Below, piece by piece: positions 1 through 41,354 of a stretch of 41,354 nt of DNA. Below the pieces are notes generated by a model. That model made no database searches. It saw only the letters and a program-made list of their open reading frames with translations, and was not told the DNA's origin. The stretch comes from an uncultured Clostridia bacterium (lineage in GTDB: Bacteria; Bacillota; Clostridia; TANB77; CAG-508): the NCBI GenBank assembly GCA_947629045.1, contig CANRCF010000011.1, positions 1 to 41,354 on the forward strand. The letters run 5' to 3'. The translations under genes were made by a program, and so were the position numbers. Every line of letters begins with the position of its first letter. Position 1 is the first letter of the stretch.

Positions 1-90
1 AAAATGGCAAATTAAAGTTAAGAAAATTTGTGATATTATTTTCGGGAGTTGAAAAAACGGCACAAACGAAAAAATTCGTAAAGTAAATAT

Positions 91-145
91 TTGCATTATA
101 CGTATATTTGTGCTATAATATCTTATATATGGTAATTACCATATA
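91..145 (+). promoter_or_regulatory. sigma-A promoter with palindromic operator
   Basis: The sequence has TTGCAT at 91-96, a 17-bp spacer and TATAAT at 114-119, a near-consensus sigma-A promoter. A perfect 20-bp palindrome with core GGTAATTACC (131-140) spans 126-145 and covers the expected transcription start. A palindrome there normally acts as a repressor site. A near-copy of the core lies at the same place relative to the promoter of the 499-882 gene. The regulator is not identifiable. Confidence 0.75.
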
Positions 146-211
146 GCAAACCTTCATGTTTTCAGCACTAGGCATTAAATCAAAGTAAAAAAATTTTAGG
201 AGGAAATACAA

Positions 212-397
212 ATGACAAAGAAATTAAGTAGGGGACTTAAAGTAACAGCAGAATGGATGATGCTTATATCATTCATAGCATTCATCGCTTTTCTGTTTTT
301 GACTTTTACTATAAATGGCAAACTTGCCGTTTGGTCAGGAATATCTGCCATGATTTGCATGGTAACGAGCCTGATATCAAGTATTGACAACTTCTAA
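212..397 (+). CDS. small two-helix membrane protein, unknown function
   Basis: This 61-residue protein starts at an ATG 8 nt after AGGAGG (198-203). It has a basic N-terminus (MTKKLSRGLK) followed by two hydrophobic stretches, roughly residues 14-33 and 38-56, and little else, so it should sit in the cytoplasmic membrane. I do not recognise a family. It has its own promoter with a palindromic operator and its own terminator, so it is a monocistronic regulated gene. Codon use is less A/T-biased than in the adjacent adhE, hinting at recent acquisition. A toxin-like or phage/ICE-type small membrane protein is possible but unsupported. Confidence 0.7.
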   Translation: MTKKLSRGLKVTAEWMMLISFIAFIAFLFLTFTINGKLAVWSGISAMICMVTSLISSIDNF

Positions 398-407
398 ATC
401 CCCACAT

Positions 408-450
408 AAAAGCGACCGGAATCAAGCCTGATTTTGGTCGCTTTTCTTTT
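408..450 (+). terminator. strong intrinsic terminator, possibly bidirectional
   Basis: AAAAGCGACC (408-417) pairs with GGTCGCTTTT (436-445), and the inner AATCA/TGATT extends the stem; a T-rich run follows on the plus strand. It ends the 212-397 gene. On the minus strand a four-T run follows the stem, so it may also stop the convergent gene at 499-882. Confidence 0.9.
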
Positions 451-498
451 CCCATTTTATAGGATTTTTTCTTAAATTAAAGTTAATAAAACTTTAAT

Positions 499-882
499 TT
501 AGGATTTGGAAGGAAACAAATTGGTAAAAGTGTCAATGTATTCATCACCTATGAATACTTGATAGTCAGATGCTTCTTTAAAAGGAATAATATATATATC
601 TCCTTTGTCATGTCCGCATTCTAACCAAACAGCTTTACCAATAGTCCCTACAAATTTTTTGTTGCCAAGGTCTGTACGAATAAGAGTGAATTGTTCACCG
701 TCGAATGATATGGGAAAACCTGTGTTTAGAACCCATTCTGGCAGTTCAAAAGTCATAAGCACTGCTCTTGAATTAGGTTCATATGGCTTACCCATACGAA
801 ATTCTTTTCCGGTGAGAATAGCGATTAGTGCTTCTGTTCTTTTTGAAGTACCGTCTGCTTTTCTATTTGTAGCTTTTTCCAT
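499..882 (-). CDS. hypothetical soluble protein
   Basis: This 127-residue protein starts at ATG 882 behind GGGAGGATGACATC, a good ribosome binding site. It has a basic N-terminus (MEKATNRKADGTSKR), no membrane segment and no motif I recognise; the middle is beta-rich (LMTFELPEW, EQFTLIRTDLG). G+C and codon use are higher than in neighbouring housekeeping genes. The promoter carries the same palindrome type as the 212-397 gene it faces. The shared operator suggests one regulon, but no function can be assigned. Confidence 0.7.
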   Translation of the reverse strand: MEKATNRKADGTSKRTEALIAILTGKEFRMGKPYEPNSRAVLMTFELPEWVLNTGFPISFDGEQFTLIRTDLGNKKFVGTIGKAVWLECGHDKGDIYIIPFKEASDYQVFIGDEYIDTFTNLFPSKS

Positions 883-910
883 GATGTCATCCTCCCAAAA
901 AATTTAATGT

Positions 911-962
911 GGTAATTGCCAATATGTAATAATATTATAACACATTATGTAAAATGTTGCAA
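911..962 (-). promoter_or_regulatory. sigma-A promoter with GGCAATTACC operator
   Basis: Read on the minus strand there is TTGCAA (962-957), a 17-bp spacer and TATAAT (939-934). Thirteen nt further, GGCAATTACC (920-911) differs by one base from the palindrome core at 131-140. It drives the 499-882 gene and probably binds the same regulator. Confidence 0.7.
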
Positions 963-1068
963 ACGGTTAAAGTCTAAAATAACATATACTAATATATATA
1001 TATACTACAGAAGAAATGTATATTAAAAAATGCGTTAAAAATTCATAGTAATCATATCAAAAAATTTC

Positions 1069-1097
1069 TTTACATTCAAAAATGAATAGTATATAAT
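1069..1097 (+). promoter_or_regulatory. sigma-A promoter of adhE
   Basis: TTTACA at 1069-1074, a 17-bp spacer and TATAAT at 1092-1097 lie about 130 nt before the adhE start. That leaves an A/T-rich untranslated leader of about 120 nt. I looked for a Rex-type operator (TTGTTAA-type half sites) and did not see a convincing one. Confidence 0.65.
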
Positions 1098-1228
1098 ATC
1101 GCAAAGATGGAAATACTAAAGAAAAAATTGTAAATAAATTATTTGCTATAAATACTTAAACAATAAAAATAGCATTGATAAATAAGTAAATTCTATTACT
1201 GAAAAATGTTTTAAAGGAGGAAAATTAA

Positions 1229-3832
1229 ATGGCAAAAGAAATAACTGAGGAAGAAAAAAAGCAAATTGAAGAAATGATAGACGATTTAGTTAAAAAAGCC
1301 AAAAAAGCATCTGAAGAATATATGGAGCTAAATCAAGAGCAAGTAGACTACATTGTAAAACAAATGGCTATGGCAGGATTAGAGCATCATATGGAGCTTG
1401 CAAAAATGGCAGTTGAAGAAACTGGTCGTGGTATTTATGAAGACAAAATTACAAAGAATATGTTTTCAACAGAATATATATACCATAGTATTAAATATGA
1501 TAAAACTGTTGGCGTAATTTCTGAAAATTCAGAAGAAGGTTATGAAGAAATAGCAGAGCCAATAGGAATAATTGCAGGTGTTACACCAGTAACAAACCCA
1601 ACATCTACAACAATGTTTAAATCATTAATTTCTGCAAAAACAAGAAATGTTATAATTTTTGGATTCCATCCAAATGCACAAAAATGTAGTGTTGCAGCAG
1701 CAAAAATATTAAGAGATGCAGCAGTTAAAGCAGGTGCTCCAAAAAACTGTATTTTATGGATTGAGCATCCATCAATAGAAGCAACAAGAGCTTTAATGAA
1801 TCATCCTGATGTTAATTTAATTTTAGCAACAGGTGGAGCTGGAATGGTAAGGTCTGCATATTCTTGTGGAAAACCAGCATTAGGTGTAGGTCCAGGAAAT
1901 GTACCTTGCTATATAGATAAAACAGCTAATTTAAAAACATCTGTAAATGACTTAGTATTATCAAAATCATTTGATAATGGTATGATTTGTGCATCAGAAC
2001 AATCTGTAATTGTTGATAAAGAAATAAGTAAAGAATTTGAAAAATTAATGAAGGAAGCAGGTTGCTATTTCCTAAATGCAGAACAAACAAAAAAATTGAG
2101 AGATAGTATGTTTGTTGCAGAAAAAGGTTGTGCATTAAATGCAGATATAGTAGGAAAAAGCCCATATAATATTGCAAAAGGTGCTGGAATAGAAGTGCCA
2201 GAAGATACTAAAGTATTAGTATTAAAAGAAAATGGTGTAGGAATTGAGTATCCATTTTCAAAAGAAAAATTAAGCCCTGTACTTGCATATTATGTTGTAA
2301 AAAGTTCAGATGAAGGAATTGAATTAGCTGAAAAATTAATTGAATTTGGAGGGCTTGGACATTCAGCAGTAATTCATTCAGAAGATAAGGAAACTATTCA
2401 AAAATTCTCAGAAAAAGTAAAAGTAGGAAGAATAATAGTAAATTCGCCATCAACACATGGAGCAATTGGAGATATTTATAATACAAATATGCCATCATTA
2501 ACACTTGGTTGTGGAACATTTGGTGGAAATTCAACAACAGCAAACGTATCATCAGTTAATCTAATAAATATAAAAAGAGTCGCAAAAAGGAGAGTAAATA
2601 TGCAATGGTTTAAAATTCCTGAAAAAATATATTTTGAAGCAGGTGCTATTGAATACCTAGAAAAAATGCCAGACATCACTAGAGCCTTTATAGTAACAGA
2701 TGAATCAATGGTTAAATTAGGATATGTAGATAAAATTCTATATTATTTAAGGAAAAGAAAAGAGTATGTTCACTCTGAAATCTTTTCAGATGTTGAGTCA
2801 GACCCATCATTTGACACAATTTATAAAGGTGTTGAAATAATGAGAGAATTCAAGCCTGATGTTATTATTGCATTAGGTGGTGGAAGCCCAATAGATGCAG
2901 CAAAAGGAATGTGGTTATTTTATGAGCACCCAGAAGCAGATGCAGAAGGTATGAAGCTAAAATTTATGGACATTAGAAAAAGAACCTATAAATTTCCAAA
3001 ATTAGGAACAAAAACAAAGATGGTAGCTATTCCAACAACTTCAGGAACAGGTTCTGAAGTAACTTCATTTGCAGTTATTACAGATAAAAAGTTAAACAAA
3101 AAATACCCATTAGCAGATTATGAATTAACACCAGATGTTGCAATAGTAGACCCAGAATTAGTAATGAGCCTTCCAAAAACAATTACAGCAGATACAGGTA
3201 TGGATGTTTTAACACACGCAATAGAAGCGTATGTTTCTAATATGGCATCAGATTTTACAGATGGTTTAGCTGAAAAAGCAGCTGAATTAGTAGTTCAAAA
3301 TTTAAGAGAAGCATATAATAACGGAAGCAATAGAATAGCAAGAGAAAAAATGCACAATGCAAGCACTATTGCAGGTATGGCATTTACAAATGCATTTTTA
3401 GGTGTAAACCACTCACTTGCTCACAAAATTGGAGCAGAGTTCCACTTGCCACATGGTAGAATAAATGCAATTTTATTACCATATGTTATTAAGTATAATA
3501 GTGAAAAGCCAACTAAATTTGTATCTTTCCCAAAATACGAATATTTCATAGCAGACCAAAAATATGCCGAACTTGCTAGAAAATTAGGATTAGAAGGAAA
3601 AGATACTAAAGAATTAGTAAATGCTTTAATTGAAGAAATTAAGAAAATGAATGCAGAATTAAATATTCCAAAATCATTTAAAGAAGCAGGAATTGCAGAA
3701 AAGGAATTCTTAAGCAAGGTTGATATGTTAGCAGATAGAGCTTTTGAAGACCAATGTACTACTGCAAACCCAAGACTTCCATTAGTTGAGGAATTAAAGC
3801 AAATTCTATTAGATAGCTATTATGGAAAATAA
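1229..3832 (+). CDS. adhE: bifunctional acetaldehyde-CoA/alcohol dehydrogenase
   Basis: AdhE reduces acetyl-CoA to acetaldehyde and then to ethanol with NADH, regenerating NAD+ in fermentation; family members assemble into cytoplasmic spirosomes. The 867 residues match the family length. The N-terminal aldehyde dehydrogenase domain (about 1-445) has the nucleophile C254 in GMICASEQS. The C-terminal iron alcohol dehydrogenase (about 455-867) has the nucleotide loop [11 protein letters not shown] (550-560) and the metal ligands D659, H663, H728 and H742. The start follows AAAGGAGG. It is monocistronic, between its own promoter and a terminator at 3858-3889. Both catalytic halves look intact. 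Confidence 0.98.
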
Positions 3833-3857
3833 AATTTTGTAAAAGTATTTACAAATA

Positions 3858-3889
3858 AAGGCTAGAGCCGCATACTCTAGTCTTTTATT
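3858..3889 (+). terminator. intrinsic terminator after adhE
   Basis: GGCTAGAG (3860-3867) pairs with CTCTAGTC (3875-3882) with one G-T wobble and a 7-nt loop, followed by TTTTATT. Confidence 0.8.
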
Positions 3890-3997
3890 AAAATAATAGT
3901 TTTTTCAATAAAAAAACAAATAAATTCCAAAATATTCCAAAAACATTGAGCAAAAAATGAATTTAACAAAAAAATTAAATTCTTTGCGTTTAAAACC

Positions 3998-4026
3998 TTG
4001 TAATTATTACCAAAAGTAGTTATAAT
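3998..4026 (+). promoter_or_regulatory. sigma-A promoter of leuS-gatCAB
   Basis: TTGTAA (3998-4003), a 17-bp spacer and TATAAT (4021-4026) give a transcript with only about 58 nt of leader. That is too short for a T-box, so leuS here is not under a tRNA-sensing riboswitch of the usual size. A small hairpin (TTCTA/TAGAA, about 4053-4075) sits just before the ribosome binding site. Confidence 0.7.
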
Positions 4027-4090
4027 AGTAACATAAATTTAAATGAGAACATTCTAGAAAATCAGCTTTTAGAATATGAGGAGGAATAAA

Positions 4091-6505
4091 ATGTACAACT
4101 TTACAGAAATAGAGAAAAAATGGCAAGATTATTGGGAAAAAAATAAAACCTTCAAAACAGATGCATGGGATTTTTCAAAACCTAAGTATTATGCACTTGA
4201 TATGTTTCCATACCCATCAGGTGTAGGTCTTCATGCAGGGCACCCAGAAGGCTATACTGCAACAGATATAGTATCAAGAATGAAAAGAATGCAGGGGTAT
4301 AATGTACTTCATCCAATAGGATACGATTCTTTTGGGCTTCCAGCAGAGCAATATGCAATACAAACAGGCAACCATCCTGCTAAATTTACAGAACAAAATA
4401 TTAAAACTTTTGAAGGACAATTAAAAAGATTAGGCTTCTCATATGACTGGGATAGAGTAGTATCTACAAGTGACCCTAGCTATTATAAATGGACACAATG
4501 GATATTTAAAAAATTATATGAAGCTGGATTTGCTAAGCAAATTGATATGCCAGTTAACTGGTGCGAAGAATTAGGTACTGTTTTAGCAAATGATGAAGTA
4601 ATAGATGGTAAAAGTGAAAGAGGAGGATACCCTGTAATTCGTAAATATATGAAACAATGGATTATTGATATACCTGCTTTTGCCGAAAAATTGCTAAGTG
4701 GATTAGAAGAAATTGATTGGCCAGAATCAACAAAAGAAATGCAAAGAAATTGGATTGGAAAATCTGAAGGTGTAGAAGTAAAATTCAAAATTAAAGATGG
4801 TGGAGAATTTTCAATATATACTACATGTATAGAAACTATATATGGTATTACTTTTATGGTATTAGCTCCTGAAAATCAATTAGTAGATGAATTAAAAGAT
4901 AGAATTAAAAATTGGGACGAAGTAATTAAGTATAGAGAAGAAACAGCTAAAAAATCAGATTTTGATAGAACTGAATTAAATAAAACAAAAAGCGGTGTTA
5001 AATTAGATGGAATACTTGCAATTAACCCAGTTAATGGTAAAGAAGTACCTGTATTTTTAGGAGATTTCGTTCTAGCAAGTTATGGAACTGGAGCTGTAAT
5101 GGCTGTACCAAGCCATGACCAAAGGGACTTTGAGTATGCTATAGAGCATAATATACCGATGATTCAAGTAATAGAAGGCCAAGACACTACTGAATGTGCA
5201 TTTGAAAAACAGGACTATTTAGGAAAAGGTTGCAAATTAATTAATAGTGCAGAATTTTCAGGCTTAACAGTAGAAAAAGCAAAAGTTGCTATTACTAATA
5301 AGCTTATTGAAATGGGATGCGGAAAAAAGAAAAACAATTATCGTATAAGAGAGTGGATTTTTGCTCGTCAAAGATTTTGGGGAGAGCCAATACCAATTAT
5401 TCACTTAGAAGATGGTAGAGATATCGTATTAGATGATAAAGACTTACCTTTAACATTACCAGAAATGGAAGACTACAAGGGTAGAGATGGAAAAGCCCCA
5501 TTAGAAAATGCTATAGAATGGAAAAATGTTGAAGTAGATGGCGTAAAAGGTGTAAGAGAAACCTCTACAATGCCTGGCTCAGCAGGTTCAAGTTGGTATT
5601 TCTTAAGATACATAGACCCAACTAATGATGAGGTTTTTGCTGACCCTAAATTAGTTGAACATTGGATGCCAGTAGACTTATACGTAGGTGGATCAGAGCA
5701 CGCAGTTGGTCACTTACTATATGCTAGAATGTGGAATAATTTCTTATATGATAATGGATTTGTTAGTGTTAAAGAGCCATTTAAAAAATTAGTACATCAA
5801 GGAATGATATTAGGTTCAAATGGAATAAAAATGGGTAAAAGATTTCCAGAATATGTAGTAAACCCTGATGACATTGAAAAACAATATGGTGCTGATACAC
5901 TTAGAATGTACGAAATGTTTATGGGACCACTTGAAGCTGATAAACCATGGAATGATGAAGCAGTTAGAGGTATTAACAAGTTCTTAGACCGTGTTTGGAG
6001 ACTATATCATGAAGATGGAAAAGAATTTAAAGATAATCCAAATCTAGATAAAATATATAATCAAACAGTAAAGAAAGTAACTGAAGATTATGAATCATTA
6101 AATTTCAATACTGCAATATCACAAATGATGATATTTGTTAATGCAGTATATAAAGAGGATAGTTGGAATTTAGAATATGCTAAAAACTTTGTTAAATTAT
6201 TAAATCCAATAGTTCCACACATTACAGAAGAAATATGGAGCGAAGTATTTAATAATAAAGAAACTATTGCGTATGAACCATGGCCAACCTATGATAAAGC
6301 AAAAATAATAGATGATACATACGAAATGGTAGTACAAGTAAATGGTAAATTAAGAGGAAAAATAGAAGTATCAACTTCATTTACAGAAGAAGAAATGAAG
6401 GCTGCAGCAAGAGAATTAGACAATGTAAAGAGCAATATAGAAGGAAAAACCATTGTAAAGGAAATAGTTGTACCTAAAAAACTAGTTAATATAGTTGTTA
6501 AATAA
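4091..6505 (+). CDS. leuS: leucyl-tRNA synthetase
   Basis: This class I synthetase charges tRNA-Leu. I start it at ATG 4091 (804 residues, the usual Bacillus-type length), because the AGGAGG at 4079-4084 is its ribosome binding site and rules out the in-frame ATG at 4076. The HIGH-equivalent is HAGHP near residue 50 (FPYPSGVGLHAGHPEGYT). Two canonical motifs are altered. The KMSKS loop reads KMGKR (5828-5842), and the editing-site TTRPDT motif reads TTCIET (4820-4837), although YGTGAVMAVPSHDQRD of the editing domain is kept. It is followed after 13 nt by gatC, so protein-synthesis genes are cotranscribed. Confidence 0.97.
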   Translation: MYNFTEIEKKWQDYWEKNKTFKTDAWDFSKPKYYALDMFPYPSGVGLHAGHPEGYTATDIVSRMKRMQGYNVLHPIGYDSFGLPAEQYAIQTGNHPAKFTEQNIKTFEGQLKRLGFSYDWDRVVSTSDPSYYKWTQWIFKKLYEAGFAKQIDMPVNWCEELGTVLANDEVIDGKSERGGYPVIRKYMKQWIIDIPAFAEKLLSGLEEIDWPESTKEMQRNWIGKSEGVEVKFKIKDGGEFSIYTTCIETIYGITFMVLAPENQLVDELKDRIKNWDEVIKYREETAKKSDFDRTELNKTKSGVKLDGILAINPVNGKEVPVFLGDFVLASYGTGAVMAVPSHDQRDFEYAIEHNIPMIQVIEGQDTTECAFEKQDYLGKGCKLINSAEFSGLTVEKAKVAITNKLIEMGCGKKKNNYRIREWIFARQRFWGEPIPIIHLEDGRDIVLDDKDLPLTLPEMEDYKGRDGKAPLENAIEWKNVEVDGVKGVRETSTMPGSAGSSWYFLRYIDPTNDEVFADPKLVEHWMPVDLYVGGSEHAVGHLLYARMWNNFLYDNGFVSVKEPFKKLVHQGMILGSNGIKMGKRFPEYVVNPDDIEKQYGADTLRMYEMFMGPLEADKPWNDEAVRGINKFLDRVWRLYHEDGKEFKDNPNLDKIYNQTVKKVTEDYESLNFNTAISQMMIFVNAVYKEDSWNLEYAKNFVKLLNPIVPHITEEIWSEVFNNKETIAYEPWPTYDKAKIIDDTYEMVVQVNGKLRGKIEVSTSFTEEEMKAAARELDNVKSNIEGKTIVKEIVVPKKLVNIVVK

Positions 6506-6518
6506 GGAGGGTAAATAA

Positions 6519-6806
6519 ATGCAAGTATCTAGAGAAGAGCTTTTGCATATTGCAAAATTAGCAGACTTAAATTTAAAAGAAGAAGAAATAGATACTTACT
6601 TAATACACTTGCAAGACATTTTAAATTTTGCAAATATTGTAAGTAAGGCACCAGTAGAAAATTTAAGTGAAACTATTGGCGAAAATGATAGTTATAATGT
6701 ATTTAGAAAAGATGAAGTTAAAGTATTTGAAGATAATGAGGCATTACTTCAAAATGCTCCAGAAAAAGAAAGAAATATGTTCAAAATACCAAAAGTTATA
6801 CAGTAG
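6519..6806 (+). CDS. gatC: aspartyl/glutamyl-tRNA amidotransferase subunit C
   Basis: GatC is the small subunit that holds GatA and GatB together in the complex converting Glu-tRNA-Gln (and Asp-tRNA-Asn) to the amidated form. The 95 residues are full length and show the family pattern: an N-terminal helix pair (EELLHIAKLADLNLKEEE), the LQDILNF helix and a conserved tail with RKDEV. The start follows AAGGAGGG with good spacing, 13 nt after leuS. Its presence implies no dedicated glutaminyl-tRNA synthetase, as usual in Firmicutes. Confidence 0.95.
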   Translation: MQVSREELLHIAKLADLNLKEEEIDTYLIHLQDILNFANIVSKAPVENLSETIGENDSYNVFRKDEVKVFEDNEALLQNAPEKERNMFKIPKVIQ

Positions 6807-6922
6807 TTAAATTTAAGGTTATAAAATTTGATTTTGATAGAAAATTCAAAGCATTATAAATTAAAAAAAATTAAAACCTTATATAAACAGAAAATAAATT
6901 TAAAATGAGGAAAGGAAAGACT

Positions 6923-8395
6923 ATGGAAATTACAAAATTAACTGTACATGAGCTACAAGAAAAATTAAAAGCAAAAGAGCTTACAATTACTGATATTACA
7001 AAAGCTTATGTAGATAATATAGAAAAGCACGAAAAAGATGTACAAGCATTTATTACTCCAATAACAGATGAAGCAATAAAAAATGCAGAAAACATACAAG
7101 CCAAAGTAGATAGTGGAGAAATAAAAGGAAGCTTAGCAGGAATTCCAATAGGAATAAAAGATAATATTTGTACCAAAGGAATAAAAACAACTTGTGCTTC
7201 AAAAATGTTAGAAAACTTCGTTTCTCCATATAATGCAACTATAATGGAGAAAATAGAAGCAGAAAATATGATAAATTTAGGAAAACTAAATATGGATGAA
7301 TTCGCTATGGGTGCTTCTACAGAATATTCATATTTTAAAAAGACAAGAAATCCATGGAATTTAAATACAGTACCAGGAGGCTCATCTGGTGGAAGTGCAG
7401 CAGCAGTAGCATCAAATATGGTGCCATGGGCTATTGGCTCAGACACAGGTGGATCAATTCGTCAGCCTTCTAGCTTTTGTGGTGTAGTAGGCTTAAAACC
7501 AACTTATGGTTTAGTTTCAAGATATGGTTTAGTAGCATTTGCATCATCATTAGACCAAATAGGGCCAATAACAAAAGATGTAACAGATGCAGCAATTTTA
7601 TTAAATGTTATTAGTGGACATGATGAAAAAGATACTACGTCAGTAAATAAAGAAAAAGTAGATTATAACAAAGCTTTAAAAGGCGATGTAAAAGGTTTAA
7701 AAATAGGACTTCCAAAAGAATATTTTGGCGAAGGAATAAATCCAGAAGTAAAAGAAAAATTAAATGAAGCTATTGAAACTTATAAAAAGCTTGGAGCAAC
7801 AGTAGAAGAATGTTCATTAAATATTGCAGATTATGCACTAGCTACTTATTACATTATTGCTTGTGCTGAAGCAAGCTCTAACTTAGGTAGGTTTGATGGA
7901 ATTCGTTATGGCTACCGTACACAAAATTATGAAAGTTTAAAAGATATTTATAGAAATTCTAGAAGTGAGGGCTTTGGACCAGAAGTTAAAAGAAGAATTA
8001 TATTAGGTACTTATGTACTTTCTTCAGGATATTATGATGCTTATTACAAAAAGGCACAACAAGTTAGAACATTAGTAAAGAAAGAATTTGATAAAGCCTT
8101 TGAAAAATATGATGTATTATTAACACCAACCTCACCAACAGTAGCATTTGAAATAGGAACAAGGTCAAATAACCCACTAGAAATGTATTTAGCAGATATA
8201 TGTACTGTTTCTGTTAATATAGCAGGTCTTCCTGGAATTTCAGTTCCATGTGGTGTGGATAGTAAAGGTATGCCAATAGGAATGCAATTAATTGGAAATA
8301 AATTTGCAGAAGAAACTATTTTAAATGCAGCATATACTTATGAGCAAGAGTTTAAATTTAGAGAAAAATATAATCCAGAGTTTAAAAAAGTATAA
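6923..8395 (+). CDS. gatA: Glu-tRNA(Gln) amidotransferase subunit A
   Basis: GatA is the amidase that hydrolyses glutamine and channels ammonia to GatB. I choose ATG 6923, since AGGAAAGG just upstream is the ribosome binding site and the ATG at 6905 overlaps it; this gives 490 residues. With that start the Ser-cisSer-Lys triad falls at K79 (GIPIGIKD), S154 (PGGSSGGS) and S178 (GSDTGGS), the same numbers as in Staphylococcus aureus GatA, which supports the start. About 116 nt separate it from gatC and no terminator intervenes, so it is likely in the leuS-gatCAB operon. Confidence 0.97.
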
Positions 8396-8457
8396 TACTA
8401 AATTTAAAGAATTATAAAGGTTTATAGGCAAAGCCTTTAAAAGCCTAAATATTATAT

Positions 8458-8500
8458 AAGGAGAAAATGATATATTTATAAATATATCATACATAAATAT
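8458..8500 (+). promoter_or_regulatory. gatB leader: Shine-Dalgarno split from start by palindrome
   Basis: AAGGAG (8458-8463) is the only good ribosome binding site before gatB but lies 37 nt from its ATG. Between them is a perfect 24-bp palindrome (8467-8490), then 10 nt. If it folds, the effective spacing drops to about 13 nt. The palindrome opens with an ATG 3 nt after the Shine-Dalgarno that encodes M-I-Y-L-stop (8467-8481). A very similar leader precedes the CDF gene (30669-30720). Confidence 0.6.
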
Positions 8501-9940
8501 ATGTTAAAGGAAGATTATGAAATTGTAATAGGACTAGAGGTGCACGCAGAGCTTTCAACAAAAACAAAAATCTTTTGTAGCTGTCCTACAGAATTTGGTG
8601 CAGAGCCAAATACACATACTTGTCCTGTTTGTATGGCTATGCCAGGTGCACTTCCAGTTTTAAATGAAAAAGTAGTAGAATATGCTGTAAAAGCAGGTTT
8701 AGCAACAGATTGCACAATTGCAAGGGAAAGCAAAAATGATAGAAAAAATTATTTTTACCCAGACCTTCCAAAATCTTATCAAATATCACAATTTGATAAA
8801 CCACTTTGCACAAATGGAAAAGTAACTATTGAAGAAGATGGGGAAGAAAAAGTAATTGGAATTACTAGAATTCACATAGAAGAAGATGCAGGAAAATTAA
8901 ATCATAACGAATTTGGAAGCGGAAGTTTAGTAGACTTAAATAGAGCAGGAGTTCCACTAATTGAAATAGTATCTGAGCCAGATATGCGTTCAAGCAGAGA
9001 TGCAGAAAATTATTTAAGAAAAATCAAATCAATTTTAGAGTATATTGAAGTATCAGATTGTAAAATGCAAGAGGGCTCTTTAAGGGCAGACGTTAACGTT
9101 TCTGTTAGAAAAAAAGGAGCAAAAGAATTTGGAACGCGTACAGAAATGAAAAATATGAACTCTTTTAGATCAATTGTAAGAGCAATAGATTATGAAGCAG
9201 AAAGACAAATAGAAGTATTAGAAAATGGTGGGAAAATTGACCAAGAAACTTTAAGATGGGATGATGTATCTGGAAAAACATTTTCAATGAGAGATAAAGA
9301 AGATGCACAAGATTATAGATATTTTCCAGAGCCAGACTTAGTAGCAATTAGATTATCTGATGAATATATAGAAAATATCCGCAAAAACTTACCAGAATTA
9401 CCAGAAAGCAGAAAGAAAAGATATTTAGAAGAATATAAATTAACTGAAAAAGATTCAAGAATGCTAACAGCATCAAAATATATGTCTAACTTATTTGAAG
9501 AAGCATTAGAAATATGTGGAAATGCAAAAGCAGTAGCAAACTGGTTATTATCAGATGTTTCAAGAATTTTAAATGAAAAAGAATTAGAGCCAGAGCAAAT
9601 ACCATTTACAGCAGAAGAACTTGCAAAAATGATTATGCTTATTGAAAAAGGAACAATAAGCTCAGCTATTGGTAAAAAAGTATTAGAAGAATTATTTGAA
9701 AATCCAAGAGACCCACAAAAAATTATAGAGGAAAAAGGCTGGATTCAAATTTCAGACGAAGGTGCAATTAAAGAAGTTGTAATGAGAATATTAGAAAACA
9801 ACCAACAATCTATTATAGATTTTAAAGCAGGAAAAGATAGAGCATTAGGCTTTTTAGTTGGTCAAGCTATGAAGGAAACAAAGGGAAAAGCAAACCCTAA
9901 AATGCTAAATGATATGTTCTTAGAGGAATTGAAAAAATAA
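8501..9940 (+). CDS. gatB: Glu-tRNA(Gln)/Asp-tRNA(Asn) amidotransferase subunit B
   Basis: GatB is the kinase/transamidase subunit that phosphorylates the misacylated Glu-tRNA-Gln and amidates it. The 479 residues match the family. The N-terminus YEIVIGLEVHAELSTKTKIFC is typical and fixes the start at 8501. The zinc-binding cysteines are seen in CSCPTEF and CPVCMAMPG, and the C-terminal YqeY-like domain ends in KANPKMLNDMFLEELKK. It closes the leuS-gatCAB group and is followed by a long hairpin. Its leader is unusual (see 8458-8500). Confidence 0.97.
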   Translation: MLKEDYEIVIGLEVHAELSTKTKIFCSCPTEFGAEPNTHTCPVCMAMPGALPVLNEKVVEYAVKAGLATDCTIARESKNDRKNYFYPDLPKSYQISQFDKPLCTNGKVTIEEDGEEKVIGITRIHIEEDAGKLNHNEFGSGSLVDLNRAGVPLIEIVSEPDMRSSRDAENYLRKIKSILEYIEVSDCKMQEGSLRADVNVSVRKKGAKEFGTRTEMKNMNSFRSIVRAIDYEAERQIEVLENGGKIDQETLRWDDVSGKTFSMRDKEDAQDYRYFPEPDLVAIRLSDEYIENIRKNLPELPESRKKRYLEEYKLTEKDSRMLTASKYMSNLFEEALEICGNAKAVANWLLSDVSRILNEKELEPEQIPFTAEELAKMIMLIEKGTISSAIGKKVLEELFENPRDPQKIIEEKGWIQISDEGAIKEVVMRILENNQQSIIDFKAGKDRALGFLVGQAMKETKGKANPKMLNDMFLEELKK

Positions 9941-9975
9941 GATGAGAAAAAATTTAATTTTTTGCTAAAATTTTT

Positions 9976-10010
9976 CCCAGATTGTCAACGCATTGAATTG
10001 ACAATCTGGG
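9976..10010 (-). terminator. 13-bp perfect hairpin between convergent genes
   Basis: CCCAGATTGTCAA (9976-9988) pairs perfectly with TTGACAATCTGGG (9998-10010), with a 9-nt loop. On the plus strand the tail is ATTTAATAT, not a clean T-run; on the minus strand it is A5T4. It lies between the convergent gatB and the XRE gene and probably ends transcription from both, more weakly than its stem suggests. Confidence 0.6.
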
Positions 10011-10041
10011 ATTTAATATAACATTATTTTAATTGATAAGC

Positions 10042-10302
10042 TTAATTTTCATTTCTTTTTATCCAACCTTTTGCTTCAGATTCAGCAAAACGAGAATCAG
10101 CGAAAAAATCGGATAATGTTATTCCAAGCCCTTCACAAATGTATAATAGATTTTCAATTCTTATAGTTTTTGTTTTTCTTGTTAAAAATTGTGATATAGT
10201 AGAAGTATATACACCTGTTAATGATTCTAATTTATAAATAGAAAGATGCTTTTCATTCATTAATTCTTTTATCTTAATTGCAATTAAATCTGTAAATTCC
10301 AT
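10042..10302 (-). CDS. XRE-family helix-turn-helix regulator
   Basis: This 86-residue protein is a single Cro/cI-type DNA-binding domain. The helix-turn-helix is visible as LSIYKLESLTGVYTSTISQFLTRKTKTIRIENLLYICEGLGITLSDFF, with the usual spacing of recognition helix and the IENLLYICEGLGI core. No ligand domain follows. The start ATG is preceded by AGGGAG. It is divergent from the gene at 10454, and the gap holds a perfect CTCTCAAT-AA-ATTGAGAG palindrome, so it likely represses itself and possibly its neighbour. Such short XRE proteins are common in phage remnants and accessory islands. Confidence 0.9.
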   Translation of the reverse strand: MEFTDLIAIKIKELMNEKHLSIYKLESLTGVYTSTISQFLTRKTKTIRIENLLYICEGLGITLSDFFADSRFAESEAKGWIKRNEN

Positions 10303-10357
10303 TATAAAACTCCCTAAAATTAATTATTTTTAGTCTATCAAATATTAATTTTAAAAA

Positions 10358-10375
10358 CTCTCAATAAATTGAGAG
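10358..10375. promoter_or_regulatory. palindromic operator between divergent promoters
   Basis: CTCTCAAT-AA-ATTGAGAG is an 18-bp perfect inverted repeat. Its left half, read on the minus strand as TTGAGA, can serve as the -35 of the XRE promoter. TTGCAA with AATAAT 17 bp on serves the rightward gene just downstream. The position fits an autoregulatory operator for the XRE protein. Confidence 0.6.
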
Positions 10376-10453
10376 AAATTTATTGCAATTTTTATAAACT
10401 TATGTAATAATAAATATCGAAATATAAAAAATCAAAAGAAAAGGAGAAAAAAT

Positions 10454-11581
10454 ATGGATTATAAAGATTTTATAATGAGTCTATTAGAAGAAAAAGGACT
10501 AGATAAAAGATTTAGAGACAATCCACAAGCAGTAAAGCAAATTTGTTCTTTAATAGAAAAAGAAAGTGGAAAACCTGTTAAATATACTAGTGAAAAAGAA
10601 ATAGAAGAAACTGTTAAAACTATGTTAGAAAGATATGATTATGTTGGAAATGATGGAACGAGACTTGATAATGTTTATTCAATAAATGAAGATGGAAGCT
10701 TTTCTGTTAAATACAAAACAAGTATTGATAACGGATTAAATACAAGACAAGATTCTGAACAAATATTTTCAATCGGAAAAGAAAGAGGAAATTTTATAGT
10801 AAGCGAAAGTAATGATGTTATAAATAAATTTCAAGATTCTACTGTTGCTACAACTAGTGTAAACTTTAAAGTATTTAATAGTAATGGTTTGGAAATTCAA
10901 TCACGAAACATTTCTCAAAGTGTTAATGCTTATACTACTAATAGAATTAATAATTGTAAAGATGCTTTTAATATTGCTAATAGTTATACAGGTGTAAAAT
11001 ACGAAATGGGTCCAGTTGAGGAAACAACTTTAGAAAGAAACGAAAATTTAGCAACAGTGCATTATAGAGTAGAAGAAAGTAATAATAGTAAGTTACTAAT
11101 ATATGAAAAAGATAGAATAATTAATAATAATAAAAATCAAGATATTGGTAATCCAATGCCAATGTATTATAGTTTAAATGGAAGAATTACTGGTCAAGCT
11201 AAAACTGGAGAAATGCCAAACTTTCCACCAGAAAATGCCCCAGACAATCTTATGGGGTATACAGATTATATGGCAAGAGTTTATTCAGAACAAACAGATA
11301 AGGAAAGAGAAGAAAGTATTCAAAAGGCATATAATATATCAGCTTCTAAAAGCGAAGCTTTTAGAAAAACATTATTGGATGGAGCAAAAACTAATCCTAA
11401 ATTACAAGAAGTAGTAGAAAAATTAGGTTTAGATAGAACTAATAATGAAGTTAAAGTGTCAGATTTAGCAGGAATTTATAAAGAAGTTGACCCTAAAGAA
11501 TGTAGCACAGTAATTGAACAAATAAAAGAGACTTCATCAAAAGAAGAAAGAACAACAACTAATGATGAAATAGAAAAATAA
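10454..11581 (+). CDS. hypothetical protein, 375 residues
   Basis: I do not recognise this protein. It starts at ATG 10454 behind AAAAGGAGAA. The first ~60 residues are helical and charged (MDYKDFIMSLLEEKGL...IEKESGKPVKYTSEKE). Residues ~75-235 are beta-rich and polar (SINEDGSFSVKYKTSIDNG, TATVHYRVEE-like strands). A proline-rich loop (MPNFPPENAPDN) and helical segments follow, and the tail is charged. There is no signal peptide or membrane helix, so it should be cytoplasmic. It is followed 16 nt later by the 11598 gene with its own ribosome binding site, so the two form an operon downstream of the XRE regulator. It may be accessory, as it is not part of any conserved neighbourhood I know. 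Confidence 0.75.
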   Translation: MDYKDFIMSLLEEKGLDKRFRDNPQAVKQICSLIEKESGKPVKYTSEKEIEETVKTMLERYDYVGNDGTRLDNVYSINEDGSFSVKYKTSIDNGLNTRQDSEQIFSIGKERGNFIVSESNDVINKFQDSTVATTSVNFKVFNSNGLEIQSRNISQSVNAYTTNRINNCKDAFNIANSYTGVKYEMGPVEETTLERNENLATVHYRVEESNNSKLLIYEKDRIINNNKNQDIGNPMPMYYSLNGRITGQAKTGEMPNFPPENAPDNLMGYTDYMARVYSEQTDKEREESIQKAYNISASKSEAFRKTLLDGAKTNPKLQEVVEKLGLDRTNNEVKVSDLAGIYKEVDPKECSTVIEQIKETSSKEERTTTNDEIEK

Positions 11582-11597
11582 ACGAGAGGATGAAATT

Positions 11598-12059
11598 ATG
11601 AAAGAGATTGATAAACAAGCAATTGCTGAAGTAATAGAAATATTAAATCATAGTGAGAGTGAAATAACAAGTAAAATTCCCGAAAAATTTATGCAATTCT
11701 TACATGATAATTCAGATAATGAATATAAGGTAAATATTGACTTTAATAATGAAAATTGGGATGATACAATTAAGCAAGATACAAAAGCTATTTTAGCATT
11801 AATTTACAGAGATTATATTGTATCAAAAGAAGAACGAGATAAATTGTTGCAAGAAGAACAAGAAAGATTGGATAAAGAAGAACAGGAATTGCGTGAAAAG
11901 TATAATCCAGATAATTTATTTAAGAAAAAGAATGATGTAGTAGAGGAAAAAGATATTAATTCTATTAACAATATGCAACTTGTTGTAATAAAAGAGGACA
12001 ATTGGTTTAAAAGAATTTGGAAAAAAATTATTAGCTTTTTTGGAAAGAAACCTATTTAA
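11598..12059 (+). CDS. hypothetical protein with C-terminal hydrophobic tail
   Basis: This 153-residue protein starts at ATG 11598 behind ACGAGAGGATG. The N-terminal ~80 residues (IAEVIEILNHSESEITSKIPEKF...KAILALIYRDYI) resemble a small helical family I associate with clostridial accessory genes, function unknown. A strongly charged coiled-coil-like stretch follows (about 78-105, rich in E, Q, K, R), and the C-terminus WFKRIWKKIISFFGKK is amphipathic and basic, suited to lie on the membrane. It forms a pair with the 375-residue gene upstream. A 3' A/T hairpin (AAACCTATTTAATTATATAGGTTTC, 12047-12071) may terminate it. Confidence 0.7.
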   Translation: MKEIDKQAIAEVIEILNHSESEITSKIPEKFMQFLHDNSDNEYKVNIDFNNENWDDTIKQDTKAILALIYRDYIVSKEERDKLLQEEQERLDKEEQELREKYNPDNLFKKKNDVVEEKDINSINNMQLVVIKEDNWFKRIWKKIISFFGKKPI

Positions 12060-12118
12060 TTATATAGGTTTCTTTTAAATTTTTATTTGTAGTATTAGTT
12101 AATAGAATTTTAAAATTA

Positions 12119-12250
12119 TTAGTAGCCATATTTCTCTCTTAATTTTTTAAAAACATTTTTGGCACTGTAAACTTTACCTTGTTTATAATCTTCTTTGCTC
12201 TTTTCAAGTTTAGTTAAAAAAATTTCTTTAGTATTTATCTCTTTTTGCAT
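12119..12250 (-). CDS. short RelB/Phd-like antitoxin, orphan
   Basis: This 43-residue gene starts at CAT 12250 and is preceded on its strand by AAAGG at 13 nt. Its C-terminal half, KEDYKQGKVYSAKNVFKKLREKYGY, has the pattern seen at the C-terminus of many RelB/prevent-host-death type antitoxins (G-x-VYSA-x-x-VFKxLREKYG). The N-terminal DNA-binding part of such proteins is missing, and no toxin gene follows. I infer a minimal or decayed antitoxin, perhaps guarding against a toxin elsewhere. It lies downstream of, and on the same strand as, the 12295-12546 membrane gene, but a TATAAT-like box between them suggests a separate promoter. Confidence 0.6.
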   Translation of the reverse strand: MQKEINTKEIFLTKLEKSKEDYKQGKVYSAKNVFKKLREKYGY

Positions 12251-12294
12251 AAAATCACAACCTTTCTATATTCTGTATTATATCACATAATACA

Positions 12295-12546
12295 TTATTC
12301 GGTAAGGTCCATTTTAATTTTTTGAAAAGCAAAGCCACAAATAATAGAGGCAGCTATAAAAAACAAACTGCTTTTAAATAAAGAAATTCCTATGTAAAAA
12401 ACGCTAGGGGAAGAGTAAAAAAACATATATGTAAATAAAATAATTATAGCAAAAATGCTAATCTTAAAAGAAAAATTAATTCCAAACTTCATAGCTTCTA
12501 CTATGTGATTATCAATTTTTTTAAATTCACTCAAAATATATTTCAT
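12295..12546 (-). CDS. small membrane protein, two helices
   Basis: The protein has 83 residues if started at ATG 12546, which has GAGG 8 nt upstream; ATG 12552 would place GAGG only 2 nt away. Two hydrophobic stretches (FSFKISIFAIIILFTYMFFY and LFKSSLFFIAASIICGFAF) flank a short loop containing YIGISL, with charged ends. It probably sits in the cytoplasmic membrane. I recall similar short proteins upstream of ribosomal or sporulation genes in clostridia but cannot name the family. It is not obviously a toxin. Confidence 0.65.
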   Translation of the reverse strand: MKYILSEFKKIDNHIVEAMKFGINFSFKISIFAIIILFTYMFFYSSPSVFYIGISLFKSSLFFIAASIICGFAFQKIKMDLTE

Positions 12547-12659
12547 ACTCATTACCTCACAATCTCTATAAGTTTATGTTACCATAATAAAAAGTAAAAT
12601 TCAAAGGTAATTTTTAGCAAATTAAAAGTAAAGAAAAACTAGCATTATATCTAATAAAA

Positions 12660-12685
12660 TAAAAAAAGATGCTATTTCTAGCATC
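12660..12685 (-). terminator. intrinsic terminator after rpsT
   Basis: On the minus strand GATGCTA-GAAA-TAGCATC (12685-12668) is followed by seven T residues. It ends the rpsT transcript. Confidence 0.9.
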
Positions 12686-12690
12686 AATCT

Positions 12691-12719
12691 TCTAAAAAAC
12701 TGTGCACAATTTTTTAGGA
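12691..12719 (-). repeat. imperfect inverted repeat in rpsT 3' region
   Basis: CTAAAAAA (12692-12699) and TTTTTTAG (12710-12717) flank a GTGCAC core, making a nearly symmetrical ~28-nt structure between the rpsT stop codon and its terminator. It may stabilise the 3' end of the mRNA or act as a first pause site. Confidence 0.45.
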
Positions 12720-12723
12720 ATTC

Positions 12724-12990
12724 TTATGCATTCATAGCATTTAATTTTTTAGCCATATTAGATTTTTTTCTAGCAGCTGTGTTTTTTACTATAACACCTT
12801 TTGTACAAGCTTGGTCTACTTTTTTAGTTGCTAATGATAATAATTTTGTAGCTTCTTCTTTATTTCCAGCTTCAACAGCTTGTTCAAATTTCTTTACAGC
12901 TGATTTATATCCAGACTTAATCATATTATTTCTTGATGTTTTAGTTTCAATAACTTTAACACGTTTAATAGCTGATTTAATATTTGGCAT
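12724..12990 (-). CDS. rpsT: 30S ribosomal protein S20
   Basis: S20 binds 16S rRNA early in 30S assembly. The 88 residues [22 protein letters not shown]... with [37 protein letters not shown] are typical. The start is ATG 12990, 7 nt after GGGAGGT; an in-frame GTG at 12999 overlaps that ribosome binding site and is rejected. It is monocistronic, with an inverted repeat and a strong terminator behind it. S20 is autoregulated in some bacteria, but nothing specific to that is visible here. Confidence 0.97.
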
Positions 12991-13150
12991 TTCTTGCACC
13001 TCCCTTTAAGCTCATAAATAACAACATATATTCTAGCATGTTTTTTCCGAAAACGCAAGTAATTTTGCAAAATACCTTGAAAAATAAAAATAAAACATAT
13101 ATAATAAAACCATACCAAAGAAAGATAGAAAATTGGAAGGAGAGATTATT

Positions 13151-13684
13151 ATGAACATCAAAATAGTAGGAAAAGACTTAAAAGCAACAGAAGCAATTAA
13201 AGATTATATTGGTAAAAAATCAGAAAGATTAGTAAAATATTTTGGAGAGGAATTTGACGTAACAGCCACAATCAAAACAGAAGGTGGAATGCAAGTAGCA
13301 GAAATGGATGTTAAAACCCCTACAGATAGATTTAGAGCAGTAACAGCCCACAGAGATTTATATGCATCTATTGATAAAGACATAGATATATTAGAAGGTC
13401 AAGTTAGAAAAATGAAAACTAAAAAAGACCAACAAAATATGACAGAGTCTATTAGAAACAAAGAAGTAGGAAGAGAAGTAGATGAAAGCCCAATCGAAGG
13501 AGAAATTATAAAAACACTTTATTACGAAATAAAGCCATTATCTCCAGAAGATGCAAAATTAAAACTAGAAGAAAAACCACAAGATAGATTTTTAACATTT
13601 ATAAATATTGAAACAGGAAAAGTAAATGTAATCTATCGTTTAAAAGATAACAAAAATTATGGATTAGTTGAGCCAGAGGCTTAA
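13151..13684 (+). CDS. hpf: ribosome hibernation promoting factor, long form
   Basis: Long HPF dimerises 70S ribosomes into inactive 100S particles in stationary phase or under stress. The protein has 177 residues from ATG 13151, 8 nt after GGAAGGAG. The N-terminal S30AE domain (about 1-100, MNIKIVGKDLKATEAIKDYIGKK) binds the decoding region. An acidic linker follows, then the C-terminal dimerisation domain (about 120-175, LSPEDAKLKLEEKPQDRFLTFINIETGKVNVIYRLKDNKNYGLVEP). It is monocistronic, divergent from rpsT, with a strong terminator at 13705-13752. Confidence 0.96.
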   Translation: MNIKIVGKDLKATEAIKDYIGKKSERLVKYFGEEFDVTATIKTEGGMQVAEMDVKTPTDRFRAVTAHRDLYASIDKDIDILEGQVRKMKTKKDQQNMTESIRNKEVGREVDESPIEGEIIKTLYYEIKPLSPEDAKLKLEEKPQDRFLTFINIETGKVNVIYRLKDNKNYGLVEPEA

Positions 13685-13704
13685 AAAAATGTATAAATAA
13701 TAGG

Positions 13705-13752
13705 TGCCATTATTTTATATCTCAAACATAAAGTATAAAATAATGGTATTTT
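13705..13752 (+). terminator. intrinsic terminator after hpf
   Basis: CCATTATTTTATA (13707-13719) pairs perfectly with TATAAAATAATGG (13734-13746), with a 14-nt loop, followed by TATTTTTT. Confidence 0.85.
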
Positions 13753-13831
13753 TTAAAATAAAAATGGACTTTTTAGAAAAATAATTTATCTAATAGGTGT
13801 AAATACCAAAAAATGGAGAAAGGGAAATAAA

Positions 13832-14569
13832 ATGGAAGAAGAAAATAAAAGTAAATATAAGTTAAGTAGAGTATTAAGTTTAGTAGCATTATTTGCATTA
13901 ATAGTATTCTTAATAGGAAATGGAATATCATATGCAATGGGAGGTGCTAACATATATTCATGGCTATTGGAAAAAATTGGAATAAGTAAAGAATATGAAG
14001 AATCAAAAACAGATATTAATCAAGTAGTAGAAAAAAATGGAGTTAAAGTTACATTAATTGATATGGCTTATGATACTAATTCATTAATAATGGGTTATAT
14101 GTTTGAAACAGAAGATTTATGCCAAAAATCTTATGATTTAGGATATTATCAAATTGACCAAAATGTTCAAGACAAAGATAAAATGATTGTAGATATGCTA
14201 CAAAATAATGCAGAAATAGAATTTCAAGCTAAAATATCTGATGGACAAAATGAAACATACATAGGAAATTATTCAGATTCAAATAGTGGTTTTAAATTAG
14301 AAGATGATGACATGTATTATTTAGATAAAATTCAAACTTTTGCAAAGGTAGTTTCAAAAAACGAACTTGCATTATATGTAGTAGCAGATATTTCAGAATT
14401 TAAATTTAATGATACAGCAAATATAGAGATAATCATAAACAAATTAGGTATGAATGTTATAGAGGCAATACCACCAATATTTGAAGGAGAATGGAATTTT
14501 AAAGTAAATAACTTACATAAAGGACTAACAGAAACAATAAATTATAAACTACAAAATGTAATTGCTTAA
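13832..14569 (+). CDS. membrane-anchored DUF4179-like protein
   Basis: This 245-residue protein starts at ATG 13832 behind GGAGAAAGGG. Residues ~13-35 form one transmembrane helix (VLSLVALFALIVFLIGNGISYAMG), and the rest is predicted outside. The segment VVEKNGVKVTLIDMAYDTNSLIMGYMFE resembles the DUF4179 domain found in extracytoplasmic parts of clostridial anti-sigma-like proteins. However, no cytoplasmic anti-sigma domain and no adjacent ECF sigma gene exist here. Length is short compared with typical DUF4179 proteins (over 350), so it may be a trimmed paralogue. It is monocistronic, ended by the 14662-14704 hairpin. Confidence 0.7.
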   Translation: MEEENKSKYKLSRVLSLVALFALIVFLIGNGISYAMGGANIYSWLLEKIGISKEYEESKTDINQVVEKNGVKVTLIDMAYDTNSLIMGYMFETEDLCQKSYDLGYYQIDQNVQDKDKMIVDMLQNNAEIEFQAKISDGQNETYIGNYSDSNSGFKLEDDDMYYLDKIQTFAKVVSKNELALYVVADISEFKFNDTANIEIIINKLGMNVIEAIPPIFEGEWNFKVNNLHKGLTETINYKLQNVIA

Positions 14570-14661
14570 TTTGAAATAGAAACATATAATAATAGTTTTG
14601 TATATGAGCAAAAGTCAGTATAATGTATTAACAATCTTAGAAAATAGCAGGAATGAAGTGC

Positions 14662-14704
14662 ACCTCATATGTTAGAAAAAATCTAACATTTGAGGTGTAT
14701 TTTT
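14662..14704 (+). terminator. strong intrinsic terminator
   Basis: ACCTCATATGTTAGA (14662-14676) pairs with TCTAACATTTGAGGT (14682-14696) with one mismatch, followed by GTATTTTTA. It ends the 13832 gene and isolates the ABC transporter operon. Confidence 0.85.
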
Positions 14705-14800
14705 AATGAGTAAATATTCAATTTCTTATTTTTTTACTTTCAATAATTTTATAAATCTTTATATTATTTATTTCATATACATTTAAAAAATTTTCAAATA

Positions 14801-14832
14801 GTAACTTACTTGTAACTTTGGCAATGTATAAT
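14801..14832 (+). promoter_or_regulatory. activator-type promoter with 11-bp-period direct repeat
   Basis: GTAACTT occurs at 14801-14807 and again at 14812-14818, an 11-bp period. TATAAT follows at 14827-14832, while the -35 position (about 14804-14809) does not match consensus. Direct repeats on one helical face over a weak -35 are the classic site for an OmpR-family activator, here most simply the regulator encoded at 18345. Confidence 0.6.
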
Positions 14833-14866
14833 GTACTTGTAAAATAAAGAAAGGAATTTTTAGTCT

Positions 14867-15529
14867 ATGGAAATATTAAAAGTTGAAAATCTAACTAAAA
14901 TTTATGGAAAAGAAGAATCAAAGGTTGTAGCATTAGACCATGTTTCATTTACAGTAGAAAAGGGAGAATTTGTTGCAATAGTAGGTGCTTCTGGAAGTGG
15001 AAAATCAACCTTACTTCATTTAATAGGTGGTGTTGATAGACCAACCTCAGGTAAAGTTTTTATTGATGGAAAGGACATATTTAAGTTTAATGATGATAAA
15101 CTTGCAATTTTCAGGAGAAGGCAAGTTGGCTTAATCTATCAATTTTATAATTTAATACCAATATTAAATGTGGAAGAAAATATTACACTTCCTTTATCAC
15201 TAGATAATAGAGAGGTAGATAAAGATAAACTAGATGTTATGCTAAATTTATTAGGGCTTCAAAGTAGAAGAAATCACCTTCCAAATGAATTATCAGGTGG
15301 ACAGCAACAAAGAACAAGTATAGGAAGAGCACTAATTACAGATCCTACTATAATCTTGGCGGACGAACCAACTGGAAATTTAGACTCGAAGTCAAGTGAT
15401 GAAATAGTTTCATTACTGAAAAAATCAAATAAAGATTTAAAACAAACTATAATAATGATTACACACAATATGGAAATTGCGAAAGTAGCAGATAGAATTA
15501 TTAAAATTGAAGACGGAAAAATCGTTTAA
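14867..15529 (+). CDS. ABC transporter ATPase, BceA/VexP2/MacB type
   Basis: This 220-residue ATPase energises an FtsX-type permease. Motifs are Walker A GASGSGKST (about 40-48), Q-loop LIYQFYNL, signature LSGGQQQR, Walker B IILADEPTG and the switch histidine MITHN. This group includes peptide-antibiotic detoxification (BceAB, VraDE) and Vex export systems rather than importers. The ribosome binding site AAAGGA is 11-12 nt upstream. It begins an operon with the permease, response regulator, kinase and a membrane protein. That order supports sensing of, and resistance to, an envelope-active compound. Confidence 0.95.
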   Translation: MEILKVENLTKIYGKEESKVVALDHVSFTVEKGEFVAIVGASGSGKSTLLHLIGGVDRPTSGKVFIDGKDIFKFNDDKLAIFRRRQVGLIYQFYNLIPILNVEENITLPLSLDNREVDKDKLDVMLNLLGLQSRRNHLPNELSGGQQQRTSIGRALITDPTIILADEPTGNLDSKSSDEIVSLLKKSNKDLKQTIIMITHNMEIAKVADRIIKIEDGKIV

Positions 15530-15618
15530 AATAGCTTAAAGTATTGATAAATTTAAAATGTTAAAGAATTAAATAAATTTATTTTAAGCAAATTGAAGGA
15601 AGGGAAGGAAATTTAAAA

Positions 15619-16407
15619 GTGAACTTACTTAATAAATTAACAATTAAAAACCTTAAATTAAATAAAAAAAGAACCATTGTTACAATAATAGGAATAATTC
15701 TATCAGTTGCACTAATTACAGCAGTTGCATCAATTTATGTAAGTGGAATTCAATCTTTAATAAATTATGAAATATCTATAAAAGGAGATTTTCATGTAGC
15801 ATATTTTGATGTTCCAAGTACTGAACTAGACACATTTAGAAATAATAGAGGAATTGAAGAATTATATATCACAAAAAATGTAGGCTATGCAAAAATTGCA
15901 TCTAAAAATGAGTATAAACCTTATGCTTATATAAAGGCATTTACAAAACCCTCACTTGAAAATCTTGCAATTAACTTAATAGAGGGAAGGCTTCCAGAAA
16001 ATGATAGTGAAATAGTTATACCAGCTCACCTTAAAACTAATGGTAGATTGGTTTTAAATGTGGGTGAAACAATTACATTAGATGTAGGAAAAAGAGTATC
16101 AAGTGATGGCTATGAATTAAATCAATCAAATCCATTTAATCTAGAAGACTCAAACTTACAAATAACTGATAGTAAAACAGGTGAAATTATATATGAATCA
16201 AATGAGAAAAAAAGTGATGAAAAAATAATAGATGCAGTAAACAAAACCTATAAAATTGTAGGAATAGTAGAAAGACCAGCAAGTAGTATTGAAGAATATT
16301 CTGCACCGGGCTACACATTTATAACTTATGCAAGTGAAGATGATTGTACTGGAAATATTGATATATATGCAAAATATTCAAAAACGCGGAATAAAAGATT
16401 CTTATAA
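15619..16407 (+). pseudogene. ABC transporter permease, N-terminal part before frameshift
   Basis: The first 253 or so residues are a MacB/FtsX-type permease start: LTIKNLKLNKKRTIVTIIGIILSVALITAVASIYVSG gives the first membrane helix, followed by an extracellular MacB-PCD-like domain (about 50-250). Reading starts at GTG 15619 after a purine-rich GGAAGG stretch. In this frame the protein runs out after IDIYAKYSK into a stop at 16407. The remainder continues in another frame from 16385. Removing one A from the five-A run at 16380-16384 would join the two as ...YAKYSK-RGIKDSYKIT.... The full protein would then be about 900 residues with two FtsX domains. Confidence 0.75.
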
Positions 16408-18331
16408 AATTACTGCAAATATATTAGGGGTAGATGAAGAAATATTTGAGCTTGCAAATGATAATATTGGCAGTAATGATACGAGAGAAGTTTTAGAAAA
16501 ATATAAACAAGAGATGGAAAAAGCAAAATATGATATAGATGTAAACAGTTATTTAATTGGCTTACAAACAAATCCAATAGCTAGTAGTGGAATAGGAGAT
16601 TTAGGAATTGTTGTAATAATAGTAATGGTAATTATAGTATTTACATCAGTTTTCTGCATAAAAAATAGCTTTGATATTTCTATAACTGAAAAAATAAGGC
16701 AATATGGAATGTTAAGAAGCATTGGAGCAACTAAAAAGCAAATAAGAAAAAATGTATTTTATGAAGCTACAATACTAGGTGCAATTGGAATACCACTTGG
16801 AATATTATCAGGATTTTTTGCATCTTACATACTTATAATTGTAAGTAATTATTACTTACACGCGATGATGGAAAGCGGGGTTATATTAGAATTTTGTTTT
16901 TCTTTAGTAGCAGTAATAGTAGCTATAATATTAGGAATTATAACAATATACTTTTCAGCATTTAGAAGTGCTAGAAGGGCAGCTAAAGTATCGCCAATAG
17001 AATCAATAAGAAATAGTGCAAATATAAAAATAAATCCTAAAAAAGTAAAATCTCCAAAAATAATAAAGAAATTATTTGGAATTGGTGGAGAAATATCATT
17101 TAAAAATTTAAAAAGAAACAAGAAAAAATATAGAACTACCGTTATTTCTATTGTTGTGTCTGTAAGTGTATTTATTGCACTTTATAGCTTTATGACAATG
17201 ACATTTGATGAAGTAAAAACAGAGTTTAAAGTAACTGAATATAATATTTCAGTAAATGCAAGAGAAATTGATAATGATACTTACCAAAAACTTCTAGAAA
17301 CAACTGAGTTAGATAATATTGAAGATTATTCTGTAATAAGGGGCTCAGGAATTACTTATGAAAATCCTAAATATAACCCTAAATATGTAGAATGGGTAAA
17401 TTTAGAATTAAATCAAGCTTCAAAATCATATTTAAGTTTTTGTACGCTAGGAGAAAATCAATATAAAAAATATGTAAAATCCTTAGGCTTAGATTATGAA
17501 AAAATGAAAGATAAGGGTATACTAATTGACTATATGAATACAGGAAGGTATAATGAAGAAAAAGATAAATATGAGCATAAATATATGAGAGTATACGATT
17601 ATCAAGTAGGAGATAAAATAGTAGGAACAACAACTAAGGATTATACCATAGATGGAACAAATAAAACAGAAGAAAATACTACTACCTTAGAAATAGGCTA
17701 TGTTACAGAAGAAAAACCATTTGGCTTAAAGAATACAGATGGTATAAGGCTTATTATAAGTGACGAATTATTTGATAAAATCGCAACAAGCAATGTTGTA
17801 GATATTTACTATAAATCAAACAATGCTAATAAACTTCAAGATGACATAGAAGAGCTTTTAAAAGATGAAAATTATGACTTAAATAATATAGAAGATAATT
17901 ATAGAACCATGAATAACTTATTTACATTAGTTGGAATATTCTTATATGGCTTTATAATAGTTATATCTCTAATTGGAATAACTAACATATTTAATACAAT
18001 AACAACTAGCGTAGAACTTAGAAAGCAAGAATTTGCAATGCTTAAATCTATTGGAATGACAACAAAAGAGTTTAATAGAATGGTAAGGTTAGAAAGTATA
18101 TTTATGGGTGTAAAATCATTAATATTTGGCACTACTATAGGTATTGGTTTATCTTATTTAATATATCATTTCTTATCAGAAGAATCTGGAAATCCATACA
18201 GATTGCCAGTATTAGCAATTATTCTTTCTATATGTGCAGTATTTATTTTAATATCACTAATTATGAAATATTCAATAGGCAAAATTAACAAGCAAAACAC
18301 TATTGAAACAATTAGAAATGAGAACATATAA
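16328..18331 (+). pseudogene. ABC transporter permease, C-terminal part after frameshift
   Basis: From about 16385 this frame encodes RGIKDSYKITANILGVDEE... and the rest of the permease. It has three helices of the first FtsX domain (DLGIVVIIVMVIIVFTSVF; GAIGIPLGILSGFFASYIL; FCFSLVAVIVAIILGIITIYF) with the SARRAAKVSPIESIRN coupling motif. A second copy follows: a helix at YRTTVISIVVSVSVFIALYSF, an extracellular region (about residues 310-500) and three final helices ending near KQNTIETIRNENI. The ATG at 16328 lies within the upstream fragment and has no ribosome binding site, so this part is not an independent gene. The sequence after the shift shows no decay, which points to a recent event, a sequencing error or a functional slip. 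Confidence 0.75.
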
Positions 18332-18344
18332 AGGTAGGTCTAGC

Positions 18345-19001
18345 ATGGAAATTTTATTAGTAGAAGATAACTTATCAATCATCAAAGGTCTTGCGTATTC
18401 ATTTGAAAAAAATAACTATAAGTTATCATATACAACAAATATAAAAGAAACAAAAGAATACTTAAAGCAAAATTCTAACATAGACTTAATAATATTAGAC
18501 ATAACATTACCAGACGGAGATGGTTTTGAGTTATTCAAAAATACAATAAAAAATTTAAATATACCAACTATATTTTTAACTGCAAAAGATGAAGAAGATG
18601 ATATTGTTAAAGGGCTAGATATAGGAGCAGAAGATTATATAACTAAGCCCTTTAGCACAAAAGAGCTACTTGCAAGAGTAAATAAAATACTATTGCGTTC
18701 AAAAAAGAAAAGTATTATTAAAGTAAAAGATATTACTTTTGATGTTGACAAGTTAATGTTATATAAAGGAAATGTGCAAATAGATTTAACAGCTTTAGAA
18801 TTAAAACTTGTAAATTTACTATTTTCAAATATAAATAAATTAGTAACAAGAAACATGATATTAGATAAAATATGGGAATGGACAGGCAATGATGTAGACG
18901 ACCACACAATAACAGTCTACTTTAAACGAATAAGAGAGAAAATCGGAACAGATATTATTACAACTGTAAAAGGTATGGGGTATATAATAAATGAAGAATA
19001 A
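18345..19001 (+). CDS. OmpR-family response regulator
   Basis: This 218-residue regulator is the partner of the kinase that follows. The receiver domain (about 1-115) has the acidic pair E7/D8, phospho-acceptor D52 (LIILDITLPDGDG) and YITKPF lysine. A winged-helix DNA-binding domain follows (about 125-218, TALELKLVNLLFSN...DDHTITVYFKRIREKIG...GMGYIINEE). I start at ATG 18345, behind AAAGGTAGG; an upstream ATG at 18303 lies in the permease end. It overlaps the kinase by 11 nt. It probably binds the direct repeat at 14801-14818. Confidence 0.95.
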   Translation: MEILLVEDNLSIIKGLAYSFEKNNYKLSYTTNIKETKEYLKQNSNIDLIILDITLPDGDGFELFKNTIKNLNIPTIFLTAKDEEDDIVKGLDIGAEDYITKPFSTKELLARVNKILLRSKKKSIIKVKDITFDVDKLMLYKGNVQIDLTALELKLVNLLFSNINKLVTRNMILDKIWEWTGNDVDDHTITVYFKRIREKIGTDIITTVKGMGYIINEE

Positions 19002-20205
19002 AATTAAATTAAAAAGATATTTTATAACAACTTTTTTAATATCTATATGTTTGCTTGCAATATTTCTAATTATGAATATATATGAATACAATGTATACAC
19101 TATAAACTTTAATAACAAATTAGCAGAAATAGTAAAGGCTGTGCAAGAAAAGTATCCGGATTTATCTGAAATAGAAATCATGGAAATATTAAATAGTAAT
19201 GAAAAAGGTGATAGCGAATTTTTTGAAAAGTATGGTATTAATGTAAATGAAGCATCAATAGTGTTGCAAAATGATATAAGCTATCGTAATTTTCTAATAC
19301 TAAATATGCTGTTTATGCTTACAGCTATCACGATAATTATAGTAATATTTATAATATACAATAAAAATAAGGAAAAGGACATTAAAGATATTACAAAATA
19401 TATAGAACAAATCAATAAGAAAAATTATGAGCTTAAAATAGACCAAATGTCAGAAGATGAGTTATCTATTCTAAAAAATGAAATATACAAAACTACAATA
19501 ATGCTAAAAGAAGCGGCAGAAAATTCAAATATGGATAAATTGAATTTGAAAAAATCTTTGGAAGATATTTCTCACCAGCTAAAAACACCACTTACAAGCA
19601 TTTTGGTACTTCTTGACAACTTAATTGATGACCAAAATATGAGTAGTGAAACAAGAAATGATTTTATTAAAGACATAAAAAGAGAAGTAGTAAATATCAA
19701 TTTTTTAGTACAAGCTATTTTGAAATTATCTAAATTTGATGCAAACACAATCCATTTCATAAAAGAAGAAAAATTGTTAAAGGAAATTGTAGACGAAGCA
19801 ATAAAAAATGTTTCGCCTTTATGCGATTTAAGGAATATTAAAATAGATGTAACAGGAGATAGCAAGGCAAAAATAATATGTGATGAAAAATGGCAAATAG
19901 AAGCAATTACAAATATTTTGAAAAATTGTGTGGATCATTCAAAAGATAATCAAAAAATAGTTGTAAAATATGTGCAGAATAATGTATACTCACAGATAGA
20001 TATACAAGATTTTGGAGATGGAATATCAAAAGAAGATTTACCACATATTTTTGAAAGATTTTATAAAGGGCAAAATGCTAGCCCTGAAAGTATAGGCATA
20101 GGGTTAGCTCTTTCAAAAACAATAATTGAGGAAGATAATGGAATAATTAGTGTAGAGTCAAATGAAGATGGAACTAAGTTTGTGATTAAATATTATAAAT
20201 TGTAA
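18991..20205 (+). CDS. sensor histidine kinase, VncS/BceS-like
   Basis: This 404-residue membrane kinase has helix 1 (about 10-30), an extracytoplasmic segment of about 70 residues (31-100) and helix 2 (about 101-123), then a HAMP-like linker. The phospho-acceptor is H195 in SHQLKTPLTS. ATP-binding boxes are NILKNCVDH (N), DFGDGI (G1), IFERFYKG (F) and GIGLALSKTII (G2). The extracellular loop is larger than the ~25-residue loop of BceS-type kinases, so it may sense ligand itself rather than only through the transporter. It is translationally coupled to the regulator. Confidence 0.95.
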   Translation: MKNKIKLKRYFITTFLISICLLAIFLIMNIYEYNVYTINFNNKLAEIVKAVQEKYPDLSEIEIMEILNSNEKGDSEFFEKYGINVNEASIVLQNDISYRNFLILNMLFMLTAITIIIVIFIIYNKNKEKDIKDITKYIEQINKKNYELKIDQMSEDELSILKNEIYKTTIMLKEAAENSNMDKLNLKKSLEDISHQLKTPLTSILVLLDNLIDDQNMSSETRNDFIKDIKREVVNINFLVQAILKLSKFDANTIHFIKEEKLLKEIVDEAIKNVSPLCDLRNIKIDVTGDSKAKIICDEKWQIEAITNILKNCVDHSKDNQKIVVKYVQNNVYSQIDIQDFGDGISKEDLPHIFERFYKGQNASPESIGIGLALSKTIIEEDNGIISVESNEDGTKFVIKYYKL

Positions 20206-20291
20206 GATATGTTAACTAAAAAGCAAAGAAGTTTTTATAAAATCTACATCAGATAAGGCTTATAAACATACTATAAGAGAGGATATTAGTT

Positions 20292-20960
20292 ATGAATAAT
20301 GAAACAAATTTAAAATTTGATATTTTAGAAGAAGTAGTAGATGGCAAAATTGTTGCTAGTGAAAAGAAAATAAAAGATAATTTTCTTGTTAGATATGTAA
20401 TTATTTTTTTAATTCCTCTAACAATTTATAGGTTAAGTGTGAATATTGCACAAGATAAATATTTTAAAGAAATATTTGATTATCAATTTTCATTATCAAG
20501 TATAGAACAATTTACTCAAACTACAATTAATTATTCTTATAAAATTTTAGCTTTTTCTATAATTCTAATAATACTAAATTTTTTAATTGTATTGATAAGT
20601 TCTATAAGCACTTTTAAAAAGTATAAAGTAAAAAGAGAAGATATAAAGGGTATAATGAAAACAGTCATTATTATACAACTGATTTTTGTAATAGTACATT
20701 CATTTTTCTTTGGAGTAACATATATAAACAATAAAGGAGTAAATGAAAGTCATATATCAATATATGAAAGATTAGAACAAAAACAAAACACTAACAAATC
20801 AAATAAGAACAATAATAATGAATACAATATTTATGAATATATTAATAAAGTAGATCAAACTATCAAAGTGCATTTTATAGTAGAGATTTTTACAGATATA
20901 TTGTGCGTAATTTTGTGTATTGTATTTCAAAAAAAGATTTTAGAAATAAATTCTGTTTGA
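20292..20960 (+). CDS. multi-pass membrane protein, unknown
   Basis: The protein has 222 residues behind AGAGAGGATATTAG. Four hydrophobic segments are visible: about 31-50 (LVRYVIIFLIPLTIYRLSV), 82-106 (ILAFSIILIILNFLIVLIS), 123-146 (VIIIQLIFVIVHSFFFGVTY) and 195-215. An asparagine-rich loop (NTNKSNKNNNNEYN, about 168-182) precedes the last. No family is recognised. It is the last gene of the transporter/two-component operon, 86 nt after the kinase, before the strong terminator at 21014-21058, so an accessory role in that stress response is plausible. Confidence 0.75.
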   Translation: MNNETNLKFDILEEVVDGKIVASEKKIKDNFLVRYVIIFLIPLTIYRLSVNIAQDKYFKEIFDYQFSLSSIEQFTQTTINYSYKILAFSIILIILNFLIVLISSISTFKKYKVKREDIKGIMKTVIIIQLIFVIVHSFFFGVTYINNKGVNESHISIYERLEQKQNTNKSNKNNNNEYNIYEYINKVDQTIKVHFIVEIFTDILCVILCIVFQKKILEINSV

Positions 20961-21013
20961 TAAAAAACTATAATATATAATTTGTAGCATAATAATAATT
21001 TTTTATGAAATAA

Positions 21014-21058
21014 AAGAAACCTACTTAAATATGTATATCTAAATAGGTTTCTTTTTTG
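21014..21058 (+). terminator. intrinsic terminator
   Basis: AAGAAACCTA (21014-21023) pairs with TAGGTTTCTT (21044-21053), followed by TTTTG. It closes the 14867-20960 operon. Confidence 0.85.
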
Positions 21059-21099
21059 TTGTCTGTACAACAAATTCTATTCTAACTTTCGGTTAAAAC

Positions 21100-21303
21100 T
21101 TATTTCATGTTGTTTTCAGCTTGTTGAATCATTTTTCTAACCATATTACCACCGATTCTACCAGCGTCTCTTGAAGATAAATCTCCATTATAACCATCTT
21201 TTAAGTTAACACCAACTTCGCTAGCAACTTCATATTTGAATTTGTTAAGTGCTTCTTTAGCTTCTGGAACTACAGATCTGTTACTGTTGTTTGAATTTGC
21301 CAT
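21100..21303 (-). CDS. alpha/beta-type small acid-soluble spore protein
   Basis: SASPs coat spore DNA and protect it from UV and heat; GPR protease degrades them at germination. The protein has 67 residues from ATG 21303, 6-7 nt after AGGAGGTG. The two family blocks are clear: KFKYEVASEVGVNLKDGYNGDLSSRDAGRIGGNMVRKMIQQAE, including the GPR cleavage region FKYEVASEVGV. Expression should be by sigma-G late in the forespore; I could not place a convincing sigma-G promoter. An 8-bp hairpin (GAAAAAAC/GTTTTTTC, 21342-21362) lies in the leader. This is direct evidence for sporulation. Confidence 0.95.
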   Translation of the reverse strand: MANSNNSNRSVVPEAKEALNKFKYEVASEVGVNLKDGYNGDLSSRDAGRIGGNMVRKMIQQAENNMK

Positions 21304-21451
21304 GTTTTTCACCTCCTAGAATGTGATTGTTTTTCTATATCGAAAAAACGATTTGTTTTTTCAGTATATATATTGTGCAATAAAAATTTTTTTAAACTGG
21401 CAAATTTTAGAATTTATTTGACTATATGCATAAAAATTGGCAAAAAATACA

Positions 21452-21481
21452 TTGACATTTTAAAAAAGAAAAGCATATAAT
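21452..21481 (+). promoter_or_regulatory. sigma-A promoter
   Basis: TTGACA (21452-21457), an 18-bp spacer and TATAAT (21476-21481), 50 nt upstream of the Cof-type phosphatase gene. Confidence 0.75.
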
Positions 21482-21531
21482 ATTTATGTAATAAAAATTT
21501 GAATTAATATATATAAAGAGGAGAAAAAAGC

Positions 21532-22404
21532 ATGTATAAACTAATAGCAATAGATTTAGATGGAACGCTTTTAGACTCTTATGGACAAATATCACAAAAG
21601 AATAAAGAGGTAGTTCAAAAGGCAGTTCAAAGCGGAGTAGAGGTTGTTTTAACCTCAGGCAGAGGGGCTAAATCAGTAGAAAACTTGGCAAATGAAATAG
21701 GTGCAAATCATTATATGATTTGTGGGAATGGTTCTATGATTTATGATTTTAAAGAGGACAACCTGATATATGAAAATTTTTTAAGTCAAAAAAAGGTATT
21801 ACAACTAGTTCAAATTTGTGAAGAAAACAGTATATATTATAGTATTTACACAAGAGATAGTATTATTACAAAAAATTTAAATTACAATGTTCTTTTTTAT
21901 CATCATGAAAATGCAAATAAGCCAGATAACAAAAAAACACATATACATTTAGTAGAAAATATTTATGATTATATATTAAATAGACAAGAGACAGATTATA
22001 TCAAACTATGTATATGTGATAGTGATAATATTATTTTTCAAAGTATTATAAAAAAGTTAAAAATTGTAAAAGATGTAGATGTGCTAGATGTAGGTCATAT
22101 GTCTAGAAAAATTTTAAAATCTGGAACAGAAGAATTTTCTATTGAATACTTTTATACAGAAGTTTCAAGCAAAAACGTAGACAAATGGACAGCAGTTTCA
22201 TATTTAACAGATAAACTAGGAATTTCAAAAGAAGAAGTAATTGCAATAGGAGACAATATAAACGATAAAACAATGATTGAAAATGCCGGGCTTGGTGTTG
22301 CAATGGAAAATAGTGCACCATATATTAAGCAAGTGGCGAAAATTGTTACTAGTAGCAATAATGAAGATGGCGTAGCAAAAGTGATAGAGGAATATGTAAT
22401 TTAA
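21532..22404 (+). CDS. Cof-type HAD-IIB phosphatase
   Basis: This 290-residue cytoplasmic phosphatase of the haloacid dehalogenase superfamily probably acts on sugar or nucleotide phosphates. Motif I is IDLDGTLLDS (nucleophile D8, acid D10), motif II VVLTSGR, and motif III/IV GDNINDKTMIENAGLGVAM, with a C2 cap between about 85 and 205. The length and GDNxND pattern are typical of the Cof/YidA group. The ribosome binding site is AGAGGAG. Substrate cannot be told from sequence. Confidence 0.93.
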   Translation: MYKLIAIDLDGTLLDSYGQISQKNKEVVQKAVQSGVEVVLTSGRGAKSVENLANEIGANHYMICGNGSMIYDFKEDNLIYENFLSQKKVLQLVQICEENSIYYSIYTRDSIITKNLNYNVLFYHHENANKPDNKKTHIHLVENIYDYILNRQETDYIKLCICDSDNIIFQSIIKKLKIVKDVDVLDVGHMSRKILKSGTEEFSIEYFYTEVSSKNVDKWTAVSYLTDKLGISKEEVIAIGDNINDKTMIENAGLGVAMENSAPYIKQVAKIVTSSNNEDGVAKVIEEYVI

Positions 22405-22478
22405 GCAAAAATAAATATAAATTGAATAACAAATAAAAAAATGCACATAACTATATTAAATAGGAGTGTGTATTTTTT

Positions 22479-22706
22479 ATGAATAAAAAAGATAAAGTAG
22501 CTACAAAAAATGATGAATTAAATAAGAAAATTGAAATGGAAAATAATAGAAAAGCTGAAACCAGTAAAATGAAAGAAGAAATAGGGGAGATTGAAGATGC
22601 TACAAAATATGGTGAATTCATTTCTTCATATTTTGCATGGATGACATTGGAAAGACAAAAGCAATTAGCTAAAAGAATGGAAGAAATAGATAGGAAAAAC
22701 AAATAG
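22479..22706 (+). CDS. small charged helical protein, unknown
   Basis: The 75 residues are almost entirely charged and helical: lysine-rich at the start, then EMENNRKAETSKMKEEIGEIEDATKYGEFISSYFAWMTLERQKQLAKRMEEIDRKNK. There are no cysteines and no membrane segment. AGGAG lies 12-13 nt before the ATG, slightly far. It sits 74 nt after the Cof gene with no terminator between. I recognise no family; the single aromatic patch (FISSYFAWM) could be a dimer or partner interface. Confidence 0.65.
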   Translation: MNKKDKVATKNDELNKKIEMENNRKAETSKMKEEIGEIEDATKYGEFISSYFAWMTLERQKQLAKRMEEIDRKNK

Positions 22707-22746
22707 ACAATGAATGTGAGTTCACAAAATATTCACAAAAAATGTA

Positions 22747-22800
22747 TTGACAAACGAAATAAAGAGAGTATAATATAATTGTAGGTCAAAGAAAGTCAAA
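22747..22800 (+). promoter_or_regulatory. ctsR operon promoter with CtsR operator
   Basis: TTGACA (22747-22752), a 16-bp spacer and TATAAT (22769-22774). Directly downstream are the heptads GGTCAAA (22784-22790) and AGTCAAA (22794-22800), separated by 3 bp. These match the known CtsR tandem operator (GGTCAAA-N3-GGTCAAA). The operon is therefore class III heat shock, autorepressed by CtsR. Confidence 0.92.
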
Positions 22801-22916
22801 GTCTAAAAACAATATTCAAAATATTAAATGATGACTTAAAATATATGGAATAAAGCAATTTTAAACTTAAAAGAAAAACTTTCTAAAGACTTTTAAAATA
22901 AAAAGGAAGTGATGAA

Positions 22917-23369
22917 ATGAGAATATCTGACATGATAGAAGAATTTATTAAAGATATGTTTTCTGATGAGGAAGAATCAATAGAAATTCAAAGAAACGAT
23001 TTAGCTGAACATTTCAATTGTGTTCCATCACAAATAAACTACGTAATAGCAACAAGGTTTAATCCATCACAAGGTTACTATGTAGAAAGCAGACGAGGTG
23101 GAGGAGGTCACATTAAAATTAAAAAAATCAACATCACAAAGAGCAATTATTTAATGCATGCAATTAGCAGTATCGGTGACAAAATAACATCACAAGAAGT
23201 AGATATTTTTATAAGTAACTTCTTATCAGAAGATATTATTTCAGAAACAGAGGCAAAACTGTTAAAGGTAGCAACAAGTGACAATGTGCTAACAATTTCA
23301 CAGCCAGATAGAGATTTTATAAGAGCAAAAATATTTAAGAATATGCTTATAAATTTAGTAGAGGATTAG
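22917..23369 (+). CDS. ctsR: transcriptional repressor of class III stress genes
   Basis: CtsR represses clp genes and is inactivated by heat and by McsB. The protein has 150 residues. An N-terminal winged helix-turn-helix (about 24-70) carries the glycine-rich wing SRRGGGGHIKI (58-68), the thermosensing and DNA-contact loop. The C-terminal four-helix domain (about 80-150) includes DFIRAKIFKNML. It is the first gene of ctsR-mcsA-mcsB-clpC, with its own operator at 22784-22800, and is 15 nt from mcsA. Confidence 0.96.
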   Translation: MRISDMIEEFIKDMFSDEEESIEIQRNDLAEHFNCVPSQINYVIATRFNPSQGYYVESRRGGGGHIKIKKINITKSNYLMHAISSIGDKITSQEVDIFISNFLSEDIISETEAKLLKVATSDNVLTISQPDRDFIRAKIFKNMLINLVED

Positions 23370-23384
23370 AAGGAGGTAATTTTT

Positions 23385-24035
23385 ATGTTATGTCAAAATT
23401 GTGGAAAAAATGAGGTTAACTTTCGTTATACACAAGTTATAAATGGTGTAAAAAAGGAGATGGCACTTTGCGATAAATGTGCAAAAAGTTTAGGACTAGA
23501 AAGCCTAGATTTTAATATGCCAATTAACTTTTCTAGCTTTTTAGGAGATTTCTTTGATGAAGGCTTAGATTTATTACCAAGCTTTACAAAGCAAGGAACT
23601 ATAGAATGTGATAATTGCGGAATGACTTATGATGAATTTATAAATACTGGAAAATTTGGATGCAGTAACTGTTATGATGTATTTTCTGAAGGATTAAATA
23701 ATGTGCTTAAAAACATTCATGGATCAGACACACATATAGGAAGAAGAAGCAGACTAACTTCAGCAGAGAAGAACAAAGTAAAAGAAGATGTTAGAAAAGC
23801 AAGAGGAGAAAAAAATAAAGCAAATGAAATAGACGCAAATCATAAAGAAAATGAAAATGATAAAAATAAGGCAAATGAAAATGCAAAAGCCTCAGAGTTA
23901 AAAAAGAAAAATCAAGAAAATGAAAAACAAGAAAAAATAAAAAATTTAAATACAAGTTTAAAGCAAGCTATTAAAGAAGAACGCTATGAAGATGCTGCTA
24001 AAATAAGAGATGAAATTAAAGAATTAGAAAAATAA
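23385..24035 (+). CDS. mcsA: zinc-finger activator of McsB
   Basis: McsA activates the arginine kinase McsB and modulates CtsR. The 216 residues have four CxxC motifs: CQNC, CDKC, CDNC and CSNC (two treble-clef zinc sites, about 1-110). The C-terminal UVR domain is LKQAIKEERYEDAAKIRDEIKEL. Between them is an asparagine/lysine/glutamate-rich linker of about 60 residues (roughly 130-190) with several KANE-type near-repeats, making the protein longer than the usual ~175. The ribosome binding site is GAAGGAGG. It is coupled to ctsR and mcsB. Confidence 0.94.
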   Translation: MLCQNCGKNEVNFRYTQVINGVKKEMALCDKCAKSLGLESLDFNMPINFSSFLGDFFDEGLDLLPSFTKQGTIECDNCGMTYDEFINTGKFGCSNCYDVFSEGLNNVLKNIHGSDTHIGRRSRLTSAEKNKVKEDVRKARGEKNKANEIDANHKENENDKNKANENAKASELKKKNQENEKQEKIKNLNTSLKQAIKEERYEDAAKIRDEIKELEK

Positions 24036-24040
24036 AATAT

Positions 24041-24090
24041 TGTGACCTGTCCCAAGTACCTCAAAAATGGGAAGATGGACCTGGTCCCAA
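24041..24090. repeat. GC-richer REP-like palindromic insert between mcsA and mcsB
   Basis: The 76-nt gap holds TGTGACCTGTCCCAAGTACC followed by ...TGGGAAG...GGACCTGGTCCCA. The pieces GACCTGTCCCA and TGGGA/GGACCTGGTCC are partly self-complementary and clearly richer in G+C than the surroundings. Similar GACC-TGTCCC-type repeats are scattered in many Firmicutes genomes. I see one copy here. Confidence 0.5.
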
Positions 24091-24111
24091 AAGCAAAAGG
24101 AGGAAAAAATA

Positions 24112-25122
24112 ATGAATTGGTATTTGCAAAATGGTAAAGATTCTGATGTAGTAATTAGTTCAAGAGTAAGGCTTGCTAGGAACTTAGAAGAATATCCATT
24201 CCCAACTAGGCTTTCAAAGCAAGGAGCAAATGAAGTATTAGAAAAAATAAGAGAAATAACACCAAGTATTGGTTATGGTTTAAAATTTGTTAATTTAAGT
24301 GATTTAGATGATATTACAAAAGTAAGCTTAGTAGAAAAACATATTATAAGTCCAGAATTTGTAGCAAGTAAAAATGGTGCAATGCTTATAAATGAAGAAG
24401 AAAATATTTGCATGATGCTTAATGAAGAAGACCATATTCGTATGCAAGTATTTGCGTCAGGCTTAGACTTAGAAAATTTAAAGAATTTAATAATTGAAAT
24501 TGATGAAAAGTTAGATGGAATGTTACATTATGCAGTTCATGAAAAATATGGTTATTTAACGGCTTGCCCTACTAATGTTGGTACTGGAATGAGAGCATCT
24601 GTAATGGTACATTTGCCAGCACTAACAATGACGGGTAATATAAACAAAATTTTAAATATAGTAAATGGATTTGGAATGAATATTCGTGGAATTTATGGAG
24701 AAGGCACACAAAGCCAAGGCGATATTTACCAAATTTCAAATAACCAAACCTTAGGGCTAACTGAAAATGATATTATTAGGAATTTAAATACTATTACAGA
24801 AAAAGTAATTCAGCAAGAAAGAATGGCAAGAAAATATTTAGCTAAAAATTCAATAGATTTAGAAGATAGAGTTTATCGTGCTTATGGAACACTTAGCTAT
24901 GCAACAAAACTTTCTTCTGATGAATGCAAAAAATTACTTTCATATGTAAAACTAGGAACTGATTTAGGAATTATTAAAGAGCTAACAGATAGCAAAGTTT
25001 CAAAAATGTATTTATATAATCAACCAGCAAATTTACAAAAATATGTAGGAAAAGTTTTAGACGGATATGAAAGGGATATTAAAAGACCTGAAGTAATAAA
25101 ACAAATTATTAAAGAAAAATAA
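24112..25122 (+). CDS. mcsB: protein-arginine kinase
   Basis: McsB phosphorylates arginines on damaged proteins, marking them for ClpC-ClpP, and releases CtsR. I start it at ATG 24112 (336 residues, MNWYLQNGKDSDVVISSRVRLARN), 8 nt after AAAGGAGG; an in-frame ATG at 24067 precedes the site and lies in the repeat-like gap. Guanido-kinase motifs are SSRVRLARN (16-24), NEEDHIRMQ (104-112) and CPTNVGTGMRASVM with catalytic C152. The C-terminal pArg-binding region is intact by length. Confidence 0.96.
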   Translation: MNWYLQNGKDSDVVISSRVRLARNLEEYPFPTRLSKQGANEVLEKIREITPSIGYGLKFVNLSDLDDITKVSLVEKHIISPEFVASKNGAMLINEEENICMMLNEEDHIRMQVFASGLDLENLKNLIIEIDEKLDGMLHYAVHEKYGYLTACPTNVGTGMRASVMVHLPALTMTGNINKILNIVNGFGMNIRGIYGEGTQSQGDIYQISNNQTLGLTENDIIRNLNTITEKVIQQERMARKYLAKNSIDLEDRVYRAYGTLSYATKLSSDECKKLLSYVKLGTDLGIIKELTDSKVSKMYLYNQPANLQKYVGKVLDGYERDIKRPEVIKQIIKEK

Positions 25123-25123
25123 A

Positions 25124-25146
25124 AAAAACCTCCCATTCGGGAGAGA
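25124..25146 (-). terminator. minus-strand terminator-like hairpin between mcsB and clpC
   Basis: CTCCC-ATTC-GGGAG (about 25131-25144) is flanked on its left by eight A residues. Read on the minus strand it is a hairpin followed by an eight-T run, so it would stop antisense transcription. On the plus strand it lacks a T-run and should not stop clpC. Confidence 0.55.
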
Positions 25147-25164
25147 AAAAGGAAGTGTATAAAG

Positions 25165-27615
25165 ATGATGTATAAATTTACAAATCGTGCAGAAAAAGCA
25201 TTAGAGTATGCCGGAGAATTAGCAACAGAATTTGGGCATAATTATATAGGAACAGAACATATTTTATATGGCTTGGTAAAAGAAGGAAGCGGAGTTGCAA
25301 GCCAAGTACTTACAATGCAAGATATAACTGCCGAAAAAATTGCCGAAGAAATTGAAAGCTTGATAGGAAAAGGAGAAAAGGCAGAAAATGATGTTGACAT
25401 TGGCTTTACACCTAGAAGCAAAAGAGTAATTGAAAATGCTTTTATAGAAGCAAGAAAATTAAATTCTGAATTTATAGGAACAGAGCACTTGCTAATAGGC
25501 ATTATGAGAGAAGGCGATAGTGTAGCTGTTAGAATTATGATGGATTTAAATGTAAATCCTCAAAAGTTATATAATGAAATTATAAAAGTAATAAATGAAG
25601 ATGAAACTGCAAATAACAATGATAAACAAGCAAATAATAAGCAAAAGGGAAGCTATAATCAAACACCAACTTTAAATCAATTTGGTGGGGACTTAACAAA
25701 AAAAGCAAGAGAAGGAAAGCTAGACCCTGTTATTGGTAGAAAGCAAGAAATTGAAAGAGTTATTCAAATTTTGTCAAGAAGAACAAAAAATAACCCATGC
25801 TTAATTGGTGAACCTGGTGTTGGTAAAACAGCAGTTGCAGAAGGATTAGCAGAGAAAATTGTACAAGAAGATGTACCAGAGATGCTAAAAAACAAAAGAG
25901 TTGTAAGCTTAGATATTGCAAGCATGGTAGCAGGTGCAAAATATAGAGGTGACTTTGAGGAAAGAATTAAAAAATGCCTAGAAGAAGTTAAAAAAGCAGG
26001 AGATGTAATATTATTCATAGATGAAGTTCATACAATCGTTGGAGCAGGCTCAGCAGAAGGTGCAGTAGATGCTGCAAACATTTTAAAGCCACTTTTAGCA
26101 AGAGGCGAAGTACAAGTAATTGGAGCAACTACATTAAATGAATATCGTAAATATATTGAAAAAGATAGTGCATTAGAAAGAAGATTTAGCCCAGTAACAA
26201 TAGGCGAGCCAACAACAGAAGAAACTATAAGCATTTTAACAGGACTTCGTGATAAATATGAAGCGCATCATAATGTAAAAATTTCAGACCAAGCAATTAA
26301 AGCCGCAGTAGAGCTATCTACAAGATATATAAATGATAGATTTCTACCAGATAAAGCCATAGATTTAGTAGATGAGGCAGCATCAAGAGTAAAAATGAAA
26401 AATTATACGCAACCAGATTCGTTAAAAAAATTAGAAGAAAAAGTAGCTTCATTAGATAAAGAAAAAGAAGATGCAATTCGTGTGCAAGACTTTGAGAAGG
26501 CCGCAAGTCTTCGTGATAAAGAAAAAGAAGAAAAAGAAAAATTGCAAAAGGAAAAAGAAAAATGGGAAGGCAGAAACACAAAAAGTGTAACAGCATTAAC
26601 AGAAGAAGATATTGCAGAAGTTGTTTCAAATTGGACAGGCGTTCCAGTTAAAAAACTAACTCAAAGTGAAAACGAAAAATTAAAGAATTTAGAGCAAACA
26701 TTGCATCAAAGAGTAATTGGTCAAAATGAAGCAGTAGAAGCAGTAGCAAAAGCAATAAGAAGAGGTAGAGTAGGTTTAAAAGACCCTAATCGTCCAATAG
26801 GCTCATTCCTATTTTTAGGACCTACTGGTGTAGGAAAAACAGAGCTTTCAAAAGCACTAGCAGAAAGCTTATTTGGAAATGAAGATGCTATGATTCGTAT
26901 TGATATGTCAGAATACATGGAACCACATTCAGTTTCTAAATTAATTGGTTCTCCTCCAGGATATGTAGGATTTGATGAAGGTGGACAACTTACTGAAAAG
27001 ATTAGAAGAAAACCATATTCAGTTATTCTATTAGATGAAATAGAAAAAGCACATCCAGACGTTATGAATATGTTACTTCAAATTCTAGATGATGGTAGAT
27101 TAACAGATGCACAAGGAAGAACAGTAAACTTCAAAAACACAGTTATAATAATGACCTCAAATGTTGGAGCTAGAATGATTACAGACAAAAATACATTAGG
27201 ATTTACAGCATCAAGCGACAAAAAAGAAGAAGCACAAAAAGAATATGAAAGCATCAAAAAAGATGTAATGGGAGAATTAAAAAGACAGTTCAGACCAGAA
27301 TTTATAAATCGTATTGATGAAATTATAGTATTCCATAAACTAACAGATGATGATGTAAAACAAATTATTGATATAATGTTAAAACAAGTACAAGACCGTA
27401 TGCAAAAGCAAAATATTCAATTAGAAATAGACGATAGTGTTAAAGAGTTAATTTCTAAAAAAGGATTTGATACAAACTATGGAGCAAGACCATTAAAAAG
27501 AGCAATTCAGAATGTGCTAGAAGATAAAATAGCAGAGGAAATTTTAGACGGAAATATAAAACCAAATAAGAAGGCTTTAATAAAAGCAGAAGAAGAAAAA
27601 ATTGTGGTTGAGTAA
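25165..27615 (+). CDS. clpC: ATP-dependent Clp protease ATP-binding subunit ClpC
   Basis: ClpC is the AAA+ unfoldase that feeds ClpP, using phosphoarginine tags placed by McsB. The protein has 816 residues. The N-domain has two Clp repeats (about 5-145). AAA-1 has Walker [10 protein letters not shown] (about 215-223) and Walker [10 protein letters not shown]. The middle domain has a UVR-like segment ([25 protein letters not shown]). AAA-2 has GPTGVGKTE (about 552-560) and LLDEIEKAH. The start follows AAAAAGGAAG; ATG 25168 is an equally possible start. It ends the CtsR-controlled operon. Confidence 0.97.
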
Positions 27616-27644
27616 TAAAATTGGAAAAAAATTCAAAATAGCAC

Positions 27645-27673
27645 TTGACATATAAAAAAAATAGATATACAAT
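27645..27673 (+). promoter_or_regulatory. consensus sigma-A promoter behind clpC
   Basis: TTGACA (27645-27650), a 17-bp spacer and TACAAT (27668-27673), 30 nt after the clpC stop. The predicted start, about 27680, coincides with the first base of a hairpin series that ends in an intrinsic terminator. Confidence 0.7.
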
Positions 27674-27679
27674 AAGTCC

Positions 27680-27765
27680 ACTTCCGTTTTTTGGAAGTTT
27701 TCATATAAAGAGTGTTTTTAAACACTCAAAAACAAAGAGCCGAGTATTATTCGGCTCTTAAATTT
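27680..27765 (+). ncRNA. candidate small RNA of three stem-loops
   Basis: Three consecutive hairpins follow the promoter: ACTTCC/GGAAGT (27680-27698, T-rich loop), GAGTGTTT/AAACACTC (27710-27727) and AAGAGCCGA/TCGGCTCTT (27735-27759) with a T-rich tail, a standard terminator. No ORF with a ribosome binding site lies inside. The promoter-to-terminator unit of about 85 nt is what a small RNA gene looks like. Alternatively the last hairpin simply terminates clpC and the first two are 3' UTR. I know no Rfam family with this shape. Confidence 0.5.
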
Positions 27766-27890
27766 TCTTAAAACTATTTACAAAAAGGTGAATTTGTGAT
27801 TAAATAATAGTGTTAAAATATAAAAAATATAAGTATATAACTTAATTGATGAATTACTAATATTATAGATAAAAGTTGGAGAAAAAACAA

Positions 27891-28001
<111 letters not shown>

Positions 28002-28141
28002 TTTAAATAAAGAAAAGAAGCTATTTTTAAGTAAAATAGCTAATATTATAGTAGCTAAAATAAACAATATAAAAAATACAAACAACATATATAGTGAAAA
28101 AAGCATAGATAATATAAAAAATATATATAATAAATTAGTAA

Positions 28142-28183
28142 AGGATAGACTATTTTATAAAAATAAAATAGCCTGTCCTTTTT
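28142..28183 (+). terminator. strong intrinsic terminator
   Basis: AGGATAG-A-CTATTTTAT (28142-28158) pairs with ATAAAATAG-C-CTGTCCT (28163-28179) around a 4-nt loop with one internal mismatch, followed by TTTTTG. It ends the transcript of the (AC)15 locus. Confidence 0.85.
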
Positions 28184-28382
28184 GTTGCTTGTAAATGAAT
28201 AACTATTTATTTTTTATTAGTTTTTTGCAAAAAAATGCAGAAAAATTACTTTAGATTTTAATATTTTATTCTTTGAAAATATGACTTTAATTAGCAAAGC
28301 TTAAAAGAATAAAAAATATATAAAAATTATAAACAAAGTAAATTGGATTAAAATTTACAAAACTAAGGAGGAAAAAGGTAAA

Positions 28383-29765
28383 ATGAGAAAAGAGAGGGAG
28401 AATTTAAGAAAAAATTTTAAAATGCTTGAAAAAAAGCAAGAGACCACTAACAAAGGTATAACGCTAATAGCCTTAGTAGTTACTATTGTAGTGCTTTTGA
28501 TTTTGGCATCAGTAAGTATAACAGTTGTATTTGGAGATAATGGAATATTACAATTAGCAAAAGAAGCAGGAGAGAAAACAAATGAGGCAGTGCAAAATGA
28601 TAAAGAAAACATAGGAAATGCAACAAATTATATTAAATCATTAAGTTGGGATGCGTCAAAAGTAACAGCAGTAACAACAAAAGATGGAGCGATAGTTCCA
28701 GTACCAAAAGGATTTGTAGGCTCTGAAGTAGATGGAGAAAATACAATAAAAGATGGATTTGTAATATATGAAGGTGAAACTCCAGTAACAAACGAAGATG
28801 TAAGTAAAACTGAAAATAATCCAAGAGAAGAAAGAAACCAATTTGTATGGGTACCAGTAGATGGAGAAAGCTTACAGTATGCACAAGATAAAACTTCATG
28901 GTCAGATAAAACAGCTGAATATACTAATTATAAAGATTGGTGGGACGAAGAAGAAATTGATTTTAGAAAAGAAAGTGTTGCAAAATATGGAGGCTTCTAT
29001 GTAGGAAGATACGAAGCAGGAGTAGAAGGAAGTACAGAATATGATAATGAAACTGATTATAAAACTACAGCAAGTGCAGAAACAAGAAATAATACAACAG
29101 GAACCCCTGTAACTAAGAAAAATAGACAAGCATGGAATTTTGTAAGCCAAGAAAATGCAAAAATATTGTCTCAAAATATGTATGGTAATAATAAGGACTT
29201 CAATGGAATAATAGAGAGTAGATTAATAGACTCATACGCATGGGACACAATATGTACATGGTTAAGTAATAATAAAATAGATGTAATGAATAGTACATCA
29301 TGGGGAAATTATTACAATGCAAGTTATAAAATAAAAGGGCTATATGCAGAACATTCTTATGATAGCGGTTGGAATGATGCTGGAAAATATAGCAAAACTG
29401 ACGATAGCAACACTTTTCCAATTCCTGCAACTAAAAACAATAAACGTTATGAAGTAGCAACAGGAGTAACAGTAGTAGATGATAATGGAAAAGAAATAGA
29501 TAGAAATAGAACAAAGAATATATATGATTTTGCAGGAAACATGTGGGAATGGACAACGGAAATAGGAGACCATCAAACAGCAGAAACTGCACAAGTTACA
29601 GAGACAAATGAAAAATCTAAACCAACCGGAACATATGCGGTTCTTCGTGGGGGCGTCTTCCACAGCAATGGCGATGATAACCCAGCATCTTGCCGTCATG
29701 GCAATACCGCGGTTGCCGACTTCAGTGTTAGCATCTCTTTCCGTCCTGTACTTTACATAAAATAG
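28383..29765 (+). CDS. membrane-anchored variable protein with C-type-lectin/FGE fold (DGR target)
   Basis: The protein has 460 residues, and the start follows AAGGAGG. Residues ~24-52 (NKGITLIALVVTIVVLLILASVSI) are a prepilin-like leader: G then ITLIAL in the place of FTLIEL, a long hydrophobic helix, then FGDNGIL. The family usually has E at +5; here it is A. After a polar stalk, residues ~125-460 form a formylglycine-enzyme/C-type-lectin domain (FVWVPV, GGFYVGRYEAG, YDFAGNMWEWT, LRGGVF...SFRPVLYI). The last ~43 residues are encoded by GC-rich, NNY-type codons, as in variable regions of diversity-generating retroelements. The product is probably a surface-displayed ligand-binding protein. 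Confidence 0.85.
   Translation: MRKERENLRKNFKMLEKKQETTNKGITLIALVVTIVVLLILASVSITVVFGDNGILQLAKEAGEKTNEAVQNDKENIGNATNYIKSLSWDASKVTAVTTKDGAIVPVPKGFVGSEVDGENTIKDGFVIYEGETPVTNEDVSKTENNPREERNQFVWVPVDGESLQYAQDKTSWSDKTAEYTNYKDWWDEEEIDFRKESVAKYGGFYVGRYEAGVEGSTEYDNETDYKTTASAETRNNTTGTPVTKKNRQAWNFVSQENAKILSQNMYGNNKDFNGIIESRLIDSYAWDTICTWLSNNKIDVMNSTSWGNYYNASYKIKGLYAEHSYDSGWNDAGKYSKTDDSNTFPIPATKNNKRYEVATGVTVVDDNGKEIDRNRTKNIYDFAGNMWEWTTEIGDHQTAETAQVTETNEKSKPTGTYAVLRGGVFHSNGDDNPASCRHGNTAVADFSVSISFRPVLYIK
29636..29765 (+). other. putative DGR variable region
   Basis: From about 29621 the base composition jumps to roughly half G+C until the stop codon. In-frame codons from 29653 on are GTC TTC CAC AGC, AAT GGC GAT GAT, then TGC CGT CAT GGC, then ACC GCG GTT GCC GAC TTC. 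Nearly all end in C or T, as expected if AAY codons in a template repeat were randomised at adenines. They alternate with constant blocks (CCAGCATCT, and ATCTCTTTCCGTCC onward). The positions match the variable surface of the lectin fold (RGG...ISFRPV). No template repeat or reverse transcriptase is present in the window, so this would be a remote target. Confidence 0.75.
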
Positions 29766-29779
29766 TGCTAAGCACTGTT
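29761..29779 (+). promoter_or_regulatory. hairpin directly after the variable region
   Basis: AGTGC-TAA-GCACT (29764-29776) is a perfect 5-bp stem with a 3-nt loop overlapping the TAG stop. It can be extended by AAT/GTT with one wobble. DGR targets of the Bordetella phage type need a small hairpin just 3' of the variable region for efficient retrohoming; this one is placed accordingly. It has no T-run, so it is a poor terminator. Confidence 0.6.
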
Positions 29780-29810
29780 AACGGTCGAATTGGCCTATCT
29801 AGAAGCGTTT

Positions 29811-30668
29811 TTAAACTGGATTAACATGAACAAAGGTATTATAGACTTTATCTAAGGCTGTAATATCTTTTTCTAACTGGTCTGCTAGCTTGTGGCTATC
29901 AAAAGTAGACATATTGCCATCTACACAAATAGTTAAAACTATAATAAACTGATAGCCAACAGGAGCAGAAGAAATGCTTTCAACGTTTTTAATTTCTTTA
30001 TAATTATGTGCTAAATCTAAAATTATCTCCGTAGTATGTTCATCAATAGAAATATCCATTAAAACATTATAACTTTCAATAAAAATTTTAGCACCAGTTA
30101 AACAAATCCATACAGAAATACCAATACCTACAATTCCATCAAACCAATAAATATTTGCCAAAGTAAGTAAAATAGATACAAGTGTAAAAGTTGTTACAAT
30201 ACAGTCATTTCTATGGTCCTTCTTACTAGCATCTAGTAAAATATTAGTGTACTTTTTAGATAACTTATGTGTGTAAATATAGAGAATTAATTTAGTGATA
30301 ATTGTAACTATACACACAACTACTAAAAGCCATGAAAATTTAAGCTCGCTTCCATAGATTATGGTGTAAATAGAATCATATAGCACTTTAAAAGAAACTA
30401 AAACCATAGAAATAGCAATAAGCAAAGAAAAAATATATTCTGCTTTTCCATGACCAAAATTGTGACTATTATCCTGTGGCTCACTTGCAATTTTATTGCC
30501 AATAAAAGTCATTAAAGATGCAAAAATATCACTAGCACTATTAACGGCATCAGCAATCATAGACTGACTTTTAAAAATAAGGCCAGCAGAACCTTTAATA
30601 ATAAGCAAAAATAAATTCCCAATAATTCCAAACAAGCCAACTTTTTTAGTTTCTTCAAAACGATCCAT
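29811..30668 (-). CDS. cation diffusion facilitator family metal exporter
   Basis: This 285-residue CDF transporter exports divalent metal by proton exchange. The N-terminal signature is visible: VGLFGIIGNLFLLIIKGSAGLIFKSQSMIADAVNSASDIFASLMTFIG, with N-x3-D (NSASD) in helix 2. Helix 5 has a lone D (WFDGIVGIGIS). Six membrane helices span about 10-185, and a C-terminal ferredoxin-like cytoplasmic domain (about 200-285) contains HNYKEIKNVESI. HxxxD, the zinc signature, is absent, so manganese or iron is more likely than zinc; this is inference. Its leader has the split Shine-Dalgarno arrangement. It is convergent with the variable protein gene. Confidence 0.93.
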   Translation of the reverse strand: MDRFEETKKVGLFGIIGNLFLLIIKGSAGLIFKSQSMIADAVNSASDIFASLMTFIGNKIASEPQDNSHNFGHGKAEYIFSLLIAISMVLVSFKVLYDSIYTIIYGSELKFSWLLVVVCIVTIITKLILYIYTHKLSKKYTNILLDASKKDHRNDCIVTTFTLVSILLTLANIYWFDGIVGIGISVWICLTGAKIFIESYNVLMDISIDEHTTEIILDLAHNYKEIKNVESISSAPVGYQFIIVLTICVDGNMSTFDSHKLADQLEKDITALDKVYNTFVHVNPV

Positions 30669-30720
30669 GTATAAATTTGTATGATATATTTAATTACTTA
30701 AATAATCATATTCTCCTTCC
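30669..30720 (-). promoter_or_regulatory. CDF leader: Shine-Dalgarno split from start by hairpin
   Basis: On the minus strand GGAAGGAG (30720-30713) is 44 nt from the CDF ATG. Between lies a hairpin (30710-30680): TATGAT-T-ATTTAA pairs with TTAAAT-AT-ATCATA. Then 11 nt lead to the start. Three nt after the Shine-Dalgarno is a mini-ORF M-I-I-stop (30709-30698). The AAATATATCATACA string is identical to that in the gatB leader (8480-8493). Confidence 0.6.
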
Positions 30721-30929
30721 TATATTTATGTTATATAATGAATTACTATATAATCTTATTAATATTTTAATGTATAATTAATTATATCACAATATTTTAA
30801 TAAAAAAAGATAAAATTTAAAATAAATGTAGGCAAATGTGAAAAGCAAAAAATAAAAAAATTTAAAAGTTGCATAAAAAAAATAATAATGCTATAATGAA
30901 AAAAGCAAAAGAAGAAAGGAAAAAGTTAA

Positions 30930-31277
30930 ATGGGAATTTTAACAATAATATATTTGCTAGTTTTCGTTATATTTGTTTTAATTGCTTTTTCTGTATTTCA
31001 AATACGATCAGCAGGCATAAAGATAAAAGACTTTTGGGGTTTTATTCAAGCAAACGAAATGCTAGATAAATTGTATAAATTTTCTAAAAAATATGAAATG
31101 ATGAGCCCACAAGAGCAAATCATATTTTTAGCAGAAGCAGAAAAAGTTTTTAGTGCGTATGATAAAATTCCAAGCATGGTGTGGGAAGAAGAATATCAAA
31201 AATATTCACAAGTGTTGCAAGCATATCAAAATATTAGAGTTAATAGATGGACAGATGAAAATGGTAAAAAAGCGTAA
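30930..31277 (+). CDS. single-helix membrane protein, unknown
   Basis: The protein has 115 residues behind GAAAGGAAAAA. Residues ~3-25 are a transmembrane helix (ILTIIYLLVFVIFVLIAFSVF), and the remainder is a charged helical cytoplasmic domain with MMSPQEQIIFLAEAEKVFSAYDKIPSMVWEEEYQKYSQVL. I recognise it only as a clostridial conserved hypothetical. It is monocistronic, between the CDF leader region and its own terminator. The 260 nt upstream (30670-30930) are very A/T-rich and show nothing beyond the CDF leader and promoter material. Confidence 0.75.
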   Translation: MGILTIIYLLVFVIFVLIAFSVFQIRSAGIKIKDFWGFIQANEMLDKLYKFSKKYEMMSPQEQIIFLAEAEKVFSAYDKIPSMVWEEEYQKYSQVLQAYQNIRVNRWTDENGKKA

Positions 31278-31311
31278 ACTATCCTAAAAAATAAATAGGG
31301 TAGTTTTTTTA
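31276..31311 (+). terminator. intrinsic terminator
   Basis: AAACTATCCTA (31276-31286 region) pairs with TAGGGTAGTTT across an A/T loop, with one G-T wobble, followed by TTTTTTT. It is immediately downstream of the 30930 gene's stop codon. Confidence 0.85.
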
Positions 31312-31381
31312 TATTTGTAAATAATAAAAAAATATGCTAAAATAATAAAGGTTATAGGAGCCATAAAACCTAAATATAAAT

Positions 31382-31418
31382 AAAGGCTGTTAGAAAATAA
31401 ATCTAACATGAAATTAAA
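31382..31418 (+). promoter_or_regulatory. methyltransferase leader hairpin between weak Shine-Dalgarno and start
   Basis: AAAGG (31382-31386) is 32 nt from the ATG at 31419. A perfect 7-bp hairpin, TGTTAGA-AAATAAA-TCTAACA (31388-31408), fills the gap, leaving exactly 10 nt before the start. The geometry equals that of the gatB leader, though the sequence differs and there is no mini-ORF. No other ribosome binding site is present. Confidence 0.45.
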
Positions 31419-32285
31419 ATGGATATAGCAAAAGATTGGAAAGATTATGAAATATTAGATATGGCAAACGGAGAAAAACTAGAAAGATGGAAAAATGTTA
31501 TTCTAGTTAGGCCAGATCCACAAATAATTTGGAAGGAAAAAAGCTTTCCAGAAAAATGGAAAAATGTAAACGGTACATACCATAGAAGCAAAGAAGGTGG
31601 CGGAAGCTGGGAATACAAAAAAAGTTTGCCACAAAGTTGGAAGGTGCAATATAAAGATTTAACCTTTAATGTAAAACCTATGGGCTTTAAACATACAGGG
31701 CTTTTTCCAGAGCAAGCTGTTAATTGGGACTGGATGATAGCTAAAATAAAAAATGCAAAAAGACCTATTAAGGTTTTAAATTTATTTGCATATACTGGTG
31801 GCGCAACAGTTGCTTGTAGTTATGCAGGTGCAGAGGTTTGCCATGTAGATAGTTCAAAAGGTATGGTTACATGGGCAAAAGAAAATGTACAAGCATCAGG
31901 GCTAGAAAAAAATCCAATTAGATTTATAGTAGATGATGTTTTTAAATTTGTAAATAGAGAAATACGCAGGGGTAATACTTATGATGCAATTATAATGGAC
32001 CCTCCATCTTATGGAAGAGGAACAAATGGCGAAGTATGGAAGTTTGAAGACAATTTACCTGAATTAGTTGAACTTTGCTCAAAGGTATTATCAAAAAATC
32101 CATTATTCTTTTTAATAAACTCGTACACAACAGGAATTTCTAGTACAGTTCTAGAAAATATCTTAGAACTAACAATCGGCAAAAAATATAAAGGAAAAGT
32201 AGTTAGTGGAGAGATAGGTCTACCAATGACTAATTCAAAATTAGTTTTACCATGTGGAATTTACGGACGTTGGGAGAGCCTTTAA
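31419..32285 (+). CDS. SAM-dependent rRNA methyltransferase, RlmI/RlmK-like
   Basis: This 288-residue class I methyltransferase is of the type that modifies 23S rRNA bases. The N-terminal part (about 1-95) is a substrate-binding region without the PUA domain of RlmI. The Rossmann domain has motif I VLNLFAYTGGATVACSYAG (about 125-143), the acidic end of beta-2 (VDSS) and catalytic motif IV MDPPSYGRG (about 192-200). It could act on guanine or cytosine; the sequence does not settle which. It lies 51 nt before an RluA-type pseudouridine synthase, so the two probably form an RNA-modification pair. Confidence 0.9.
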   Translation: MDIAKDWKDYEILDMANGEKLERWKNVILVRPDPQIIWKEKSFPEKWKNVNGTYHRSKEGGGSWEYKKSLPQSWKVQYKDLTFNVKPMGFKHTGLFPEQAVNWDWMIAKIKNAKRPIKVLNLFAYTGGATVACSYAGAEVCHVDSSKGMVTWAKENVQASGLEKNPIRFIVDDVFKFVNREIRRGNTYDAIIMDPPSYGRGTNGEVWKFEDNLPELVELCSKVLSKNPLFFLINSYTTGISSTVLENILELTIGKKYKGKVVSGEIGLPMTNSKLVLPCGIYGRWESL

Positions 32286-32336
32286 TATAAAAAATTCTCG
32301 CATTTTTCACTAGTTAGAAACATAGAGGAGCTTATA

Positions 32337-33026
32337 ATGAACAATTTAAAGGTAATTTATGAAGATAATCATATTATAGTAGTTGAAAAACCTGTAAACA
32401 TACCTTCACAAGGTGATAAAACAGGTGATGTTGATATGCTAAGTATAATCAAGCAGTATTTAAAGGAAAAGTACAATAAACCTGGAAATGTTTATTTAGG
32501 CTTAGTTCATAGACTAGATAGGCCAGTAGGTGGGGTAATGGTTTTTGCTAAAACCTCTAAGGCAGCCACAAGGCTTAGTAATCAAGTAAGAGAAAAAGAT
32601 TTTGAAAAAACTTATTTAGCAGTTGTAAATGGTAAAATGGAAAAAAATGAAGATACGCTTGAAGATTACTTATTGAAAAATGAAAAAAATAATATGAGCA
32701 AAGTGGTAAAAGAGGGTACAAAAAATAGTAAGCTTGCTATTTTAGATTATAAAGTTTTAAAGTATGACCCAGAAATTGATTTATCTGTTTTAAAAATAAA
32801 TTTACACACAGGAAGGCATCATCAAATAAGGGTACAGCTTTCAAGCAGAAATCATAGCATTTATGGCGACCAAAAGTATGGCGGTAGAGGTCATGGAAAG
32901 CAAATAGCACTTTGGGCTTATGAGTTAAAATTATATCATCCGGTAACAAATGAGCAAATGACATTTAAATCAATTCCTGAAAAAATAGGAAGTTGGAAAA
33001 TACTGTCAGATATTAACAATATATAA
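32337..33026 (+). CDS. RluA-family pseudouridine synthase
   Basis: The 229-residue enzyme isomerises uridine in rRNA or tRNA. The catalytic aspartate is in GLVHRLDRPVGGVMVFAKT (about 57-75). The family's KTYLAVVNG and HQIRVQLSS...IYGDQKYGG motifs follow. It has no S4 domain, as in the shorter RluA/RluD-like clostridial members, so the target site cannot be named. The start follows AGAGGAG. It is downstream of the methyltransferase and ends in a strong terminator at 33031-33060. Confidence 0.93.
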   Translation: MNNLKVIYEDNHIIVVEKPVNIPSQGDKTGDVDMLSIIKQYLKEKYNKPGNVYLGLVHRLDRPVGGVMVFAKTSKAATRLSNQVREKDFEKTYLAVVNGKMEKNEDTLEDYLLKNEKNNMSKVVKEGTKNSKLAILDYKVLKYDPEIDLSVLKINLHTGRHHQIRVQLSSRNHSIYGDQKYGGRGHGKQIALWAYELKLYHPVTNEQMTFKSIPEKIGSWKILSDINNI

Positions 33027-33030
33027 TAGA

Positions 33031-33060
33031 TAATGGCATAAAGTATGCCATTATTTTTTA
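33031..33060 (+). terminator. strong intrinsic terminator
   Basis: TAATGGCATA (33031-33040) pairs perfectly with TATGCCATTA (33044-33053) around AAG, followed by six T residues. Confidence 0.92.
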
Positions 33061-33191
33061 TAAAAAATGATTTAAATTATACAAAATAAAAAACATTATT
33101 TTTCACAATGAAATTCAATTTATTTGTAGATAAAACTAAAATGATGAAATATTTATAATAAAATAAATTCAAACGTGTACAGAGGAAAAAG

Positions 33192-33815
33192 ATGATTGAT
33201 AAAATTTGTAATTATATTATGGAAAAAATAAAAAGTAGTATTGACAATATGGATGAAGAACGAGAGCTAGTAATCGAATTTGGAATAAAACTTATAATAG
33301 GAGAGTTACCAAAGATTGCTATATTATTTATTATAGGATTTTTAATAGGAATAGGTTGGTACACTGTTATATTATTTTTATTATTATCTATTTATAGAAG
33401 CTTCGTTGGAGGTTTTCATCTAAAAACTCATTTAGGTTGTATGATAACTACAAGTATTTTATATTTAATGCCAATAATACTAGCTAAATACGTTATTATA
33501 ACAGAAAATATCATTACACATATCTTAACTATAATTATAAGCCTTTTTAGCATATTTGTAATAGCTAAATACGCACCAGCAGATACAGAAAACATACCAA
33601 TTTTGAGTAAAAAAGAAAGAAAATCTAAAAAGGTAAAAGCATATATTTCACTTGCATTTTTAGTATTTATAATTCTATTAAATATAAATCCAATTATATC
33701 TTATATGCTTATTTATGGAATATTTTTAGAAGATTTAACCACTTTACCGATGGTTTATAAAATTACAAATAATAAATATGGTTATGAAGTATATACACAA
33801 GAAAATTTAATCTAA
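33192..33815 (+). CDS. agrB: AgrB-type membrane cysteine protease
   Basis: AgrB cleaves the AgrD C-terminus and forms the thiolactone ring of the autoinducer. The protein has 207 residues. The catalytic pair H76 and C83 sits in YRSFVGGFHLKTHLGC, the same seven-residue spacing as H77/C84 of Staphylococcus aureus AgrB. Four to six hydrophobic segments cover about 35-65, 84-100, 105-122, 150-166 and 167-182. The start follows AGAGGAAAAAG. It is the first gene of agrBD; agrCA are on the opposite strand, facing it. The locus is therefore complete but convergent, unlike the single agrBDCA operon of staphylococci. Confidence 0.95.
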   Translation: MIDKICNYIMEKIKSSIDNMDEERELVIEFGIKLIIGELPKIAILFIIGFLIGIGWYTVILFLLLSIYRSFVGGFHLKTHLGCMITTSILYLMPIILAKYVIITENIITHILTIIISLFSIFVIAKYAPADTENIPILSKKERKSKKVKAYISLAFLVFIILLNINPIISYMLIYGIFLEDLTTLPMVYKITNNKYGYEVYTQENLI

Positions 33816-33829
33816 GTTATGATAGTAAT

Positions 33830-33863
33830 GCATTGCCGGCGATGCTTATTATAAATTTTTTTT
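33830..33863 (+). promoter_or_regulatory. agrB-agrD intergenic hairpin
   Basis: GCATT-GCCGGC-GATGC (33830-33845), one wobble, is strikingly GC-rich for this region. Ten nt later comes a run of eight T residues, then the agrD ribosome binding site. The gap to the T-run makes it a poor terminator. It could set the ratio of AgrD to AgrB by processing or partial termination. Confidence 0.45.
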
Positions 33864-33877
33864 AAGGAGGAGTACAA

Positions 33878-33997
33878 ATGTTAAAATTATTAGTAAAAGT
33901 AGCTGAGAAATACGCAAAGTCTACAAATACAACTTGCTGGGTTTGGGGATTAATTCACCAACCAAAAATGCCAGCATCTTTAATAAAAAAAGATTAG
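33878..33997 (+). CDS. agrD: AgrD autoinducer peptide precursor
   Basis: This 39-residue peptide gene has an excellent ribosome binding site (AAGGAGGAG) and directly follows agrB. An N-terminal amphipathic helix (MLKLLVKVAEKYAKS) targets the membrane. The autoinducer core follows, beginning at C20 (TTCWVWGLIHQP), then the charged C-terminal recognition part with PKMPASLIKKD. The HQPKxP pattern is characteristic of clostridial AgrD. The mature signal should be a thiolactone closed on C20, tryptophan-rich; whether the ring ends at G24 or up to I26 cannot be decided from sequence. Confidence 0.93.
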   Translation: MLKLLVKVAEKYAKSTNTTCWVWGLIHQPKMPASLIKKD

Positions 33998-34042
33998 TTT
34001 AAAAAATTAAAAATAAAATATTTCCTTAAAACAAAAACGACA

Positions 34043-34078
34043 AATAAAACCTCTATCTATTTAGAGGTTTTATTATAT
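34043..34078. terminator. bidirectional terminator between agrD and agrC
   Basis: AATAAAACCTCTA (34043-34055) pairs perfectly with TAGAGGTTTTATT (34062-34074) around a 6-nt loop; T-rich or A-rich tails lie on both sides. It separates the convergent agrBD and agrCA transcripts. Confidence 0.8.
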
Positions 34079-34134
34079 TTAACACATTATATATTTTTAA
34101 GTTTTATATTTAAGTAGAATGATGAAGCATAGCA

Positions 34135-35490
34135 TTAATAATATATTTCAAGTTGCTGTGAAAAGTATTTATCATTTTTACTTGTGTATAAATTTAGATT
34201 GTTATTTTTCTTTAAAATTTGTCTTATTTCCCATAATCCTATTCCACTATTAGTTTTTTTAGATTTAGTAGAAAAATCTTTTTCAAATATTTTATCAATG
34301 TCAATATCTTTATTTTTATAAGTATTTTCAATTATCATTATAAATCTATTACGAGATGTTTCTTTACGAAAACTAACTTGAACATTTTTATCTTTGCACT
34401 CTGCTGCAGCTTCAATGGCATTATCCATCAAAACGCCTATAATCCTAGTGAGTTCATATACCTTTACACATTTTTCTAACTCATTTAAATCAATAAAAAT
34501 ATTTAAATTTATTTCTACTCCAATTTCATCTGCTTTATGGTATTTAGTAGCCAGTATATTATAAATAGCAGGATTATTTATAAGTGTAGGATTTAGAGCA
34601 GTTAAGTTGTTAGAACGATTACAGTCTTTTAATAATTGAGAATAGTATTTTTTTAAACCTGACATATCATTAGTAGCGATATACCCTCCGATACCTTGTA
34701 CAATATTATTGAAATCGTGTTTAAAACCTCTCATGTTATCATGTAATAAGATTAAAGTTTTATTATACAATTGAGCCTCCTCTAAACTTTGTGAAGTAGA
34801 AGCTAATTTTGTTGCATTTAACAAACTATAAATACTAATTAAAAAATAAGCTAAAAGGCTAAGTATTGTAGCTAAAGTTATGTATATAGGTGTAGATGAA
34901 CTATAAAATGCCATTAAATAAATTTGAGTAGCTACTACCATAATTCCTAAAATAGCATTTAATATAAATAATATTTTATTTTTTGTAGTCATACTGTCTA
35001 AATTGATATTAAACTTAAAATATTTAATTATTCTATATAGTAAATAAATACATAAGTATATTATCATGCTAAGTACAAATCTAAAGATTGGTATAAACAT
35101 TATAGATTCATAAGAAATATTTAATATATTTAAACAAATCTTTTGTAAAAATAATTCTAATAATATAGTAACTATTACTGAAATAAATTCAGAAACAATA
35201 GATTTTAACCAAGATGCTTTTAGTATTAATTTTATAAGGAGAATACCAAGCATTAAATTAACGAAGGTAGCGTAAGGGTCAGGAATAAAAAATCTTGAAG
35301 TAAATGCTACTATTCCCATTACAATAACATAAATAATTTTATGATTTTTAGATGTTAAAATATTTAAAACAGTAGTAAATAATAACATGTTTACAAAAGT
35401 ATCTACAAAACATGATAACAAACCAATGATGTTTAAAGCAATTTCATTTTGAGTTGTAATTACCGTCCAAATTGTTTGAAAAATTTCCAT
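34135..35490 (-). CDS. agrC: AgrC-type sensor histidine kinase
   Basis: AgrC senses the cyclic peptide. The protein has 451 residues: six to seven hydrophobic segments over about 18-225, then a dimerisation helix with phospho-acceptor H258 in RGFKHDFNNIVQGI, and a GHKL ATPase domain with N-box DNAIEAAAE and G-box SGIGLWEIRQIL. Both are hallmarks of the HPK10/AgrC family. The start is fixed by TTTTTGGAGGTG 8 nt upstream, so it truly overlaps the end of agrA by 47 nt in another frame. It is the likely receptor for the AgrD product encoded opposite. Confidence 0.94.
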   Translation of the reverse strand: MEIFQTIWTVITTQNEIALNIIGLLSCFVDTFVNMLLFTTVLNILTSKNHKIIYVIVMGIVAFTSRFFIPDPYATFVNLMLGILLIKLILKASWLKSIVSEFISVIVTILLELFLQKICLNILNISYESIMFIPIFRFVLSMIIYLCIYLLYRIIKYFKFNINLDSMTTKNKILFILNAILGIMVVATQIYLMAFYSSSTPIYITLATILSLLAYFLISIYSLLNATKLASTSQSLEEAQLYNKTLILLHDNMRGFKHDFNNIVQGIGGYIATNDMSGLKKYYSQLLKDCNRSNNLTALNPTLINNPAIYNILATKYHKADEIGVEINLNIFIDLNELEKCVKVYELTRIIGVLMDNAIEAAAECKDKNVQVSFRKETSRNRFIMIIENTYKNKDIDIDKIFEKDFSTKSKKTNSGIGLWEIRQILKKNNNLNLYTSKNDKYFSQQLEIYY

Positions 35491-36190
35491 TGTTGAACAC
35501 CTCCAAAAAGTGATTTTTATATTTAGGTCCTATATAGCATTTATTATTTGTATTATGATCTAAAAAGATGGTACTATTTATTACATTAATGTCTGTAATT
35601 TTATCTAAGTTTACAATATAGGATTTATGACATTGAATAAATCTATTAGGTAATTGTGTTAGGATTTTCTTAAATGAGCTATAAGTTTCATAATCACGAG
35701 TATCAGTATGAAAAACTACTTTCATTCCATCTTTTTTTATATATTGAATGCCATCTTGTTTAATAATAGTTTTATTATTGTCTAAACGAATAAAGTTAGA
35801 TTGCATACCAGAAATATCTTCAAACAATCTAACTAACGTATCTTCTAATCTTTCTAATGTAAGGGGCTTGGGCAGGTAATCAAAAGTTTTATATTTGTAT
35901 GCTATTAAACCATATTCTAGGTGAGCTGTGGTAAATATAATATAAATATTTTTATCTTTTTTACGAATTATATTAGCTAAATCAAGACCTGAAATTTTAG
36001 ATTTTAAATCAATATCTAAGAATACAACATTTACAGAATTATTTCTAATATAATTAATGAGCTCATCAGGATTGGGTGTACTTAATACAACTTGTGCATC
36101 ATAATTATTTTTTATAAAAATTGATTCTAACATTTTTTCCAACTTAATAAGTACATTATGGTTATCATCACACAATACAAAATCTAACAT
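35444..36190 (-). CDS. agrA: AgrA-type LytTR response regulator
   Basis: The protein has 248 residues. The receiver domain (about 1-120) has D8/D9 and phospho-acceptor D59 (VVFLDIDL), the same number as in S. aureus AgrA, plus DYLPKPL. The C-terminal LytTR DNA-binding domain (about 140-240) carries FIQCHKSYIVNLDKI. It contrasts with the OmpR-type regulator at 18345. The start follows ACGGAGG. The promoter is at 36307-36279. The stop lies inside agrC, so the two are translationally coupled. Its expected target is the agrBD promoter region (33060-33190), where I could not identify a clear direct repeat. Confidence 0.94.
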   Translation of the reverse strand: MLDFVLCDDNHNVLIKLEKMLESIFIKNNYDAQVVLSTPNPDELINYIRNNSVNVVFLDIDLKSKISGLDLANIIRKKDKNIYIIFTTAHLEYGLIAYKYKTFDYLPKPLTLERLEDTLVRLFEDISGMQSNFIRLDNNKTIIKQDGIQYIKKDGMKVVFHTDTRDYETYSSFKKILTQLPNRFIQCHKSYIVNLDKITDINVINSTIFLDHNTNNKCYIGPKYKNHFLEVFNNGNFSNNLDGNYNSK

Positions 36191-36278
36191 ATTTTATCCT
36201 CCGTAAAACTTGAAAAATTATGTTGCAAGTATTTTTTTGTTCGACAAAATTACCTAAAATTTTCCAATTAGTATTATA

Positions 36279-36307
36279 AATATAATTCAAATTAAAATTA
36301 ATGTCAA
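36279..36307 (-). promoter_or_regulatory. sigma-A promoter of agrAC
   Basis: On the minus strand TTGACA (36307-36302), a 17-bp spacer and TATATT (36284-36279), giving a leader of about 80 nt before agrA. Confidence 0.65.
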
Positions 36308-36425
36308 GCGATTTTTAGAAAATATATAAACTAAAAATGGAAAATAATAGAAAATTACATCATATTTACTTAATAAAATAGTTATTAAGATATAGATATT
36401 AAAAACAGCTATTTAAAAATAAATA

Positions 36426-36535
36426 GTTATTTTTTGGGATTTAAATACATAGTATTAAATACAAAAGGTATGTTTATTTTTCGGGCTTAAATACTAAATA
36501 TATGTTTATTTCATGTCTTAAATATAAAATGTAAA
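36426..36535 (+). repeat. degenerate tandem repeats upstream of pdaA
   Basis: Two adjacent 32-bp units (36472-36503 and 36504-36535) share GTTTATTT...CTTAAATA. A longer diverged unit (36426-36471) has GTTATTTTTTGGGATTTAAATAC. A partial fourth TTTATTTTTA follows. Part of the 418-nt gap between divergent agrA and pdaA, they may be repeated binding sites; nothing else is evident besides the agrA promoter and a hairpin at 36565-36591. Confidence 0.6.
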
Positions 36536-36564
36536 TTTATTTTTAACTATTAAAGATAATTAAT

Positions 36565-36591
36565 AATACTTGTTATTTTTAAACAAGTATT
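36565..36591 (+). promoter_or_regulatory. leader hairpin of pdaA
   Basis: AATACTTGTT (36565-36574) pairs perfectly with AACAAGTATT (36582-36591), a 10-bp stem with a 7-nt loop. It ends only 6 nt before the GGAGG of pdaA. No T-run follows, so it is not a terminator. It may protect the mRNA 5' end or modulate translation. Confidence 0.55.
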
Positions 36592-36607
36592 AGAAACGGA
36601 GGATTTT

Positions 36608-37462
36608 GTGAGGAAGAAAATAATAAATACAATATGGATAGCTACATTTATATGTATATTCACTTTTTCAATTATACAAGCCAACAAAGAGAAGATGGCT
36701 AATGATATTAATTTAAATAGAATAAGTTCAGTGCAAACAAGTTCAAATCAGGTATCTTCAAATGCAACTTTAAGTAATACAAAAATTGGGTGGGGGATAA
36801 AAAGAGCTAAAAACCATGTGCAGCCAGAGCTTGGAAGCAAAAATATTGAACTTATGGAAAAATATAATGGAATAGCAATGGGAAACAAAGATGAAAAGTA
36901 TGTATATCTAACATTTGATGAAGGCTATGAAGCAGGCTATACCGAAAAAATACTAGCTGTTTTAAAAGAAAATAATGTAGAAGCCACATTCTTTATTACA
37001 GCGCATTATTTAAACACACAGCCAGAATTAGTAAAAAAGATGATAGATGATGGGCATATAGTAGGAAATCACACTGTTAACCATAAATCGATGCCAGATA
37101 TAAATAATGAAACAATAAAAACGGAGGTTATGGATTTGCACACTGCAATCTATGAAAAATTTGGTTATGAAATGAAGTATATAAGACCTCCAAAAGGTGA
37201 ATATAGTGAAAGAACACTAGCATATACAAATAGCTTAGGTTATACAACAGTTATGTGGTCTTTGGCTTATGATGACTGGGATGAAAATAAACAAGGCAGA
37301 GAAGAATATGGTAAAAGTAAAATACTAGATAACATTCATAATGGAGCAGTAATTTTACTTCATGGAAATTCAAAAGACAATGCAAATATTTTGGATGAGT
37401 GCATCAAAGAAATAAAAAATATGGGGTATGAGTTTAGAAGCTTAAATAAGTTTAAAAAGTGA
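36608..37462 (+). CDS. pdaA: PdaA-type polysaccharide deacetylase (spore cortex)
   Basis: PdaA removes the acetyl group from muramic acid so that muramic-delta-lactam can form in the spore cortex, needed for germination. The protein has 284 residues from GTG 36608 behind ACGGAGG. A signal peptide or anchor spans residues 1-25. The NodB domain is about 97-280, with TFDEGYE (D104, E105), the metal histidines H155 and H159 in GNHTVNHKSMP, and RPPKGEYS. In PdaA the second acidic residue of the usual TFDDG is replaced (N in Bacillus); here it is E. Its neighbours yqfC and yqfD also serve sporulation. Confidence 0.93.
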   Translation: MRKKIINTIWIATFICIFTFSIIQANKEKMANDINLNRISSVQTSSNQVSSNATLSNTKIGWGIKRAKNHVQPELGSKNIELMEKYNGIAMGNKDEKYVYLTFDEGYEAGYTEKILAVLKENNVEATFFITAHYLNTQPELVKKMIDDGHIVGNHTVNHKSMPDINNETIKTEVMDLHTAIYEKFGYEMKYIRPPKGEYSERTLAYTNSLGYTTVMWSLAYDDWDENKQGREEYGKSKILDNIHNGAVILLHGNSKDNANILDECIKEIKNMGYEFRSLNKFKK

Positions 37463-37582
37463 TACCTGTAATTTAAATGAATGACTGTAAAAAAATAAAA
37501 AACTAAAAATTAAAAACTAAAATCAAAATTAAAAAAACATTAAAAAGCTAAATTTTAAAACAAAAAACGAGAAAGGAAAAAG

Positions 37583-37885
37583 ATGAGAAAGAGAAAAAGT
37601 AAAAAAAATAATACGTTTAGCAAAGTAGAAAAATTGTTAGAAATACCACAAGAAATATCTAGTGATATACCAAAATTTACAATGCTTGGCTTTGAAAAAT
37701 TGCTAATTGAAAATTATAAAGCGGTGCTAGAATATCAAGATTTTTTTATTAGAATAAGCACATATATTGGAATAATCAACATTAATGGATTTGAATTAGA
37801 CTTGCAAGAAATGAGAACAGACGAACTTCTTATAACAGGCAAAATAGAAAGTATAGATATTGAGGCAATTAGTGATGAAGCATAG
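37583..37885 (+). CDS. yqfC: YabP/YqfC-family sporulation protein
   Basis: This 100-residue protein of the YabP/YqfC family is expressed under sigma-E in the mother cell of Bacillus; its molecular role is unknown. The core FTMLGFEKLLIENYKAVLEYQDFFIRISTYIGIININGFELDLQEMRTDELLITGKIESI is typical. The basic start MRKRKSKKN follows GAAAGGAAAAAG. It precedes yqfD, as in other spore-formers. Confidence 0.93.
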   Translation: MRKRKSKKNNTFSKVEKLLEIPQEISSDIPKFTMLGFEKLLIENYKAVLEYQDFFIRISTYIGIININGFELDLQEMRTDELLITGKIESIDIEAISDEA

Positions 37886-38021
37886 CATACTTTTTACTAA
37901 AATATACATTAGAAAATTGAAGATTTTTAGCAAAAATGTAAATTTTCAAAATAAAAGAAACTTAAATAAAAAACTTAAATAAAAATTACTTTGATAAAAA
38001 ATACAAGGGAGAGAAAAAATA

Positions 38022-39206
38022 ATGTACTTTAGAATATTACTAAATATTATATTTGGCTATGTAAACATTGAAGTAGAAGGATATTTTATAGAAAGATTTA
38101 TAAACTTATGTAGGCAGAATAAAATATTTTTATGGAATTTACATAGAACCAAAACAACAATAATGAAAGTAAACCTAAGTATTCGAGATTTCAAAAAAAT
38201 CAGGGCTATTACTAAAAAAACTAAATGTAGAGTAAAAATCAAAAAGAAAAAAGGTATACCATTCATTTTACATAGATATAAAAAAAGGAAGATATTCTTT
38301 GCATTATTTTTAGTAATAATACTTGGAATAATTACACTTTCAAATTTTATTTGGAACATTGAAATAACAGGAAATGAAACGATAAATGAAGATGAAATAA
38401 AAAGCCTATTAGAGCAAAATAATTTTAAAGTAGGAACATGCAAAATAGGCTTAGAAACAGCTAGCTTAATACAAACTATTAGACTAGAAAGAGACGACAT
38501 TGCATGGGTTGGAATAGAGCTACAAGGAACAAATGCGGTAGTAAAAATAGTAGAAGCAGACAAAAAACCTGAAATTATACCAGAGGAAGAATATTGTAAT
38601 ATAATTGCAACAAAAGATGCGATGATAGTGAAGATAAACGCTCAAAATGGCACACCCGTAGTAAAAGAAGGAGATATGGTTACAAGGGGTAGCATCTTAA
38701 TACAAGGGTGGCTTGAAGGAAAGTACACTGGAAACAGATATGTGCACGCAAATGGCGAAGTTCAGGCAAAAGTTTGGTATTCTGAAAAAGTAAAAGTACC
38801 TCTAAAACAGATAAAAAAAGCCTTTACAGGACAGACTGAAAATAAATATTCCGTAAAGATAAATAATTTTGAAATATTTTTTACAAAAAGGGTTTCAAAA
38901 TTTAAAAAGTATGATACAATAGAAACGAATAAAAAAATAAAACTATTTTCGAATTTTTATTTACCTATTGAAATGAGAACTCAAAACCTACAAGAGTACG
39001 AAGAACAAGAGGTTATATGCACAATAGACGAAGCAAAAAATATGGGAATAAATGAAGCTAAACAAAAATTAGATGAAAAAATAGAGGATAAAAATTCTAT
39101 ACAAGATGAAAAAATTTATATAGAAGAAACAACTGATAGTGTAGAAGTAGAAGTTGTTTATGAGGTGTTAGAAAACATTGGGACAAAAGAAAAAATTGTA
39201 TTTTGA
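38022..39206 (+). CDS. yqfD: sporulation protein YqfD
   Basis: The protein has 394 residues. It has an N-terminal cytoplasmic part (about 1-85, basic, with KKTKCRVKIKKKKGIPF), one transmembrane helix (about 90-110, IFFALFLVIILGIITLSNFIW), then an extracytoplasmic region with a POTRA-like start (NIEITGNETINEDEIKSLLEQ) and the conserved VVKEGDMVTRGSILIQG. The family is a sigma-E-dependent mother-cell membrane protein required for efficient sporulation. The ribosome binding site is AAGGGAGAG. It overlaps nothing; the next gene starts 13 nt after its stop. Confidence 0.93.
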   Translation: MYFRILLNIIFGYVNIEVEGYFIERFINLCRQNKIFLWNLHRTKTTIMKVNLSIRDFKKIRAITKKTKCRVKIKKKKGIPFILHRYKKRKIFFALFLVIILGIITLSNFIWNIEITGNETINEDEIKSLLEQNNFKVGTCKIGLETASLIQTIRLERDDIAWVGIELQGTNAVVKIVEADKKPEIIPEEEYCNIIATKDAMIVKINAQNGTPVVKEGDMVTRGSILIQGWLEGKYTGNRYVHANGEVQAKVWYSEKVKVPLKQIKKAFTGQTENKYSVKINNFEIFFTKRVSKFKKYDTIETNKKIKLFSNFYLPIEMRTQNLQEYEEQEVICTIDEAKNMGINEAKQKLDEKIEDKNSIQDEKIYIEETTDSVEVEVVYEVLENIGTKEKIVF

Positions 39207-39219
39207 AAAGGAGAAACCT

Positions 39220-40431
39220 ATGGAAGAAAGAAGTTTAAGAGTATATCAGGACAAAACATTTTTCTCAAAAATAACAAATACTATTACAAAACTACTTATT
39301 CCAACTAAAATTGGAATAAATGGAATGCTAATTTCAATAAAAAGAAATAATGCATTAAAGGCATACGAAGCATATGTGGGAAATGAGAAAATAGAGCAAG
39401 AAAGCAAAAGAGAAGCAGTGGTTCAAAAGTTTGAAGATGTATATGCACTATACTTAGAATCAATAGATAAATACATTTTAGATTCTATTTATAAAAAAGT
39501 AAAAAATGAAACTGCAAATGAATTTGAAAGAAATGCATTATCAGAGTACTATTCAATAGTTCATTTGAAAGAAACTGAATATCTAGAATATAAATATAAA
39601 AAGCAAATGTATCTATTAGATTTAGATTATGATACTGTAGAAACTACAAATAAAGAACAATTAATGGAAAGATATAGTAAATTATATACAGGTCAAATGG
39701 AATCTTTATATAAAGGCTTATTAAAGCACTATTCAATTAAACTTGCAGATAATTTAACACCAAATGCAAAAGAGGAAGTATATCGTAAAATATTTAATAC
39801 AATAGAGGGCTACATTGAAAAAATATTACCATTGAAAATGAAGCAAAATCCAGACGATAAGCTATATAAAGACATATTAGAAGAATATCAAAACTTTGAA
39901 AAATTTGAAGTAGGTAAACTTGACCAAAACGATACAATAGAAAAAAATATGATTTTGTTAGGTTTAAGTAGAAAATTATTTACACATAGCTTACCATTAA
40001 TAGTTGCAGAGCAATGCTATGAAAAAATATTAGATGATACAAGAAGCTTAATAGTAGACACAAAAGTTGCACGCAAACAAGAAAAAGCTTATTCACTACT
40101 TATTAACTTAATTGAAGAATATAATGTTAAACTATTAGCAACAAAAATATATTGGGACAAACCAGCTCAGCGTGATGAGTACAAAGTTTTCTGGAATGAA
40201 TTTCAAAAAATAAATAAATCAAAAGATAAAAATTACATTGATTATATAAAAGACAAACAAATATTATTCTTAAAAAATGATTTAAAGAAATTAAGAACTA
40301 ATGAAAATAAGTATTACAAAATTATTAATTTCTATTGCCAAAAATTAGTTGAACTTGGTGCTATGAGAAACTTAAAAAATTCTTATAGTGAAGGAAACGG
40401 AAAGTATATAAAAAGAAAAGTAAAAGTTTAA
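39220..40431 (+). CDS. hypothetical protein between yqfD and ybeY
   Basis: The protein has 403 residues from ATG 39220, 7 nt after AAAGGAG; an in-frame ATG at 39178 lies inside yqfD. It is nearly all helical and highly charged, with no membrane helix, cysteine pair or nucleotide-binding motif (no Walker A, so it is not PhoH). Clusters of Tyr and Lys recur (EYLEYKYKKQMYLLDLDYDTVE, NENKYYKIINFYCQKL). Residues ~20-40 (KITKLLIPTKIGINGMLISIKRNNALKAYEAY) are the most hydrophobic. In most clostridia phoH and a PgpH-type gene occupy this place. I do not recognise the family; it may be a sporulation-associated structural protein. Confidence 0.75.
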   Translation: MEERSLRVYQDKTFFSKITNTITKLLIPTKIGINGMLISIKRNNALKAYEAYVGNEKIEQESKREAVVQKFEDVYALYLESIDKYILDSIYKKVKNETANEFERNALSEYYSIVHLKETEYLEYKYKKQMYLLDLDYDTVETTNKEQLMERYSKLYTGQMESLYKGLLKHYSIKLADNLTPNAKEEVYRKIFNTIEGYIEKILPLKMKQNPDDKLYKDILEEYQNFEKFEVGKLDQNDTIEKNMILLGLSRKLFTHSLPLIVAEQCYEKILDDTRSLIVDTKVARKQEKAYSLLINLIEEYNVKLLATKIYWDKPAQRDEYKVFWNEFQKINKSKDKNYIDYIKDKQILFLKNDLKKLRTNENKYYKIINFYCQKLVELGAMRNLKNSYSEGNGKYIKRKVKV

Positions 40432-40523
40432 TAAATTATATAAAATTTTATAAACAATGTCGTAACTATTAACAATAAATAATGCTTATGAATAATAAGT
40501 TAATCTAAAAATAGGAGCAAAAA

Positions 40524-41030
40524 ATGAATTCAGTAGCAGAAATTATATGGGATGACATATCAAAAAATGAACAAAATGAAGCACTAATAGAAAAGGTAAT
40601 ACAAAAATGTTTTGAGGTAGAAAAAATAAATCCTACCTCTTTTTACATTTGCGTTACTTTAACAAATCCTAAGAATATTCAAAAAATAAATAAAAAATAT
40701 AGAAATATAGATTCTCCAACAGATGTACTATCATTTCCTATGTATGAGAAAGAAGAACTAGACAAATTGATTGTAAAAGAAATGTTAAAATATGATGACA
40801 TAATGAAAGAAGGAATTTTACAAGACATATTAGGTGATATTATAATTTCTATTGAACAAGTAGAAAAACAAGCAGAAGAATATGGACATAGCTTTGAAAG
40901 AGAACTTGCATACATGGTAGTACATGGTTTTTATCATTTAAGAGGTTATGATCATATGCAAGAAGATGAAAAAGCTCAAATGAGAGAAAAAGAAGAAAAT
41001 GTGCTATCTAAATTAAATATAAATAGATAG
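40524..41030 (+). CDS. ybeY: endoribonuclease YbeY (rRNA maturation factor)
   Basis: YbeY is a zinc endoribonuclease acting in 16S rRNA 3' maturation and ribosome quality control. The protein has 168 residues. The metal motif is H134-x3-H138-x5-H144 in VVHGFYHLRGYDH. The upstream family motifs NKKYRNIDSPTDVLSFP and LGDIIIS are present. An insertion of about 20 residues (EKEELDKLIVKEMLKYDDIMKEG) separates them, longer than in E. coli and usual for clostridia. The ribosome binding site is TAGGAG. It ends the sporulation/ribosome cluster. Confidence 0.95.
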   Translation: MNSVAEIIWDDISKNEQNEALIEKVIQKCFEVEKINPTSFYICVTLTNPKNIQKINKKYRNIDSPTDVLSFPMYEKEELDKLIVKEMLKYDDIMKEGILQDILGDIIISIEQVEKQAEEYGHSFERELAYMVVHGFYHLRGYDHMQEDEKAQMREKEENVLSKLNINR

Positions 41031-41072
41031 CAATAATCTATTAAAGGTTAAATATAAAAACCAAAATTCGTA

Positions 41073-41164
41073 TTGACAATTTAAAATAGATATAGTATAA
41101 ATTAACTATAAACATGAGTGTGAAAACATAAAAAGATATGAATAATATGAGAAATAACACTCAT
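41073..41164 (+). promoter_or_regulatory. sigma-A promoter and structured leader of the (AG)9 locus
   Basis: TTGACA (41073-41078), a 17-bp spacer and TATAAA (41096-41101) make a strong promoter. Just after the start, ATGAGTGT (41114-41121) pairs perfectly with ACACTCAT (41157-41164) across a 35-nt loop. The untranslated leader to the small ORF at 41270 is about 160 nt, long for such a short gene. Confidence 0.65.
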
Positions 41165-41269
41165 AATACTAAGTAAGAAAAAACAAATAGATAATATAAA
41201 ATAATTTAAGTTATGGAAAATAAATACATAAAAATTATAAAGTATTATCTAAAAGAAAGAGGAAAACAG

Positions 41270-41326
41270 ATGAAAACTAAAAACGCTTGTGGCTCTAGAG
41301 AGAGAGAGAGAGAGACTGTCCGTTGA
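41270..41326 (+). CDS. small ORF with (AG)9 tract, possibly phase-variable, window edge
   Basis: ATG 41270 is preceded by AAAGAGGAAAACAG, a good ribosome binding site. It reads MKTKNACGS, then Arg-Glu pairs from the (AG)9 tract, then TVR and stop at 41326 (18 residues). Losing one AG would switch it into a frame (DCPLNRKNNK...) that stays open to the window end at 41354. The layout (K-rich start, A-G-S or A-C-G-S, dinucleotide tract, one long and two short continuations) matches the (AC)15 ORF at 27891. Function is unknown; coding status is uncertain. Confidence 0.45.
   Translation: MKTKNACGSRERERETVR
41297..41314 (+). repeat. (AG)9 dinucleotide microsatellite
   Basis: Eighteen uninterrupted bases of AG inside the 41270 ORF, followed by ACTGTCC. 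Each unit gained or lost changes the downstream reading frame. Confidence 0.93.
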
Positions 41327-41354
41327 ATAGAAAAAATAATAAATCAAAATATAT

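Follow-up and report, generated by a model that had tools for sequence, protein, structure and literature searches.

Does the 3' end of a surface-protein gene in this 41,354-nt stretch of DNA (the window) belong to a diversity-generating retroelement (DGR), and if so, is it diversified from elsewhere in the genome? The original prediction described it as an orphan DGR variable region (VR) served in trans, citing an abrupt jump in G+C and a run of codons ending in C or T, and this compositional observation is confirmed. Of the last 43 codons of the gene, 35 end in C or T compared to 160/417 in the body (the NNY codon signature), with third-base C, as well as C/T, in excess among the VR codons. 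The G+C island over the VR is the only one of its size in the window, and stretches that match the VR in G+C richness occur solely within positions 29589-29777. The gene (Table 1) is immediately preceded by a Shine-Dalgarno-like AAGGAGG and its product has a prepilin-like N-terminus (GITLIALVVTIVVLLILA from residue 25), with a weak match to the PF07963 N_methyl model (E 0.039, family-model search). In the same type of search the FGE-sulfatase model, itself a weak model, matches 7/12 paralogs, and the nearest solved fold to the C-terminus is TaqVP, which fills the top rows (E 0.05-0.2) of a Foldseek search without a match below E 0.001. Judged by its relatives and the weak model, the C-terminus may be FGE/lectin-like. 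The whole window has no Rfam match above the gathering score.

Table 1. Positions in the window of the target gene, its variable region and 3' end, and the associated leaders
Feature	Position	Strand	Description
Surface-protein gene	28383..29765	+	460 aa: prepilin-like N-terminus, long middle, C-terminal FGE/C-type-lectin-like domain (tentative) with VR
Leader, small ORF, target and acceptor element segment	27760..29810	+	Without counterpart in the close relative G008; boundaries approximate
DGR VR	29638..29753	+	Ungapped alignment to the C17 template (L010 6595-6480, minus strand)
CTTTA at the VR 3' end	29751..29755	+	Acceptor form, IMH/IMH*-like difference
26-nt element TAGCACTGAnCACTGnTAnCnGTCGA	29763..29788	+	Begins at the stop codon; common to VRs beside DGR cassettes
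Small hairpin AGTGC-TAA-GCACT	29764..29776	+	Overlaps the stop codon; from sequence, energy unexceptional
Leader ORF	27891..28001	+	(CA)15 at 27930-27959; stop after 36 aa as assembled
Small ORF, end DRLFYKNKIACPFCCL	27919..28194	+	Between the (CA) leader and the target gene
Second leader module, ATG..GCTTGTGGCTCT(AG)9	41270..41354	+	Cut by contig end; tract 41297-41314

The genome to which the window belongs (G000; 1.36 Mb in 34 contigs, 94% complete) contains a complete DGR cassette on contig C17, which rules out a genome without any DGR. A family search of the whole genome identified one reverse transcriptase (RT) over threshold, located in this cassette (L010 9411-6480, minus strand), which has the order target (431 aa), Avd, RT and template. 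The RT is of the DGR type, with a match to PF00078 (E 2.8e-18) and the motifs LGNLTSQ and YMDD, which we take to be DGR-like, and its best NCBIfam model is a group II RT, under its cut-off. The Avd matches bAvd PF22296 above the cut-off (E 1.2e-15) and NF033474 under the cut-off of 80 (65.7 bits, E 3.8e-18). The template and its cognate VR differ nearly solely at template adenines, with changes at 17/31 A sites and 1/85 non-A sites (Fisher 4e-11). The ORFs around the cassette resemble ribosomal proteins, NusG and SecE (named by eye), and therefore give no sign of a prophage. The finding set beforehand as counting against a DGR, a genome with neither a near-repeat of the VR nor a DGR RT, did not occur, and the term 'orphan' describes the locus and not the genome.

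By alignment, the window VR is homologous to the C17 template but out of register with it. A DNA search of the whole genome matched the two at 71% identity (E 1.8e-9), and the near-copy that had been expected to differ only at adenines exists, yet 21/85 non-A sites differ in addition to 14/31 A sites (Fisher 0.03, uncorrected). Among the non-A differences are changes of an entire codon (e.g., GGG to TCT), and six of the 21 lie within 18 nt of the VR 3' end, one of them the usual CTC/CTT difference. Taken alone, the A-site bias of the window VR is weak and not significant after correction. Nine of the 31 family ORFs, including the cassette's own, fall below 0.05 uncorrected for A bias, 22/31 are without nominal A bias, and a clearer bias than that of the window occurs in the same genome for L014 (13/31 vs 9/85, p 4e-4) and L015 (20/31 vs 27/85, p 0.002). 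Of the 15 distinct templates recovered (16 in total, including some of other genera), that of C17 is the closest to the window VR at non-A sites (20/77 differing, the next 27/77), such that none of the distinct templates fits better, and a DNA search of G000 up to E 10 returned no second template. Third-base identity to the C17 target does not increase in the VR (0.66 vs 0.62 in the body, p 0.38), giving no support at the window for homogenisation of the VR by recent retrohoming; L014 alone of 14 paralogs passes this test nominally (p 0.013, uncorrected). Across the 14 paralogs, similarity to the window gene in the VR shows no positive correlation with similarity in the body (Spearman -0.40), but the discordance is non-significant (p 0.16), so independent movement of the VR remains unproven.

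As read from the sequence, the strongest link between the window and C17 is the 26-nt element that both share from the stop codon. Efficient homing in the phage BPP-1 needs a 24-bp sequence just 3' of the VR (PMC3240598), and the window resembles the Bordetella BPP-1 acceptor described there in having a short element in this position that overlaps the stop codon (the one required in BPP-1), along with an IMH/IMH*-like difference; compared with BPP-1, the candidate element of the window is conserved more in sequence than as a strong hairpin. The window element matches that of C17 at 21/26 positions, while the next best site in the window reaches 16/26. A 16-nt core is exact at two sites in the 1.36 Mb genome, C17 and the window, with no further match at 1-2 mismatches and 3-mismatch matches at the level of the reversed control, a test that is post hoc because the pattern was derived from these two elements themselves. 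A looser 15-nt form, likewise taken from the elements, occurs at three places in 30 genus genomes, all of them VR flanks (reversed-pattern control 0). A scan of 730,553 bases, taken with overlaps from the surroundings of RTs and targets, returned matches of at least 19/26 at the stop codons of VRs and nowhere else. These VRs are C17, the window, L031/L050 (one and the same sequence), L032, L033, L051, L052, L053 and L054. The element is absent from the other remote paralogs in the G000 loci examined. The 16-nt core has two exact matches in viral contigs, and a protein search identified no relatives in viral contigs. At the end of the VR itself, 12/16 template/VR pairs have CTC on the template side and CTT on the VR side, and the CTTTA end is not specific to the window gene, being common to 11 other family members. 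The hairpin at the stop codon, to which the original prediction had drawn attention, is present, but the conserved 26-nt sequence around it carries more weight; the hairpin was rejected as the main evidence, as the folding energy of VR ends is ordinary in 9/9 VRs tested (z 0.3 to -1.5).

The two flanks of the window locus are 96-97% identical to a close relative, G008, in which the clpC-like and cation-efflux-like flank genes (named by eye) lie 203 nt apart with no target between them. The locus would thus represent either a recent gain or a loss in the other lineage. The C17 cassette is absent from the syntenic site in G008, where its flanks are 1.3 kb apart compared to 3.95 kb in G000, and the best RT match in G008 is 36% identical to the C17 RT. 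A different DGR occurs in G008 (L112, on that genome's own contig C17), with a template/VR pair that has 18 A and 0 non-A changes and a pilin-like target; a (CA)12 leader lies 340 nt upstream of this target. In the cassette-less G008, L108 keeps the C17 signature (18/31 A vs 18/85 non-A, p 2e-4) and is the best of seven G008 ORFs tested; of the rest, two give a weak signal (L107, p 0.04; L111, p 0.02) and four give none. Of the 36 RT loci scanned (L057 and L060 were dropped as low-complexity), 16 yielded template/VR pairs, which carry 9-19 A changes and 0-2 non-A changes per 80 nt; the non-A range is bounded by design, since up to 4 non-A changes per 80 nt were accepted. DGRs of this kind are therefore active in the relatives. 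RT matches at E<=0.001, not every one a DGR RT, occur in 27/38 genomes, G000 included, and matches to the pilin-like family occur in 30/30 genus genomes, with 2 to 76 per genome. The C17 RT has named relatives in MAGs that carry the labels uncultured Clostridia, Bacilli or Clostridium sp., and the host of the window is thus probably a member of the Clostridia; isolate labels such as Lapin suggest that the RT relatives come from animal guts. Upstream of the locus, a short segment (27620-27760) in which TTGACA/TATACAAT resembles a promoter and a hairpin resembles a terminator (both by eye) is inverted in G008 at 75% identity, and it may encode a small RNA or be invertible.

The features of positions 29638-29788 would be accounted for if this stretch comprised a VR with its 3' acceptor element, both from the DGR lineage to which the C17 cassette belongs, and if mutagenic retrohoming from an ancestor of the C17 template had written the VR onto a prepilin-anchored, lectin-fold surface protein. 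Template and VR would have drifted apart afterwards, leaving the window VR as a dormant or rarely used remote acceptor. This is the explanation we consider probable. The region is a genuine DGR acceptor with the cassette of its lineage present in trans, and it is probably dormant; placement of the VR by retrohoming rather than by ordinary recombination and a later lapse of writing are inferred. In two reports, the sign of an active remote target is agreement with the template at non-A sites (PMC10907252; PMC3521204), and because 21/85 of these sites differ, compared to 1/85 in the cassette's own VR, the window VR is not an active C17 target by this measure. Of the predicted service in trans, the DGR-type VR and the presence of an RT and template elsewhere in the genome stand, and current service is partly contradicted. 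If the C17 cassette still served the window VR in trans, an acceptor-form 3' end and downstream element would be expected, and the window has both (CTTTA; 21/26); trans diversification has also been inferred in other systems (PMC10907252). However, six of the non-A mismatches lie in the last 18 nt, near the start of cDNA synthesis in BPP-1, and recent retrohoming should have restored the template letters upstream of that start, which makes continued service quite unlikely.

The mismatches, and in particular the whole-codon changes, could instead reflect a sister DGR cassette that wrote the window VR and whose template is missing from the assembly, either lost or in the missing ~6% of a genome recovered in 34 contigs. 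DGR content changes fast, as G008 illustrates with its different DGR and empty C17 site, but the single RT over threshold, the failure to recover a second template and the 14 other distinct templates, which fit no better, all make a sister cassette unlikely. Conversely, the VR could have no DGR ancestry and the gene could be an ordinary C-type-lectin paralog with an odd composition and a fast-evolving binding surface. The lack of nominal A bias in 22/31 family ORFs would agree with this, as would the VR protein of L006/L007, which is identical to its G008 counterpart L106, such that part of the family is frozen. Such a paralog would leave unexplained the ungapped template match, the restriction of the G+C island to the VR and an element that elsewhere occurs solely at DGR VRs, and we regard it as very improbable. 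A drifted acceptor of the C17 lineage remains the preferred reading.

That reading has counterparts in known systems. The remote variable proteins of cyanobacteria (PMC7517822) are, like the product of the window gene, target paralogs whose genes lie distant from the cassette and carry the VR at the 3' end, and are defined by at least 50% nucleotide identity of the VR to that of the cassette target; the window VR, also at a gene 3' end, is 62% identical to the C17 target VR. Unlike the cyanobacterial system, the window has a small genome, probably a Clostridia host, a prepilin-like anchor, drifted non-A sites and upstream dinucleotide tracts. The trans/silent DGR loci of Thiohalocapsa PB-PSB1 (PMC10907252) likewise are without parts of their own machinery, and one is undiversified, but those proposed as trans-diversified match the template perfectly at non-A sites, whereas the window VR does not. 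DGR-diversified tip pilins of Bacteroides (Macadangdang et al. 2024, cited in PMC12632263) also place a DGR on pilus-linked surface proteins; these are type V pilins of Bacteroidota (PMC12632263), while the window family has class-III prepilin-like N-termini. Remote DGR targets are invisible to surveys of metagenome contigs (PMC8144416). In this regard G000 offers a cassette, one VR in register and a graded series of diverged VRs, and the short acceptor element may predict which remote gene belongs to a DGR.

The pilin-like family is also characterized by dinucleotide tracts in its leaders. In the window leader, (CA)15 follows the ATG such that the number of units would set the frame of a predicted translation, and in the n+1 frame the leader runs into a small ORF ending in IACPFCCL; CPFCCL-type ends recur in L005, L009, L014 and L025, which make up one family subset. 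With a start and ribosome-binding site of its own, the target need not depend on the tract for expression. The G008 site syntenic to the second leader module leads into another target gene, L107. A (CA)5+ or (AG)6+ tract lies upstream of 21/31 pilin-like ORFs of the G000 loci (within 700 nt, or as far as the locus extends), and 22 (AG) and 10 (CA) arrays of at least eight units were counted where base composition predicts ~0.0009 eight-unit tracts in the genome. Many tracts sit shortly 3' of an ATG, most with a good Shine-Dalgarno. Tract-bearing leaders precede many family members, with two in the window and others in the sets L003-L028 and L106-L119. The leader sequence itself is found in 2/30 genus genomes at up to 2 mismatches, but pilin-like ORFs are also preceded by dinucleotide tracts in L052, L081, L082, L083, L084 and L095.

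Thirty-one leaders were translated, 17 of the 36 G000 tracts and 14 from G008, with 19 G000 tracts excluded because a contig end truncated the leader on either side or no pilin-like ORF lay downstream. Reading in one of the three frames connects 24 leaders to the pilin-like ORF and six, including that of the window, to a CPFCCL small ORF; L112 reaches neither. As assembled, 3/31 are open (L018, L026 and L106) and 28/31 are shut (out of frame), though shut leaders are not necessarily silent, with internal ATGs downstream and, in a few (e.g., L114), a second ATG that opens another frame. In a single syntenic pair of sister genes, L006/L106, AG11 in G000 corresponds to AG13 in G008 and the leader changes from shut to open. 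The tracts suggest an on/off switch operated by slippage. Simple-sequence-repeat contingency loci similarly have short frame-switching repeats near the start of a reading frame; here the tracts lie in leader ORFs of a DGR-related paralog family, and switching is predicted from sequence.

Comparison of syntenic sites indicates that the family copies recombine. L005 and L108 share both flanks and differ in their C-termini, L003 and L111 share the upstream flank and differ in their C-termini, and different leader types occupy the same place in L026/L110 and L023/L119. Combined, these features could constitute layered antigenic variation in a minimal genome, a proposal offered tentatively and with some doubt. 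A prepilin-anchored, lectin-fold family of ~30 copies would have its VRs written by the DGR in cis and, over evolutionary time, in trans via a portable 3' acceptor; most copies would be held OFF by leader tracts and turned ON by slippage, with sequence and expression varied separately and recombination reshuffling leaders and C-termini. A literature search (titles and starts of abstracts) returned, among the matches listed, no description of a DGR combined with repeat-tract phase variation, and contingency loci are named as a contrast to DGRs in PMC3521204. A family that joins DGR relatives with likely repeat-tract switches is more unusual than the probably dormant acceptor itself, and with both in one surface-protein family the interplay of hypermutation and on/off expression becomes testable.

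The leader module occurs at the right end of the window (41270-41354) and at or near ends of G000 contigs C1, C3, C4, C10, C16, C18, C23, C27, C28 and C32. Because contigs end at or near this repeated module, the assembly breaks at the family and its copy number may be underestimated. Similar leader tracts precede other genes at L067, L068 and L069 (C5), L070 (C6) and L074 (C32) of G000, which by eye encode three long related membrane-segment proteins, small proteins with an amidase-like ORF close by, and a glycosyltransferase-like ORF, and these suggest a wider set of switchable genes.
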